From assembly GCA_022641835.1 (NCBI GenBank), contig CP048718.1:1136651-1200650 (forward strand): a stretch of 64,000 nucleotides of DNA, read 5' to 3'. A program made the position numbers and the translations under genes. How positions within the stretch are numbered: the first letter of the stretch is position 1; the number at the start of each line of letters is the position of its first letter. The DNA is from Petasospora fabianii. Taxonomy: Eukaryota; Ascomycota; Saccharomycetes; Phaffomycetales; Wickerhamomycetaceae. This document shows positions 1-64,000 of the stretch, piece after piece. Under the pieces are notes generated by a model, which worked only from the letters and a program-made list of their open reading frames with translations, did no database searches and was not told the origin of the DNA.

Positions 1-615
1 TATAGTGTCTTGGTCTCAATTGGTTCACTTGCTTCTAATTGGTTCAATAACATCAAAGATCGTGGGTTTAAGGCTAATATTGAACAGTTTACAGCCAAGT
101 TCATCTCACCAAGTTTGATCTCTAACAAACTTTTGACATTTGAAGAACGTATCTCTTCATTGACTAAAGAGAATGATAATTTGACCATTAAGGTTAACAG
201 AGTCACTAATGAGATCAAATCGACATATTTAATCGATGAACAACATTTGGAGATTGTGTTCAAGATTCCATCGAGTTATCCACTTGCAAACATTGAAGTT
301 AGTGGTCCACAAAGAGTTGGTGTTAAGGAGACACAATGGAAAGCCTGGCTCTTAGCTTGTCAACGTATTGTGACTTTACAAAATGGTGAAATCTCTGAAT
401 CATTAGAGTTCTTTTTGAAGAATGTCAGTTTCCATTTCAAAGGATTTGAAGAGTGTTCTATTTGTTATTCTATCTTACATCAGGATAACTCTTTGCCTTC
501 AAAGACATGTGGTACTTGTAAGAACAAGTTCCATGCTGGTTGTTTATACAAATGGTTTAAGTCGAGTGGTTCAAACACTTGTCCATTGTGTCGTGCACCA
601 TTTAACTTTAAATGA
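1..615 (+). CDS. LTN1: E3 ubiquitin ligase listerin, C-terminal part (5' end outside window)
   Basis: The reading frame is open from the first base, so only the last 204 codons are here. The protein ends in a RING-type zinc finger of the C4HC3-like kind: a CSIC pair, a CGTC pair, then H-x-x-C and a closing CPLC, followed at once by the stop. A RING at the extreme C-terminus, preceded by an RWD-like segment, is the layout of Ltn1/Rkr1. That ligase ubiquitinates nascent chains stuck on 60S ribosomes in the ribosome quality-control complex. The rest of this very long HEAT-repeat protein lies upstream of the window. A short direct repeat based on AACTATGGATAG follows the stop at about 631-665. 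Confidence 0.88.
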   Translation, partial: YSVLVSIGSLASNWFNNIKDRGFKANIEQFTAKFISPSLISNKLLTFEERISSLTKENDNLTIKVNRVTNEIKSTYLIDEQHLEIVFKIPSSYPLANIEVSGPQRVGVKETQWKAWLLACQRIVTLQNGEISESLEFFLKNVSFHFKGFEECSICYSILHQDNSLPSKTCGTCKNKFHAGCLYKWFKSSGSNTCPLCRAPFNFK

Positions 616-810
616 TTGGTTAATACATATAACTATGGATAGAACTATGGATAGAACTATGGATGTAGAAGATAAGATGTGATGTGTCAATTATGGTCAA
701 TCTATATACATTCAATTGATCCACACTATCATCTTAAACCAAAAAAGCCAAAAAAAAAAGTACCATCGTAATCATCATATAATGCAAATGCCTTCTGTCT
801 CTCTTTGTAT

Positions 811-1440
811 TTACACGCGCTGTTCAACAGCTCCTTCAATAGCAGCCTCTTGAGCTCTCAATTGTTTAAACTCAGCTCTTGCCCTTTGTCTCAAGTCTTC
901 CAAGAGAGCCTTTGGTGTATGTAATGCGACTCTATCCATGAGTTCATGCTCCACAAGATCTTTATCCCAGTTACTAAGATCACCTTTTCTCCATTCATCT
1001 TCCCAATGGATCTTAGTTTTACTTTGAATATGATCAATAGTAGTGGCAAGATCCGAAACTGCCTCTTGTGTATAAACTGGTCTAAACTGTGCAGAATACC
1101 AAATGTTACCATCTTTGTTTCTTGGTCTGAATCTCATTGCAACGTCTTTCAATGTAAGATCTCTCATTGATCTAAGTCTAACAAGTGTCTCATAAGCTTC
1201 GACAGCAGCTTCATACGATTCAAAATCGGACACAGCCATGATACGCCATATGTCTCTTCTCAAAGATGGTTTACGGTTTTCCCAGTTGGGTCTTTGGAAT
1301 TGGACTTTAAGCTGATAATCTGTAAATGTTGGAAGTTGAGAGTAAAGCACTTGACCTGATTCGATGTTTCTAAAGAGGAAAACCTGTGGACCATAGCCAT
1401 TCTTTGCAAGCCAGTTGGCTGTTCTGAATCTGTTGGACAT
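811..1440 (-). CDS. MHR1: mitochondrial recombination protein / mitoribosomal protein mL67
   Basis: This 209-residue protein shows the Mhr1 signature in order: an N-terminal FRTANW segment, PQVFLFRN, GQVLYSQ, then RPNWENRKPSLRRDIW around residues 48-65, and WYSAQFRP with the downstream EAV. In S. cerevisiae Mhr1 promotes homologous pairing in mtDNA inheritance and is also a large-subunit mitoribosomal protein (mL67). The C-terminus is rich in Arg, Glu and Ala and probably helical. The gene is divergent from SUR2 and shares with it the promoter region carrying the E-box cluster. The start is the first ATG of the conserved block; no intron is needed. Confidence 0.9.
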   Translation of the reverse strand: MSNRFRTANWLAKNGYGPQVFLFRNIESGQVLYSQLPTFTDYQLKVQFQRPNWENRKPSLRRDIWRIMAVSDFESYEAAVEAYETLVRLRSMRDLTLKDVAMRFRPRNKDGNIWYSAQFRPVYTQEAVSDLATTIDHIQSKTKIHWEDEWRKGDLSNWDKDLVEHELMDRVALHTPKALLEDLRQRARAEFKQLRAQEAAIEGAVEQRV

Positions 1441-1590
1441 CTTTGTAGATTGGTGGAAAGCAGATAGCTCTAAAGAGAGATAGAAAGAGAGATAGAAAGA
1501 GAGTATAGTACTTTATGTCCATTTCGATGAATTTTTCAACTTGACGCTTGAGCATAAGTCGAGTTACAGTAGTTGTGAGTGTTATGCTGG

Positions 1591-1698
1591 TCACATGACT
1601 GATCATGTGACCTCTTCATTTTGAGATCACATGACTCACCACGTGATTGTCATCACGTGATATATAAGTATATATATATCACATGATCACTCACGTGA
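1591..1698. promoter_or_regulatory. cluster of seven TCACRTGA-type E-boxes
   Basis: Seven CACGTG or CACATG/CATGTG boxes, most within TCACRTGA, are packed into 108 bp, at about 1591, 1603, 1627, 1639, 1653, 1679 and 1691. Such boxes are bound by bHLH factors (Cbf1, Pho4, Tye7 for CACGTG; Ino2/Ino4 for CATRTG). The density suggests bHLH control of SUR2, MHR1 or both; which factor acts is inference. Confidence 0.65.
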
Positions 1699-1969
1699 TC
1701 ATATATGGTCACCCCCTTTTTCAAAAAAGAAAAAAAAAAAAAGTTGCCTTAAAAGTCTCGCCACGGCATTCTTACTCATTATATAAATATTTATAAAGGA
1801 CTCATCTCTTTAACTATTCTGCTCCTTTAACTTGGCCTCTACATCTTTCACAATCAATACTTTCCAATACTTTCCTTATTTAGCATCAAGTACTTTCAAA
1901 CTCTCTCTACTTCTCTCCTATTCCTTCCCCATATTTATACCATCTTGTTTCCTCTCCACTCTTTAACTC

Positions 1970-1970
1970 C

Positions 1971-2044
<74 letters not shown>
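1970..2044 (+). repeat. (CAA)25 microsatellite in the SUR2 leader
   Basis: Twenty-five uninterrupted CAA triplets end 19 bp before the SUR2 ATG. With the TATA-like element at about 1780, transcription would be expected to start upstream of the repeat. It would then lie in the 5' untranslated leader as an unstructured CAA tract. Confidence 0.9.
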
Positions 2045-2045
<1 letters not shown>

Positions 2046-2063
2046 AACAGTTACAACTACAAC

Positions 2064-3164
2064 ATGAACATCACACTACCAGAGTATAAGCTCACACCAA
2101 GACCTTCACTTATAGAAGGTGTCTCTGATAGTGTGCTTGCCCTTGCATCACCCATTGTGGCTTATTGGTCATATTCTGCCTTCTTTGCTATCATTGATGC
2201 ATATGAAGTTGCTGAGATGTACAGAATTCATCCACCAGAGGAAGTTGCATCAAGAAACAAGGCATCTAAATGGGATGTTTTCAAAGATGTTGTTCTTCAA
2301 CATATCATTCAAACGATTGCCGGATACGCTGTATCATTCTTAGAACCGGAACAAATGACTGGTGATGAAGAGTATCGTATCATTAACATGTATAACTCAT
2401 TCCCATTATTACCAAAGTTTGTACATGCCTTCATGTTCCATTATGGCTTCTCTGCAATCAGAATTGGTATTGCTTTTGTTATCATTGATAGTTGGCAATA
2501 TTGGCTTCACAGAATCATGCATATGAACAAGACTCTTTATAAGCATTTCCATTCAAGACATCATAGACTCTATGTTCCATATGCATTTGGTGCTCTTTAT
2601 AATGATCCAGTTGAAGGGTTCTTACTTGATACAGCTGGTACGGGACTTGCTGGTCTCTTGACAGGGTTAACACCAAGAGAACAACTTGTCCTTTACACTT
2701 TCTCTACACTTAAGACAGTTGATGATCATTGTGGTTATGCATTACCATATGATCCATTCCAACGTCTTTTCCCAAATAACTCGATCTATCATGACATCCA
2801 TCATCAACAGTTTGGTATCAAGACTAATTTCTCACAACCTTTCTTCACTTTTTGGGACATCTTCCAAAATACAAGATACACTGATTTGGATAAGTACAGA
2901 GAAGAGCAAAAGCAAGTCACTATTGAGAAATACAAACAGTTCTTACATGATAGAGAACAACAAAAGAAGCAAAAGATGAATTCGATCTATGGTACAACCT
3001 CTGTTAATGCTTCTGGTAATGACGCTTCTGATAACACTCTGAACCCAACCAAAGAAGTTATTGAAGAAAACACTGATGAATCTGCTCCAGAATCTACTGA
3101 AGTTCATTCCGAAGATACTGCAGAGACTACTGAAGATGAAGTTGAAGAAAAGAAGGATAAGTAA
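2064..3164 (+). CDS. SUR2: sphinganine C4-hydroxylase
   Basis: The 366-residue membrane enzyme hydroxylates sphinganine at C4 to give phytosphingosine, in the ER. The three histidine boxes of the fatty-acid hydroxylase superfamily are present: HRIMH and HSRHH near residues 155-175, and HDIHH near residue 245. Hydrophobic segments lie before the first box and in between. The N-terminus and the VPYAFGALYNDPVEG region match Sur2. The last 85 residues are charged, first basic and Gln-rich, then acidic and ending in a Lys cluster; this tail is outside the catalytic fold. The start is the ATG just after the CAA repeat. Confidence 0.95.
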   Translation: MNITLPEYKLTPRPSLIEGVSDSVLALASPIVAYWSYSAFFAIIDAYEVAEMYRIHPPEEVASRNKASKWDVFKDVVLQHIIQTIAGYAVSFLEPEQMTGDEEYRIINMYNSFPLLPKFVHAFMFHYGFSAIRIGIAFVIIDSWQYWLHRIMHMNKTLYKHFHSRHHRLYVPYAFGALYNDPVEGFLLDTAGTGLAGLLTGLTPREQLVLYTFSTLKTVDDHCGYALPYDPFQRLFPNNSIYHDIHHQQFGIKTNFSQPFFTFWDIFQNTRYTDLDKYREEQKQVTIEKYKQFLHDREQQKKQKMNSIYGTTSVNASGNDASDNTLNPTKEVIEENTDESAPESTEVHSEDTAETTEDEVEEKKDK

Positions 3165-3165
3165 T

Positions 3166-3191
3166 AGTAGCATACGCAAGCGTATGCTACT
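3166..3191 (+). terminator. perfect 12-bp hairpin directly after the SUR2 stop
   Basis: The arms AGTAGCATACGC and GCGTATGCTACT are exact reverse complements separated by AA, one base after the TAA of SUR2. In RNA this forms a stem of about 11 bp with a tetraloop at the start of the 3' UTR. It may act in 3'-end formation or mRNA stability; calling it a terminator is a placement of convenience. Confidence 0.5.
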
Positions 3192-3460
3192 CCATATACT
3201 GTTCCCCTCTCTATGACCAAACTATACCACACAATACATTGCACAGATGCAATCAACATGACTCGTTTACGTCCAACTAATAATTAACATGAATATCTAA
3301 TCAATTAATCTGTCTGTTCTTTATATCTTAATAACTGTTGTATATCACAATATAGCACTATAATGAGTATGATCTATGTAGTATGTCAACCCGCGACCGA
3401 TCAAATAATGTCTAGATAGATCAACTCAACCATAGTAATAGATGTATTAGATGAGACCCC

Positions 3461-3979
3461 ATGCTCGCTCGACAACGACGTATACTTGATAAAGATGTTC
3501 TATCTCCTTGGCTAATGAGAGACATTCTTAATGAGTACTCAAATTCACCTTCACCAAACATATGTCTTAGATCTACACGTGTCGTTAAACTTCTTAAGTA
3601 TCTCAAACTTGATGATGGATCACTCTTATGTTCTATTAGTGATTCAAACTTTGCCATGATGGCAATTATAACACAGGATTGTATTAGATCTTATGAAGTT
3701 GTTAACAGATGTCGAATCACAGAGTTTACAACGAATACTATTGTGTTATTACTTGATGCTCATGTTGAATGGTTACAACCAAGACAATTCTATTCAATGT
3801 TTGGTAATGTCGTTAAAGAGATGAAATGTCATTCATTTGCAGTGTTAAAGATAAAGAGATTAGAAGTTTATGATGGTGATCAAGATCCATTAAGGATTAT
3901 GTTAAAGTTGATATATGAAGAGAAGGAGTACTTAGATACAGTGACACCTTTTGTTACTGACCTTATGATTGATAGTTAG
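3461..3979 (+). CDS. EST3: telomerase subunit Est3 (TPP1-like OB fold)
   Basis: The 172-residue product resembles S. cerevisiae Est3 (181 aa) in two places. The N-terminal LSPWLMRDI matches the LQPWIKAL segment with its tryptophan. The central block with CRIT, TTN and a following L-DA-V stretch (residues about 82-105) matches CRITSETTN. Est3 binds telomerase through a TPP1-type OB fold and is needed for telomere extension in vivo. In S. cerevisiae the gene needs a +1 ribosomal frameshift. Here the whole protein, including the N-terminal Trp segment, is in one continuous frame. The gene is convergent with RML2, with 73 bp between the stop codons. Confidence 0.82.
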   Translation: MLARQRRILDKDVLSPWLMRDILNEYSNSPSPNICLRSTRVVKLLKYLKLDDGSLLCSISDSNFAMMAIITQDCIRSYEVVNRCRITEFTTNTIVLLLDAHVEWLQPRQFYSMFGNVVKEMKCHSFAVLKIKRLEVYDGDQDPLRIMLKLIYEEKEYLDTVTPFVTDLMIDS

Positions 3980-4052
3980 ATCTATTATATCAGATTGTTT
4001 TACTATATCAGATAGTTATGTACACATGCATTATCATAAAGAGTATATACAA

Positions 4053-5219
4053 TCAACCTCTAACGTTTCTACCAGCTTTACCTCTTGGTCTATCTCTAAC
4101 CTTCATGTTGTTCTGATGTTTACCTCTTCTAGTCTTATAACCTTTAGCCAAGACACCCCATGGAGACATGGATAACTTGTTAGATTTAGACTTACCACGA
4201 CCACCACCATGAGGATGATCACATTTGTTCATAGCAACACCACGAACTGAAGGTCTAAAACCTCTATAACGAGCACGACCAGCTTTACCCCATTTAGCAT
4301 GTTGATGATCAATGTTTGATACAATACCCAATGTAGCACATGAATCTAAATGAACATAACGATGTTCACCTGATTGTAATTTAACAACGGCTCTCTTCTT
4401 ATCAGGAAGCTTTTGCATAAGACGTCCATAAGTACCTGCACTTCTGCAAAACTTGGCTGGACCATCACGTGTGACACCAATAGCATGGATAACAGCACCA
4501 ATTGGAATCATTCTTAGGGGAAGACAATTACCCTTTTGATTTGTTCTAGCACTAAGAATTGCTGGATCAATTCTACCACCCATCTCTTCCATAAGATCCT
4601 GTGGGATACCCTTTCTGTAAGATTCAATAACATCACCTGCTCTCAAGCCATCACATGCAAGAATATAAGACATCTTCTTTGTATCGACATTCTTAACAAG
4701 TGCAATGTGTGCAGTTCTTGTTGGATCGTATTCAATACGCATAACACGTTGCTTACCGGCATCCAATCTATGGAAGTCGACAAGACGAGCACGACGTTTA
4801 TGACCACCACCTCTAAATCTAACAGTGATATGACCAGTGTTATTACGACCACCTGAACCTGTAAGAGCCACAGTTAATGGCTTATATGGAGTACCTTTCC
4901 AAAGATGAGAATAAATTGGTGCTCTATACCATCTTTGACCTGGTGAACGTGGTTTGAATTTCTTAATCTCTGTAACGGTCTTGGCGAGTTTACGACGACG
5001 TTTAATGATTTCATCTTGTTTCTCAAGTGCTGTGAGATCAGAATCACGTGGTGGTATTGTCAATAGTGATGTTCTTGACAAGAGTTTTGTAGCTTCATTG
5101 GATGGAGTTGATGTTGATGATGTTGATGTCACTGTCGACTGACAACGAACACCCAAGACTTGTGAAATTGCCCAGACCTTCTGAGATCCGCTAGTACGCG
5201 GTAGAAGGTTCCTGAGCAT
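4053..5219 (-). CDS. RML2: mitochondrial large-subunit ribosomal protein uL2m
   Basis: The 388-residue protein carries the universal L2 features: [16 protein letters not shown] around residue 140 and, at the C-terminus, the peptidyl-transferase-proximal loop with [12 protein letters not shown] followed by [16 protein letters not shown]. The first 50 residues are Ser/Thr-rich with few acidic residues, fitting a mitochondrial presequence. The ATG at 5219 is taken as start because the codons before it in frame lack an ATG. It is divergent from ATP5 across 307 bp. Confidence 0.95.
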
Positions 5220-5526
5220 AGTATAGTCTGTCAAATATCCCTTATATATATCATTAATACTAAGTATAAGTTATTCACCTTCCAAAAATGTGACGGAATT
5301 TTTCGAAGTGGGTTCGGAATTCCTCTTCTTGCCCTCGTATTATACTATAAGTAGATAGCTACCATATACAGATATTACCATATTATCCAACCAATCAGAG
5401 ACGCCTCTCGCGAAAATCCCACCCAAAAGTCAACTTTCCCAAACGGAAAATGATCAATTGAGAAGAAACACGTCTTTAATTGGACCAAACTAAAGAAGTT
5501 AACTTGTTCATCTCAATTGTCTAATA
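5220..5526. promoter_or_regulatory. RML2-ATP5 bidirectional promoter
   Basis: The region contains ACCAATCAG (CCAAT at 5391-5395), the core bound by the HAP complex that drives respiratory genes, and TCTCGCGAAAA (TCGCGA at 5408-5413), one of the recurring TTCGCGAA-like motifs of this window. Both neighbours encode mitochondrial proteins. Site function is inferred from sequence only. Confidence 0.5.
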
Positions 5527-6144
5527 ATGTCTGCTAGACTCGTCTTCAAGCGTACTTTGGCCTCTGCTGCTTCTGTTAAGCCACCAGTCCAGCTCTTTGG
5601 TTTGGATGGTACTTACGCCACTGCCCTTTACACTGCTGCCGCAAAGGCTTCAAACTTGGACTCTGCTGCAAAGTCTCTTGAATCTTTGAAGACTGTCACT
5701 GCTGACGCTAAGGTTGCTTCTTTCCTTGAGAACCCAGCTCTTTCTGTTCAGGACAGAGCCATTGTTGTTGAGACTCTTTCTCAACAGGTTCCATCTATTG
5801 ATTCCTCTGTCTCAAACTTCCTTAAGGTTCTTGCTGAGAACAACAGACTCGATTTGCTTCCATCGGTCATTTCTCAGTTTAAGGTGCTCATTGATGCTCA
5901 CAGTGGTGTTGTTGAGGCCATTGTCACTTCTGCTGACTCCCTGGACTCTAAGATCTTGAAGAAGATTGAAGCTGCCGTTGGTAAATCCAAGTTTGTTGGA
6001 TCTGGTAAGTCTCTTAGACTCACTAACAAGGTTAACCCAGATATTCAAGGTGGTTTGATTGTTGAAGTTGGTGACAGAACCGTTGACTTGTCTATTGCTT
6101 CTAAGATTGCTAAGTTGAACCAGGCTTTGAAAGAGTCTATCTAA
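5527..6144 (+). CDS. ATP5: ATP synthase OSCP subunit
   Basis: This 205-residue protein is the oligomycin-sensitivity-conferring subunit (delta/OSCP family) of mitochondrial F1Fo-ATPase, forming part of the peripheral stalk. It has a short basic presequence, the conserved [14 protein letters not shown] start of the mature domain, the [14 protein letters not shown] helix, and the C-terminal domain with the family segment around [21 protein letters not shown]. Its length is close to the S. cerevisiae protein (212 aa). Codons are strongly biased (GCT, GTT, TCT), as expected for an abundant protein. Confidence 0.96.
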
Positions 6145-6414
6145 GTTTACTCTATCCATATTCCTCTCTTCATCTCTTCATACAATCACATTGATGACTC
6201 TCACATCCTACAACACATTCCCACACAACTACAAGAGACATCATCTCTTTCAATATGACGCATGGTGATTGGGCATTCTTTACTCATGCTTCAAAAGATG
6301 GGATCCCCACTGGTGTGGATCTCAAATATTTGTTGGGTGTACATTAGGCTCTATCACTGAATAATGGTGTTTATGATATTACAAAAATGAATATTTTGTT
6401 AGACAAATTACTTA

Positions 6415-7269
6415 TTATCTCCTTATTGCTGTTATAGATACATTTCTAGAACTTATTGTGTAATCAAACATTATGTCCTTTGAGACATTGTACCCTTGAA
6501 GCGCATCCATACGATCTTGATGCACAATTGATTCTAAAATTGAAGATAATGGACCTTTCTCTAACCTCCATTGTTCAATTGATTCATCTTGAGCTTCAAT
6601 TTGATACTTTTGCATGATTTCATCTTCAGTTAAAGCTCCAATGTCTTGATCAGAACACTTTGTCAATCCACTCAACACATCATAAGCATCATAATCATAA
6701 ATGGTAAGCAATCTTGTACATTTATGGAAACAACATGCAACAAAGCAACATCCAATAATATCAATTGGACTATGACCAGTCTTAATAAACTCCACAATCT
6801 CAGTTCCCAGATCTCCACAAACATCTAACCCAATAACAAACCCTTTTGGTATACCACAATTACTCTTCTTTCTTGCTCCAATGAACTTTTGAACCTCTTC
6901 ACCATATACACTATTCAACTCCCGTACATAGAACAAATCAATCACTCCAATCATTCGATCCATACGTCTTGCAATACAAACACGTCTCATATCCTCTTCA
7001 ACACATACAATGGGTACTCTTAACCGCATATTAAGTGCTCTAGAGAGATGTGCACCACCAGATCCAACATCTATCAAGAAATCAAATTGATAAAGATTGT
7101 GTAGATCAGTGATATATCCAACCATTTGTGATATCTCATGTGTTTTACGAGGTGAAAGTGTTGTTGGTAGTGTAGGATAATGAGGTATCGTAAGCGTTGT
7201 TTTGGTCTTTGGTAGAGATAAGTCTGTGTCAGACTGAAGATGTCTATATAGAGAGATTAACTCATTCAT
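6415..7269 (-). CDS. METTL25/RRNAD1-type putative methyltransferase
   Basis: The 284-residue protein has the features of the METTL25/RRNAD1 family. An SPRKTHEI segment near residue 40 precedes the family's MS-P-K-H-E-V type motif region. Then comes an SAM-binding glycine motif, IDVGSGGAHLSRAL (residues about 67-80), an acidic VEED, GLDVCGDL, and the late GCCFVACCFHK segment. Members are predicted SAM-dependent methyltransferases of uncertain substrate. At 284 aa it is shorter than the animal proteins. I do not know a named yeast counterpart. Confidence 0.7.
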   Translation of the reverse strand: MNELISLYRHLQSDTDLSLPKTKTTLTIPHYPTLPTTLSPRKTHEISQMVGYITDLHNLYQFDFLIDVGSGGAHLSRALNMRLRVPIVCVEEDMRRVCIARRMDRMIGVIDLFYVRELNSVYGEEVQKFIGARKKSNCGIPKGFVIGLDVCGDLGTEIVEFIKTGHSPIDIIGCCFVACCFHKCTRLLTIYDYDAYDVLSGLTKCSDQDIGALTEDEIMQKYQIEAQDESIEQWRLEKGPLSSILESIVHQDRMDALQGYNVSKDIMFDYTISSRNVSITAIRR

Positions 7270-7456
7270 GTGATGTCTGGATTATCTTATGTTTGGTATG
7301 GTCTTTGGTAGATGTATCTTTATCTTTGGTAGATGTATATGTCCCAATGTTTTTTCTTATCCTTTGATGAAGCGCGTATATTAGTCAAGTATTACGTTAT
7401 AATCGGTTCAATAGACACATAATCAGTTGTATTAGTTATATAATCAGTTGTATTGT

Positions 7457-8647
7457 TTACTCCTTAACGATTTCAAACTCATGGTTACCTAACTCCACGG
7501 CATAACCTAATACCAACTTTGTAAACTCAGCAATATGATCAAAACTTAGTCTATCCAAAGTATCACCTGTAGAATGAATATATGGAGAAGTGTACTTGAA
7601 CTCACTCTCGATGATGAAACTAGATGGATAACCGTTCTTTAAAGCACTAGCATGATCAGAACATGCGTACCCACAAGAAGTTGCCCTCCATGGGATTGAA
7701 AGGTATGTATCAATGACAAGTTTGACAAATTCAGTTAACTCTGGGTTAACATTATCATAAATAACACCAACGTGTTCTTCAATTCCATTATCAAGTGTCT
7801 TTTGAACGTATCCTGTCATATCCTGTTGAAGCATAGCAACAACTTTCTTCTGTTGCTTCTTATACCAATTGAAGATATCTAATGATCCCAAGAGACCACC
7901 TTCCTCTGCTGAATAGAAATGGAATTCAACAGTGTTTTCAGGGGCAAATCCATTAGACAAAAGGATTCTTAGGGCTTCAAGATTAGTTGTAACTCCTGAA
8001 CCATCATCATCAGCACCTGGTGCTTTCATCAATGTTGGAAACAACAAATTAGTAGAATCTTGATGACATCCAACAACAACGATATCATCTGGTCTCTTTG
8101 ATCCTTTAATACTAACAATAATGGAGAATTGAGTCCAATCATGATGGAAGGGGGCCAATGTGACATTAACATCCAAATCACTTCTAGTCTTAACAAGTGT
8201 TTTCAACTTCTTTAACAACCATACAGCACTCTCTCTACCGGATTCACTCTTATAGTATCTTGAGAAGAAACTAGAAAACTCTGCAAGGTTATCATGCAAT
8301 TTCTCCTTATCAATATTCTCAATGAGTGATTCAACTTGTTCCAAGTGAACTGCCTTAACAGGATAGTTATACTTTGGTACAACAACCTCTTCTTTCTCAG
8401 TAAAGAACCAAGACTTATGCTCGGTAACATCAAAGAAGTTAACACCACTGCGTTTAAGTTTAAGCTTCTCACGTTCAGAAACGGTAATTGGGGCAGAAGT
8501 GTCAGATGTAACGATGAGACGGTCAGCAACGTCTAAAGAGAACGAAGGGAGTAAAGACTGTGCTGTATGAAGGGCATCAAGAACGTGAAATGCAGTGACA
8601 TCAAGTATCACTAATGACAAAAGAACACCAGTAGAGAGTAGTTTCAT
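7457..8647 (-). CDS. secreted or vacuolar M28 leucine aminopeptidase
   Basis: This 396-residue zinc aminopeptidase of family M28 (LAP1-like) begins with a signal peptide, MKLLSTGVLLSLVILDVTAF. It has the five metal ligands in order: His in GCHQDS, bridging Asp in GADDDGSG, Glu pair in SAEEGG, Asp in QQDMTGY, and a late His in YIHSTGDT. A CxxxC pair (CGYAC) matches the disulfide seen in LAP1-type enzymes. The ATG at 8647 is chosen because it starts the signal peptide and the frame before it has no ATG. It is probably equivalent to S. cerevisiae YDR415C. Two CACGTG boxes lie upstream. Confidence 0.88.
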   Translation of the reverse strand: MKLLSTGVLLSLVILDVTAFHVLDALHTAQSLLPSFSLDVADRLIVTSDTSAPITVSEREKLKLKRSGVNFFDVTEHKSWFFTEKEEVVVPKYNYPVKAVHLEQVESLIENIDKEKLHDNLAEFSSFFSRYYKSESGRESAVWLLKKLKTLVKTRSDLDVNVTLAPFHHDWTQFSIIVSIKGSKRPDDIVVVGCHQDSTNLLFPTLMKAPGADDDGSGVTTNLEALRILLSNGFAPENTVEFHFYSAEEGGLLGSLDIFNWYKKQQKKVVAMLQQDMTGYVQKTLDNGIEEHVGVIYDNVNPELTEFVKLVIDTYLSIPWRATSCGYACSDHASALKNGYPSSFIIESEFKYTSPYIHSTGDTLDRLSFDHIAEFTKLVLGYAVELGNHEFEIVKE

Positions 8648-8748
8648 CTTATAGTCCTCTTTATGTTGTCTGTTATACAATTATCTTAGAGAATGTGGTG
8701 ATAGAAGAATCAATTGCGGAGGAGTTTATATTTAATCCCTTGAAGCAA

Positions 8749-8781
8749 GGTCACGTGACTTTTGTCTGGTCACGTGACTTA
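8749..8781. promoter_or_regulatory. duplicated GGTCACGTGACTT element
   Basis: Two copies of the 13-mer GGTCACGTGACTT (8749-8761 and 8769-8781), each with a palindromic CACGTG core, are 20 bp apart, about two helical turns. They lie about 100 bp upstream of the aminopeptidase start. CACGTG is the site of Cbf1/Pho4-type bHLH factors. Confidence 0.65.
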
Positions 8782-8859
8782 CGTGGTTTTTATCTTTATA
8801 CCATATAAAACATGTATAAATATATATAAACATATATAAACAGCTCTATATATGAAGTA

Positions 8860-10281
8860 TTACTTCTTAAGTCCATTCTGATCAACCCAATCTTGTGTAG
8901 ACATGTGTGATAATCTTGATAATGCTCTTGCAAAGGCAAATCTCTCTTCATCCAATTGGAACATCTTTGCATTCTTTGCAGCCTTTTTACTAAAACCATG
9001 AGTCTTTACAAGTTCATCATTCTCTAATTCTTCCTCTTGACCTTCAGGTTCATCCTTCTCAACAACATTAAGTTCATATCTGTTCTTCATCTGTTCTGGT
9101 TCAACAAACAAATCTTCAAATGGTGCAGCAGCAGTGACACATAGTCTTCCATGATTATCATAAACTGCATCTAAAAAGGTAATGAATCTTCTCACAAGGT
9201 CACGACGATCCACTGAGAGATATGGGATATCAGTGACGATAAAAGTGTTGTATGTAGTTGCGAGAGATAAGTAATCACCAGCAGCTAATGGCTTACCACA
9301 CAGGTCATCAAATGTGAATTGTGCAACGTATGGTGGAGATGATTTAGGAACTTTAAGTTGACGACCCCAAATTGTAAGCTCAATGTCCTTCTCAGCTTCA
9401 TGACCTTGGGAGAAGAAGTTATACCAGTTTTCAACGTGTGCTGAAGCTGATGCCCTTGAAGCAGCAGCGTTAAATGAAACACCTGGGTTTGGTGTCCAAT
9501 ACACCGAGGAGATTGGCTTGGGGACTTTTCTATAATCTGTTGGTGAATCAAGGAATATTGTTTCAGTGCGTGTTTTGATCAATTCGATGCATGGAATAAA
9601 TGACTGTCTTTGAATTCCATTTATGTATAACTCATCTGGTGCTCTATTCGAAGTAGCAAAGAGTACTAAGCCATGATCTGGCGCAAGTACAGTTTCAATA
9701 ACACGACGCAAGAGCATTGCATCAGCAACGTCAGTTACTTGGAATTCATCAAAGCAAAGAACTGTAGCTTCTTGTGCCATTTCAGCAGCCAAGATTGGAA
9801 TAGTATCAATATCTGGAGATCCATGTTTTTGAATCAATTGATGACGTCTCTTATGAAGTCCTTGCATAAATTGATGGAAATGAAGACGTTTCTTAGTTAA
9901 ATGTGGTGGAATTGTAGAATAGAAAAGATCCATAAGCATTGTCTTACCACATCCAACATCACCATATAGGTAAATACCCTTTGGAATGGAATCGTATTGA
10001 GATGGATCTGAAATAGACTTATTGTTATCCTTCTTCTTACCAAAGATCTTAGAGAAAAACCCTGTATTTGGAGTCAAATCATCAATATCTGGGATCTCAA
10101 CTTTTGGTGGTGTATAATCACATAGATGTTTATGTAATGAACCAAGATTAGATATGATCTTACGTTGATATGGGTCATCTCGTAGTTTCCCTTTAGAGAC
10201 GAGGGAATCATACTCAGCGATAGGAACCTTAACAGTGTTTAACCGTCTCGCTGAAGTCGACAGTAGCCTTTTGAGAAGCAT
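8860..10281 (-). CDS. AFG1: AFG1-type mitochondrial ATPase
   Basis: The 473-residue P-loop ATPase belongs to the AFG1/LACE1 (ZapE) family, found at the mitochondrial inner membrane and linked to turnover and assembly of respiratory complexes. A basic, Ser-rich presequence (LLKRLLSTSARR) is followed by a domain with DPYQRKI. Walker A is GDVGCGKT near residue 108 and Walker B is VLCFDEFQVTD near residue 175. The FATSNRAPDELY and FIPCIELIK segments typical of the family come next. Length is near the S. cerevisiae protein (509 aa). Confidence 0.93.
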   Translation of the reverse strand: MLLKRLLSTSARRLNTVKVPIAEYDSLVSKGKLRDDPYQRKIISNLGSLHKHLCDYTPPKVEIPDIDDLTPNTGFFSKIFGKKKDNNKSISDPSQYDSIPKGIYLYGDVGCGKTMLMDLFYSTIPPHLTKKRLHFHQFMQGLHKRRHQLIQKHGSPDIDTIPILAAEMAQEATVLCFDEFQVTDVADAMLLRRVIETVLAPDHGLVLFATSNRAPDELYINGIQRQSFIPCIELIKTRTETIFLDSPTDYRKVPKPISSVYWTPNPGVSFNAAASRASASAHVENWYNFFSQGHEAEKDIELTIWGRQLKVPKSSPPYVAQFTFDDLCGKPLAAGDYLSLATTYNTFIVTDIPYLSVDRRDLVRRFITFLDAVYDNHGRLCVTAAAPFEDLFVEPEQMKNRYELNVVEKDEPEGQEEELENDELVKTHGFSKKAAKNAKMFQLDEERFAFARALSRLSHMSTQDWVDQNGLKK

Positions 10282-10764
10282 TTCACTATGTCAAACTGAT
10301 CCTTATAAGGCTGTGGGAAGCTCTTAGTGTCGCTTTAACTGAGATAAGTTGGTTAAGTTGAATTGGGAATTCGGAGATTTCGATAGGCGGGGCCGAGTGT
10401 GGCCGTACCAGTTGGGCAGCAGTAAATATCAACAGGATAATTAACTATATATAAATATAAGTGCTTTATATTGGTAAGTGTATCTATGAGGTAGGTATAT
10501 AATGTGTTTTGAAAGATAGTATATCTTTTAAAAGAAGCTTTTCTTATCTATTTTGATAGTTTTAGAGAGACATTACAGAGAATCCGCTCTCAGGACATAA
10601 ATACTTAACATATCTTGTCATATACAATCTATATCATAACACCATAACACTATATATCAACAATTCACTGATCTAAAAAAGGATTACCTATAGATCTCCA
10701 TTCTTATCCCTACACATTCATTTATCAATATAATATAATATTATATGATATAAATATTTAAAAT

Positions 10765-10850
10765 GGTGTTCGGATGTTTATGTTACGTAATGTCCGGGTG
10801 TAAGGAGAAGTATCACCCGACCCGACCCCAACCCCACCCACACCCCTGCC
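10765..10850. promoter_or_regulatory. Rap1-like sites plus telomere-like C-rich tract
   Basis: On the minus strand 10777-10765 reads ACATCCGAACACC, a full match to the Rap1 consensus RMAYCCRMNCAYY. 10801-10789 reads ACACCCGGACATT, with one mismatch. At 10814-10850 the plus strand is a C-rich tract whose complement has six runs of three or four G separated by one to three bases, so it can form a G-quadruplex and resembles irregular yeast telomere repeats. Binding is inferred. Confidence 0.5.
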
Positions 10851-11686
10851 AAGTATTAAACATTTAATAACTCTTATTTCGGTTGTTTTAAGAGTATTTG
10901 AATTATACAGGTCATGTACTACTCTCTTGGCATAATTTCTTGGCTATATGATTGAGCGAATGGTTGTGATGATCTTTGATCATTAGTTAACTTCTATGAG
11001 ACATGCTCCCGGTATGCTCCGATAACTTGTAAATCTTTAGTGTTAGGTTAAAGCAACAACTTCTTGTGTCTTAAAGTGTTGTATGAGTTTTGTTGACCCC
11101 GCACAAGCTCATCTGTTGAGCTCGTGGGGTGGTATGATAAGATCTTAGTATTAGTACTCATGCATAGTCCAATAGCTCTTTCGAGACATAACCAAACATC
11201 TTAGCTATTATGCTATACAACTATCATGCTATCCAACTATCATCCTATACAATCTAATGTAGTATATATAGGTTCCCATGTTCATTGTACTCCAAAGGGC
11301 ACTCCAAAGGGCAAGGGAGAGTGATGCAAGGGTCTAACCTAATGCACAACACCCAATTTATCCCCACATTCCCCACTAGGAGTTTATAACCGCAGATACA
11401 GATTATTGCGGGAACCTTTGATAGGCAAATGTTCCAATTAGGAAATGGCACCCTAAAGATACTTGGATACTTCGAAACGGTCACACTCCCCGGAGGTTGA
11501 GCGAAGTGAGAAGACATGGACTATACCCATACACTCAACAGAGCAGTATACCTATTCACTCTATCACTCTGCCAATCCAAATAGCAACATATAACACCTC
11601 TACAGACTATAGACTAACTAATCTAATCTAATCCTGTCAGGACACACGCGACATAACTTGAACGGAACCAATCGGACGTAGATCCT

Positions 11687-11697
11687 CCCCGCATTTG
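11687..11697 (-). promoter_or_regulatory. Mig1-type repressor site (GCGGGG with A/T flank)
   Basis: The minus strand reads CAAATGCGGGG, a near match to the Mig1 consensus of an A/T-rich flank followed by SYGGGG. It lies about 135 bp upstream of the JEN1-like ATG. Glucose repression through Mig1 is known for S. cerevisiae JEN1; here it is inferred. Confidence 0.45.
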
Positions 11698-11759
11698 ACA
11701 ACCAAACCCCAGATTCTTACCCTTGCAGCAGATCCTTGTCCCCTGCTCAGTGGTATAGG

Positions 11760-11768
11760 TATAAATAG
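11760..11768 (+). promoter_or_regulatory. TATA box of the JEN1-like gene
   Basis: TATAAATAG matches the yeast TATA consensus and lies 61 bp before the ATG at 11829. This spacing fits translation starting at that ATG. Confidence 0.55.
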
Positions 11769-11828
11769 AGGTGTCTGCTGTTGGAATTGGTTTAGTTGTT
11801 TGATTACGTCTTCATTAGACAAACAGTT

Positions 11829-13325
11829 ATGGGATTCACTACATATACCTTCTCAGATCTTAAGGAATACCTTAGATCACGTCCAAGAACACTTGTTCCA
11901 TCACGCGATGAATGGGAAAGAGAGAAATCTCATGTTAATCCATTACCTGGACTTCGTCAAATGTCTTCTAGAGAATGGCAATTCTTTTTAATTGGATTCA
12001 TCTCTTGGACATGGGACGCTTTTGATTTCTTTGCCACGTCTCTAAACGTTACAAACATGTCTGAGACATTTGGAAGACCAGTTAAGGATATAACATGGGG
12101 TATCACTTTAGTCTTGATGCTTAGATCTGTTGGTGCTATTGTATTTGGTTATTTTGGTGATAGATATGGAAGAAAATGGCCATTAATCATCAATTTAATG
12201 TGTTTGATTGTTATTCAGATTGGTACTGGGTTTGTCAATACATATAAGGCATTCCTTGGTGTTAGAGCATTGTTTGGTATCTTTATGGGATCAATGTACG
12301 GTATTGCCGTGTCTACAGCTCTTGAAGGTGTTCCAAATGATGCACGTTCTTTCTTATCTGGTGTTTTCCAACAGGGTTATGCATTTGGTTATTTACTTGT
12401 TGTTGTATTCCAAAGAGCTCTTGTTGATACTACTGAAAAGGGTTGGAGATCAATCTTTTGGTTCTCTGCTGGACCACCTGTTCTCTTCTGTATTTGGAGA
12501 GCTATGTTACCTGAAACTGATCAATTCTTACAACAGAAATTACATTTGGAGAATAATAAGTCCTCGTTCTTTGGTGATGCAAAGAGAGCTCTTCAAAGGG
12601 AATGGCTAAAGATGGCATATATGGTGATTATGATGTCAGGTTTCAACTTTATGTCACATGGTTCACAAGATCTATATCCAACATTGTTAACTAAACAGTT
12701 GGAATATGGTTCAGATCGTTCTACTGTGACAAATTCCGTGGCTAACTTGGGTGCTATTGCAGGTGGTATGACAATTGGACATTTCTCTGGATTCATTGGA
12801 AGAAGACTTTCGGTTATGATTTGTTGTATCTGTGGTGGAGCACTTATCTATCCATGGGCATATTTACGTAATTCAGGTATAAATGCTGGAGTTTTCTTCT
12901 TACAATTTATGGTTCAAGGTGCTTGGGGTGTTGCTCCTATTCATCTATCTGAATTATCACCACCTGAATTTAGAGCTTTTGTTGTTGGAGTTTCTTATCA
13001 ACTTGGTAATTTAGCATCTTCAGCTTCTTCTACAATTGAATCTACAATTGGTGAAAGATTTCCTCTATATGATGAAGATGGGGTTAAAAGGAAAGATGTT
13101 TATGATTACTCCAAGGTGATGGCAATCTTTATGGGAGCTGTATTTGCCTTCTTACTTATTGTTATGTTATTGGGTCCAGAGAATAGACATGCTAATATCA
13201 ATTATGTTATATCTGAAGAAGAACAATTGGATCTTATTGGTCAAGGTAAGATTATCACTCATAGATCTGATGAAGAGATGGGTGATGATAAGGCTATTGC
13301 TTATCATAAGGAGGTTAAAGACTGA
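11829..13325 (+). CDS. JEN1: monocarboxylate/H+ symporter of the JEN1/JEN2 family
   Basis: This 498-residue, 12-TM major-facilitator permease has the family-defining signature N-x-x-SH-x-x-SQD-x-x-x-T (NFMSHGSQD, residues about 272-284). It also has the conserved LVLMLRSVGA, FGDRYGRKWP (MFS motif A), FQQGYAFGYLL and RALVDTT segments of Jen1. Jen1 imports lactate and pyruvate; Jen2 paralogues in other yeasts import dicarboxylates. Sequence by eye does not separate the two, so the symbol marks the family. The ATG at 11829 is the first in frame downstream of the TATA element. The long upstream region and Mig1-like site fit carbon-source control. Confidence 0.88.
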   Translation: MGFTTYTFSDLKEYLRSRPRTLVPSRDEWEREKSHVNPLPGLRQMSSREWQFFLIGFISWTWDAFDFFATSLNVTNMSETFGRPVKDITWGITLVLMLRSVGAIVFGYFGDRYGRKWPLIINLMCLIVIQIGTGFVNTYKAFLGVRALFGIFMGSMYGIAVSTALEGVPNDARSFLSGVFQQGYAFGYLLVVVFQRALVDTTEKGWRSIFWFSAGPPVLFCIWRAMLPETDQFLQQKLHLENNKSSFFGDAKRALQREWLKMAYMVIMMSGFNFMSHGSQDLYPTLLTKQLEYGSDRSTVTNSVANLGAIAGGMTIGHFSGFIGRRLSVMICCICGGALIYPWAYLRNSGINAGVFFLQFMVQGAWGVAPIHLSELSPPEFRAFVVGVSYQLGNLASSASSTIESTIGERFPLYDEDGVKRKDVYDYSKVMAIFMGAVFAFLLIVMLLGPENRHANINYVISEEEQLDLIGQGKIITHRSDEEMGDDKAIAYHKEVKD

Positions 13326-13473
13326 TCTATCCTTATATGGTTTATACTTATGCTTATATGCTTATACTTATATGCTTATACTTATATGCTTATTCATATA
13401 TACTTATACTTATGATTCATATAAGTCATATATACTTATACATATGATATACATATGATATTCATATGATATA

Positions 13474-13561
13474 CATATGATATTCATATGATTTACATAT
13501 GATATTCATATGATTTACATATGATATTCATATGATTTACATATGATATTCATATGATTTA
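13474..13561. repeat. four exact copies of a 22-bp CATATG-containing repeat
   Basis: The 22-mer starting CATATGATATTC is repeated four times head to tail without mismatch, inside a wider field (about 13330-13700) of degenerate CATATG/TATGATAT repeats. Each unit contains two CATATG palindromes. Confidence 0.85.
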
Positions 13562-14052
13562 CATTTGATAAACATATCATATTCATATGATATTCATATA
13601 TACATATGATATACATATGATGTATATGATACTCATATGATATATATGATCTATTATTCATATGATACATATGATATACATATGATCTATAGTCTTATAG
13701 TTATAGTCTTATAGTTATAGTTATAGTCTTATAGTCTGTAGTTTAACTAAACAAGCACACACTAAATTATGATATAGTAGTTGTCAACTATAAACTTTAA
13801 TCAATATCATATGGATACCTAATACTATAATCTTATCTATAATACTACACTAAACGTTAGTTGCTTTATATCACTTGCTATTGATAAGAGGGTATCACCA
13901 ACAAGGATGAGTCATAAACACAAGATTAAAGGATACTAATAGTCATAAGAAGTACATGTAATAGTAATGTATAGTTATATAAGTATAACTAAAGACTAAG
14001 CAACGGCTTTAACGCAACGTAACTTATCAAAAGAGGCAAAGCTAAAAAGGAA

Positions 14053-14065
14053 TTCTGGAACGTTC
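14053..14065. promoter_or_regulatory. heat-shock element upstream of RPN4
   Basis: The sequence TTCTGGAACGTTC is a perfect three-unit HSE (TTCnnGAAnnTTC), about 400 bp before the RPN4 ATG. S. cerevisiae RPN4 is a known Hsf1 target, so conservation of this input is plausible. Confidence 0.65.
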
Positions 14066-14463
14066 GATTTCCTAATTGGGTGGACCATAATCCTTTAAAG
14101 GGTTACCCTGTCTGTCAAAAAGAATTTCGCGAAATACTCATTTATCTTACAAATCAAAACTCCTTACAAATTCATTTCTCTCACTTATCTTCTTCAATAA
14201 CTAAGGAATAAAGCTTACCGCTGTTTTCAAAACCAAGGAATCAGATTCTTTATTGTTATTGATTCTGATAAACAACTCAACAGCTACAAATTGATACCAA
14301 GAAATAATCACTTTTTTTAAGTAATTGTTCTTGCCGCCGAAACTATTTGCCACCCTTAAAAAGAGATCTATCTCTTTATAACTATCAACAAACACTACAA
14401 ACACTACAAACACTACCAAAGTTGTCTTCAAACTCATTTTCTCAAGAGAATTATTCATCAGAA

Positions 14464-15840
14464 ATGACTTCTCTAGCAGTTTTCCCAACTCTTCGTCGTA
14501 CTTTAACAGATGTTATGGAAGATGAGCTCTATGACGTTCCGCAACATTTTAGCAATTGTCAGCAGCAACCATCACAACAGCAGCAGCAACAGCAGCAACC
14601 ACAACAACAACAACAACAACCAAACATGAACTTCTGGAAACAGTCTCCATCATTTACACAACCAAAACTTTACAGAAATCCATCAGCTATGAATTCAGAA
14701 GAAATGCTGACAATTCCTGATGATTACACACATCTACCACACTTCCAGCCAAACCACTCGACAACAACAACTACAAGTACAACAACCCAACCAGGTATCA
14801 TGTCTCCACTTCATAACACAGTTCACCCGGAACAACTTCAAAGAGTACCTTCTCATGATATGTACTTTGACATTCCAGATGAACCTCGTAACGTGTTTAA
14901 TGAGTTTGCTAATCCAAACTTGACAACTACAAATCAAAATTTGGATCATGATCTGCAACCAATGGATGCATCGAATCAACCACAGAAGTTGTTGAAGTTT
15001 AATGAGGACTTAACACTGGAATATTTCAATAACGATGACGAGTCACAGTTTGTTGTTTTCCCAGGATCACTAAGTCCTAATATGATTCCCGAAGATATTG
15101 AAGATGAAGAACTTAGTGATGATGACGATGATGATGACTTTGATATGACTTATTTGGATGATTCTACAATTACCCAAATTGCTTCAAGTCAACTTGAGAA
15201 CAATATGTTGCAACCATCTCAGCAAGTTGAGCAACTTGAGCAACCACAACAAACACAAGAACAACCAAGCAACACACATTATCATCCACAACAGTTCTTA
15301 CATGATACAAGACCAAACTTATCAAGAGATTCTACAGAACTTGAATCTGATGTTGATCGTATGAGTTTAGCTTCTGATGATGAAGATACTTCTGATTCTG
15401 TCTTGGAAGAGGATGAACCATCTTTCAAGTCTAAGATGAAGACAAAGAAGAGAGCATTCTCCATCTCGAATCAACCACAGAAGCAACTCATTTCTCCAAC
15501 ACCTAACACCACCACTACAACTTCAGAGATGATGCGTTCTTCTCCATCAGATGAAAATGGTCAACATCAATGTACTTTGATCAATCCATCTAATGGTGAA
15601 ATGTGTTTGAAACAATTTTCAAGACCATATGATTTGATTAGACACCAAGAGACTATTCATGCATCAAGAAAGAAGGTGTTTAGATGTATGGTTTGTAATC
15701 AACTTGAAGGTGGTCTTTCAAAGAAGACTTTTAGTCGTGGTGATGCTCTGTCAAGACATGTTAGAGTAAAACATGGTTTGACCGGTGATGAAGTTGCAGA
15801 AGCTATCAAATATGCTAAGGACAATGTTGAGTATGTTTGA
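14464..15840 (+). CDS. RPN4: proteasome-gene transcription factor Rpn4
   Basis: This 458-residue activator binds PACE elements of proteasome genes in S. cerevisiae and is itself a rapidly degraded proteasome substrate. The N-terminus LRRTLTDVMEDELYDV matches the Rpn4 start, which fixes the ATG at 14464. Low-complexity Gln/Asn-rich stretches follow, then acidic runs near residues 215-225 that serve as activation or degron regions. The C-terminal tandem zinc-finger unit comprises C-x(n)-C with FSRPYDLIRHQETIH, then FRCMVCNQ and KTFSRGDALSRH. The end NVEYV also matches. A CTG codon (15748-15750) encodes the conserved Leu of ALSRH. An HSE lies upstream. Confidence 0.94.
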   Translation: MTSLAVFPTLRRTLTDVMEDELYDVPQHFSNCQQQPSQQQQQQQQPQQQQQQPNMNFWKQSPSFTQPKLYRNPSAMNSEEMLTIPDDYTHLPHFQPNHSTTTTTSTTTQPGIMSPLHNTVHPEQLQRVPSHDMYFDIPDEPRNVFNEFANPNLTTTNQNLDHDLQPMDASNQPQKLLKFNEDLTLEYFNNDDESQFVVFPGSLSPNMIPEDIEDEELSDDDDDDDFDMTYLDDSTITQIASSQLENNMLQPSQQVEQLEQPQQTQEQPSNTHYHPQQFLHDTRPNLSRDSTELESDVDRMSLASDDEDTSDSVLEEDEPSFKSKMKTKKRAFSISNQPQKQLISPTPNTTTTTSEMMRSSPSDENGQHQCTLINPSNGEMCLKQFSRPYDLIRHQETIHASRKKVFRCMVCNQLEGGLSKKTFSRGDALSRHVRVKHGLTGDEVAEAIKYAKDNVEYV

Positions 15841-16084
15841 TTAAGATATCATTACTTATTACTGTTAACCTATACCCAGATGACCGCACAAATATAACTT
15901 AATGACCAATAGCGGGGGAACAGATAGATACCTTGTGAATACGACTTGCAATTATGACTTTAACCATATAGTTTGTTGTAGAGATTGAGTAGAACTGAGT
16001 TCATTGTAGAGATAGAGTAGAGACACTACTGAGAGTATTATAGAGAGACTACTGAGTTCATTGTAGATGACTGTAACGAGTTCA

Positions 16085-16828
16085 TTAGATACTACTAAAC
16101 CCCTCCTTTGCAACCTCTGCTGCTCTTTTCTTTGCATCTTCTGGATCAAGATAGAAATCCCTACCAATAGATCTTAGATGATCATCAACTTCAAGACACA
16201 TGGGGATACCATTTGGAATGTTAACATTCTTAATCTCTTCTTCACTTAATCCTTTAACAACTTTAAGTACAGCTCTCACTGTACTTCCATGAGCAACAAT
16301 GAGTACAATCTTACCACTCTGTAACACTGGAAGTACTTTCTCTTTTAAGTATGGTTCTAATCTTTCAATAACCATTTGTAATGATTCTCCCTTTGGTAAC
16401 TCTTTTAAGACATCTTTATACCGATCATCAAGTGATCTATCACCTTCATGTTCCACCAAGGGTGGAACACCATCATATGCTCTTCTAACATGCATATATT
16501 CTTCTTCACCAAGCTCTGCTAATACTTGAGACTTATCACGTCCTTGTAATGCTCCATAATGTCTCTCATTAAGTCTCCAACTCTTATCAACGTCGATCCA
16601 TTCACGATCAAGTTGTTCCATAATGATACGGGCAGTTTGACAAGTCCTAGTTAACTTTGATGTAAACACATGATCTGGAATCAGATCAAACTGTTTGATT
16701 AATTCAGCTGAAGAACGAGCTTGGTCTTGACCTTTAGGAGTTAAATGAGCGTCGAGCCAACCGCAAAAGATGTTGAGGTTGTTAAACTCTGATTGGCCAT
16801 GACGCATTAATAAAAGCTTATGACCCAT
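16085..16828 (-). CDS. GPM2: phosphoglycerate mutase paralogue of the GPM2 type
   Basis: The 247-residue protein is a cofactor-dependent phosphoglycerate mutase-fold protein. It has the RHGQSE active-site loop (His near residue 10), WRLNERHYG, and AHGSTVR near residue 180. It is closer to S. cerevisiae Gpm2 than to glycolytic Gpm1: it shares NIFCGW, RRAYDGVPP, HGS instead of HGN, KNVNIPNGIP, and the FYLDPEDAK...EGF ending. It lacks the large insertions of Gpm2. The catalytic residues look intact, so activity is possible, although Gpm2 in S. cerevisiae does not replace Gpm1. It is convergent with RPN4. Confidence 0.8.
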   Translation of the reverse strand: MGHKLLLMRHGQSEFNNLNIFCGWLDAHLTPKGQDQARSSAELIKQFDLIPDHVFTSKLTRTCQTARIIMEQLDREWIDVDKSWRLNERHYGALQGRDKSQVLAELGEEEYMHVRRAYDGVPPLVEHEGDRSLDDRYKDVLKELPKGESLQMVIERLEPYLKEKVLPVLQSGKIVLIVAHGSTVRAVLKVVKGLSEEEIKNVNIPNGIPMCLEVDDHLRSIGRDFYLDPEDAKKRAAEVAKEGFSSI

Positions 16829-17262
16829 ATTTAGACTGTATGCTGTAATGTGATTGGATAGAATGAATGAGTGGATAGTCAGTAGTAGTAGTAGTAGTAG
16901 TAGTAGTACACTGGAATAAGTGGAATCAAGTGATGTCCAATGCTCGTTATCAACGTTTCGCGCACTACTCAGTACTTGTTCTACTTATCACGTGTTGGTT
17001 TATAGACTATCTATTCGACTAATGAGTATATGGAGGTGTATGATATAATATGAGTTGCTATGAGATACTATGAGTTGCTATGAGATACTATGAGACTCTG
17101 AGTGGTTGTAGTGTATGTGTTTCTCTTCTCTGCTCTGCATGGGTCTAATCAGATCTCATCTACTATGATACTACATTAACTAAGAGGTCCTTCAACAAGT
17201 TTGTATATTATATCCACAAGCAATTAGTTTAGTTCATCAGTAACAAGTAATAAGCTAAGCAA
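16829..17262. other. intergenic region with microsatellites
   Basis: This region upstream of the GPM2-like gene contains an AGT trinucleotide run (16880-16907), a TTTCGCGC site at 16956-16963, and a duplicated stretch ATGAGTTGCTATGAGATACT at about 17050-17095. No gene is visible. Confidence 0.7.
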
Positions 17263-19065
17263 TTAAACCTGCTGTGGCTTATCCTCCTCTTGTTGGTCCT
17301 CCTGTCCATTAGCCTCCTCATTAGCCTCCTCATTAGCCTCCTGTTTATCCTTCTCAGTATCATCCTCAGCTCTCTTCATTACATGCTCAGCAGCTGGAAC
17401 TCTTCTATTGGAGAAACACACCACAAATACAACAGTTAAACAAGAGACTGCTGTAGCAGTGTAAAAAACGTTACGGATAGCACCCATAATGGCCCTTAAA
17501 ATGGCCTGCGTACTCTCTGATGGAAGAGAACGAAGTAAATCTGGTCTATTCAATGCTCCTGTGATCTCTGACATTGAAACACCAGAGAAGGCAGATGGAT
17601 GATTAGAAACAGCTTGCTTTAGCTTATTCTTAACAGATGAATTGAAAATGGCTTGGGCAAGATCAGCTCCTATAGCACCACCTAAAGAACGGGCAAAGTT
17701 GAAAAGTGCAGTGGTTAAGATAGTTGAACCAGCAATCTTTGGTGCTTCTAATTGAGATGACATGATACTTGTTTGAAGTAAGATACCAATAGATGCACCT
17801 GGAAGAATCAAATATCCGATTTTCTGTCCACGATTAGAATCAACTTCAAGTAATGTCATTAGTCCACAACCAATAGCACCAATAACAGCTCCAAACATGG
17901 CAAATGGCTTGATATATCTCGTCTTCTTTATAAGAATACCCGTAGAGATACTAGAAATGACAAGAGCAATGATCATTGGGAAGAATTGGATACCAGTGGA
18001 TAGAGGACCACTCCCCTGGACAACTTGGAAATAAGTAGATAAGAACACAATCAATGACATAAAGCAGAAAAACACACAAAATAGTGTCAAGACGGGGAAA
18101 TCAACTTTCCAAACTTTGATAATGTGAAGTGGAATGATTTGTTTATCAGAGAATCCAAAATTCCAAATACAAAAGATGATTAATAGAGAACCACCAATGA
18201 CAAAGCATGAGATGACAGCACCAGAGTTCCATGCAAACTCTTGACCACCAAACGTAAGGGCCAATAGGAAGATAACAAGACCTGAAGTGAGTAAGAAAGT
18301 TCCAATATAATCAATTGCACCAAATTTTTGCTTCCAAGTGTACTTAGGTAATGGAGGATTAAAGAAAAGGAATAGACAAGTGAATGCAATGGCACCAAGG
18401 GGTAAATTGATATAGAAACACCATCTCCAAGTAACATGTTCAGTGAAACCACCACCGATAAGAGGTCCAACAATGGTAGATATCGAGAATGAAACACCAA
18501 AGAATGCAAATGCAAGTGATCTTTTATCAATTGAAACCATTTCTGTACCAACGATGAAGACAAGTGTTTGAATACCACCACCACCGATACCTGCAAGGAT
18601 TCTTCCACCAATTAAGACATTCATATCATTAGCTAATGCACACATTAATGAACCAGCTTCAAAAAGGATAATTGCACTTAACAATGAGTATTTTCTTCCA
18701 AAGATAATAGAGAATTTCCCCCATGTCTGTGCAAATACAGCCATTGTAAGCATATAACCCGATGCTATCCAACCAATCTTGTCATATGCATTAAATTTAC
18801 TTCCAACATCTTCCAAGAGTGTAATAACAATAGTTTGATCAAGTCCAATTAAGAAAAGTGATATGAAACATGAAGCAAAGCAAAGATAAAGTGGTATACC
18901 TGTTAGATATTGATCAAAGACAGTAGTACCATCTCCTGCATTAGACTCAAAGAACTTATCACCACCAGTGTTCTTTGGCTGTTTCTCCAAGTCTATAGAA
19001 CCTGGATGAGCTTCTTGATCAACTGTTGTCTTGTCGTGTGTAGAAGTAGTGGACATAGTGGACAT
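17263..19065 (-). CDS. MFS transporter of the DHA2 (14-TM) family
   Basis: This 600-residue transporter has about 14 hydrophobic segments flanked by hydrophilic tails. Typical DHA2 features are LDQTIVITLL near the first helix, WIASGYMLT, the loop WGKFSIIFGRK, GGRILAGIGGGGIQT, and VGPLIGGGFTEHVTWRWCFYINLP. These match the AZR1/SGE1/VBA-type group of yeast drug or basic amino acid exporters, but the substrate cannot be read from sequence. The C-terminal tail carries repeated EEAN units and Gln/Glu runs. The ATG at 19065 is used because the frame before it has no ATG. The promoter contains several CCG/CGG triplets. Confidence 0.85.
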   Translation of the reverse strand: MSTMSTTSTHDKTTVDQEAHPGSIDLEKQPKNTGGDKFFESNAGDGTTVFDQYLTGIPLYLCFASCFISLFLIGLDQTIVITLLEDVGSKFNAYDKIGWIASGYMLTMAVFAQTWGKFSIIFGRKYSLLSAIILFEAGSLMCALANDMNVLIGGRILAGIGGGGIQTLVFIVGTEMVSIDKRSLAFAFFGVSFSISTIVGPLIGGGFTEHVTWRWCFYINLPLGAIAFTCLFLFFNPPLPKYTWKQKFGAIDYIGTFLLTSGLVIFLLALTFGGQEFAWNSGAVISCFVIGGSLLIIFCIWNFGFSDKQIIPLHIIKVWKVDFPVLTLFCVFFCFMSLIVFLSTYFQVVQGSGPLSTGIQFFPMIIALVISSISTGILIKKTRYIKPFAMFGAVIGAIGCGLMTLLEVDSNRGQKIGYLILPGASIGILLQTSIMSSQLEAPKIAGSTILTTALFNFARSLGGAIGADLAQAIFNSSVKNKLKQAVSNHPSAFSGVSMSEITGALNRPDLLRSLPSESTQAILRAIMGAIRNVFYTATAVSCLTVVFVVCFSNRRVPAAEHVMKRAEDDTEKDKQEANEEANEEANGQEDQQEEDKPQQV

Positions 19066-19598
19066 ATTTGAGCAATGTTGTGTTAAGACATAGAGCGGAC
19101 AGTCATTCAAAAGAGGATCCAAGTCTCTTTAAGTATTAAATTTGAGAAGATCATTACCATAGATACTTTAGGAAAGGGTTTAAACGGCATTGAAGGGTTA
19201 AGTAAAGAGAAACTACACTAAGTATAACTCCGTTGTCACTATTACCGATTAAATCCGTGTCCGCCGCGGGTGTAAACCCTAATGGGGAAGTATGCACCGT
19301 TATGTCCGTTCCCCGACCCGGATTTAGTTTCCTTTGGTAGTTTATAAATGCGTATCTCTAAGCTTAAACTTGTTGATCAAGGTTATTACAAATGATAATA
19401 ACACATGGTGTTGATTACACCTTATTACACTCCTTTATGGGTCCGTGTGTTCCGGGTATTCTAGCAAGATTGGGTTGATAGATTATCTTGTAGTGGTTAA
19501 TCTAACACTACCAGGGTGTTTTGTTAACATCTGCATATAGATCGATTGTCTACCAGTTGTTTGTCTACAGAACATGTCCACAATCATCACATTACAGA
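19066..19598. other. intergenic region upstream of the DHA2 transporter
   Basis: The 533 bp contain a CCG/CGG-rich block at about 19243-19325, including CCGCCGCGG and TCCGTTCCCCGACCCGGA. Zinc-cluster activators of drug transporters bind paired CGG triplets, so regulation of that kind is possible, but none of these is a textbook site. No gene is seen. Confidence 0.5.
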
Positions 19599-20327
19599 CT
19601 AATAAAGAATAATCTTTGTACCAGAGTAATTTTTCAAAAGTTGAGTTAATTTTGGTTCATCAAGTACACTATGTGTCTTCATATCATGATACGAGGCATC
19701 AAGTATAATAGACTTAATCTCATACTTGCCGAAATCCAAATGTAAGAGTCTTTCAGGGGTACCAATAACGTATTTTGTATCATCTCTCATTTCAAATTTA
19801 TAACCTTTACCAACTTTAATTGCATTAGATTTTGGACCAAGTGATTTAAAGAGATCACCAATTCTAACTCGACTAATTGCCACTATAAGTGTAAGACCCT
19901 TATTGTATTTCCCCGTGAAATCTTTGAAATTATCAAGTGAACGTTTCTCCTTATACTTAGATGCATCAACAAAGTCACTTTTCTTAAAATAATCCAATTG
20001 TGTAGCATCTGCATTGTGCTTAACATGAAGTTGTGTAAAGAATTCAGCTAATGTAATAGAATCAGATAATGGGATACTCTTCTTCTTATTAATGTCCTGT
20101 TCCATCTTAACTCTTTTCTTCTCTTTAAACTTATCATCTGTCTTACGTCTCTTCTTACCAGAGACTTCACTCTTAGGACTAGAAGAATCACTATCTTTAT
20201 GTATCACAACTTGTTCATCATCATCTTCATCTTCATCCTCGCGGATCTCCACTCCTAGAGCCACTTCCTCTTCGGAGTCAACGGCATACTCGAGACCGTC
20301 ATCAAGATCATCTGGATTATTACTCAT
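19599..20327 (-). CDS. CMS1: 90S pre-ribosome component Cms1
   Basis: The 242-residue protein begins MSNNPDDLDDGLEY, has an acidic then basic low-complexity region (residues 18-85), and ends with a degenerate helicase-like fold. There, GLTLIVAISRVRIGDL, a TPERLLHL segment and SIILDASYHD stand where DEAD-box proteins have their motifs. Cms1 associates with U3-containing 90S pre-ribosomes in the nucleolus. It is divergent from AFG3 over 273 bp that contain several ACGCGAA sequences. It is somewhat shorter than the S. cerevisiae protein. Confidence 0.85.
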   Translation of the reverse strand: MSNNPDDLDDGLEYAVDSEEEVALGVEIREDEDEDDDEQVVIHKDSDSSSPKSEVSGKKRRKTDDKFKEKKRVKMEQDINKKKSIPLSDSITLAEFFTQLHVKHNADATQLDYFKKSDFVDASKYKEKRSLDNFKDFTGKYNKGLTLIVAISRVRIGDLFKSLGPKSNAIKVGKGYKFEMRDDTKYVIGTPERLLHLDFGKYEIKSIILDASYHDMKTHSVLDEPKLTQLLKNYSGTKIILY

Positions 20328-20600
20328 GTTTCACCTAATCAATCACACTCTATTCTATCACCTCTCCATATAATCTCCCCCGTATAAAGGACATGTTAAA
20401 ATTTGTCTAATGTTGGCCCTTGACCAAAAATCACATATACGCGAATATACGCGAACTCGTTCGATTCGCGGAAACAATTATACTTCACCAAAATATCAAA
20501 AGTCTGTCAACTGGGCGGTTAACTTAACTTCTCTATAGTCTTATAAAAGGAGTACACAAGCCGCTTAAAAGCGACTTAAAACAACAAGAAGATACATAAA

Positions 20601-23252
20601 ATGCTTATTAAGCGTTTGCTTCCAACAGCAACGCCACTGAGGCAACTTGCCGCCCATTCCGCTACGCGGACGATGATCCGTCCACTCGCTGTTCACGCCA
20701 CCCGACCAACCCCACTTACAAAGAGTCGACCATTCCATTCAACATCAAAGACGAGTTTGTTTAATAAGAATGGGTTCTTTGATTTCTCCAAGTATAAGAA
20801 AGTGTTAGATGCAGCTGGTGTTGGTAAAGAGGATCCACGTCTTGTGGATCGTAAGAGTCAACTTCTTCTCCAGGTGATATTGGGATCAGAACCTGATATG
20901 GTTCAATTGAAATCAGAACTTGTATCGTTGGTTAAAGATGGTGCCTCGGTATCACCTTTCATAAAGGCATTGATCGATACAACAGAGGGGAAGACGGATC
21001 CTGCTGTTGTTCAGAAACGTGAATTGCTTGAAGAGTTGTTAACATTTGCTAAGCATGAAGAGTCGAGACTCACTGGTGGTTCAGTGTTTGAGGAGGTTTT
21101 AAACTCTGAATCTAAGGAGAAGTCTAATAGTGAACCTTCTGAAACTGAAAAGAAGGAGATCGAGGAGAACTTGAAGAAAGAGAAGGAACGTTTGGAGGAT
21201 GAGATCTCTTTTAACAAATGGCAGAAACAAAATGAAGAACGTATGAAGAAAGCCGAGGAGGATATCTCTAAGGGGTCTAAACGTTTCATTAAGGATACAA
21301 GTGATCCAAATAACAGAGTGTATGCATTCCGTATTGATCCATTGGAGATCTTCCTATTTGCCCTTGCAGTTTCCTACATCATCTATTCAACATCATCAGG
21401 TGAAGGTTCACAAGAGATCACTTTCCAAGAGTTCCGTACAAAATTCTTGGATAAGGGATTCGTCGAGAAAGTCATCGTTGTCAATAAGAGTCTAGTTCGT
21501 GTTGTTCTCAATGATAACGGTCGTCAATTCATGGGTGGTAATGGTCAAGATTATTACTATTTCACCATTGGATCAATTGATAACTTTGAACATAAATTAC
21601 AAAGAGCTCAAGATGAAAATGGTGTTCAAGGAGATTTCCGTATCCCAGTCAATTATGTTCAAGAAGGTCATTTCATGCGTACAATCTTCCAATTCATGCC
21701 AACTCTTTTAATGCTTGCAGGTTTGTTCTGGATTACAAAGAGATCTGCTCAAGGTGCAGGTGGTGGTCCAGGTGGTATCTTTGGTGTTGGTAAATCTAAG
21801 GCTAAGAAATTCAACCAAGAGACTGATGTTAAAGTTACATTTAAGGATGTTGCCGGAATGTCCGAGGCTAAGGAAGAAGTTATGGAATTTGTTAGTTTCT
21901 TGAAGAACCCAGAAAAATATGAAAAACTTGGTGGTAAGATCCCTCGTGGTGCTATCTTGTCAGGTCCTCCAGGTACTGGTAAAACTTTGTTAGCTAAGGC
22001 CACCGCTGGTGAAGCTGGTGTACCATTCTACTCGGTTTCAGGTTCAGAATTTGTCGAAATGTTTGTTGGTGTTGGTGCCTCTAGGGTTCGTGACTTGTTC
22101 AAGACTGCTCGTGAAAATGCCCCTGCTATTGTCTTTGTCGATGAAATTGATGCTATTGGTAAGGCACGTACTAAGGGTAACTTTAGTGGTGCTAATGATG
22201 AACGTGAAACTACATTGAACCAATTGCTTGTTGAAATGGATGGTTTCCAATCATCTGATCACGTTGTCGTTTTAGCTGGTACAAACAGACCAGATGTTCT
22301 TGATCAGGCTCTTATGAGACCGGGGAGATTTGATAGACACGTTCAGATTGATAAGCCAGAGCTAGAAGGAAGAAAAGAGATTTACCAAGTGCATTTAAAG
22401 AAGATCACATTGGATATCGCTAAGGAAGGTGAACCATTTGTTGAACTTAGTGGTAAATTAGCAGCCTTGACACCAGGATTCTCCGGTGCAGACATTGCCA
22501 ACGTTGTTAACGAAGCTGCTCTCATTGCCGCTAGACACAACGATAAGACTGTGACTCTCTCGCATTTTGAACAGGCAATTGAACGTGTTATTGCCGGATT
22601 GGAGAAGAAATCTAAACTCTTGTCACCACATGAAAAGAAAGTTGTCGCATATCATGAGGCTGGACACGCGGTTTGTGGTTGGTATCTTGAAAATGCTGAT
22701 CCATTACTCAAAGTTTCTATCATTCCAAGAGGTCAAGGTGCCCTTGGTTATGCTCAATACTTACCACCGGATGTTTATCTCTTATCTGTGAACCAATTGG
22801 TTGACCGTATGACTATGGCTCTTGGTGGTCGTATCTCTGAGGAATTACATTTCGATTCTGTCACTTCTGGTGCCTCTGATGATTTCAAAAAAGTTACAAG
22901 TATTGCTTACAACATGGTTACAAAACTTGGTATGTCAGAGAAGATTGGTCCATTAGCTTATGAACGTAAGGATGAATCTGATTTGACAAAACCTTTCTCT
23001 GAAGTGACTGGTACTTTGATCGATGAAGAGATCCAAAGAATTGTTAATGAATGTGCTGATAAGTGTCGTGCCCTATTGACTGAGAAGGCTGATGATGTTG
23101 AGAAAGTTGCCCAGTTGTTGTTGAAGAAGGAGGTTTTAACGAGAAACGATATGATTGAGTTATTGGGTCCAAGACCATTCCGTGAGAAGAACGATGCATT
23201 TGAGAAGTATTTGGATCCAAAGGACAGTGTTTCTCCAGCTCCAGTTGCTTAA
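20601..23252 (+). CDS. AFG3: mitochondrial m-AAA protease subunit Afg3
   Basis: This 883-residue subunit of the inner-membrane m-AAA protease has a long Arg/Thr-rich presequence, a charged coiled-coil-like segment (residues about 160-235), TM1 near 248-264 and a membrane-space domain. TM2 lies near 365-380. Walker A is GPPGTGKT at 455-462, followed by [10 protein letters not shown], and the protease site is HEAGH near residue 685. The C-terminal [21 protein letters not shown] matches Afg3 rather than Yta12. It is about 120 residues longer than S. cerevisiae Afg3, all before TM1. Together with Yta12, Afg3 processes the ribosomal protein Mrpl32 and degrades misfolded inner-membrane proteins in S. 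cerevisiae. Confidence 0.9.
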
Positions 23253-23391
23253 TAAGCTGGCTTGTCATTTGTTCTTGTACATAGAAAACATATACATGTA
23301 TGCATAAAAAGATGCTGATCGCTGTATTGACATTATTATTGAGCTCTATAGTACAGTTTTTGTAGTCATTGGTAAATCGAGTATATAGGTT

Positions 23392-24880
23392 TCACACCAG
23401 CGTTCTTTCATACTCCTGTTGTTGTAAGATTGCCCTCTTTGTCTCTTCATCAACGGAATCAGCAAATACTTCAAGTGGGACATCTTTAAGACCTGTCTTG
23501 GTGGCCATGTGGGGCAAACTCATCACAGTTTCAAAAGTGAGTTTTCTTCTCTTTCCAGAGTTATCGATATCTGGGTTGACAATCTTGGTATATTCAACAT
23601 GTGTTGGTTGTGTTACACCGGGGACAAAAGTTGTTCCCGTGTATGGGTCTCTTATACCTCTGGCTAGGGCATATCTGTTTTGAAGTAGCAATGTGTCAAC
23701 TTCACGTATAGCTGCAGCGTGTTGAAGCATCCAGTTATCTTCACTCATAAGAGTGTTGTGTTTCAATGCCTTCATTGTTTTCAATTCCAAGGATTCAAAA
23801 GCTGGAACAGCAGCTGGTTGGTGATGTGTTGTTCCTTGATGGTAAACGTTGGAGGCGCCGTGCCATGCGACAAATTGGTTTTTGTTATAAGGTTGTCCTT
23901 TGGCAGGTAGCACATCATCTGGTTCAGCAAGGGTACCTTCCTCAACTGTTCCCAATTGACGGATCTTATTGGCATAGTAGTCATCAGTGATGTTTTTACC
24001 ACCAACGACAATCTTGGCTCCAAATTCACGGAACACGGAACGGGCAGTCACGAGACCAATGACACGACCCTTGTATGAATGTGGGATGATCTCACGTTCG
24101 ATGAGGTCAAACTTCTCATCGTGATCAACGACAACTTTGTACAATGTACGGTGTTTCTGGAAAAGGAGATAAGAGTCACGGAATCCCATACAACGTGCCG
24201 GTTCCGTTGAGAGCATGTAGAGTTTATCACCTTTACCCTTGACTTTGAACGTTCTAACACGATACTCACGTCCACCTTTAAGCGCACCATTCTCATCAAT
24301 CTTAGTATCACCTTCTTCGTCACTCGACACGTTATACTCGTCATCAACCACTGTCAGCACTCGACCAGCGTCGCTGCGTAGTGTCCCCTCTGGTGCCACG
24401 GCAGGCTTACGTCCTCTTTTGTTCTTTGCCCTCGGTGTCGAAGAGTCCGAATCAACATGATGACGATTGGAATTGGAACGAGTCTCGTGCTCGTTCTCAT
24501 CGTCTTCAAGGTCATCGTCATCTTCAACTGTTGTTTCCACAACGGGTCTCTTCTTCGGAGGACGACCTCTACGTCTCTTTGGGGGAGGCGCCACAATCTC
24601 TTTCTCCTCTTCTGGTGACAATTCAACTTCTTCATCGTCGTCGTCATCGTCTTCTTCTTCTTCAGCATCGTCTTCATCTTCCTGATACTCGTTGTCGTTC
24701 TCCTCCTTGACAATAACAGGTTCTTGTTCCTGTTGTTCATGTTCATGTTCGTGTTCGTGCTTAGGCTCTACAGCCCCTGCCGCCGCCAGACTCCGACGTG
24801 CTATTGCGGATCTTGTTAGTTATTTAAGCGCGGTAAAGTCTGAATAAAACAATATATCACATACATCTTCTCTCAGACAT
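23392..24880 (-). CDS. NPL6: RSC chromatin-remodelling subunit Rsc7/Npl6 (one intron)
   Basis: Exons are 24880-24865 and 24800-23392, giving 474 residues. Without splicing the main frame has no ATG back to a stop. Splicing a 64-nt intron joins MSERR to the acidic N-terminus in frame. The region after residue 180 matches Npl6: YRVRTFKVKGKGDKLYMLSTEPARC, MGFRDSYLLFQKH, GLVTARSVFREFGAKI and ITDDYYA. An AT-hook-like KRRRGRPPKKR and a second KRGRK lie in the N-terminal acidic/basic part. Npl6 is a fungal RSC subunit acting in the nucleus. It is convergent with AFG3. Confidence 0.92.
24801..24864 (-). other. intron of NPL6 (64 nt)
   Basis: The donor is GTATGT at 24864, the branch site AACTAAC at 24821-24815, and the acceptor AATAG ends at 24801. 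Exon 1 supplies only 16 nt of coding sequence; splicing interrupts a Ser codon (T|CA). Confidence 0.88.
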
Positions 24881-24969
24881 CTTTTTATCTGAGTTAATTG
24901 ATAATTGGTTGAGATTGACGGCGGCAAAGTTGGCGTCTCTTGTTGTTTTGTTTTTCATCTTCGATCAAC

Positions 24970-24981
24970 TTTTCGCGAAAA
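24970..24981. promoter_or_regulatory. palindrome TTTTCGCGAAAA in the NPL6/PPR-gene promoter
   Basis: A perfect 12-bp palindrome lies between the divergent NPL6 and PPR-like genes. It contains CGCGAAA on both strands, the core recognised by SBF/MBF-type cell-cycle factors, but the binding factor here is unknown. Confidence 0.45.
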
Positions 24982-25086
24982 CGTTTGAGAAAAAAAGTCG
25001 CGCATTCGACATTAACTTAGGTGATCTAATGGTTGGTTGATTAAGAGGTAATCCCTTGGTATAATCCCATTATTGATACTATAAAG

Positions 25087-27171
25087 ATGATGCATAGGCT
25101 CAGGAAGAGCTCACGGAGCTCTCAGAGTTCGTTGGGGTTGTTTGTGCGGCTTCATCAACCTTCACACTCGCACAGATTCGTCCCCATGCCTATACCTTCT
25201 GTACGGAGAGCTATCTCATCGGCTTTACAAAACTCATCTTCTTTGCCCAGAATCTCAGAGACTGTGCCTCACCGTCTCTCTGTGACATGTGAAGGTGATA
25301 TGGAGACAGCTGAGCTTGTGAAATCTACGCGAGAGGCTCTCATCAGTATCACTAATGGTGAGAAAGTTGATCTCGTACAACTACGAAGACAGCTTAAACA
25401 GTTGCAAAGTGCCTTTGCAACTGCATCTGCATCTACAGACCTCACACAGCTTTTTGAACCAGAGCTCCGACATCTGTTGGCTCTCGTGCTTTGTGGAGAC
25501 AAGAACCAGATGTACTTCAACCACACACTCTCAACCCAGATCAGAGATATCATAAGAGACACTGAGGACCCATTACAGGCATTCAACAGGGCAATGTCCC
25601 TGTTAAACCTCGCTTGTAATGTGGCTAGTCTACAAGGATACACCAGATCCATCAAACTTAATAAAGTGACGCTCAAGACATTAGCAAATCTCGCTGTGTC
25701 GACAAGAACACATCGTGAGTTGTTTGAGTTTATGGTGAAGAATAGAATGGACGTTACGGGTCCACAACTTAACAAAGTACGGTATCAGCTTCGATTTGGG
25801 CCAGAAGAAGATATTGACTTCTATGAAAGAGCAGAGATGTTTGATGAGATCCAACCAAGTCTCCAGGAAGAACTCATGATTGATTTTGTTATGACATACT
25901 CCACTGATATGATTAGACACATCCTTCACAGGCACATCAAACTCAATAACCAGATTCAATCCGTGAGGTATCTTGAGTTACTTATCGCAAGGTACTCATT
26001 GGAGAAGTCTATGCTTTCGAATCAAGAACAACTTAGGAAAAAGACAACACAATTGTACGAAATGATTGGTTACGTCTCAGTGTCTCTATGGAACTACCAA
26101 GCTATCTTAGGAGTCCTCAACACAATGAAGAGTAACAACATCCCAATTACACCCAAATTTTATGTCATATTAATGGCTTCACTAAGAAAGAAGAAACAGC
26201 ATGAAGCTGGACTCATGTTGATCAGACAAATCCCACAACTTTTCCCTCATCCATCTAACAAGTTTATCAAATTCTCTACAAACGAATTGATCAGATTCAT
26301 AAGAGAACGATTCCCAACTGATGGTAAAGTTGTCCTTGCACATCTTCTCGCTGTTTATCCCAAGGCTTCATCACTCCTCAATCAATTAGGAATCCCAGGG
26401 TTACTTTATCGTAAAACTGTGTGTCAAATTGAAACTTTTGAAGGAGAGGTTGCCATTGCCAACCTTGACAAATACTTCCAACGTCCGAATCTTCAACCAC
26501 CAAGATATACAATCAATGAGATGTATGCCTCGTTGTTTGCACACATGTCTCATCATGACCTTAACACTCCAGAGAACTACATGATGCTCTTTAAGAGATA
26601 CATCTCTTCCATCAAGAGAGGACTTATAAACTCGAATGAGGTCGACTCAGCAGTGGTGGAGCAATTCATCTGTAATGCCATTACAAAAGTTCGTAAACCT
26701 TCAATGGCACTCTTTATGCTTCGTGAGTTTCTTAAACTTGGGGAACCTCGCAACTTCAACAAGCAATTGATCACATTAATCTTTTATCATCATGGTTGTC
26801 GTGCTGGATCCAAGGAATTTGATGAGTTTACCTCGCTCATGGCAAAGTTTGAAGTTGTACCTGATTTCAAACTTATGGCTTCATTAGCTGTGAAGGATTC
26901 GTATCAAGGTGAGATGTGGTATTCAAGAATGAAAGAGATGGGGTACGTAATCAAAGATGATCGAGTTAAGAGAAAGGCTATAGCTAAAGGTTGGGACACT
27001 GAGGAGAGTTTCGACGTTGGTACTGAGTCTTATAAAGATTTTCAAGTTGGAGATGCTGAATGGGATTCAGATGTTGGAGATGCTTGGGAAGATGATGTTG
27101 ATGGTGAGTTTACTGATCGTTTGCAACAGGCACTCAAGAGTATGGAAGTTTCTGGTCAAAAAAGACAGTGA
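25087..27171 (+). CDS. putative mitochondrial PPR-like protein
   Basis: The 694-residue protein starts with a strong basic, Ser-rich presequence-like region (MMHRLRKSSRSSQSS and later arginines). It is then all-helical with at least one PPR-like unit near residues 340-380, where a YQAILGVLNTMKSNNI helix pair is followed by a P and YVILMASL. The C-terminal 60 residues are acidic. Yeast mitochondria use several rapidly evolving helical-repeat proteins of this size for mRNA stability or translation (Aep, Pet and Rmd9 groups). I cannot assign it to one of them, so the name is left open. Confidence 0.55.
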   Translation: MMHRLRKSSRSSQSSLGLFVRLHQPSHSHRFVPMPIPSVRRAISSALQNSSSLPRISETVPHRLSVTCEGDMETAELVKSTREALISITNGEKVDLVQLRRQLKQLQSAFATASASTDLTQLFEPELRHLLALVLCGDKNQMYFNHTLSTQIRDIIRDTEDPLQAFNRAMSLLNLACNVASLQGYTRSIKLNKVTLKTLANLAVSTRTHRELFEFMVKNRMDVTGPQLNKVRYQLRFGPEEDIDFYERAEMFDEIQPSLQEELMIDFVMTYSTDMIRHILHRHIKLNNQIQSVRYLELLIARYSLEKSMLSNQEQLRKKTTQLYEMIGYVSVSLWNYQAILGVLNTMKSNNIPITPKFYVILMASLRKKKQHEAGLMLIRQIPQLFPHPSNKFIKFSTNELIRFIRERFPTDGKVVLAHLLAVYPKASSLLNQLGIPGLLYRKTVCQIETFEGEVAIANLDKYFQRPNLQPPRYTINEMYASLFAHMSHHDLNTPENYMMLFKRYISSIKRGLINSNEVDSAVVEQFICNAITKVRKPSMALFMLREFLKLGEPRNFNKQLITLIFYHHGCRAGSKEFDEFTSLMAKFEVVPDFKLMASLAVKDSYQGEMWYSRMKEMGYVIKDDRVKRKAIAKGWDTEESFDVGTESYKDFQVGDAEWDSDVGDAWEDDVDGEFTDRLQQALKSMEVSGQKRQ

Positions 27172-27247
27172 TAATGATATGTATATATACACGAAGTTAT
27201 GAATGATTACATTACTATAGATTCATGCCAATATCTAATCCATTAAC

Positions 27248-30007
27248 TCAATTTTGAACCCGTCTCAAAGTACTCTCCCTAGCACTTAAACTCTTTAACA
27301 GACTCTTGTAAAGCCCCTTCTTCAAATTGAGCCTCATCTTCTCTTGTCCCATACTGACAAACACTTGACTAAGATAATTGTATTTCAACCCAGCATCATC
27401 AATAGACTCAATAACATGCTTCACTTCTTCAGATCTTTCCATCCCGGTCTGTAACGAATGAAGTGACAACTTGGAAGAATTCATAAAGCTAATGGCAAGT
27501 TTAGCATCGTGTCTTAGTAACCACATTCCAGTTTCACGTATAAAGTCTTCATCATCGCACTTCTTCGAAAGCTCACAAATGATGTGTAATGAATTTGAAG
27601 AGTCAAACCCTTGATCAGTGATCTTGTGATCAATGAGATCTTTATGGATAAAGATGGCACTCTTTGGATCTTCACGTTCGGCCAGGATGTGTGCAAGGGC
27701 AAGATGCTTCCCATGTTGTCTTAAGATTGGAACCACATCCACCGTGGACACCAATTTTAGAGTCTGTATTAGTTGTTGTGGATTGTTAAGATGATAAAGC
27801 ACTGTGGTTAGTTCGATTGTAGTGATGATATCTCGATTCTCAACTGTATGCTTTAAGAGCCATCTCTCTAGGAAGAGCTCAAAGAATGTGTTAAATGCGG
27901 TCTCTTTGATACTCTTCTTCAGTTTCAGAGTTAATGGAATGAGACCTCCAAATATGTATAGATCACCATGGACTTCATATCCAAAGATGTAAATGAGAAT
28001 GCGTGGGTCAACTGTTCCATTGGTCCAAGATTCCAGTGCTGCGTCGTAATTGTGTTCAACAAGTCTCATGAGAGATATCTGAAGATTGAGATACTCGACT
28101 TCAATCACAGTGAGTTCTGTTGTTGCCTGACTCGTGGCCAGTTCCTTCTCTAATACTTTGAGTTTGGTGACGGACTGAAGTCTCTCGAGTCGTGATTGAG
28201 GTACAATAGTTTCCACAAGGGTCTCAGAGAAGATGAGGATAGAGCAATTGACTTTGGAGATCGATTGGGCAAATTCAAGTTCCTTAGCATCTCTCTTAGG
28301 GTCTGACCCGACGATTGGTTTCAATGTGATCAATTCAACAAGTTTCGAGGCATTGACACTTAACGGTTCTACTCTTGTGACATGGACCCTTTGGGAGAAA
28401 GTCCAAGTTTGAAGCTCTCTTTGATCTTCAAGGGAATAAGCAGTGACTTCACCACCTCTCACAGTTATTACGGCATCGTTATCAGTGAGCACAGAATCAG
28501 GATACGACAACATGGGGATTGTGCCCCTCGAGACGTCACCTTTCAAGTTGACAACGAGACCCATAGCTGGATCATCTTTTCCTGTACCACAAACAAGCAG
28601 GAATTCATCGTTACCGACACCTTCGACGAACGGAGTAAGTTGATGCTCTTGGTCAATGTCAGCACCTGCAGTATTCACTGGGAAGAGCATTGTTCTGTTG
28701 TTGAGCTCTCTTTTGATGTCCAGCATCTCGTATTGTCCATCATGAGCTACAATGAGTCGATCTTCACGTCTCTTACCGCAGACGGCACCGCATTTGACAT
28801 CTTTAACGAGTCTAAGAGCCTGTTTGGTAACGTTAACGATACGAAGTTGTGACTTGGTCATAATGGCCACATGAACACCATTTTCGTCACATTTAGCTTT
28901 CTTGTTAAGATCGAGTTCGATCGAATTGACATCCTTGATACGTCCAATACTCAGAGGTGAAGTGGATGGAAGGGAGAAACATTGGAGCAAGTGTCCCGAG
29001 ACAACTAATAGTATCTGGAGAGTTGGGAGGGGAAGGAAGTGTGTAACGGGGAGCTGACGTGTCTGATGGAAGGGCACCTGTGAGGTAAGAATGTATTCTG
29101 GGCCAGGGATTAGTGTGTATGTGAGGATGTACCCTAGAGACGTACCAAGATAAATGTTGTTCTCGTGATGACAGATGGCTGTTGTTGTACCTAAGGATGG
29201 TGGAACTTCGAGATGGAGACTCGACAAGGTGTATGGTCCCGGTGTTACTGAGAGGAGTGTGTTTAGTGTCTTATCTTCTATCTCTTGCTTGTCTTCTGGT
29301 GCAATATCTGAGCTTTTAACCGGCTCAACTTGAGCATCTTCTGTCTCTTCGACATTGGGCGTGCTGATCTCAGCAACTTCTTTATCAGTAGCCAAGCTCT
29401 TCCCATCAGGCTTTGTCTCGTCTTCAGCCTTGTCAGCATTATCAGCTGTGTCATCTTGCACCTCTGTCACTGTGTCGGTGTCTTTCTCTTGCTCTTGCTC
29501 TTGCTCTTGTTCTTGTTCTTGTTCCTCATCTCCATCATCCGGACCAGCCTCTACTGTAGACTCGTGAGTCTCCTCCTTCTTCTCGGACTGAATGTCGTTA
29601 TCTGACGGTTCAATTGAGTCTCGGTTAGCACTGTTGTCATCTTCAGAACGTATCACAGTGTCATTATCGTCATCATCGTCGTCATCGCCATCATGATCAT
29701 TTGGTATCTCGATAGAAGTAGGATCAGCCGGGGGAGTCTCAGAGTTTTCAGTGCGGTCCTGCCGCATCACATCCTCTTCACCTGTCTCAACACTAGACTC
29801 TGGCACTTCTGATTGCAATTTCTCTCCTGTTACACTCTTAGTGTCATCTTGTAGGTCATTTTGTGTATCATTTTGCGTGTCTGTTTGACTCGTGGTGTCT
29901 TCTGCATGCTTAACACTTTGCTCGACTTCCTCCGCCACCACGGACTCTCGCGAGGATTGTTCTTGACTCTTCTTAACCTTGGATTTGCTCTTCTTCTTCT
30001 TGGCCAT
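27248..30007 (-). CDS. VPS3: CORVET subunit Vps3 (CNH-domain tethering protein)
   Basis: The 919-residue product has a CNH/beta-propeller-like domain starting near residue 255 (ICHHENNIYLGTSLGYILTYTL). A helical C-terminal half carries DPRILIYIFGYEVHGDLYIFGG, which matches the Vps39/TGFBRAP1 family and fits Vps3, the Vps21 (Rab5)-binding subunit of the endosomal CORVET complex. The alternative is Vam6/Vps39; the length and the DPRILIYIFG segment favour Vps3. The first 240 residues are unusual: a Lys-rich start followed by a long Glu/Asp/Thr low-complexity tract with an EQ repeat. The ATG at 30007 is the first in the frame. Confidence 0.72.
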   Translation of the reverse strand: MAKKKKSKSKVKKSQEQSSRESVVAEEVEQSVKHAEDTTSQTDTQNDTQNDLQDDTKSVTGEKLQSEVPESSVETGEEDVMRQDRTENSETPPADPTSIEIPNDHDGDDDDDDDNDTVIRSEDDNSANRDSIEPSDNDIQSEKKEETHESTVEAGPDDGDEEQEQEQEQEQEQEKDTDTVTEVQDDTADNADKAEDETKPDGKSLATDKEVAEISTPNVEETEDAQVEPVKSSDIAPEDKQEIEDKTLNTLLSVTPGPYTLSSLHLEVPPSLGTTTAICHHENNIYLGTSLGYILTYTLIPGPEYILTSQVPFHQTRQLPVTHFLPLPTLQILLVVSGHLLQCFSLPSTSPLSIGRIKDVNSIELDLNKKAKCDENGVHVAIMTKSQLRIVNVTKQALRLVKDVKCGAVCGKRREDRLIVAHDGQYEMLDIKRELNNRTMLFPVNTAGADIDQEHQLTPFVEGVGNDEFLLVCGTGKDDPAMGLVVNLKGDVSRGTIPMLSYPDSVLTDNDAVITVRGGEVTAYSLEDQRELQTWTFSQRVHVTRVEPLSVNASKLVELITLKPIVGSDPKRDAKELEFAQSISKVNCSILIFSETLVETIVPQSRLERLQSVTKLKVLEKELATSQATTELTVIEVEYLNLQISLMRLVEHNYDAALESWTNGTVDPRILIYIFGYEVHGDLYIFGGLIPLTLKLKKSIKETAFNTFFELFLERWLLKHTVENRDIITTIELTTVLYHLNNPQQLIQTLKLVSTVDVVPILRQHGKHLALAHILAEREDPKSAIFIHKDLIDHKITDQGFDSSNSLHIICELSKKCDDEDFIRETGMWLLRHDAKLAISFMNSSKLSLHSLQTGMERSEEVKHVIESIDDAGLKYNYLSQVFVSMGQEKMRLNLKKGLYKSLLKSLSARESTLRRVQN

Positions 30008-30672
30008 TTCAATCGAGCACAAGTGTCTTTTCTGTTGAGTTTAAGTGACAGTTTATGAAGAGATTTGAGATTTGGGGGATCAAAGAAGGAGTCTCCGGAG
30101 ATGTCGCATTTTTCGCGGGGCTGACCATAATGAAGTGTATATGGGTGTCTATTAATGAAGAGTTAATAGAGTTATAAGGGGGTTATTAGATTAGGTTAAG
30201 AGTGAGATGCCTCTCTGTTGGAGGAGTTGGCCGAGGCAGAGAGCTGGTGGTGGATTGGTCATCAAATAGTATGATTGTGGGGCTCAGAGTTGTCGGGAGT
30301 TTATCTTGATCTCTCATGATAGTAGTTAAGCTTCAATAGGAGAGCTCAAAGCATTGTTATTTAGATAAGCAAGATATACCTACTCGACTTCTCCTATCAC
30401 TACACTTAGAGCCATAGTTAGGTAATTGAATTAGACCCTTGGGGAATCTATCTCTACAACACGTACGTACAGAATATATCATATCATCAAAAGCAAATCA
30501 AATAGAACCTATAGCACACACACCACACAGAGATAAGACACTTGTTGAAAACTGTCACTCTATGAACTAAAAGTGTGCAGATGCAAAAAAAAACACAACG
30601 CACACAACCAAATGGAAGACTCTCATCTTCATTTATGCTCTTTTTATCGTTTTATCTTGTTTCAATCTCTGA
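30008..30672. other. intergenic region between ERG6 and VPS3
   Basis: This 665-bp region lies 5' of VPS3 and 3' of ERG6. It includes TTTTTCGCGGGG at about 30109-30120. I see no further gene or repeat. Confidence 0.7.
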
Positions 30673-31791
30673 TTAGTCCTTAGCATCCAATGGCTTCTTA
30701 GCAACAAAGAGCATCATTGGAGTGAACAACTTCTGCTTACCACCGGCAACAAGACCAATAGCAGCCTCCTCCAAGGCATGAGTAACCTTTTGAGAACCAG
30801 CTGGGGCAAGACCCAAAGTCTCCATGAATCCAACAAGGGCAGTGGTGATCTTTCTACCAAAGGAAGAAGTTCTGAAGAAAGTGGTGATATCGTAAAAGGA
30901 CTGAACGTACTTCCATTCACCGGTCAATGGGTAATACCATGGAATCTCATCACCCATATCAGCAAGATCCTTTTCAAAATCAATCTCGAAACCGACATTC
31001 TTCAAAGCTTGTCTAGCAACGTCAACTTTGTACATCTTTGGAATACCATCACCAAGTTCAATTTCATAAGCAATCTTTCTGTGTTCTTCGTTTGTCTCAT
31101 CGTACTTATCGGTCATGACCCACTCATAAACACCAAATACACCACCTGGCTTCAAAACTTTGTAGATCTCACCATAGACACCTTCGAGAACAGGAGCATG
31201 CACAGTGGCCTCAATAGCATACACAGCGTCAAAAGTCTCTGGCTCAAAGTCCATCTTCATGAAATCACCCTTAACAAACTTCATCTTTGATGCAAGACCA
31301 GCCTTCTGAGCATACCAATTAGCCTTCTCAATCTGGTAATCATTGTTGTTCAATCCAGTAATGTTACAGTTTGTAAATCTGCAAATCTCACGAGCTGGAC
31401 CACCAACACCACAACCAACGTCCAACACGTTCCAGCCGTCCTGGATGCCAATCTTGGAGGCAAGGTAATGCTCATGACGAGCAGTGGCTTGAGTGAATGG
31501 TTCTCCCTTGTAGAATCTTGAGAAATGGAAAGATGTACCCCATCCATACTCATAGAAATCAGTGACAACGTTATAGTATGAGTGTGTACTCTGGTTGTAA
31601 TCCTCTAAACGTCTCTTTTCAGCCTCATCGTCGGTCTTACCGTCCCAATGCTTAAGGTAGGCATCAACAGCAGCCTTTTGAGCAGCTTTGTCCTTGGAGA
31701 GAATGGCACCCATTCCACTCTTGGAACCAGCGTTTTCACCGTGAAGGGCCTTTGAGAACTCGGCCTGTGTCTTTCTAAGATCAGCTGACAT
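30673..31791 (-). CDS. ERG6: sterol C-24 methyltransferase
   Basis: The 372-residue enzyme transfers methyl from SAM to C-24 of zymosterol in ergosterol synthesis, at lipid droplets and the ER. It carries the sterol-binding region [18 protein letters not shown] near residue 80, the SAM motif [15 protein letters not shown] near 130, the AIEATVHAP segment, and VLKPGG. Length and order match Erg6. The ATG at 31791 ([12 protein letters not shown]) is used because the longer frame has no earlier ATG. A large gene-free region lies upstream. Confidence 0.97.
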
Positions 31792-32707
31792 CGTCTGTTT
31801 TAGTGTTGAAACTTTTTGCGATGGCAAAATCAAGAGAGAGACAAGAAGAGAAGAGTGGAAAGAGGAATGCCCACCGCTGTTTTTTTCTTTGGTGTTGACG
31901 GTCCAAACCGCGTCTGGGAGCTAAACGAGATGCCGAACGCGTCGAGGCGCGAGATCGGGAACGAGCAAGAGAGTTCCTCGCGATATGGCGCTAAACGAGA
32001 GATACGAACCCCATTATGTTATATATATAAATGTTATATGAGCATGGGTGGAGTTTTCGTATCCTGTTTTGGTAATATACAGAACTTGCTATATATATCA
32101 TACAGTTAGTATGTCTGGGACATACATGCTTGGACAAATAAGCGCGTATTATATATCATAATGGCATCAGAGTTCATCTATATTTTTTATCATATAGCAT
32201 TGCGTTCTTTGCGGTGGATCTATATATATATATTATATATACTTATTCCCGCGGCACTTCGTGTAGGACTTAACTTGCTGTTAGTCCCTTGATATATATT
32301 TATATAGCACGTCGTATAGGAACTACGGTTGTTCTAGTCCCTTACCTTCTACTCTGCAATTAGTGACACAGAGGACTAATCATATACTTATGTCCTTCAA
32401 AGACCAAGGCAAACACTGTCTCTCTAATAGAGTTAGTTGAGCCAACGTAGTAATCTCTGTAAACATCAGGGGTAAAAAGTTTAAAAAGGTAAATATTGGA
32501 GTAGTGCTCCTACCGTAACACCGCCTATTCCCGAGGCCCATGTCTTTTGTGGCAAACTAATTAGTTCATATGTTTCCCAGGTGAAACCCATAAAAATCCT
32601 TATGAGTCCCCTAATACCCATTCTCAGTTACAACTCTCTTTCCAAATTTGCCAAACAGCCATCATGGAACCCTCAGTGCTGAGTTTGAAGTCACAAACGA
32701 CATGGTC

Positions 32708-33415
32708 TAACATAGGCTCAATAGCTATATGTGTCCTTGCATGGTAGTCATTTGGATTAGCTATAAGTCAAGGCAGGAGTGCTAACTGCCTCCATTCCAT
32801 TTGTCGTTGTACTCCATATGAAACACTGGGATCTATGAAAACTTTTAACCCATTTGCAGTAATATTGTGGTCATGTTCAGTTTTCAAGTTAGTTGGGATG
32901 AGAGTGGTGTCTTACCACGTATTTTCATACGTGTGAACTTGCATTTTAGGAGTGTTGCGGTACTCCTATCTATAGGTCGAGGGGAAGAGCTTAACTGCTT
33001 TTCATTCACTATTTTCACCTACTGATAAGACTCTGAACTAACGATCCACTTTCCCCCTCTCCGAGCCTTATGGGTCAATGGACACTGTGGTTCTCCGGTG
33101 CTACGTCTGATGGGTTATTGGTTTAACACATGTTTGCATGTGTGTCCTTGCATGGTATGTCTTTGACGTATCTATAAGACAAGGCAGGTGAGCTAACTGC
33201 CTCCATTCCAGTATCTCGTCTTGACAAAGCACTGTAGCTATGAGCTCTCACAGGGCTCTTTGGACCACCGTTACTGTTGAATGTTCATGTATTGACTCAG
33301 TTAAGTTGCTGGATGTGATGTATAATCATGTGTCTTCACATGTGTCCTCGCTTTGTCGAGGCTGATGAGCTAACTGCCTTCATTCATTACTACCGCACTC
33401 TGACAAGGTACTGAA
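32708..33415 (+). repeat. four tandem ~200-bp units with conserved hairpins
   Basis: Units end with a related box (GAAACACTG at 32820, GATAAGACTCTGAA at 33024, GACAAAGCACTG at 33223, GACAAGGTACTGAA at 33402), spaced 204, 199 and 179 bp. Each contains a variant of GCTAACTGCCTCCATTC. Units 1 and 3 share TGTGTCCTTGCATGGTA and a GGCAG...CTGCC hairpin. Units 2, 3 and 4 begin with tetraloop hairpins of different sequence but full pairing: CACGTAT/ATACGTG (32916-32933), ACACATG/CATGTGT (33126-33143) and CATGTG/CACATG (33327-33342). This is a duplicated, structure-constrained element; I do not recognise the family. Confidence 0.6.
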
Positions 33416-33429
33416 CACCCATGTCATAT

Positions 33430-34340
33430 CTTAGGCTGTCAGTTGACAGCTTCTCAGAGAGGTGGATTGGTCTCAGGGGAATCGTCCACATTTGGTTACC
33501 ATTCGAACCGGAGTTGAAGGATGCCCAGCCAAAAGAAGAGTTGCGAGCAGGGAGGAGTCCGTTGCCTTATATCACACCCAGCTTGTATATACTACATGTC
33601 TAGGGTGCCCTAAGGGCCAGTGCTTCTTCTGGGTCAGTGTCTGCATGGAGGTCGGTGTTATACCTCTTAGTTGAAGGACTCCGTACACCTCCCGCTGGCC
33701 CCATCTAACGAGGGGGAAGCCAGTATGGCCTCGCACATGACGGTGGACTAGACCTACCACGACAGTCATCGGGGTGTGAGCTTCCTTCTTGGGACAGTGA
33801 CATGGGGGCTCGTGTGCACCTCATTAGTAGGCTCCGGATTCCCCTGTGCCTGGCAACCCGAACGGGGGAAGTCGGCAAAACCTAGGTGGTGTCCCTCGCA
33901 GACAGGTGGAGAAATCCTGGAGGGTCATCCCAGGATGTCGGACACTTCTCCCCCCAGGTAAAGACTACGGAGATGGTCGTCAGAGTGCCACCTAGGATGG
34001 AATAGGAAGGAATTGGTGGTCTCTGGACACGACTATCCCGAATAGTCCCTGGCAGTGGGAAAAGCCTTACGCTGACCCAAAAGTAGATCCGCGGCCCCTG
34101 GGAAGAGGTACTAACGTTGAACATAGACAGGGTGGACAGAGTGATGGATGATACCCCGGTGGTGTTGTTCGTCCCCCAGGTGGGGATACTCAGGTGGCCA
34201 TGAATCGTCATAGGCAGTGAGGTGATGCCTCTCACCATAGTGAGGCATCGGACAAATTCACTGGGGCCCAACTCTTTGCACACAACCTGTAGTTTCAGCG
34301 TAGAGGCCACCATTAAAGCAAGAGGCCCTTCCTTGCTATA
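33430..34340. ncRNA. candidate structured non-coding RNA region
   Basis: This 0.9-kb block is visibly more GC-rich than its flanks and packed with local inverted repeats: CTGTCA/TTGACAG near 33436, TCCTGG/CCCAGGA near 33915, GACTAT/ATAGTC at 34031-34047, and GATGCCTC/GAGGCATC at 34223-34249. No long ORF has family similarity. A TACTAAC sits at 34109-34115 with AG 11 bases on. It could be a long ncRNA that includes the upstream tandem units. It does not show the hallmarks I would expect for U1, U2, U6, SRP or 5S RNA. Strand and ends are unknown. Confidence 0.3.
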
Positions 34341-35865
34341 TTAATGGTCCCAGTGGGGTCAAAAATGTTGGGTAATCATGGGGGAGCGGGGGCATGTCCG
34401 ATTTTTCGTAGGTATAGGGTCATAGCTCGCTATGTTGTAGGAAGGCGTTGGAGAGAGAAGGAGGGCAGTTATGCATCTCTAGTGTACATGTAGCGATCCA
34501 TTAGGCTCGAAGTAGTAATATAAAGCTTGTTTCGTGCTTGTAGATGATGCGCTGGCCGTGTTATGGTAAAATGAAGTAAAAAACGGGTGGTGTCATGACA
34601 CGTCAGGGAGACATGTAGTCTTTAATTTGCGCGTATATGACCGAATACAGGACTCTAAAGTAAGTTTAAGTGGTTGGTATATGATCTCAAGTGCGAAGTT
34701 ATGTGAAAGAATAGTTTTAGGCCGTGAAACGTGGTTGTCTACTAGAAATTTAATGGAGTGTAACCGGATACGCTCTACTATCGTGACAAGACACCATTAT
34801 GGTCTCCACATTCAGCCTCTCTGGGGACAGATGAAGTGATTTTAGCTTATAGGGCTGTAATAGGAAGGCAGGAAATGACACTGAAGACAAGTACGGGCTG
34901 TTTCAACAGCGTTTCACGACATATGGTCCATTTTAACGATCACAGAAGCTGCGTGATTTTGGAAAAGGAACGCCACGCAACTGGGACAATCATATACAAA
35001 GGAATTGAGCCACAAAGCTGTATCCTGTTGCTGGTATAGTATCTGGCACCTCTGGCTACGCTCTTCATACAGTTTCTGGTGCTAGTTCTCGTTAGTCATT
35101 GCGTATGATTGTAATACACTGGTATAAGACAATTTGATCTAGGAAGCCGTACCAGCTGCAAAGACACATGAGAGATATACCTGATTAGCCTGTCCTATGA
35201 TTTAGGAATAGTATGATTCAAGAGCCTGTAAACTACATGTTATATTGATAGTATTCCCAAGCTGTCAACCGAGGGAGCTAGTGTATATGATCGTCTGGTA
35301 TTTCAGTTGATTTCGTCAATCTTTTCTGTACTTTCCTGCACTTTTCGCGAAGAATATGCACTTGTATCGTAAATATATGCACTGTATTGGTTATGCATTA
35401 GTATGCATATTTGTGCATTGATGAAATAAGCTACGCGCTGTCTGTCATAATGCTTGATCGAGCTTCCTGTCATGCTCCAAAGTGGACTGATGTGCGATTA
35501 AAAGTTTAGTGGTATGGCCTCTGTCTGAAAATATTGAGGATACATATATATCTTAACTTGTACAGCATCATTAATCACTGGCTATTGCGAAATTATCATA
35601 AAATGAGATGTGGTGTCCGGATAACATCGAAGAGCTGTTTTGACCCTTTCAATCATCGATTGGAGCTTATACTATTGATTCCAGTGAGACTATTGTTGTT
35701 CTTTGATTACGTACAGCAGAGGAAAAGAGACACATCTCCTACTACATGAGATATTGTGGGTACAGACGAAAACAATCTTTGATAACTTGAATAACTACGC
35801 ACGGAAGTAAAATATAGTAATATAGTACAACTATCTATTTTGTATAGAGGATATGAACCAACAGC

Positions 35866-37116
35866 TTACTTAGCATTGATTTCTGGACAAACACGGGCAC
35901 CTTGGAACCAGATTCTAGCAGCAGCACCGGAACCAATCAATGTCTTCACCATTGGCTTCTCACCAGCGGAACCTTTACCCTCTTGTGCTCTTTCCTCAGG
36001 GTTTGGATCAAACTTCTTGATAGTACCAAATTGCTCCTTAACAAGCTCGTAATGCTCCTCAGAGAGTCTCCAAACTTCAAACATCTGGAAATAGAGTCCA
36101 TCCTTTGGATCATAGTGGTATTTTCTGAAGAAGTTCAAATGTCTCTCAATCTCATTTTTACAAGCATTGGCAGTAGATTCTGGTGCCTTATCACCAACTA
36201 CCAATAAGTAATCAGCCAAACCTTCAATGAGAAGTTGGATGAAGTATGATGGATCACGCCAGAATCTTCTTCCAGCTTCGACCCAGTCTCTGCAAAAGAG
36301 TGACTTGTTACGATTGGTGGCAGCAGCGGCCAAATCATTAGCATGTTTAAGCCATTTTTCATCCTTTGTAAACTCATACAAGAGGGAACAGGCACTGAGG
36401 GCACAACCAGTGTTATAAGTCCACTTCATACCATTAGGACCGTCACTGTTCTTATCAATACCATCCAACACGGTGTACTCTTTCTTGTCCAACAAGGTAT
36501 CCAACAACCAATCGGTACACTTAGCACCAAATTGGATATATGTCTGAGCCTCATTTGGAATGAACTTGGCCAATCTCAAACAAGCTAAAGCAGTCTCACT
36601 AGTGGAGATAGCACTGATGTATGGCTTATCTCTGTGCCACAGAACACCACCTTGAACCTTGGCACGCTTCTCATTATTCCAACCACCCATCAAATATCTG
36701 ACAAGCTCACGACCACGATCCAAGTATTCCTTCTTTTGAGTCACTTCATAAGCAGTGATCAATGCTGAGGCAACTTGTGCGTCATCATCGTAATAGATAT
36801 CACCGTTACCGTTAAAGTTCTCAACGGCACAGTAACCATACTTATCTGGGGATCTGTAACGGTACAATGCATTAACAGCTGGTTCAATCAATGGGCCAAG
36901 CTCATCTGGATAGATTCTAGCACCATCAACAATGGCCTGTGTAGCAACAGCAACTGACCAAACATTAAATTTGTTTTCATCACCATAAGTACCAGAACAT
37001 TTTGGACGAGGAGAGATAAAAGTTCCCTTTTCTGGACTCCAAAAGTGTCCCCACATGTTTCTCACAACATTATAACCTTCGAGATTCGGATTGTTAACAA
37101 TTGGGTTCTCTGGCAT
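35866..37116 (-). CDS. GH76-like six-hairpin glycosidase, apparently intracellular
   Basis: The 416-residue protein looks like a glycoside hydrolase family 76 (alpha-1,6-mannanase) type (alpha/alpha)6 barrel. It has VWSVAVATQAIVDGAR, an acidic DIYYDDDAQVASAL segment near residue 108 in the position of the family's catalytic Asp pair, a GGVLWHRD motif, and WTYNTG. Unlike the cell-wall enzymes Dcw1 and Dfg5 it has no signal peptide or GPI signal, so it is probably cytosolic. The substrate is unknown. Codon use is even and strongly biased, suggesting good expression. It ends beside the 4-kb gene-free region. Confidence 0.65.
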   Translation of the reverse strand: MPENPIVNNPNLEGYNVVRNMWGHFWSPEKGTFISPRPKCSGTYGDENKFNVWSVAVATQAIVDGARIYPDELGPLIEPAVNALYRYRSPDKYGYCAVENFNGNGDIYYDDDAQVASALITAYEVTQKKEYLDRGRELVRYLMGGWNNEKRAKVQGGVLWHRDKPYISAISTSETALACLRLAKFIPNEAQTYIQFGAKCTDWLLDTLLDKKEYTVLDGIDKNSDGPNGMKWTYNTGCALSACSLLYEFTKDEKWLKHANDLAAAATNRNKSLFCRDWVEAGRRFWRDPSYFIQLLIEGLADYLLVVGDKAPESTANACKNEIERHLNFFRKYHYDPKDGLYFQMFEVWRLSEEHYELVKEQFGTIKKFDPNPEERAQEGKGSAGEKPMVKTLIGSGAAARIWFQGARVCPEINAK

Positions 37117-37632
37117 TGTGTCCTGTCCTGTCCTTGCTGGATATGTCTTGTCTTGTCTGGATTGAAAGGTTGCGACAATGTGTCGAAAAGAAAGTGTTGG
37201 GTGCGGTTGCGGGTATAAGCTTTTAGAAGTTATCGGTTATGTGAGTTAGATCTGGGACGTTTAACCGATGTGTATATGGGATTTTTTCAATATGAGAATA
37301 TATCTATATAGATATAATGCATTGGTGGGGGGCCCATATGCGGTTTTTATATATGACGAAGCACCCCCCGTGTGCACATCATGAAATTTGGCAGTGCCCC
37401 GCGCGTACGCTGGCGCGCCAAACTAGCAAGATTGCTGGTTCCCCGGCCGCTGCGGAAAAACGTCAGAGGCGTTTTGAGCGTCGGGAAAAGGGCAAGGCTT
37501 GACACTATATAGCAAAACAATAAGCGATATATTGATTTATTGCATATTGGAAGATTTTGGCGAAAAAAATCGACTCCGCTTACAAAATTGGCGAAAATTC
37601 ACACTATATATTGATCTGAGTATACTATCGAT
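37117..37632. other. intergenic region with a GC-rich palindromic island
   Basis: The 516 bp contain a GC-rich segment at about 37320-37470 with the inverted pair TTTGGC (37387-37392) and GCCAAA (37417-37422) flanking CGCGCG and GCGCGC runs. No known site is assigned. Short ORFs here have no support. Confidence 0.5.
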
Positions 37633-37806
37633 ATGTCAAGTACACGTGATTCAGAGATTAAGACACTTCAAGGAGCTGTGCAAGTGCTAAAGGGAATTGA
37701 TGAGATAACAAAGAGCATGACGCGAGATCTTGAAATCGCCAGCAATAATCAAGTCGTTATACAGCAATCTCTAAGTCGTCTACAAAAGAATACTAAGAAT
37801 ATGTGA
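37633..37806 (+). CDS. 57-residue predicted coiled-coil protein
   Basis: This is a short ATG-to-TGA frame of 57 residues, mostly helical with heptad-like Leu/Ile/Val spacing (LQGAVQVLKGIDEI, then VVIQQSLSRLQ) and no Pro or Cys. Its composition resembles small coiled-coil subunits such as those of the DASH or BLOC-1 complexes, but I cannot match it to one. It is convergent with the GPHR-family gene, 33 bp apart, and an AT-rich leader precedes it. The spacing and composition argue for a real gene; there is no homology proof. Confidence 0.45.
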   Translation: MSSTRDSEIKTLQGAVQVLKGIDEITKSMTRDLEIASNNQVVIQQSLSRLQKNTKNM

Positions 37807-37839
37807 TCAAATGCAGTTGTGTGAAGATTCCTTCTTTCC

Positions 37840-39486
37840 CTATACAATCTTACCCATAAGTTCCTGTTCTTCAAACCCATCATCTCTCCATACTTCACCA
37901 ACACGAATCACTATTCCAGTGAGTACCACAGAGACCAAAAACACTTTATCGAACCAATGATCCACCACATTCATCTCAAGCCCCGTTGTTAGCATCAATG
38001 CATTCAACTTTAATCCCATTGTCTGTGTCAAGTTCGACTTGAGGATGTTGATGGTCGCAAGGACATATATACCCATCAATTGAGAAACAAATAGATTCTT
38101 AATGACACTAACTGATTTTGGGTTCCGTTTCGTTGATGATGACTTGTCACTAGAGGAATCCAATTTACTCAAGTCAATTGGGAGGAATCTGTAAAGATGT
38201 GTCAATGTCAAGAAAACACCATTGAATGAACAGAGGAATAACACACCAGAGATTATGAAACTTAATTGGTTGATGAGGAATTCTTCATCTTCAATGGTGA
38301 AAACGAATTCTGTTATATGGGTAAGTGTAAGGACCAATGGATCCGATTTTGAGGTATTGATGTCATTTGAACGGAAGAATTGTATCGAATGTACGATTGA
38401 CACTTGAAGGATCTTGAATAGACAGTAGAAAGAGACACATTGGGCAACAATACCCGAGATTTGATCTTTGTATGATGATTTCCCCGTCAGTTTGGCTTGT
38501 TGATTGTCGAGTGTCTGTTGAGCTCGTAGAAGCTTAACATAGATATCATTCTTGATCATCTTTAATGAATTGATTTCAGTTTGAAGTGTTGATTGCTCTG
38601 ATGGTGACTTATTGAAAATATGAAGCGATTGGAGGTCCATAAATGATCCTTTCGGTCTCAAATTGGTTCTTCTATTGAGTTCACTAGCATCATTAGTAGT
38701 ATCACCGATGCGATTCTTGAGTTCGACTTCCTTCTTACTGATCATATTATCTGTGTTTTGTAAAGACTTCTCCAATGATTGAACCCTTTGCTTTGCTGTA
38801 TCAGTGCTTACTTTTTGTTGTGGAGCTAATCTCTTATAGAGATAGTAGTAAACAGTGGAGAAGGAACCGACTCCATTAAGAACCGCCATCAAAGTCACAC
38901 CAAGGATACTTATCCTTTGAACGTAGTACGATAGCATACCAGCACCCTCAACAACGGCCAAATCGGTAAAGATGTACGATTTTGAGACAAAGATCAACCA
39001 GATCACCATAAGTGAGAAACTCGTTATAAGCTTTGTTGAGTCGTTGTCGAGGATGTTAGACTTGAAGATCTTGTTGACGAGTAGATAACACATAGCAGCC
39101 GGTTGAACAAAGACAAGACACAATACAATGGTTGAAAGAAGGATACCCCATAACGTATGTTCTGGTGATGATGCATCGATGTCTCTGTTGAGCTCAATGA
39201 GGATAAACTCGATCATCACGACTGTTGAGGTGATGGTAGCTGTGAATGCTGCCCTAGCAATTGCCTTTACGAGTTGTGCATGTTTCCTCGTGACTTTATC
39301 CTCATCATCTGAAGCTGCTATTAATTGAAGTATATTAGCTGAAGATGCTGTATGGATCAATGAAGGGATTGGATTCGAAGCATTGTTGAGAGATTCAAAC
39401 AGATGAATGATGTGGAACCATGTGTACTTGTATGTGTAGAACGCAACGAAGAACCCCGTTAGGATGAAGAGGCTCAGTGCATACAT
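37840..39486 (-). CDS. GPHR/GTG-family multi-pass membrane protein
   Basis: The 548-residue protein has about nine hydrophobic segments. A central cytosolic coiled-coil region (residues about 225-340) is the layout of Golgi pH regulator / ABA-GPCR-like proteins. The family segment GVTLMAVLNGVGSFSTVYYY near residue 198 is clear, and the C-terminal half matches the ABA_GPCR-type domain. S. cerevisiae YHR078W is the probable counterpart. In animals the family is an anion channel of the Golgi; the role in yeast is unknown. Confidence 0.8.
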   Translation of the reverse strand: MYALSLFILTGFFVAFYTYKYTWFHIIHLFESLNNASNPIPSLIHTASSANILQLIAASDDEDKVTRKHAQLVKAIARAAFTATITSTVVMIEFILIELNRDIDASSPEHTLWGILLSTIVLCLVFVQPAAMCYLLVNKIFKSNILDNDSTKLITSFSLMVIWLIFVSKSYIFTDLAVVEGAGMLSYYVQRISILGVTLMAVLNGVGSFSTVYYYLYKRLAPQQKVSTDTAKQRVQSLEKSLQNTDNMISKKEVELKNRIGDTTNDASELNRRTNLRPKGSFMDLQSLHIFNKSPSEQSTLQTEINSLKMIKNDIYVKLLRAQQTLDNQQAKLTGKSSYKDQISGIVAQCVSFYCLFKILQVSIVHSIQFFRSNDINTSKSDPLVLTLTHITEFVFTIEDEEFLINQLSFIISGVLFLCSFNGVFLTLTHLYRFLPIDLSKLDSSSDKSSSTKRNPKSVSVIKNLFVSQLMGIYVLATINILKSNLTQTMGLKLNALMLTTGLEMNVVDHWFDKVFLVSVVLTGIVIRVGEVWRDDGFEEQELMGKIV

Positions 39487-39977
39487 CTGGGATTACTCTA
39501 TGGTGATACAAAGCTTAAGCTATAAGTAAACAAATGGTGAAGTAGTAGTTAAAAGCTTGTGTCATCTCGCGCCATATATATGAATGTAGTTGGTGATAGT
39601 GCGCCTACCACTTTTCTACAAAGGTAATATATACTCTTTTAATACATCTACATCCTTAATCCGATGGAAAGTAACCATAAAATTGTCTGTATAAAACTCG
39701 CACACCATCATCATAATCATCATAAACAAGAACAAGATGCTGTGGCGTGAAGTGAAAATCAACTGAACAAGAGCCCAAAGCAATCCTTGCAAACCGAACT
39801 TTACTTCTTCTTCTTCTTCTTCTTTTGCAATCAACCCGAAAAGACAAAAAGAGGAAAGACAAACAAATAGGTCGAGAAAAAAAGGGATTGGCAAATTGAT
39901 ATGAAGGGAGGGAAAACCAAACCAAAACAGGGAAACAACTCAAGAGAAAAAACATCAAGTGGTAGCTAAACGACACC
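39487..39977. other. intergenic region GPHR-family gene / PAL1
   Basis: This 491-bp stretch is the promoter side of the GPHR-family gene and the 3' side of PAL1. It contains a CTT trinucleotide run near 39803-39824 and A-rich tracts. No gene is seen. Confidence 0.6.
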
Positions 39978-41796
39978 TCAAGATCTTGATCTACCAACTT
40001 TCAAACTCTTGACTCTTTTAAGCAAGGAGTTACCATTACCACTTTCAACTTGCAATGCATCGGCGGAATTGGCACGATTGTACGAAGGCATGTTAAGTTT
40101 AGCTGGTTGAGATTGAGGAGACGTGTAACTATCACCTCTAATTCTTTGCTTAATAGATTTCTTTCTTCCCAAACCAGAAGAATTCTTGTTAGCCTCTTCG
40201 GCGATAGCACTTTGAGCAGCTGGTGCACCATCGAGGAAAGTTGTTGATCCTAGACCCAAAGTAGTTTCACCATGGACAGGTGTTGCTCTGCCCTTAGCAT
40301 CAAATGAAGTGATCTTGACATCGTTCTTGACAGCAGCGAGTGTACTGTCGGAGCCATTAGCACCACGAGCATATGTGTTTCTTGGTGCAACGGTGGATGG
40401 TGGAGCATAAAGGTCATCATCTTCTTCATCTTCACGACCTTGGATGTATCGCAGTGTAGCATCCTTGTTAACATTTGCTGTGCCTCTAATTGAGTTGTTT
40501 GGACCATCAGCTGGGAAGGCAAGCACCGGTGCTGATTTTTGATCTTTGTTTCTGTGTGGGGTACAAGCGTCAAATGGACCATCATGATGGAATGCACCGC
40601 CAAAGAGTCCAGTAACGTCAAGTTTGTCAATTGTATCGACATTCTTAGCTGGTTTAGAGTCCTTCTCTTTAGATTTAGAGGAACGACTCTTATGTTCTCT
40701 GTCTGATCTGTGTCTGTCTGATCTATGTCTTTCAGAGCCTGATCTATGTTCACGAGATGAACGGTGTCCAGTTTCACCTTCTCTTGTAGATCTTGATCTG
40801 TGTGTACCGGAATGAGAAGATGAATGTCTCGACTTGTGTTCTTCAATGTACAGTTGCTGTGACTGAGCCGCAGTCTGCTTTTCACGCGGGTATTCCTTCT
40901 TGGCTGTGCGTGGACCAGCAGCTTCCTCATAGGAAGGTGGGAGTTCACCACCAGACGTCTCTGTGGCATGTCTTCTTGATTTTTCATCAGTGTTGTAATA
41001 GTCTGTGGTGGTATTCTTTGGGTTAGATGGCAAACTTCCTGAATTACCATTGTGTCTGCTGCCTGTTGAAGAGCGAGAGACTGGAGCAAACGGATCTGTA
41101 GAGCGTGGTGGAGGCATCGAGTTACTAAGCATAATGTGTTAGTATATATAAATCTTTTGATAACCCTTTTCACACCTTGATCAATGGGACCTCTGTGTAG
41201 TTTATATTGTGTCATGTAAGGGGGCACTGGGGGCAAAAATAGATAGTAGCTCAACCTGCAGGTCTAGCCATTGCCCCATTGCGTCTCTTGCTCTGTTGCG
41301 AGAGAGAGCCATGAAACAGGGCAAACGTCTCAATGCGGAATGACGAGGCTTCAGCAGGCTGCGCAGCTGCTAGAGACAAAAAACAAGTCTCAACATTACC
41401 CTGGTTAACTGCTTCTCCTTGTATATATTGACCATCTTAGCCGCCCAGTACATGTGGCAATGACGTGCTAAGAGAGCGCGAGGTCCCACACCATTCAATC
41501 ATGGGAAAAAAGGGGCAAGAGAATAGAAGAAACGAGTAAGGGAAAAAAGATACTTACGATCCATTGCTTGTAGTTCTTTCATAACCTGGTCTTTGTGGTT
41601 GGAAAAGTTCACCTTGTTCATCATCAGAACTGAAACTCATCTGACTTTGATTACGTTGAACCCAAGAGCTGAATCCAGGATCACGCCCAATGTTAGAGTC
41701 TTGCGACGCGTTACGGAATGGGTTATTAGAAGAGAAAGGACGCGAGAGTGAAGGTCTCTGTTGACCGCCCGTAGAATGGTTTCTATGAACGGACAT
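39978..41796 (-). CDS. PAL1: Pal1-family endocytic/morphology protein (one intron)
   Basis: Exons are 41796-41558 and 41124-39978, 461 residues in all. The splice joins TC|T in a Ser codon and keeps frame. The conserved Pal1 core is in exon 2: DKLDVTGLFGGAFHHDGPFDACTPHRN, then PVLAFPADGPNNSIRG. Exon 1 contains an NPF motif (SNNPF) for EH-domain partners such as Ede1, and exon 2 starts with DPF. A Ser/Arg/His-rich segment with repeated SDRHR units precedes the core. Pal1 proteins act in early endocytic patches and cell shape. The ATG at 41796 is the first in frame. Confidence 0.9.
41125..41557 (-). other. intron of PAL1 (433 nt)
   Basis: The donor is GTAAGT at 41557, the branch site is an exact TACTAAC at 41144-41138, and the acceptor CTTAG ends at 41125. 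It contains a GAGAC/GTCTC hairpin with a T-rich loop near 41375; no clear C/D or H/ACA snoRNA boxes were seen inside. Confidence 0.92.
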
Positions 41797-42560
41797 GTCT
41801 GTTGTTATATGTCTGTTGTATGTCTTTGTTGTGTTCTTCTCTTTGATCACCTCTGGGCGGCTAATACGTATCAAGTTTGCCCTTTGTTTTGCCTTTTGTT
41901 TTGTTTGAGAGCGTTAACTTTTCCTTTCGATCCCCGCGCGGGTGTCCGGGTTTATTTGTCCTTTCTTCAATGTTTTATCACCCTTTTGTTTCAATTTCTA
42001 GCCGTTTCCTTGATGGGGTGTAATTTGAATTGTAGACTAGTAAAGTAATTGGTACCGTACCTTTTTACTTTTACTTTTCCTTTCTTGCTCTTTACTCTTT
42101 TTATCCGTACCCCTTACCGGCAAAAGTGGCGGAGCCCATTTCTTGGGGGTTTTGCTCAACTTCCTAAAACTGAAATTGCTCCGCCCTTAACTTCTGCGCC
42201 ACACAAGTCCCAATAAGGAAATATTTGTATTACTTTGCCCCAGATCGCGCAATTACCATATTTGGATGAATAGCGCAGAAACGCGTAAACATCTTTCTCG
42301 CCATTAGCTCAATTAGGTAACTTCATATGTTTCAATCATTATAGAGTGCCATCTCCCAGAGCGGAGTAGTGTATCTCCTGATAGGAGGGGTGTATCAAGT
42401 AGCTATTGGGAATAAAGCATCATAAACTTCTCTTATATATATATATGATATAATATCAGCAGCTTACAAGCACAACGATCCATGTAATGGTCCAGCCATT
42501 ATATGGTGTCTAATCTCAATAGTGCATCCAGTGCACATGACAATAAATCAACACACAACA
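41797..42560. other. intergenic region PAL1 / PIB2
   Basis: This 764-bp region is the PAL1 promoter and PIB2 3' flank. It contains a Rap1-like TGTCCGGGT (41943-41951) next to a GC-rich CCCGCGCGGG, then T-rich sequence. I see no gene. Confidence 0.6.
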
Positions 42561-43751
42561 TTAGAAAGAACTCCAACTCCAATCAGCAGGAACACTTGAC
42601 ATCTCTCTTTGTCTCCCATTAACAGAGTTACTGGGCTCCATACCATTTTGTGTCTGTGTTTCGAGTTTCTTATTATGACCTTTAAAATCAGGCATCATAT
42701 CAATTTTGAAACTGTCAACCAAATATGCCCCCCATTCTTTACCACAACTAAAGCAAACTTTGCACAGGATACCATTAACATCAAATCTGCAATTATAGTT
42801 TAATTTAGCCTTTGATAACAAGCATTTCCCACAAAAGATCTCACCACATTTACGACAATGATGACGACGATTCATCAATGAGAAAGTACAACCACAATCA
42901 GAACAATTAACAGTTGCATTATTTGGTTTCCAATGATCACGAGACACCATGGTACTTGAACTATCAATAACGCCAGCGTCATCATCATTAGTCCCCATAT
43001 TGGACTGTGGTGGATGTTCAAGTGGTCGTAAGACACATGGTATATAATTTGGTGTCTTTGGATCATCAACAGGTCTGATTGGAGTTAGGGCAAACCGTGG
43101 TATTTTGCGATTGGTAAGCATAGTGATTGATTCATCAGAGTTTTTCTTTGATGAAAGTGGTGAAGTATTTGAAGTTGACGGTTCATGATTGGCAATCATA
43201 TTACCAGATGACATATAATCAGATAAAGTGTAATTAGTCATGGCAGACGTTGAAGGTGCAGGTGATACACCATACGTGTTGGATCCAAGTGCAACTTCTG
43301 CAGGTTGATATCTGCGACCAGATGATGAATGTTGTTCCGTTGGATGATCACCATCTGTAAGCAGACTACCAGTGGTATCAAGTGGTGAAGGGGTATGTGA
43401 AACTGGGTCTTGATCTTGTTGCTCTTCATGAGAGTCTGTAAAGTTTTGAGAAACACTTCCAATGTCATCTACTGACTTTTTGGATGCAACTGCAAACTTT
43501 GGTGCTCTAATCTGTTCGTCATAATCAAGTAAAGGATCATCTGTTGGTATCTCTTCAATAAGATTCTCAGCATGAGAAAAAGTACGATTAGTACGTATTT
43601 GATTTGTTAAGGATGAGTTATTACTCCCCGTTGAAGAAGTAGATGTTCTCTTGCTGTTATCATCAGGGAGTTTAGCCGAGATGACAGATAGTCGTTTGCC
43701 GTTGGGAGCAATGGGCTTCTTAGAGAAGCTGAACTGGTCTGGTAAGTCCAT
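42561..43751 (-). CDS. PIB2: FYVE-domain TORC1 regulator Pib2
   Basis: The 396-residue protein is mostly Ser/Thr-rich and disordered, with a FYVE zinc finger at about 275-340: a CSDCGC pair, then NRRHHCRKCGEIFCGKC (the R-H-H-C-x-K-C-G type core), and a final CKVC and SCG. It ends with PADWSWSSF, the conserved C-terminal tail motif of Pib2 used in TORC1 activation. Pib2 binds PI3P on vacuole and endosome membranes and signals glutamine to TORC1. It is shorter than the S. cerevisiae protein (635 aa), the loss being in the disordered N-terminal part. Confidence 0.8.
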   Translation of the reverse strand: MDLPDQFSFSKKPIAPNGKRLSVISAKLPDDNSKRTSTSSTGSNNSSLTNQIRTNRTFSHAENLIEEIPTDDPLLDYDEQIRAPKFAVASKKSVDDIGSVSQNFTDSHEEQQDQDPVSHTPSPLDTTGSLLTDGDHPTEQHSSSGRRYQPAEVALGSNTYGVSPAPSTSAMTNYTLSDYMSSGNMIANHEPSTSNTSPLSSKKNSDESITMLTNRKIPRFALTPIRPVDDPKTPNYIPCVLRPLEHPPQSNMGTNDDDAGVIDSSSTMVSRDHWKPNNATVNCSDCGCTFSLMNRRHHCRKCGEIFCGKCLLSKAKLNYNCRFDVNGILCKVCFSCGKEWGAYLVDSFKIDMMPDFKGHNKKLETQTQNGMEPSNSVNGRQREMSSVPADWSWSSF

Positions 43752-44546
43752 ATGAAACCGGAAAGGTATCGTACTCTTATGAAGTTATATGGTAGAGAAA
43801 GTACAAAGACAAATAAGAATGATCCCTTTTTACCGTGTGCTGCCTGCTGGCCTGTCACTTGGATCCCGAAACTGCAGATCAAATATGTTATTGCTGAGTA
43901 AAAGTGGCGCTGCTAGTGCTGATAAGTATCTGCAGCCTTTGGCTGCTTTATGAAACCAAAACAGGTAACTTCAAATCAAGCAGGGCAAAAGAGCTACAAA
44001 TGTTCTAGAAAATAGGTATTTCATTCAATATCTGCCTTTACTGACTAACATAGTTGTCAGGCTCCCCCATGGAGAATCCCTTTGGGTCAAATTGTCACTA
44101 TTGAAGAGACCACGTGAATGGCGTAAATCGATTGGACGCTGATAAGAGAATGGCCTAAAATGGATAATTTCCGTTTCTGGAAATAAAGATGCCGTCGGTG
44201 CCTCGGAGTATTAGTTCTAGCGTAAATGTCAGAACAGTGGTTTATATACATGGATGTCTCTGTTCGAGCGTTTCCCTTAACAAAAACTTACAAAGTTAGC
44301 TAAGTAGATTAGAAACTAACTCAAAGGTACCAACTTATAGACGTTATAAACGCAATAATATTCTTACTCTACTAACAACACCTCATTTCCACCAAAACCC
44401 CCAAGAGTAAATCTCAGCACTAAGTAAAACCCTTCGCGAATGTGAAAAATTCAACTGGAGAGCATCCAAGGACATCAATCAACTTTGATTGTTAGTTTTA
44501 CAGAAGAAGTTGTTTGAGTTACTTGATCTCTGAACCTGGTTCCACA
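43752..44546. other. divergent region PIB2 / MRP1
   Basis: This 795-bp region contains TTCGCGAA at 44433-44440, about 107 bp before the MRP1 ATG, matching the recurring promoter motif. Nothing else coding or repetitive is visible. Confidence 0.6.
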
Positions 44547-45488
44547 ATGCTTAGAGGATCAACAAGAGTGGCTCGCGTCGTCAGACCTCTCTGTCGCTTC
44601 CAGAGCACACAGGCCGCTGCACAGAGCTATACCGTCATCGAACCACCAAACCTCAAGGACTATAAAGAGTCAGGTATCACAGGTCTTCTCTCGACCGAAG
44701 GTCTTAAGAATGCTTATTACACACGTAAGGAGGAATATGCTGCCAAGCTCGGTTCTGAGATCACAAGACATCAGCATGGGTTTGAGGATCGTCTCGATGT
44801 GCTCGTGACACATCATTCTCAGAGTTCAACAAAGAAGGGAATCCACGACTATGCATCCCTTTTATACAATATCAACTTTGCATACAGTGTCTTGGGTCGT
44901 GTTAGAGGTTCTGTGACTGAGATTCCATCAACACAAACGGTGCAAGCACTATTTGAGACTCCAGATCTTACTGCTGAGATTGACAATCAACCACCACAAC
45001 AGCTTACTAGAGCCATCAACAGACACTTTGGATCCCTAGTTGAGTTCAAGACACTTTTGCTTAACTCTGCTAATGCCATCAACGGTGACGGTTTCACTTG
45101 GGTACTTGCCCGTCGTTTCCGTGAGTCTGTCTCTGAGAAGGATGGTCCACTTTATGACAAGTTGTACATCGTCAACACGTACAATGCTGGATCTCCATTT
45201 GATATGCAGCGTTCTGGTCAAATTACTGAACATTTCAAGAAGGATCCAGAGAACAAGGAGATCATTGAGAACCGCAAGTCATCTACAGTGCTGTCTTTCT
45301 TCGAAGCACACCAAACTATGGTTGGTGGTTATGAATACATTCCAATTCTTTGCGTTGATGCTTCTCCAAAGGCTTGGTTAACGGATTATGGTGTCTATGG
45401 TAAGAAGGCATACTTGGAGCAATGGTGGAGAAGTATTGATTGGGAAACTGTGGAGAAATTGCGTCCAAATCCCTTCATGGACTACTAA
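44547..45488 (+). CDS. MRP1: SOD-fold mitochondrial small-subunit ribosomal protein (Mrp1 type)
   Basis: The 313-residue protein has a basic presequence (MLRGSTRVARVVRPLCRFQST) and a fold related to Fe/Mn superoxide dismutase. FGSLVEFKTLLLNSANAINGDGFTWVL corresponds to the SOD segment around the second metal ligand, but the metal-binding residues are not kept, as in the mitoribosomal proteins mS42/mS43. Length and N-terminus favour Mrp1 (mS43, 321 aa) over Rsm26 (mS42, 266 aa), without certainty. The ATG at 44547 is the first in frame. Confidence 0.7.
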   Translation: MLRGSTRVARVVRPLCRFQSTQAAAQSYTVIEPPNLKDYKESGITGLLSTEGLKNAYYTRKEEYAAKLGSEITRHQHGFEDRLDVLVTHHSQSSTKKGIHDYASLLYNINFAYSVLGRVRGSVTEIPSTQTVQALFETPDLTAEIDNQPPQQLTRAINRHFGSLVEFKTLLLNSANAINGDGFTWVLARRFRESVSEKDGPLYDKLYIVNTYNAGSPFDMQRSGQITEHFKKDPENKEIIENRKSSTVLSFFEAHQTMVGGYEYIPILCVDASPKAWLTDYGVYGKKAYLEQWWRSIDWETVEKLRPNPFMDY

Positions 45489-45617
45489 AGAATGATGATA
45501 CGAACTACAGAGGAATGATTAGAAACTAAAAAGCATGTACATACACATCAAATCTCGCATTCATGATGATAGTTGTAGTTTTTACATCTTTATTTATACA
45601 AGGAATATCATTAGGTC

Positions 45618-47087
45618 TTAATCATCGCTGGGAACTGGTTCATCCCCTTTGTTATCTAGCTTCTCTTCAGCTTGCTTCTTTTCCCTTTCAACACGACCGG
45701 GACAATCAACAGCATATAGACCGACATCTGCGTCCAACTCTTTTAATACGAGACCATCGTTATGGAACTTGGCAACATCCTTATGATCCAATTGCCAGTT
45801 GAGTTCATCACTGAGGAACGTTACAACTTCATCACAAAGGCCAAGTAATGTTACATCAAATTCAGAATGTGTGATGTCATCCTTGTTGATCAAGATCTGT
45901 GGAACATCTTCTCCAACCAAGTTCACAATATCATTTACAGGTGATACTTTCAAAGAAGTACCTATGCACACCACTAAATCACACTCTCTGCAATCATTCT
46001 CAATATTAGCATGGAAGTTCTCTGGTAAATCTTCACCAAAGAATGTGATACCAGGTTTCATTATACCCATGTCTCCGGCATTATCATTGTATTTTAAGAA
46101 CTCACGACGTTTTTCATAACACCTTGAGCAAACTGGCATCTCCTGTTTACGAATGATCTTGTAAATCTTGTGGCCTTCAATCTCTCTCTTGCATGTACGA
46201 CAAATGGCAGTAGCAAAGGAACCATGACACTGAATATACTGTTCTTTTGGGATACCAACTGTCGCTTCGATGTTGTCAATATTTTGTGTGTAATTTCTAA
46301 GGAGTTTGCCCTTATCACTCAGCAGCTTGATAAACTGATGTGTCGCGGTCCATACATTCTCTGGAGGTAGCACCATGTGGGCAACTTGATAAAAGATCTC
46401 TGGATCTGCTTTGAAAGTTTGCAAGTCAAACACCTCCTGTGGGTCTTCAACCTTGAGGTCACCCACCATGGCGTATATACCCTTGGAAGATCTAAAGTCT
46501 GGGATACCTAGAGATGTAGAAATACCGGCACCTGTCAAGACAAGGATCTTGTTAGCATTTTGGATCGCTTCGACAGCCTGTGATACTTTGTTGAAATCAG
46601 GGAGTCTTGATCGGGTAGATACGGCTCTATTCATAGCCTTTTGAAGCATTTTGATGGCTCTGTTAAAGTTTCGCTCATCGTCAACTTCTTCACCTTGTGT
46701 AAGTGGGAAGAACCCCAAGAGAAGTGTCAGCTCCAATAGACTTCTTGTCGTGGGGCCCTCAGGAAGATACTTGGAAAGGAAGGCTTTCATGCCCTGAGTC
46801 TTGAGGAAACGTTTCGCCTCTGCTGACTGTGCCTTACTGATCTGTGGAAGCTTCCAACTGCCATCAACTTTGGCCCAGGACGTCTCATTAGACCCATTAG
46901 AGCCATTAGTGGAACCGTTGGTGGAGTCATTGATAGAACCATTGGTAGAGGGGGCAGCCCCTGGCTTATGTACTTTCTGCTTATTACCCTGCTCACCAGG
47001 CTCACCACTCTCACCAAGCTCGTCTTCACGAGGTCTCTTCGACTCAGAGTCCATTTTATGCTCCTTAGACGTCTCCCTAAACAACAT
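45618..47087 (-). CDS. HST1: Sir2-family NAD-dependent deacetylase (Hst1/Sir2 type)
   Basis: This 489-residue sirtuin has a disordered N-terminus with repeated NGS units. A Sir2/Hst1-type N-terminal helical domain follows (GMKAFLSKYLPEGP near residue 100), then the catalytic core GAGISTSLGIPDFRS, TQNIDNIE, HGSF, two zinc pairs (CRTC, CSRC) and GTSLKVSP. It removes acetyl from histones using NAD. A single gene in yeasts without the whole-genome duplication covers both Sir2 and Hst1, so the symbol marks the pair. A second in-frame ATG at 47054 is also possible. It is divergent from MRP10. Confidence 0.9.
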   Translation of the reverse strand: MLFRETSKEHKMDSESKRPREDELGESGEPGEQGNKQKVHKPGAAPSTNGSINDSTNGSTNGSNGSNETSWAKVDGSWKLPQISKAQSAEAKRFLKTQGMKAFLSKYLPEGPTTRSLLELTLLLGFFPLTQGEEVDDERNFNRAIKMLQKAMNRAVSTRSRLPDFNKVSQAVEAIQNANKILVLTGAGISTSLGIPDFRSSKGIYAMVGDLKVEDPQEVFDLQTFKADPEIFYQVAHMVLPPENVWTATHQFIKLLSDKGKLLRNYTQNIDNIEATVGIPKEQYIQCHGSFATAICRTCKREIEGHKIYKIIRKQEMPVCSRCYEKRREFLKYNDNAGDMGIMKPGITFFGEDLPENFHANIENDCRECDLVVCIGTSLKVSPVNDIVNLVGEDVPQILINKDDITHSEFDVTLLGLCDEVVTFLSDELNWQLDHKDVAKFHNDGLVLKELDADVGLYAVDCPGRVEREKKQAEEKLDNKGDEPVPSDD

Positions 47088-47148
47088 ATTGCTTGTTTTA
47101 AGGGTTTCATCTAAAGATTAAAGATGATGAACTTCGCGCGCGCCATGG

Positions 47149-47156
47149 TTACCCGG
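47149..47156 (+). promoter_or_regulatory. Reb1-type site TTACCCGG between HST1 and MRP10
   Basis: TTACCCGG is the core of the Reb1 general regulatory factor site. It lies midway in the 195-bp divergent promoter, next to an ACTTCGCGCGCGCC stretch that could serve RSC-type CGCG binders. Function inferred. Confidence 0.5.
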
Positions 47157-47282
47157 CCGTTCTGTTTGGTTTGGTTTTTTTTTTTTCCACAACTCGAAGA
47201 TGAACATTATGAACTATACCTATGATTAGTCCATCTGAACTCTGCTCCAGCGCTTTCTTTTTAAGGGATCCACCACAGAACC

Positions 47283-47561
47283 ATGTCATCCAAGAGAGCT
47301 GCCGTTCGTCTCCCAAAGCTTGAGCGTCTCCGTGCTAAGAACCCAGTCAATGAGCAAGGTGTGTCGCCCTGTATCGTGATGATGTCTTCTCTTCTCAACT
47401 GCTGGTCCTCTAATGGTGAAGGTTCTGCCCTCTGTGCTGCCCTCGAGAAGGATCTCAAACTCTGTATGGAGACCAAGGTGAAACACTCTGCCTCCAGATC
47501 ATCCATCAACTATCACTCTGAGAGACTCTTCCCAAGAATTAGCGGAAAGCCACACGACTGA
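47283..47561 (+). CDS. MRP10: mitochondrial small-subunit protein Mrp10 (mS37), twin CX9C
   Basis: The 92-residue protein has the CHCH-type twin cysteine layout: C at CIVMMSSLLNC and C at CAALEKDLKLC, each pair spaced by nine residues. A basic N-terminus (RLPKLERLRAKNP) and the ending INYH...RLFPRISGKPHD match Mrp10 closely. Mrp10 is oxidised by Mia40 on its way to the matrix and joins the mitoribosome small subunit. Its length equals the S. cerevisiae protein within a few residues. Confidence 0.95.
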   Translation: MSSKRAAVRLPKLERLRAKNPVNEQGVSPCIVMMSSLLNCWSSNGEGSALCAALEKDLKLCMETKVKHSASRSSINYHSERLFPRISGKPHD

Positions 47562-47814
47562 TCTCATCATCTCAAATCAGACACCCTATATCATCATCCA
47601 CAGCATCATTTCACCTATGTTCTAGAAAGACATGCTCATAGTATGTCTGTTCCACCACGACCAAAACTATGGCCTTGAAGGCCAGCTGTATATACAAAAT
47701 CTTTCACGACTCAATATTAATGACCCTCTTCTCTTTATCGACTACATCTATCTGTATCTTTCTTCTCGTATCTTAATGCAATAATTCCTTTTTTTATTAT
47801 TATCTTTACAGATT

Positions 47815-50022
47815 TCAGACTCTGTACTGCTGCAACTTGAAAGCAGGTGGCTGCTTGAGAGCAGTACGTGGTCTCTCCACAATCAACATCTCATTCTCAC
47901 CAAGCATATCAGCAAACAACACCCCTTGGTATTTCTGAGTCAAGGCAAATGCATGACTATCAGTCTTAGCATTCTTTTCTCTTTCCTGTGCAGCAGATTC
48001 TGGTACAATGACATCTTCACCATCACTCATAACTTCATCTTCATCATCAACAGAGACATCAGTGTTATGACCAATCAAGAGGGCACCGTTGTGACCACGC
48101 TTCTTTGATGTCTTTTGCACTGGAATGTTATGCTCAAGATCAAAAGAGGCAACCCATGTAGCACCGTAAACCCACAGCTTGTTGCTGAAGAAGCATCCAA
48201 CAGGTGGCTCTGTCTGTGACAAATACTGTTGTGGGAGGAATTCAGAGTTAGACTTGGACCAGGTTGTCAAGTGGGCATCTGAGAGGGCAAATTCGTAAAT
48301 CTTGGACTCAGATGTAATGACAATGACCGAATCACGAGATGGAGAAGTGGTGACTTGTGAAATGGTGCTGGAGAGTCTGATGAATGGAGTAGAGCCCTCA
48401 ACATCGGTCATATCGAGATTAATGGTATCAATGGCAGAACCACGAGTGACCAGAAGTGTAGAATGATGTAAGTTGATCTGAGAGATGTTTTCAGAGTATG
48501 CTGGTTTGGATTTTGAACGTGGCAACTCCGAAAGCGTGAATTCCACTGGATCAGCCTCAGTGTCCTCCAAAGATAGCTTGTAAACTTCATTCTCTGGCGT
48601 TGTCGTAATGATGTGGGTATTTCCATAAAAGGCCAAGTGTTTGGATCCCAAAGCGTTAAGAGCTGGGTAATCAATCTTTGAAACTGAAAGTTTGTTTGAG
48701 GCTCTAGACTTTGGCTTGAGCTGGAAAAGTTTTGTAGTGTTTAGACGACCAACTGCGAGAAGTGTTCCATCCTCAGAGATGGCACAAGTTGTGATGTTAT
48801 CCTCATCGGCTAATGTAAGCTTAGAGACTAACTCAAAGGATGGCCTAAGCTCTTCCAAATCCTCACTTTCTGAATCTTCACTCATCTCAACATCATCAGT
48901 TGGTTGAGATCTCATCACAAGTCTCCAGATCTTAACTGTTTGATCCTGCCAAAGGGCAATCAACTTCTCACGTCTGTTTAAAGTAACAACCTGTTTCTGT
49001 GGGATAATACTAAGCTTACGGTACTGACCATCAGTGAAGGTCTTGACACCACTCACAACAATACTCTTCTCAACACCACCAGACACAAGGAAGTTGAAGT
49101 TCTTGGACTCGTATGACACCATAGCACGAACATCGTTGGAGTGGAACAGTCTATTAGACACATTGAGCCACTTCTTTTGACCCTGGTGCTCAACTTGCTG
49201 GAACTTGTAGATCTTACGATCAACACCTGCTGTAAACACAGAGTCATTGGCCAAATCTGTTGTGAGTGTGAGTACATCAGCCTCGTGCACCTTGAAACTT
49301 TGCAACAAGGTAGTGTGCTTGAGATCCCAAAACTTGACAGATCCAGTGGAATCACCAGAGACAATCTGGTTCAATTCAGAAAGGTAGAGCACACTCCAAA
49401 CAAGTGTACTCTCAATCTTACTCTTATCGACACGCATAGTGGCTAAGAGACGTCTATCATTAGCATCCCACACTCTGACACGACCATCGGCACAACCACC
49501 AACAATCTTATCGTCACCAGCCCAACACAGTGAGAGAACACGAGCATCCTGTCTCTGTAGGAAGGACTTGTGTTCACAGGAGCCAACACCACCAGAGATG
49601 TCAAGGACCACAACAGTACCATCATCACAACCGACTGCGAGACTCTTTTGATCAGGGCTTGTAGCGATCGACCACACAACGGCGGCATTACAGTCCGTCT
49701 CTTTCAAGACACGACCTGTACGCAAGTCCCATTCTGTGATGGTAGAAGTACCACCAATGCTGAAGACACGAGTTTCATCACCCTCGATGGAAGACCAAGC
49801 AAGGGCTTCAACACTACGGTCTTTTGAACCTTGGAGTGTAGTCTCATGGATCCATTTACCTCTTGGATTCCACAATTCAACGTCGCCATTGTTACGACCA
49901 ACTGCGAGTCTCAGATCATTTGGAGAGAACTTGCGTGTAGAAGCATGAGAGAATGCAAGTGATGTGATGGAATGTGGTGTGTAGTCCACAAACCTGCAAC
50001 GATGGACATCGGTCTGTGGCAT
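47815..50022 (-). CDS. UTP4: t-UTP / SSU processome WD40 protein Utp4
   Basis: The 735-residue protein contains two tandem WD40 propellers. The first has repeats such as LAVGRNNGDVELWNPRGKW, SIGGTSTITEWDLRTGR and VSGDSTGSVKFWDLKH. The start HRCRFVDYTPHSITSLAFS matches Utp4 (human cirhin). The C-terminal quarter has an acidic stretch (DDEDEVMSDGED). Utp4 belongs to the t-UTP subcomplex needed for rDNA transcription and early 18S processing in the nucleolus. It is divergent from YCG1 with two Reb1-type sites between. Confidence 0.93.
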   Translation of the reverse strand: MPQTDVHRCRFVDYTPHSITSLAFSHASTRKFSPNDLRLAVGRNNGDVELWNPRGKWIHETTLQGSKDRSVEALAWSSIEGDETRVFSIGGTSTITEWDLRTGRVLKETDCNAAVVWSIATSPDQKSLAVGCDDGTVVVLDISGGVGSCEHKSFLQRQDARVLSLCWAGDDKIVGGCADGRVRVWDANDRRLLATMRVDKSKIESTLVWSVLYLSELNQIVSGDSTGSVKFWDLKHTTLLQSFKVHEADVLTLTTDLANDSVFTAGVDRKIYKFQQVEHQGQKKWLNVSNRLFHSNDVRAMVSYESKNFNFLVSGGVEKSIVVSGVKTFTDGQYRKLSIIPQKQVVTLNRREKLIALWQDQTVKIWRLVMRSQPTDDVEMSEDSESEDLEELRPSFELVSKLTLADEDNITTCAISEDGTLLAVGRLNTTKLFQLKPKSRASNKLSVSKIDYPALNALGSKHLAFYGNTHIITTTPENEVYKLSLEDTEADPVEFTLSELPRSKSKPAYSENISQINLHHSTLLVTRGSAIDTINLDMTDVEGSTPFIRLSSTISQVTTSPSRDSVIVITSESKIYEFALSDAHLTTWSKSNSEFLPQQYLSQTEPPVGCFFSNKLWVYGATWVASFDLEHNIPVQKTSKKRGHNGALLIGHNTDVSVDDEDEVMSDGEDVIVPESAAQEREKNAKTDSHAFALTQKYQGVLFADMLGENEMLIVERPRTALKQPPAFKLQQYRV

Positions 50023-50447
50023 GATGAAGAGATGTATGTCTTTTGGTAATATACTTTTTCACTTTCGAACTTGACGCTGTGTATGGTTATATGTGTAGCT
50101 TTCTGAACAGCTAGTTGGAGCTAGTTGGAGACACTTCTAATGTAATTCAACAACGTTCAAAAGACTGCACAACCTTAGAATGAAACCAATACTCCTTTAA
50201 AGAAACAGGTTAAACTTCTCCAGACCTCTTTATGCCTCATCGCGCCTAAGAAAAAAAAAAATATTCTGGGCAGTGCTACATAACCATTTAGTTTTACCCG
50301 ATATAGATTGGCAGATTACCCGGTGTTCGCGACTTCTCTTTGTTTATTTGTTTACTTTTCGATTACCGCTGAGTTTACTTCGTTTCTATTAACGACGCGT
50401 ATAAGAGCCTGTCTATAAGGAGTAGAAAGACTATTAGACATCTTGCA
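50023..50447. other. UTP4-YCG1 divergent intergenic region
   Basis: The 425 bp hold an A-rich tract, two TTACCCG Reb1-type cores and TTCGCGAC at 50326-50333. No gene is visible. Confidence 0.6.
50294..50323 (+). promoter_or_regulatory. two Reb1-type sites between UTP4 and YCG1
   Basis: TTACCCG at 50294-50300 and TTACCCGG at 50316-50323 lie on the same strand, two helical turns apart, in the divergent promoter about 130 bp before the YCG1 ATG. Confidence 0.55.
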
Positions 50448-53240
50448 ATGGCTGCCGTTGTTAAGGAGGCACATCGCATGACTGAGAGGCTCACGGAGCC
50501 CGAGCAGATCCAGAAGGCGCTCGCACAGGTGTTCCAGAACTCGCAGCAGTCTGTTGCCGGCCACCGTAAGCAGGTGCTCATTCTTAAGGCTATCCAGGCG
50601 CGTGCCGAGACCCTTGGACATGAGGAGTCATTCAACTACTACTTCTGCCAAGTGGTGAATAAGGTGCTAGTGGTAAAGCGCACAGAGAGCGCCGGTGATA
50701 GAATCGCTAAGCTTGTCGCTTCGTTTGTCCAGAGCTTACAGGCTGACTTCCCTGGCAAAGAAGAGGAGGAAGAGCAGGATGACGAAGAGGACGAAGAAGA
50801 AGAAGATAACATCTTCACACGCTTTGTGAAGTACTTTGTTGACCATTTGCTGAGAGGCATCGAAGCCAAAGACAAGAACGTTCGTTACAGAGTGATACAG
50901 TTCTTGGACCTGACAATGGGGAGTCTTGGTGAAATCAGTGATACACAATACGAGAAACTCATGTTCCAATTGGATAAGAGGCTCCATGACAAGGAGCCAA
51001 GTATCCGAATCAAGGCTCTCCGCTGTATTTCGAGATTCCAAGGATCACCGGAAGAACAAACCGATGAAGTTGATGAAGCAACAGCAAAGTTGCTTATTGC
51101 CATCCAGAACGATCCAAGCCCGGAGGTAAGAAGAGCTGCCTTGTTGAATCTCGTCAAGACTGGAGTGACTAAGAACTACCTACTTGAGAGGGCAAAGGAT
51201 ACGAACACGGTGAATAGAAGATTGGTTTACTCCCGTGTAATTAAAGAGATGGGTGACTTTAGAACAATTGACTCAAAGACACGAGAGAAGATCCTCTCTT
51301 GGGGATTAAAAGACCGTGAAAGCTCAGTTCAAAAGGCATGTGTCAAGATGCTTTCTGATGACTGGCTCTATTCAACACTCAATGGTGATATGATTGAGCT
51401 CTTGGAGAGATTGTACATCACTCGTTCAGAAGTTGCCGAACTCGCAATGAAGAAACTTTTTGACTACAGAAAAGACTTGAATGCTAAGATCAAATTCCCC
51501 GCTGAGATCTGGAATAGTTTGACTCCAGAGATTGCCTTCTTGTCGAGAACCTTTTATGAACACTGCAATGAGAACACACTTAATGAAGTTGTCGATGAGA
51601 ACTATCCAGAGTCTGCCCAGTTAGCTAATTTGTTATCAAAGTATCTCACAACCAGAAAAGAGCAAACAGAAAGTGATGATGTTGCTGACTATGAATTCAT
51701 TGCGGAACAGCTTCTAAAGATTGCCGTGAACTATGACTTTAGCGATGAGATTGGAAGAAGGGCTATGTTACAGGTTGTCAGATCATCCTTGACTAATGAC
51801 CGCTTGCCCGAGAACCTTATCAGTGTCTCATTAGAGGTGCTACACAAGTTGTCCATCAATGAAAGGGACTTCTGTGCCATGGTTACTGAAATAATTACAG
51901 ACATTGGTGACTCCGCAGAGGACCTGGAAGAGGCCCAGAAGCGAGAAGTCACGATACATTGTCTCTGTATCTGTAAATCGATGTTGAAGCTTACAAACGA
52001 ACCTTTGAAGGGTAACTTGTCGGTGGACTCATTGATTGACACATTGATCAACCCAGCTGTCAGAGGTCAGGATCCTACCCTGAGAGAGCTTGGAACTGAG
52101 GCACTTGGATTGTATGGTTTGTTGGATTTGCAGTTGGCTACTGATCAGTTGTACTTATTTGGTCTCTGTTTGTCTCGTGGTCATCAGGAACTTCGTATGG
52201 TTGCACTGAAGGCCATCTTTGACATCTTGTCGGTTCATGGAACTAAGGTTTTGGATGTGGAGGATGGTGTTGACTCATTGTCCCTCCACAAGTTGCTTTA
52301 CAGAACTTTGAGAAACGATGAACTCCCAGAACTTCAAGCCCTCTGTGCAGAGGGTTTATGCAAACTCTATCTTGCTGACATTTTAACCGATGACGAATTA
52401 TTTGAGACATTAATATTGACATATTATAACCCAGCGAATGCCAAAAACCAGAGTTTGTTACAGGCATTCTCGTTCTGCTTGCCGGTTTACTGCTTCTCAC
52501 ATCGTCAACATCAGGAGAGGATGGCCAAGGTTGCCGGTGATGCATTCACAAGATTGTATCAGGCACACAGTGAAGACTCTGAGACAGCAGATACCATGAT
52601 TTCACCAGCTGCTATCTTACAGCAACTCATCCATTGGACGGATCCTGCCAATGTTGTCAACGCTGACGCAGAGGAGATTGCCAAGTCGCAGACACATCTC
52701 ACTTTGATCACTGACTTGTTTGCGTCGTTTAACACGGAAAATAACAAGAAATACGAAAAGCTAATTGTTTCATCTTCCGCAAAGATCAATCTTGGTGATA
52801 ACCTCCCAGTGAAACCATTGGAGAAATTGTTGTCTGTTCTGGATGATGCCGATGAGGATGTCGAACTTCTTGATGGCGCAGCTAGGAGACAGTTTGTCAA
52901 ATTTTATAACAAGACTGCTGAGTTAGTTACTGCTGCAAGAGAGAAAGCTGCTGAAGATCCGACAACTCGTGAATTCTCTGTTATTCTGGAGGAGGAAGAT
53001 GAGGATGACAGTGCTAAGAGTTCTGAGGTTGATGAAGATTTCGAGAAGGAGCAGAGCCAGATCATTGACGCCAAGGAGAGTGATGAAGATGCTCATATCG
53101 GTGGTGATATTCTAGCAGATATTGGTGAGCAGGCAGAACTATCAGTTGAGGAACATACAGGTGACGCTACAGGGGACTTTGAGGACGCGCCTTCTCATTC
53201 TCCAACTCTAGATGAAGATGGTGATCTTTCTATGGAGTAA
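50448..53240 (+). CDS. YCG1: condensin HEAT-repeat subunit Ycg1 (CAP-G)
   Basis: The 930-residue protein has the Cap-G start (LTEPEQIQKALAQVFQNSQQSVAGHRKQ), an acidic loop near residues 105-123, and HEAT repeats such as VRYRVIQFLDLTMGSL, IRIKALRCISRFQ and VRRAALLNLV. The C-terminal tail is acidic. Ycg1 binds DNA with Brn1 in condensin and acts in mitotic chromosome compaction. It is about 100 residues shorter than the S. cerevisiae protein. The 5' coding part is richer in G and C than the rest. Confidence 0.95.
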   Translation: MAAVVKEAHRMTERLTEPEQIQKALAQVFQNSQQSVAGHRKQVLILKAIQARAETLGHEESFNYYFCQVVNKVLVVKRTESAGDRIAKLVASFVQSLQADFPGKEEEEEQDDEEDEEEEDNIFTRFVKYFVDHLLRGIEAKDKNVRYRVIQFLDLTMGSLGEISDTQYEKLMFQLDKRLHDKEPSIRIKALRCISRFQGSPEEQTDEVDEATAKLLIAIQNDPSPEVRRAALLNLVKTGVTKNYLLERAKDTNTVNRRLVYSRVIKEMGDFRTIDSKTREKILSWGLKDRESSVQKACVKMLSDDWLYSTLNGDMIELLERLYITRSEVAELAMKKLFDYRKDLNAKIKFPAEIWNSLTPEIAFLSRTFYEHCNENTLNEVVDENYPESAQLANLLSKYLTTRKEQTESDDVADYEFIAEQLLKIAVNYDFSDEIGRRAMLQVVRSSLTNDRLPENLISVSLEVLHKLSINERDFCAMVTEIITDIGDSAEDLEEAQKREVTIHCLCICKSMLKLTNEPLKGNLSVDSLIDTLINPAVRGQDPTLRELGTEALGLYGLLDLQLATDQLYLFGLCLSRGHQELRMVALKAIFDILSVHGTKVLDVEDGVDSLSLHKLLYRTLRNDELPELQALCAEGLCKLYLADILTDDELFETLILTYYNPANAKNQSLLQAFSFCLPVYCFSHRQHQERMAKVAGDAFTRLYQAHSEDSETADTMISPAAILQQLIHWTDPANVVNADAEEIAKSQTHLTLITDLFASFNTENNKKYEKLIVSSSAKINLGDNLPVKPLEKLLSVLDDADEDVELLDGAARRQFVKFYNKTAELVTAAREKAAEDPTTREFSVILEEEDEDDSAKSSEVDEDFEKEQSQIIDAKESDEDAHIGGDILADIGEQAELSVEEHTGDATGDFEDAPSHSPTLDEDGDLSME

Positions 53241-53507
53241 TGGTTATGTAATTCAAAGTATACGGGTTATGGTTAATGGGTTCGAACTGCATTCTTTCGT
53301 AGATTTATTGCTGTTTCGTGAGTACGGTGACTTATAATACGTGCATTGATACATGATGACGAACTGACAAAACAGCAGGGAGCATACTTCGAAGTCGTGA
53401 TGGGCACTGTGAGCCAATACAACTGTTGACAACTTCAAAAGGATTAGAATAAAGCAAACTTAACATACATGAAAACATTAGTACTTGTGGTGAGAGGCCA
53501 CCAACAT

Positions 53508-55142
53508 TTAGAAACCTTCCAAAGCCTTGATAGCCTTGTTCAGTCTCTTGACACTTTCCTCTCTTCTATCACCATCAACAATCATATCGGCCGTGAGTCT
53601 CGACAAGGAGTCAACTAATCTCTCAACAAGCTGCTTGTCCTGAGTTTCGAGTCCAATGCCCTGGAACTCCTGTCCAATGATGGTTCCTTCGGTGGCCTGT
53701 AGAAGAGTGACCAATGTATCGTGGTTGAAGTGGCCCTTCTTGAATGTTGAATTACGCTTCTTGGACTTACGCTTCTTTTTCTTGTCCTTCTTCTCTTCAT
53801 CTTCTTCCGTAACGAACCCATCATCGATGTTCTCCACTTTAACTTCAGGCTGTGACTTAACAGAAGCAGGTGTAGCGACTCTGTGCTGTGGTGGAGGTGG
53901 AGGTGGCAATGGACGTGGTTGTGAGACGTCTCTTTGTTTTGAAGCAGTTTCTGTGTCCTGTAGGTCCGTGATCTCTGGTTCAAGTTCTGGTACACCATGG
54001 ACATTGGCTTGATTCTCTAACGAATCGCCTAATGTCAAAGATCTGCTAGTATCATCGAAATGTCCACTGATTCCATGAATCTGCTCAGATTGTGTACGTC
54101 TGGATGCCTTTTCAAACTCAGCTAACTCATGTACTGGAAGTTTGAGACCCGTGGAAGAGACTGGTCTGCGTGGGGATCTGGATGGAATGGCTGGATCGAC
54201 AGCGGTAAGATACTCCTTTTCAACATTTTGGACGGCTTTTTCCTTCTTCGTATTCAATGGGCCAACATCAAAGTCGAATGTGTCAGTGGAGGCATGGTGA
54301 GAGTGGTTGGTAGCCGTCGTAGTTGTCTCCTCTGGAATAATCTCAACTTCAGCTGGAGATGTGGTGGCAGCATCTGCGATGGGGATCTGTGCATCGTAGT
54401 GAGACTCCTTCCCTGAATAAGCTGATTCTGGATATCTGTCTGACCCTGAGCCACTGTTTGTGTTAGAATCAGCTGACATGGCTGAGAGTTTCTTCTCATG
54501 ATTCTTCAAAGACTTCTTTGAACTCTTGGATGGGTTACGAGAAATTTGAACAATGGAAGGTCTTCCAGTAGAGATTGTGGCCTGTGTCTTCCCTGGAACG
54601 ACAACGTGATCTGCCTCATGAATACTGGCCGCATACTCAGAGATCACAGAGCGTCTGTTCAGAGTTGGAGATTCCATAGCGAGAGATTGTGGGTTAAGGT
54701 TCTGAGAAATCATTGGTCTCTCAAATGCGAAATCCCCCGATGCTGTATCCTGTCCATAGGGAATGGACTTCTGTTCCTGCTGGATCGTATCAGCTGTATT
54801 CTCTCGGTTTACTGATTGAGAGTCGCTGAGAGTGTGCTCGTCGACTCTGTTGTCAACTGCACCAAACGAAATTTGCTGAGAGACTGGTCTTGATCTGTTC
54901 ACGATGAAATCATCAGCATCTTCATAGTCTTCCTCGTTAGTCGTTGTGGAGACTGGCTCAGTCAAAGAGGTAGACTCCTCGCTGGAGTTCTTATAGGCTT
55001 CGAGCATCCCTTCAAGACGAGATCTGTCCTGCTGGGCCCTCTGTTCCAAGTTAGACAGGGAGGATGCGACTTTGCTCTGCTCTAAAAGATCTGAGGTCGT
55101 AGATGAGGCAATGCTCCCCTTTGGGGAGTGCTTGTGTTCCAT
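53508..55142 (-). CDS. disordered protein with Nba1-like C-terminal helix bundle
   Basis: The 544-residue protein is mostly Ser/Thr-rich and disordered with acidic and basic patches. It has a proline run (PLPPPPPPQH) near residue 415 and a basic cluster (KKDKKKKRKSKKR) near 455. A well-conserved-looking C-terminal domain of 75 residues follows (LVTLLQATEGTIIGQEFQGI through LNKAIKALEGF). That end and the overall layout recall Nba1, the bud-neck protein that blocks Cdc42 re-activation at old division sites, but I am not certain. A longer start at 55235 is open; its first 31 residues look like leader sequence, so the ATG at 55142 is preferred. Confidence 0.5.
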   Translation of the reverse strand: MEHKHSPKGSIASSTTSDLLEQSKVASSLSNLEQRAQQDRSRLEGMLEAYKNSSEESTSLTEPVSTTTNEEDYEDADDFIVNRSRPVSQQISFGAVDNRVDEHTLSDSQSVNRENTADTIQQEQKSIPYGQDTASGDFAFERPMISQNLNPQSLAMESPTLNRRSVISEYAASIHEADHVVVPGKTQATISTGRPSIVQISRNPSKSSKKSLKNHEKKLSAMSADSNTNSGSGSDRYPESAYSGKESHYDAQIPIADAATTSPAEVEIIPEETTTTATNHSHHASTDTFDFDVGPLNTKKEKAVQNVEKEYLTAVDPAIPSRSPRRPVSSTGLKLPVHELAEFEKASRRTQSEQIHGISGHFDDTSRSLTLGDSLENQANVHGVPELEPEITDLQDTETASKQRDVSQPRPLPPPPPPQHRVATPASVKSQPEVKVENIDDGFVTEEDEEKKDKKKKRKSKKRNSTFKKGHFNHDTLVTLLQATEGTIIGQEFQGIGLETQDKQLVERLVDSLSRLTADMIVDGDRREESVKRLNKAIKALEGF

Positions 55143-55469
55143 TCTGTGTAGTTGTGATCCTTTTCTGGTAGTTTTTAACCCCTCTGATAGTATGTATAGG
55201 TATAGAACAGAAGTTATTTCTGTAGGACATCTCATTTGATATCAGCACTCCACTTCATCTAAATTTTCCCAAATGGGAAATTGGTAAACAAAAGGAGATT
55301 AAATGGTAGGCGCCACGTTTTGACGGGGACTGGTTCGCGCAACATCAGAGTCTCTATCCTTTTGTGGGGAGGGTTTAGTACTCTTATATAAATAGATAAT
55401 CTAGGAGTTGATAGTCAGATAAGTCAATATATAATAAATAGATGCTAACAAGTAATATAGGACAGTGAT
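55143..55469. other. intergenic region upstream of the Nba1-like gene
   Basis: This 327-bp region includes GTTCGCGC at 55333-55340, another member of the recurring CGCG motif family, and AT-rich sequence toward the next gene. The possible 31-codon N-terminal extension of the Nba1-like gene would occupy its start. Confidence 0.5.
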
Positions 55470-57035
55470 TTATGAGTGCAGGAATGCAGCATTTGGGTAA
55501 AAATCCAACAATGGATTCTCCCCGCTCTTTGTTGTAGTAGATGTGATATCACCCCATTGTCTTAAGAACTCATCATGTTTCGATGTCTCAATGAGCTTTC
55601 CACATGTTTGGATGTACAAGTCTCTGGCTATGTGGAAGTCTGTAGGGAACATGATATCAAAATAGCCCTGTTGCACCATGTATGTCGATGCAGCCACCAT
55701 CTTTCCATCAATCATTGTTTGCACTACAGGACTGTTGTATCCTTCAGATTGACCATTAAAAGAATCAAAGTCTGCCAGGATTAGTTGATGTTCTGGGAAG
55801 TATTGATTCAAAGTTGAGAATAATTGCAAGAGACGTGTTGGGATGAATTCCGAGACAGAGAGTGAGTTGAGGAAAGGTGATAGCCAATTACGTAGTCGTT
55901 GGACCGCTTTGAGTTCATTGAGTGGATGAATTGACGTAGGTTTACCCTTGGTTGAGAGACCAGAGACTACACCTCTCCATCTGGAATCCCCCTTAGTTAT
56001 GAAGTGCTCACCTCTCAGGTCCAAGTACAAGCGTGTCCATTCATCAATCTCTGGGGAGAAGAATTGGTGGAAGTCTCCCTTCTCATCAATCACAACGTAT
56101 CCCTGGTGGCATTCCCCAGTTTCAATGTCATACTTGACAACGTCATGAGACAAGTTATCCAACACTTCCATACCAACAACAAAGCATGGCTCAGGTACAA
56201 CTTCATCCCAATCCATGATGGATTTATTGATAACGCTGACTCGCTTACCATCATGTCCTCTATCTCTCATGTTGACCATCAGTGCTTTCATCCTCTGTTT
56301 ATCAGCCAGTGACTTAGAAATCTCCACAATTTTGTACTGTGTACGTGTGTAAACGTCTGGATCATTTTCACGGATATAGTCCAAGATGTTTTTCATAAGT
56401 GTACCGTTACCACCACCGATTTCATAAATGATGAGATCATTATATGGATACAAGTTGAGTTTGTAGTTCACGAGGAGATATCTAGCAATAGCTTCACCGT
56501 AGTATGGCTGAAAAAGCTCAGTTGGTGTATGCCAAAGCTGCAATGCCTTTTGGTCGGCAGAGTACTTGGAGTATTGAGTGAGCCATGCTGACATGAAATC
56601 ATCTGTCCCCTCCAGATCCTCGTAAAGGAATGGCGAGTCTGTTTGGAAAATTTGTGCTTGTGTAGGGAAGTAGCCATAGTTTGGGTTGTATAGTGAGTCC
56701 TCGATGAAGTCACTCGTCAGCATCTTTACCTTTGTGGGTCTCTCTGTGCGCTTGGCGAGTCTTCGTGAAGTGATAAGTGGGTATGTATCGAAGAACTCCG
56801 ATGGACTAGATCCGTTCAATGGGTGTGATGAAAGGGAATTGAATAGTGGAGAGAATGGAGATGTCGGAGACATGATTGAATCGTAAGGGTATCGTGATGA
56901 CGGCAATCTGTAAGTGAATGTGTGGGGTGTCACCGAGTACTCGTACGAGTGATGTGCGGGGGAAGGCTTCGATTTCGTCGCCAAAAACCGCCTCTGAAGT
57001 GGACAGAACGCCCTGTTCCAAACCACTCCTCTCAT
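55470..57035 (-). CDS. mitochondrial MidA/NDUFAF7-type methyltransferase-like protein
   Basis: The 521-residue protein has a mitochondrial presequence (MRGVVWNRAFCPLQRRFLATKS). A DUF185/MidA-type SAM domain follows, with NPNYGYFPTQAQIF, YGEAIARYLL, IYEIGGGNGTLMKNIL (glycine motif near residue 217), a YKIVEISKSLA segment and VGMEVLDNLSHD. In animals NDUFAF7 dimethylates an arginine of a complex I subunit. The yeast counterpart is probably S. cerevisiae YKL162C, from a lineage that lacks complex I, so the substrate is unknown. The ATG at 57035 is the first in frame. Confidence 0.8.
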   Translation of the reverse strand: MRGVVWNRAFCPLQRRFLATKSKPSPAHHSYEYSVTPHTFTYRLPSSRYPYDSIMSPTSPFSPLFNSLSSHPLNGSSPSEFFDTYPLITSRRLAKRTERPTKVKMLTSDFIEDSLYNPNYGYFPTQAQIFQTDSPFLYEDLEGTDDFMSAWLTQYSKYSADQKALQLWHTPTELFQPYYGEAIARYLLVNYKLNLYPYNDLIIYEIGGGNGTLMKNILDYIRENDPDVYTRTQYKIVEISKSLADKQRMKALMVNMRDRGHDGKRVSVINKSIMDWDEVVPEPCFVVGMEVLDNLSHDVVKYDIETGECHQGYVVIDEKGDFHQFFSPEIDEWTRLYLDLRGEHFITKGDSRWRGVVSGLSTKGKPTSIHPLNELKAVQRLRNWLSPFLNSLSVSEFIPTRLLQLFSTLNQYFPEHQLILADFDSFNGQSEGYNSPVVQTMIDGKMVAASTYMVQQGYFDIMFPTDFHIARDLYIQTCGKLIETSKHDEFLRQWGDITSTTTKSGENPLLDFYPNAAFLHS

Positions 57036-57346
57036 ATTAAACAAATTGACAGCTGGATTCCACTATTGGCCACTTGAACTCACCAAAATAGCTTGTTATT
57101 TCCTAAACTAATCCCCCCAAACCCTTTTATGTCCCGCGATCGTAATAAAGAATATGTTGTGGCGCTTACCAGTAAATATACCCATTGGTGGTGTCCGGGT
57201 GTATGGGAATTTTTTGTATTGGATTTTATCAAAACTATGTGGAGAGTATCTCTAATAAGTCTTTGAAATGATTTATTAATCAGGATAAAGCAGCTGATAG
57301 AGGTCATTTCTATACCAGCTACTCCATCCCAAGCTATCACTTTGCA
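57036..57346. promoter_or_regulatory. divergent promoter MidA-like / RAT1 with Rap1-like site
   Basis: TGTCCGGGTGTA at 57192-57203 is identical to the 12-mer at 10791-10802. Its complement ACACCCGGACA fits the Rap1 consensus with one mismatch. The region also has CATTGGTGG nearby. Regulation is inferred. Confidence 0.45.
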
Positions 57347-60199
57347 ATGGGTGTCCCAGCTCTTTTCCGTTGGTTATCGAGGAAGTACCCAAAGATCATT
57401 TCGCCAACTCTCGAGGAGGAGGCCAAAGTGGTTGATGGTGTCCTTATGCCTCCACAGTACTCCAATCCAAACCCTAATGGTGAGCTCGATAACTTGTACT
57501 TGGATATGAACGGTATTGTTCACCCATGCTCTCACCCAGAGAACAAACCGGCACCAGAGACCGAAGATGAAATGCTCCTCGCTGTCTTCGAATATACCGA
57601 TCGTGTACTCAACATGGCTAGACCTCGTAAAGTTCTTATGATTGCCGTTGATGGTGTTGCCCCAAGAGCCAAGATGAATCAACAGAGATCAAGACGTTTC
57701 AGAAGTGCACGTGATGCCCAGATCCAGGATGAAGCTAGAGATAAACTTGCACAGGAGACTAAGGACTTTGGTGAGGTGATTGAAGAGTCTATCAAGAAGA
57801 AGAAGACATGGGATTCCAATGCTATTACTCCAGGTACACCATTTATGGATAAGCTTGCCCTTGGTCTCAGATACTGGACCGCATACAAGCTTGCTACTGA
57901 CCCAGGCTGGAAGGATCTCCAGATCATCATTTCTGATGCTACCGTCCCAGGTGAAGGTGAGCACAAGATTATGAACTTTATTCGTTCCCAAAGATCTGAT
58001 ATCGAATACAACCCAAACACTAGACATGCTATCTATGGTCTTGACGCCGATTTGATCTTCTTAGGTCTTGCTACTCACGAACCACACTTCAGAGTCCTCA
58101 GAGAGGATGTGTTCGCCCAGGACAACCGTTTCATGTCCTTAAAGGATCAGATGAACATGACAGAGGAGCAGAAAGCTCGTCTTCATGAGGAGGATTCGAA
58201 AAAACCATTCTTGTGGTTGAACATTAACGTGCTCAGAGAATATTTGGAGATCGAGCTTAACATCCCACGCTTGTCATTCAAGTTTGATTTGGAGAGAGCC
58301 ATTGACGATTGGGTCTTCATGTGTTTCTTCTGTGGTAACGATTTCTTACCACATTTGCCATCTCTTGATGTCCGTGATAACTCTATTGACTTGCTCGTGA
58401 GTCTTTGGAAACAGTCCTTACCAAGAATGAAGACTTATATCACATGTGACGGTACACTCAACTTGGAGAACGTTCAGATCTTGCTTAGTGCCCTTGGTCC
58501 TCGTGAAGATGACATCTTTAGAGCCAGACAGGCACAAGAACAACGCAGAGCTGGATTTGACAAGAGACGTAAGACCCAACAGCAACAGGAAAGAACTGTC
58601 AATAACCACTTTTCAAGTAACATTACCAAGGGCAAGGATAGAGGTACTTTTAAACCAGTGGACAACATTCCAGTGTTTGACGTTGATGGAAACTCTGTCG
58701 GTAAAGTGAATATGACCAACAGTGATGCTGTGAAGATGAGAACACAGGTGACTCTCGCAGGTATGGGTGATGATAAGGCTCAAAAGGAGTTGGAGCAACT
58801 CAATGCTTCAAATGCGGGATCGACTGAACCTACTGAAGTGAAACCAGAGGTTGTTGAGTCTGCTAATAAGGCCAATCTCAGTGCTGCTGCTGCTTTGAGA
58901 CAGCAATTGCTGACAAACAAAACAAATAAGGAGAGTTCTTCATCCACTTCTTCGGTGGTTCCGGAAAAACGCAAGGCATCCGAGGAATCACCATCCAATA
59001 GTGCCTCTGAGCCAGGCTCACCTATCCCTGCTCACCTTGATGATGAAGATCCAGTGAAGCTTTACGAACCAGGCTACCAAAACAGATACTACAAGTCTAA
59101 ATTCCACATCACAGACGCTGAGGTTCCTGAATTCCGTAATCAGGTTGTTAAGCACTACGTTGAAGGTATTTCCTGGGTCTTGCTCTACTATTACCAAGGT
59201 TGTCCTTCTTGGAACTGGTACTATCCATATCATTATGCTCCATTTGCATCTGACTTCATGAGTGTTGAGCTCAAGGATCTTAACATTGAGTTCATCCAAG
59301 GTGAACCATTCTTGCCATACGAACAATTGATGTCTGTGCTTCCAGCTGCTTCTGGTCACACATTACCACCAATTTTCCGTCCATTGATGTCTGAGCCGGA
59401 CTCTCCAATCATTGATTTCTATCCAGAAGACTTCCCGATCGATATGAATGGTAAGAAAGCTTCATGGCAAGGTATTGTATTACTTCCATTCATTGATGAG
59501 AAGAGACTGCTGGATGTCGTTCGTGCACAATATCCAAAGCTCACAGATGCCGAAAGATCACGTAACGTTCGTAAGAATGAAGTGTTGGTGGTATCGAAGC
59601 ACAATCCAAATTACAACAAGTACGCCAAGATTTACCAAGATAAAGACATTCATGAAGTAGATTTCCACTTCCATAAGTCTTCTCTTGCCGGTATTGTCTC
59701 TGCTAATGCCGGTTATGACCTAGAAGGTGTTCTTGATTGTCCAGTCAAAGGTGATCATGCATACACTGATATTCCAATGAGTCTCTTCATGCAGTTGGAC
59801 TACGAAATGCCCCGCAAGACCACTGGTAAATCCATCATTCTCACTGGATACATCAAACATCGTCCAGTGCTTACGCAGGAGGATAAGGACGCCATTATTT
59901 ATGGAAACAACAATAATAATGGCCGTGGTGGTGGCCGCAGAAACTACTATAATGCCCAACAGACAGCCGAGAATATCATTGAAGTTGGACCATATGGTGA
60001 TTCACACTACTCTGTGCGTTTCGGTGGGTTTAAATCGTTCTTGCTGCTTGCTCAACAACACCAGGCTGGACTTCAGAAGCAACAAAGAGTTAAAGACTTC
60101 ATGCAAGGTCAGGGACACCACAACAGGTATGAGAACCCAAATAGGTATGAGAACCCAAACATGCCACGACCATCCAGAAACGGTGTTCTCAGACGTTAA
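57347..60199 (+). CDS. RAT1: nuclear 5'-3' exoribonuclease Rat1 (Xrn2)
   Basis: The 950-residue nuclease begins MGVPALFRWLSRKYPKI and has the XRN catalytic domain: LYLDMNGIVHPC, the DGVAPRAKMNQQRSRRF block, SDATVPGEGEHKIMNFIR, YGLDADLIFLGL and CGNDFLPHLP. The second conserved region is also present (YYKSKFHITDAE, EGISWVLLYYYQGCPSWNWYYPYHYAP), which distinguishes Rat1 from Xrn1. The C-terminus has NNNN, RGGGRRN and a duplicated RYENPN. Rat1 works in the nucleus in transcription termination and rRNA and snoRNA trimming, with Rai1 as partner. Confidence 0.96.
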   Translation: MGVPALFRWLSRKYPKIISPTLEEEAKVVDGVLMPPQYSNPNPNGELDNLYLDMNGIVHPCSHPENKPAPETEDEMLLAVFEYTDRVLNMARPRKVLMIAVDGVAPRAKMNQQRSRRFRSARDAQIQDEARDKLAQETKDFGEVIEESIKKKKTWDSNAITPGTPFMDKLALGLRYWTAYKLATDPGWKDLQIIISDATVPGEGEHKIMNFIRSQRSDIEYNPNTRHAIYGLDADLIFLGLATHEPHFRVLREDVFAQDNRFMSLKDQMNMTEEQKARLHEEDSKKPFLWLNINVLREYLEIELNIPRLSFKFDLERAIDDWVFMCFFCGNDFLPHLPSLDVRDNSIDLLVSLWKQSLPRMKTYITCDGTLNLENVQILLSALGPREDDIFRARQAQEQRRAGFDKRRKTQQQQERTVNNHFSSNITKGKDRGTFKPVDNIPVFDVDGNSVGKVNMTNSDAVKMRTQVTLAGMGDDKAQKELEQLNASNAGSTEPTEVKPEVVESANKANLSAAAALRQQLLTNKTNKESSSSTSSVVPEKRKASEESPSNSASEPGSPIPAHLDDEDPVKLYEPGYQNRYYKSKFHITDAEVPEFRNQVVKHYVEGISWVLLYYYQGCPSWNWYYPYHYAPFASDFMSVELKDLNIEFIQGEPFLPYEQLMSVLPAASGHTLPPIFRPLMSEPDSPIIDFYPEDFPIDMNGKKASWQGIVLLPFIDEKRLLDVVRAQYPKLTDAERSRNVRKNEVLVVSKHNPNYNKYAKIYQDKDIHEVDFHFHKSSLAGIVSANAGYDLEGVLDCPVKGDHAYTDIPMSLFMQLDYEMPRKTTGKSIILTGYIKHRPVLTQEDKDAIIYGNNNNNGRGGGRRNYYNAQQTAENIIEVGPYGDSHYSVRFGGFKSFLLLAQQHQAGLQKQQRVKDFMQGQGHHNRYENPNRYENPNMPRPSRNGVLRR

Positions 60200-60534
60200 A
60201 TCTCGGTTTGAAGGACTTCCTGTATCATATCCTTTAATGACTATTAGCTTATGATCATTCCCAATCAGATTATAACTATAAATCGTAGAGAATAGCTCAT
60301 TTTAGTATCACTTATGTAGCTCTCGTACTCAAATTTACGCTTGGCTAGGTGTCATTAGGCGATTCACTCAGCGTAACTTTCAGAACCTGGGGATCACGGT
60401 TTTTTTTTTTTTACCTTTGGAGCGTTCTCTTACATCTTGATATATTTATGTACTTATATATATATTGCCTCTTTTGACCAGTTGTTTGTTAGCATAAGCT
60501 TACTTCTCGTGTACCTCACCATATACATACCACT
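60200..60534. other. intergenic region RAT1-MTO1
   Basis: This 335-bp tandem-gene spacer has a run of T near 60400-60413 and AT-rich promoter sequence with TATATATATT near 60457. No gene is seen. Confidence 0.6.
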
Positions 60535-62571
60535 ATGCTTTCACTTCGCACACGGCTGAGGCCCCAGACTCTTCTGCGACAGAGTCATCTCCGAACCACC
60601 CTCACACGAAACATCTCCATCACGTCTGATCTCCAGGCAGCTATCGATGCCTCTCGTGAACTACCCGTCGTTGTTATCGGTGGAGGACATGCTGGTTGCG
60701 AAGCTGCATCCGGTGCTGCTCGTGCTGGTGCTCATACGGTTCTGATCACTCAGGATCTGGAGAAGATTGGAACATGTTCATGTAACCCATCGATGGGTGG
60801 TGTTGGTAAGGGAACCTTGCTGAGAGAAGTTGATGCACTTGATGGTGTTGCTCCAAAAGTTGTTGATAAGGCTGGTGTTCAGTTTAAAGTACTGAACAGC
60901 TCTCGTGGTCCTGCTGTTTGGGGTCCAAGAGCTCAAATTGATCGTGCTATTTATCTCAGAGAGATGCAAAATGTCTTGAACAACTATGAGAATTTGGAGC
61001 TCATGTCTGGGCAGGTGAAGGATATCATCATCGAGAACACTCACTCTGAAAATGGAGAGGATACTAGTGTGGTGAGAGGTATCATTCTTGAAGATGGCTC
61101 TGTATTCAAGACTTCTCGTGTTGTCATCACAACTGGAACTTTCCTTGGAGGTGAGATCCATATCGGTCTTAAGGCATTCCCAGCTGGTCGTATCGGTGAG
61201 AAGCCAACATATGGCATCTCAGAGACTCTGAGGGATGCTGGATTTAAGCTTGGAAGATTGAAAACTGGTACGCCACCACGTTTCTCCTCCAAGACGATCA
61301 ACTACTCGGGTCTCGAAGAACAACTAGGAGACGATCCACCACAAACGATGTCCTACATGAACGATAGAGTCGCCATAGATGAACAACTCAAATGCTACGG
61401 AACACGCACTACACCAGAATTGCATCACCTCATTAGTCAAAACCTTGACAAATCCATTCATATCAGAGAGACGGTTCGTGGTCCAAGATACTGTCCATCT
61501 CTCGAATCCAAGATCATCAGATTCCCAGATAAAGAGAGTCATAGAATCTGGCTCGAACCAGAAGGTCTTGACACGGACCTAGTTTACCCTAATGGTATCT
61601 CAATGACGATGCCAGAGGAAATACAACAGCAACTTGTTCGTATGATTCCAGGATGTGAGAATGTTAAGATGGTGCAGCCAGGTTATGGTGTTGAATATGA
61701 TTATGTTGATCCTCGTCAACTCAGACAAACGCTTGAGACCAAGCTCGTTAAAGGTCTGTTCCTCGCTGGTCAGATTAATGGTACTACTGGATACGAAGAG
61801 GCTGCTGCTCAAGGATGTGTTGCTGGTATCAATGCCGGTTTGAGTTTTATGGGTAAGCCCCAATTGAAATTGAGCAGATCCGATGCATACATGGGTGTGT
61901 TGATTGATGATTTGATTACAAAAGGTGTTGAAGAACCATACAGAATGTTTACTTCAAGATCTGAGTTTAGAATCAGTGTTAGATCGGATAATGCCGACTT
62001 GAGATTGACTGCTAAAGGTCGTGAAGTTGGTGTTGTTAAGGATGACAGATGGCAAAGATTCTCTTCTGATTTGAAGCAGATGCAAGACACTACTGAAAAG
62101 ATGAAGGAGACCTACTTGACATCTCATAAGTGGAGCTCACTGTTAGGTATAAATGTTGGTTCCGATCATACCAAGAAGTCTGCTTATGATATGTTGAGAT
62201 TCAACAATGTCACTGGTGATATGGTGATTAAGTCATTATCGGGACAATACCAGGACATACCAAGACGTGTGCTGAATAAGATTGAGATTGATGGCAAGTA
62301 TTCACCATATGTTCACAAACAGCGTGACTTCATTAAGGCATTCCAAAGTGATGAAAGTTTACTGTTGCCCTTGAAGTTTGATTATACCACGTTGGCATCA
62401 CTTTCGAACGAATCTCGTGATATTCTTAACAAGGTTCAACCAGAGACAATTGGTCAAGCTAGACGTATTCAAGGTGTCACACCAGCTTCTGTTTTTGAGT
62501 TGTATAGATTGGTCAAGGCTCGTCAGGATGAGATTAAGGATGAGAGAGCTGTTGTCTCTGCTATGGTTTGA
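60535..62571 (+). CDS. MTO1: mitochondrial tRNA-modifying flavoprotein Mto1 (MnmG)
   Basis: The 678-residue protein has an Arg-rich presequence followed by the MnmG/GidA fold. The FAD-binding [13 protein letters not shown] is near residue 43. [22 protein letters not shown] and the signature LKTGTPPR near residue 243 follow, then [21 protein letters not shown] near 407. With Mss1 it makes the 5-carboxymethylaminomethyl group on wobble uridines of mitochondrial tRNAs. A CTG codon encodes the Leu of GLFLAGQ, which is conserved in bacterial MnmG, showing standard decoding of CTG. Confidence 0.96.
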
Positions 62572-62689
62572 GAAAACAACCACATGTATATAGAAAAATG
62601 GGATTAATGATGAACGGTTAATGATAGGGCTACATTTTCTAGTAGGTCTCATTAAAATTGGTATTAACTAATATGGTCATAACGGGTCG

Positions 62690-63791
62690 TTAATTCAGTT
62701 TGTCCAAGTTCTTTTTCAGCTCCATTACGTCTTCCAATGGTAACATATCGTTAGCCAAGGACATTAATGACTCGAGATCTGATACATGTCTTTGTCTTTT
62801 CAACAATAGAAATGCATCACGAGCATTAATGACTTTCCTTGATTTGGCATGATCAGCATATGCATCAAGGTCCCGGGCAACGTTATCAAAGAATTCACCA
62901 GAGATTTCTGCAAGTACAGATGTGCATTCCTTTGGGATCTGTTTCCTGCTGCAAAACTGGGCAAACTCGAGGATACTGTTAGATGTGAGGGGGTTTTGTG
63001 AATTAGAGGTCTTGATTGTTTGTACACGTTGTCTCTTTGTACGTGTTTGTGTATGTGGTGGGGTAAGTGGTGCAAGTCTTTCAGTGTGTGAATGTTCATC
63101 ATCTGATAAGAATGGATCAATCGGTTGTTCTTCTTCTTCTTCTTCCCGGTCCTCTTGTTCTTGCTCTTCTTCCATATCATGTTGATCTGGCATGATTCCC
63201 TCAGGAAATGCAATATCTGAAAACATTGTGGATCGAGGTATAAGATCTGATGTTAGGTCTCTCCTTGTATCGATATCTTCTGGTATTAATGATGATGTGG
63301 GTTGATTAAGTCGTGCATCGAAGTAGTGATCTCCATCCGTGTCACCTGCAGTTGATGGTTTGTAGAAATCCTCATCTGGGCCATCATCTGGGAAATCAAA
63401 CGCTGGATCTAGTTGGCCGACATTATCAATTGTGTGATGTGGAGAAGAATGTACATCGGGCTCTGGTATTTCTTGATCCGATGGTTGTACATCATCATCT
63501 CTACCTCGTAGCAGTGCTCGTGAGAGCACTCTAAGAATGTTTTGAGGTGTTGTACTCTGTCTATGCGGTCTTCGTGAGGCAACAAGGTTAGCACTGACGA
63601 TTGTGGCTCTTCTTCTTCGTGATGGGGTACGCACTGGTGTCTTGGATCGAGCCCTGTATGGTGTTGCCGATTGAGAACCTGGTCTCGAAGAGACCCTTGA
63701 GGAGCGGCCCTCCTATAGTAATTGTTAGTGCGACCGAAATAGACCAAAAAACTTAGAGTATGTTACTCACCCTCACTGGTGTCTCAGACAT
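62690..63791 (-). CDS. CNN1: CENP-T/Cnn1-like histone-fold kinetochore protein (one intron)
   Basis: Exons are 63791-63771 and 63712-62690, 347 residues in all. The 7-codon first exon (MSETPVR) joins in frame to EGRSSRV. The N-terminal 70 residues are basic with repeated TP sites (TPYRARSKTPVRTPSRRRR), then TPQNILRVLSRAL. The middle is acidic with an EEQE tract. The C-terminal 100 residues form a histone fold (NSILEFAQFCSRKQIPKEC, VINARDAFLLLKRQRH), the layout of CENP-T and S. cerevisiae Cnn1. Cnn1 pairs with Wip1 and recruits Ndc80. It is convergent with MTO1. Confidence 0.75.
63713..63770 (-). other. intron of the CNN1-like gene (58 nt)
   Basis: The donor is GTGAGT at 63770, the branch site CACTAAC at 63730-63724, and the acceptor CTATAG ends at 63713. 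The intron is phase 0. Confidence 0.85.
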
Positions 63792-64000
63792 CTTATAATC
63801 AAATCAACAGCTCTAATACCGCTCTCTATTGGTTTATCCAACCTTTCCTTCTTATGTTGTATCTTTTGTTTACCTTTTTCTTTTCCCCCCCTCAATCGTC
63901 TGTCATTTATGTTCGGGTCAAGAAGAGAAATCAAGGTAACTGTGGTAACAAAAAACTATGGCAACGGAGAAAAAAAAAACATCGCGAAAAAAAAAATAAA

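Follow-up and report, generated by a model that had tools for sequence, protein, structure and literature searches.

Four degenerate units in a yeast genome are the 5' part of a non-coding element of ~2.8 kb that occurs at no fewer than 14 genomic places. The computed features of this element are those of a repeat family with a modular order, a homogenised core, and conserved base-pairing whose tolerance of G.U pairs is specific to one strand. We lean towards reading the element as the gene for a multicopy, long, structured non-coding RNA with cloverleaf-like 5' modules, which would be transcribed from the + strand. In the predicted fold of each unit, a stalk encloses three parts: the opening hairpin, a second arm carrying an inner hairpin, and then a third hairpin. 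Three to four of these modules precede a GC-rich folded core, and predicted + strand folding continues into the 3' arm for its first ~400 nt. The predictions support a homogenised family whose folded RNA would come from the + strand and be perhaps 2 kb long, this length being proposed because + strand folding reaches that far into the arm. The putative transcript, whose ends we infer along with its transcription, would be read from left to right (+).

The window, meaning the whole stretch of DNA analysed, is the 64 kb at the end of contig C4 in a 12.34-Mb, 16-contig genome. CTG is read as Leu in this yeast, as seen at two adjacent codons for the conserved LL of a Rat1-like protein, and the best PDB match of its ATP synthase beta chain is 5lqx, an Ogataea structure. 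On either side of the array of units lie a gene for an ERG6-like sterol methyltransferase (30673-31791) and a GH76-like gene (35866-37116). An earlier note on this DNA had described four degenerate head-to-tail units, and all were found on the + strand where it had placed them (Table 1). Its spacings of 204, 199 and 179 bp are approximately right, given that the anchors yield 203, 208 and 177 bp; in U4 just the latter half of the anchor is matched, at 33355, which corresponds to 33178 in U3. The opening hairpins it named likewise exist (CACGTAT/ATACGTG at 32916-32933, ACACATG/CATGTGT at 33126-33143, and CATGTG/CACATG at 33327-33342), as does the inner pair CCTTG/CAAGG of U1 and U3, which is CCTCG/CGAGG in U4 (33346-33361). 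Taken alone, these pairs are weak evidence, because the stems of U3 and U4 are built from one pair of hexamers in swapped order, which leaves U2 as the only stem that really differs, and because the change in the U2 stem comes without an intermediate. An opening hairpin is also present in U1, beyond the three units for which it had been reported, and here the window copy differs by a double change from five other U1 copies. No protein frame runs through the array, as had been stated; the longest stop-to-stop frames starting inside 32708-33415 comprise 62 aa.

Table 1. Features of the window copy of the element (window positions; R1 is a covariance model built from U3)
Feature	Positions	Strand	Evidence
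Window copy of element, outer homology limits	32647..35472	+	BLAST vs 14 loci
Anchors of units U1, U2, U3	32727, 32930, 33138	+	sequence match
U1 module	32697..32816	+	R1 covariance model, 74 bits (L048:4848-4967)
U2 module	32902..33025	+	covariation, RNAalifold, covariance model
U3 module with extended stalk	33097..33233	+	RNAalifold; R1 140 bits (model built from this unit type)
U4 module	33312..33406	+	R1 50.8 bits, E 2e-11
Homogenised GC-rich core, non-coding	33600..34440	+	97% identity, 13 copies
Strongest local structure in core	33953..34077	+	sliding alifold
3' arm, class A	34450..35300	+	class identity comparison
Degenerate ~16-bp motif (CCATYGTGTATGATYGT type), reverse orientation	34986..34999	-	class alignments
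~16-bp motif, forward copy (GTCATTGCGTATGATTGTAAT)	35095..35115	+	class alignments
3' terminal motif TGCAC-TTTTCGCGAA-ATATGCA-ATCGTA-ATATGCA	35337..35381	+	Blast of 35300-35480

Homology searches, in which only the best candidates were scored so that 14 loci is a lower bound, identified at least 13 copies with a full-length core and one decayed copy, distributed over seven of the 16 contigs. Among the matches listed, contigs C1, C3, C5 and C8 carry two copies each, C4 carries four, and C2 and C9 carry one each. A query from a copy with the other class of 3' arm (class B) recovers the identical 14 places. For the window copy, BLAST of 30000-37000 places the left limit at 32647-32653 and the right limit at 35468-35472; in several other copies the left end is not sharp. 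The units are followed by the 840-bp core, then by ~850 bp of arm and finally by the terminal motif. Apart from one 175-aa frame, the 14 loci have no common gene neighbourhood, as judged from ORFs of at least 130 aa. This frame lies, 95% identical, beside two of the C4 copies (L041:2768-3292 and L044:2760-3284), within ~1.3 kb of upstream sequence that these copies have in common, and L044 has a second frame (1290-1841) that is 27% identical. Frames of this type gave no significant Pfam match, the best being DUF7907 with an E of 0.03, below the cut-off.

An iterated profile of the units yields 68 matches in the 14 loci. In all 14, U2, U3 and U4 lie in this fixed order 5' of the core. U1 is present at six loci, and a conserved block with a fairly sharp left edge, M0, either replaces U1 or accompanies it in eight sets. 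Four loci (L036, L037, L039 and L044) carry a second U2-U3-U4 set ~1.1-1.2 kb upstream, and L042 carries an additional upstream U3-U4 pair. Because the order is fixed in all loci and extra sets occur upstream, the units are old internal duplicates that are now distinct and are inherited as a block. The decayed copy (L047; C2:713536-714651) has lost parts of the core, and the remainder is 83-87% identical to the window copy. Its helices are breaking, which makes it a natural control.

The proposal that compensatory changes reveal selection on RNA structure was evaluated with the paralogous units, of which 18-19 usable copies each of U2, U3 and U4 are available. Overall the proposal is partly supported; it is borne out for U2, which has a cloverleaf-like fold consisting of a closing stem and hairpins at 32916-32933, 32948-32967 and 32984-33003. 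Among 18 copies, L047 included, 98.7% of the 450 cells at its 25 pairs are standard, and 20 cells in four pairs are double changes. None of 500 shuffles reaches the observed number of paired cells, the number of double-change cells, or the covariation score (0.179, vs 0.123 +- 0.009 when shuffled); two of the five measures, namely double-change pairs (50/500) and pair types (500/500), fall within the shuffles. A tree-based null, in which the inferred substitutions were re-placed on the tree with L047 excluded, equals the observation in 0 of 1000 trials for pairing and 0 of 1000 for double changes. The closing stem, which RNAalifold adds, has G.U, A-U and G-C alternatives, and the inner hairpin shows stepwise G.U intermediates at pairs 68-85 and 69-84. 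The opening stem alternates between CACGTAT/ATACGTG and CATGTGT/ACACATG, a swap of two pairs for which none of the 18 copies shows an intermediate. This swap could be a single template-switch event; template switching during replication can produce such hairpin changes (PMC8794818).

Evidence from the other unit types is more varied. In U1, the opening hairpin (32710-32714 with 32728-32732) is accompanied by an outer stem (CCTTG at 32735 with CAAGG at 32769); six copies give alifold z values of -6.1 (+) and -3.2 (-), and double changes occur at two pairs. In U3, the stalk is formed by GGTGCT at 33097 and an AGCACT ending at 33233, and encloses hairpins at 33126-33143, 33154-33172 and 33183-33201. 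RNAalifold assigns 43 pairs to 18 U3 copies, with departures that are mainly G.U, including those in the extended stalk and the closing stem. U4 lacks the inner ~40 nt and retains hairpins at 33327-33342 and 33346-33361 and a closing stem (GTGATG at 33315 with CATTAC at 33385), with alifold z values of -3.2 (+) and -2.0 (-). Covariation is not significant for U3 alone (P 0.44 in the tree-based null) or for U4 alone (32/500 shuffles; tree-based P 0.06-0.09), and for these two units the compensatory-change argument did not hold by itself.

A single model recognises all four unit types. R1 was searched against the 14 loci only (138,614 bases) at E values up to 1, and its 63 matches comprise 19 U3, 19 U4, 17 U2 and six U1 units, one M0 block (E 0.035), and one site outside the elements (L043:596, E 0.1). 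The 62 matches inside elements are all in the sense orientation, and U2 is matched with 24.2 bits (E 6e-4). Aligning the 57 matches with E up to 0.01, which derive from 13 loci, gives 93.8% of 1170 cells paired and double changes at 12 of 21 pairs, with a covariation of 0.456 vs 0.187 +- 0.010 in an alignment that is fitted to the model structure. Covariation beyond chance, which marks a structured non-coding RNA gene, was thus found for U2 and for the 57-unit alignment.

A pair that is kept as G.U on one strand is A.C on the opposite strand, so that departures from Watson-Crick pairing carry information on the strand. For Watson-Crick-majority pairs of U2, U3 and U4, the G.U:A.C ratio is 34:5 cells, or 17:5 distinct changes (p 0.008, one-sided), when L047 is left out, and 40:9 cells, or 21:9 distinct (p 0.02), when it is included; L047 contributes four of these nine A.C cells. 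The - strand control matters because the + strand structures come from a program that is aware of G.U pairs. Without L047, folds of U1 through U4 give 49:13 cells and 28:12 distinct changes (p 0.008) on the + strand, vs 11:18 cells and 10:15 distinct changes (p 0.89) on the - strand. Counted more crudely, over every perfect consensus stem, the ratios (94:64, 22:11 and 51:54) show little or no asymmetry. Consensus folds lie below all 40 of 40 column shuffles for the four unit types on the + strand, and for three of the four on the - strand. With 12 shuffles, the z value of U2 is larger on the - strand (-7.7) than on the + strand (-4.0), and the raw energy favours the + strand. Folding 32700-33430 as one RNA gives z -3.68 (+) and -2.10 (-), and on neither strand does any of 20 shuffles reach so low a value; 130-nt windows in eight of the 13 full copies give a mean z near 0 across the array, U2 excepted. 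Together with the covariation of U2 and the covariance model shared by the units, the + strand G.U bias argues for selection on RNA structure.

Strand-specific folding extends beyond the units. The 991 nt from 33450 to 34440 fold with z -2.18 on the + strand (0/20 shuffles) and -0.88 on the - strand (4/20), and the G.U:A.C ratio of the core is 41:18 on the + strand. Sliding alifold, run with 15 shuffles per window and yielding z values that are meaningless where the shuffle spread is almost nil, gives -7.4 (+) and -4.0 (-) at the strongest local structure, where per-copy z values are -3.4 and -2.7 from eight copies that are hardly independent. Sliding consensus folds also peak on the + strand in the first ~400 nt of arms A and B, and the first ~420 nt of the window arm fold better on the + than on the - strand. 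In these first parts, own-strand G.U:A.C counts are 26:11 (+) and 14:24 (-) for arm A, and 16:8 (+) and 9:6 (-) for arm B. The outer part of arm A gives 32:11 (+) and 30:21 (-), and that of arm B shows no strand preference (20:11 on +, 23:10 on -; both strands fold alike). Near a position equivalent to window 34139, one copy (L040) has an AT-rich insertion of ~50 nt in an otherwise conserved core.

Divergence is distributed unevenly along the element. Averaged over pairs of copies, identity is 0.87-0.90 in the array and 97% in the core among 13 copies, the latter value being the same within or across arm classes. Identity drops abruptly at ~34450. The arms of the 13 full copies fall into class A (six, window copy included) and class B (seven), with identities of 0.738 within A, 0.715 within B and 0.450 between them, which is chance level except in short islands. 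The idea that the arms are unrelated 'idiomorphs' was dropped once these common islands were seen. Among the islands is the ~16-bp motif, which recurs in both classes and in both orientations. Eleven full copies match the terminal motif, which contains TTTCGCGAA and a repeated ATATGCA, at core+1850 to +1909; weaker partial matches also occur, as does one in the decayed C2 copy. The TTTCGCG of this motif resembles the SCB/MCB cell-cycle promoter box. Core SNPs are mosaic, and of 528 informative site pairs 206 violate the four-gamete condition, a rate that is weak evidence alone because the saturated arm fails similarly (7897/17955). Since core identity does not depend on arm class, we infer that gene conversion between copies is the best explanation of the uniform core. 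Such exchange would hold the core close to uniformity and let the arms diverge, and copies that recombine are not independent of one another.

The chief rival to an RNA gene is a non-autonomous retroelement, similar to a LARD or a retrozyme, whose long non-coding RNA would have to fold for packaging and copying by the enzymes of another element, so that the structure would be maintained to serve the element itself. Conserved RNA folds are known from LARDs, and the family studied here is non-coding, gives a folded RNA from one strand, and lies in at least 14 places among unrelated genes. Three copia elements in the genome encode a reverse transcriptase domain (L052, L053 and L054; two are identical over the 3210 bases compared), and a LARD is described for W. 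anomalus (PMC12711049). We nevertheless regard this origin as unlikely. The window copy has no terminal direct repeats (30000-37000 compared with itself and with L009 gave unit-unit matches only), the 3.7-kb copia pieces, which are not whole elements, share no sequence with the 14 loci, and divergence as uneven as 97% in the core and 45-74% in the arms is unlike simple dispersal. The possibility that the units are a decayed transposable element or gene family, which the earlier note had named as fatal to its view, is thus partly realised: they do form a dispersed repeat family, but one without likeness to the resident copia elements as far as these were compared. Retrozymes carry a hammerhead ribozyme, for which there was no Rfam match of any kind in the window or the 14 loci; hammerhead models are included in Rfam.

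A cis-acting DNA element, such as an array of protein binding sites, a boundary or an origin, in which the palindromes serve as binding sites or cruciforms, is still less probable. The occurrence of the ~16-bp motif in both orientations and the retention of the terminal motif across diverged arms would fit such a function. So would a 17-bp inverted repeat (CCATCGTGTATGATCGT/ACGATCATACACGATGG) around 55 nt in class B arms (e.g. L046, columns ~522-613), which has the look of a DNA site more than of an RNA stem, its G.U and A.C departures being equal (5:5). A DNA function does not account for stems that change sequence while pairing stays, or for an excess of G.U over A.C departures in + strand folds only, and a centromere present once per chromosome, as in a monocentric yeast, is contradicted by the four copies on C4 and by nine of 16 contigs having none among the matches. 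Least credible, to the point of being very improbable, is an old neutral repeat whose hairpins stay perfect, in the absence of selection, through template switching and gene conversion. The U2 opening-stem swap and the extensive core mosaicism, shared with the saturated arm, are what this would yield, but template switching predicts neither G.U intermediates nor strand asymmetry, nor closing stems over 80-120 nt with G.U, A-U and G-C alternation.

Recognising a long structured RNA is difficult, as a single sequence seldom holds enough evidence; here, one genome supplies enough copies of U2, U3 and U4, sufficiently diverged, to show which pairs are kept. If the RNA gene that we favour is transcribed, it would represent an undescribed multicopy RNA family in yeast and a clean case of concerted evolution maintaining an RNA with internally duplicated modules; if it is a retroelement instead, it would be a mobile element whose window copy lacks terminal repeats. 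By analogy with large ornate RNAs (PMC12286853), our guess is that the RNA would serve as a protein-binding or self-associating scaffold. More tentatively, and with doubt prevailing, it might represent a large ornate RNA of a new class, encoded in the nucleus of a eukaryote: a ~2-kb scaffold formed by tandem cloverleaf modules and a rigid core, with over twelve dispersed genes that have exchangeable 3' arms and are kept uniform by concerted evolution.

Comparisons with known systems were also made. Rfam 15 at gathering score gives no match in the window or the 14 loci, a permissive scan of 4151 bases has a best E of 1.2, and ARAGORN (bacterial-code settings) reports no tRNA gene in either set. 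A conserved 18S stretch, used as an rDNA check, has no match in the assembly. Several candidates were rejected: tiny introns (GTATGT ... GCTAAC ... CAG in U3), whose 5' signal varies among U3 copies; a C/D snoRNA (TGATGAG and CTGA in U4), whose boxes are absent from other units and lack an Rfam match above threshold; a hammerhead-like CTGATGAG in U4, without an Rfam match; and a protein-coding gene, given that a 143-aa core ORF occurs in just three of 13 copies and has no Pfam match. Literature searches gave no description of such an element, which does not establish its absence from print.

The large ornate bacterial RNAs GOLLD, ROOL and OLE resemble the element in being non-coding, hundreds of nucleotides to kilobases long, and rich in junctions. 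They are bacterial or phage RNAs, whereas the element is nuclear, resides in a yeast at 14 or more loci, and has tandem 5' modules. Their function was long unknown (PMC12286853). LARDs are likewise dispersed, kilobases long and non-coding; the element differs in its lack of LTRs in the window copy, its uneven divergence, and its lack of likeness to the copia pieces compared. In budding yeasts, centromere regions are described as large intergenic regions with sequence common to chromosomes, including a 200-bp motif repeated on some chromosomes of K. capsulata (PMC12711049), whereas the element reaches four copies per contig and is missing from most contigs among the matches. Telomerase RNA is a single-copy gene, in contrast to the 13 or more full copies here. 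In Saccharomycotina, this RNA exceeds 1000 nt, evolves fast and is poorly annotated (PMC6115765). The only RVT_1 match found lies in an open 863-aa frame (L051; C9:339762-340112), which possibly encodes a putative telomerase reverse transcriptase.
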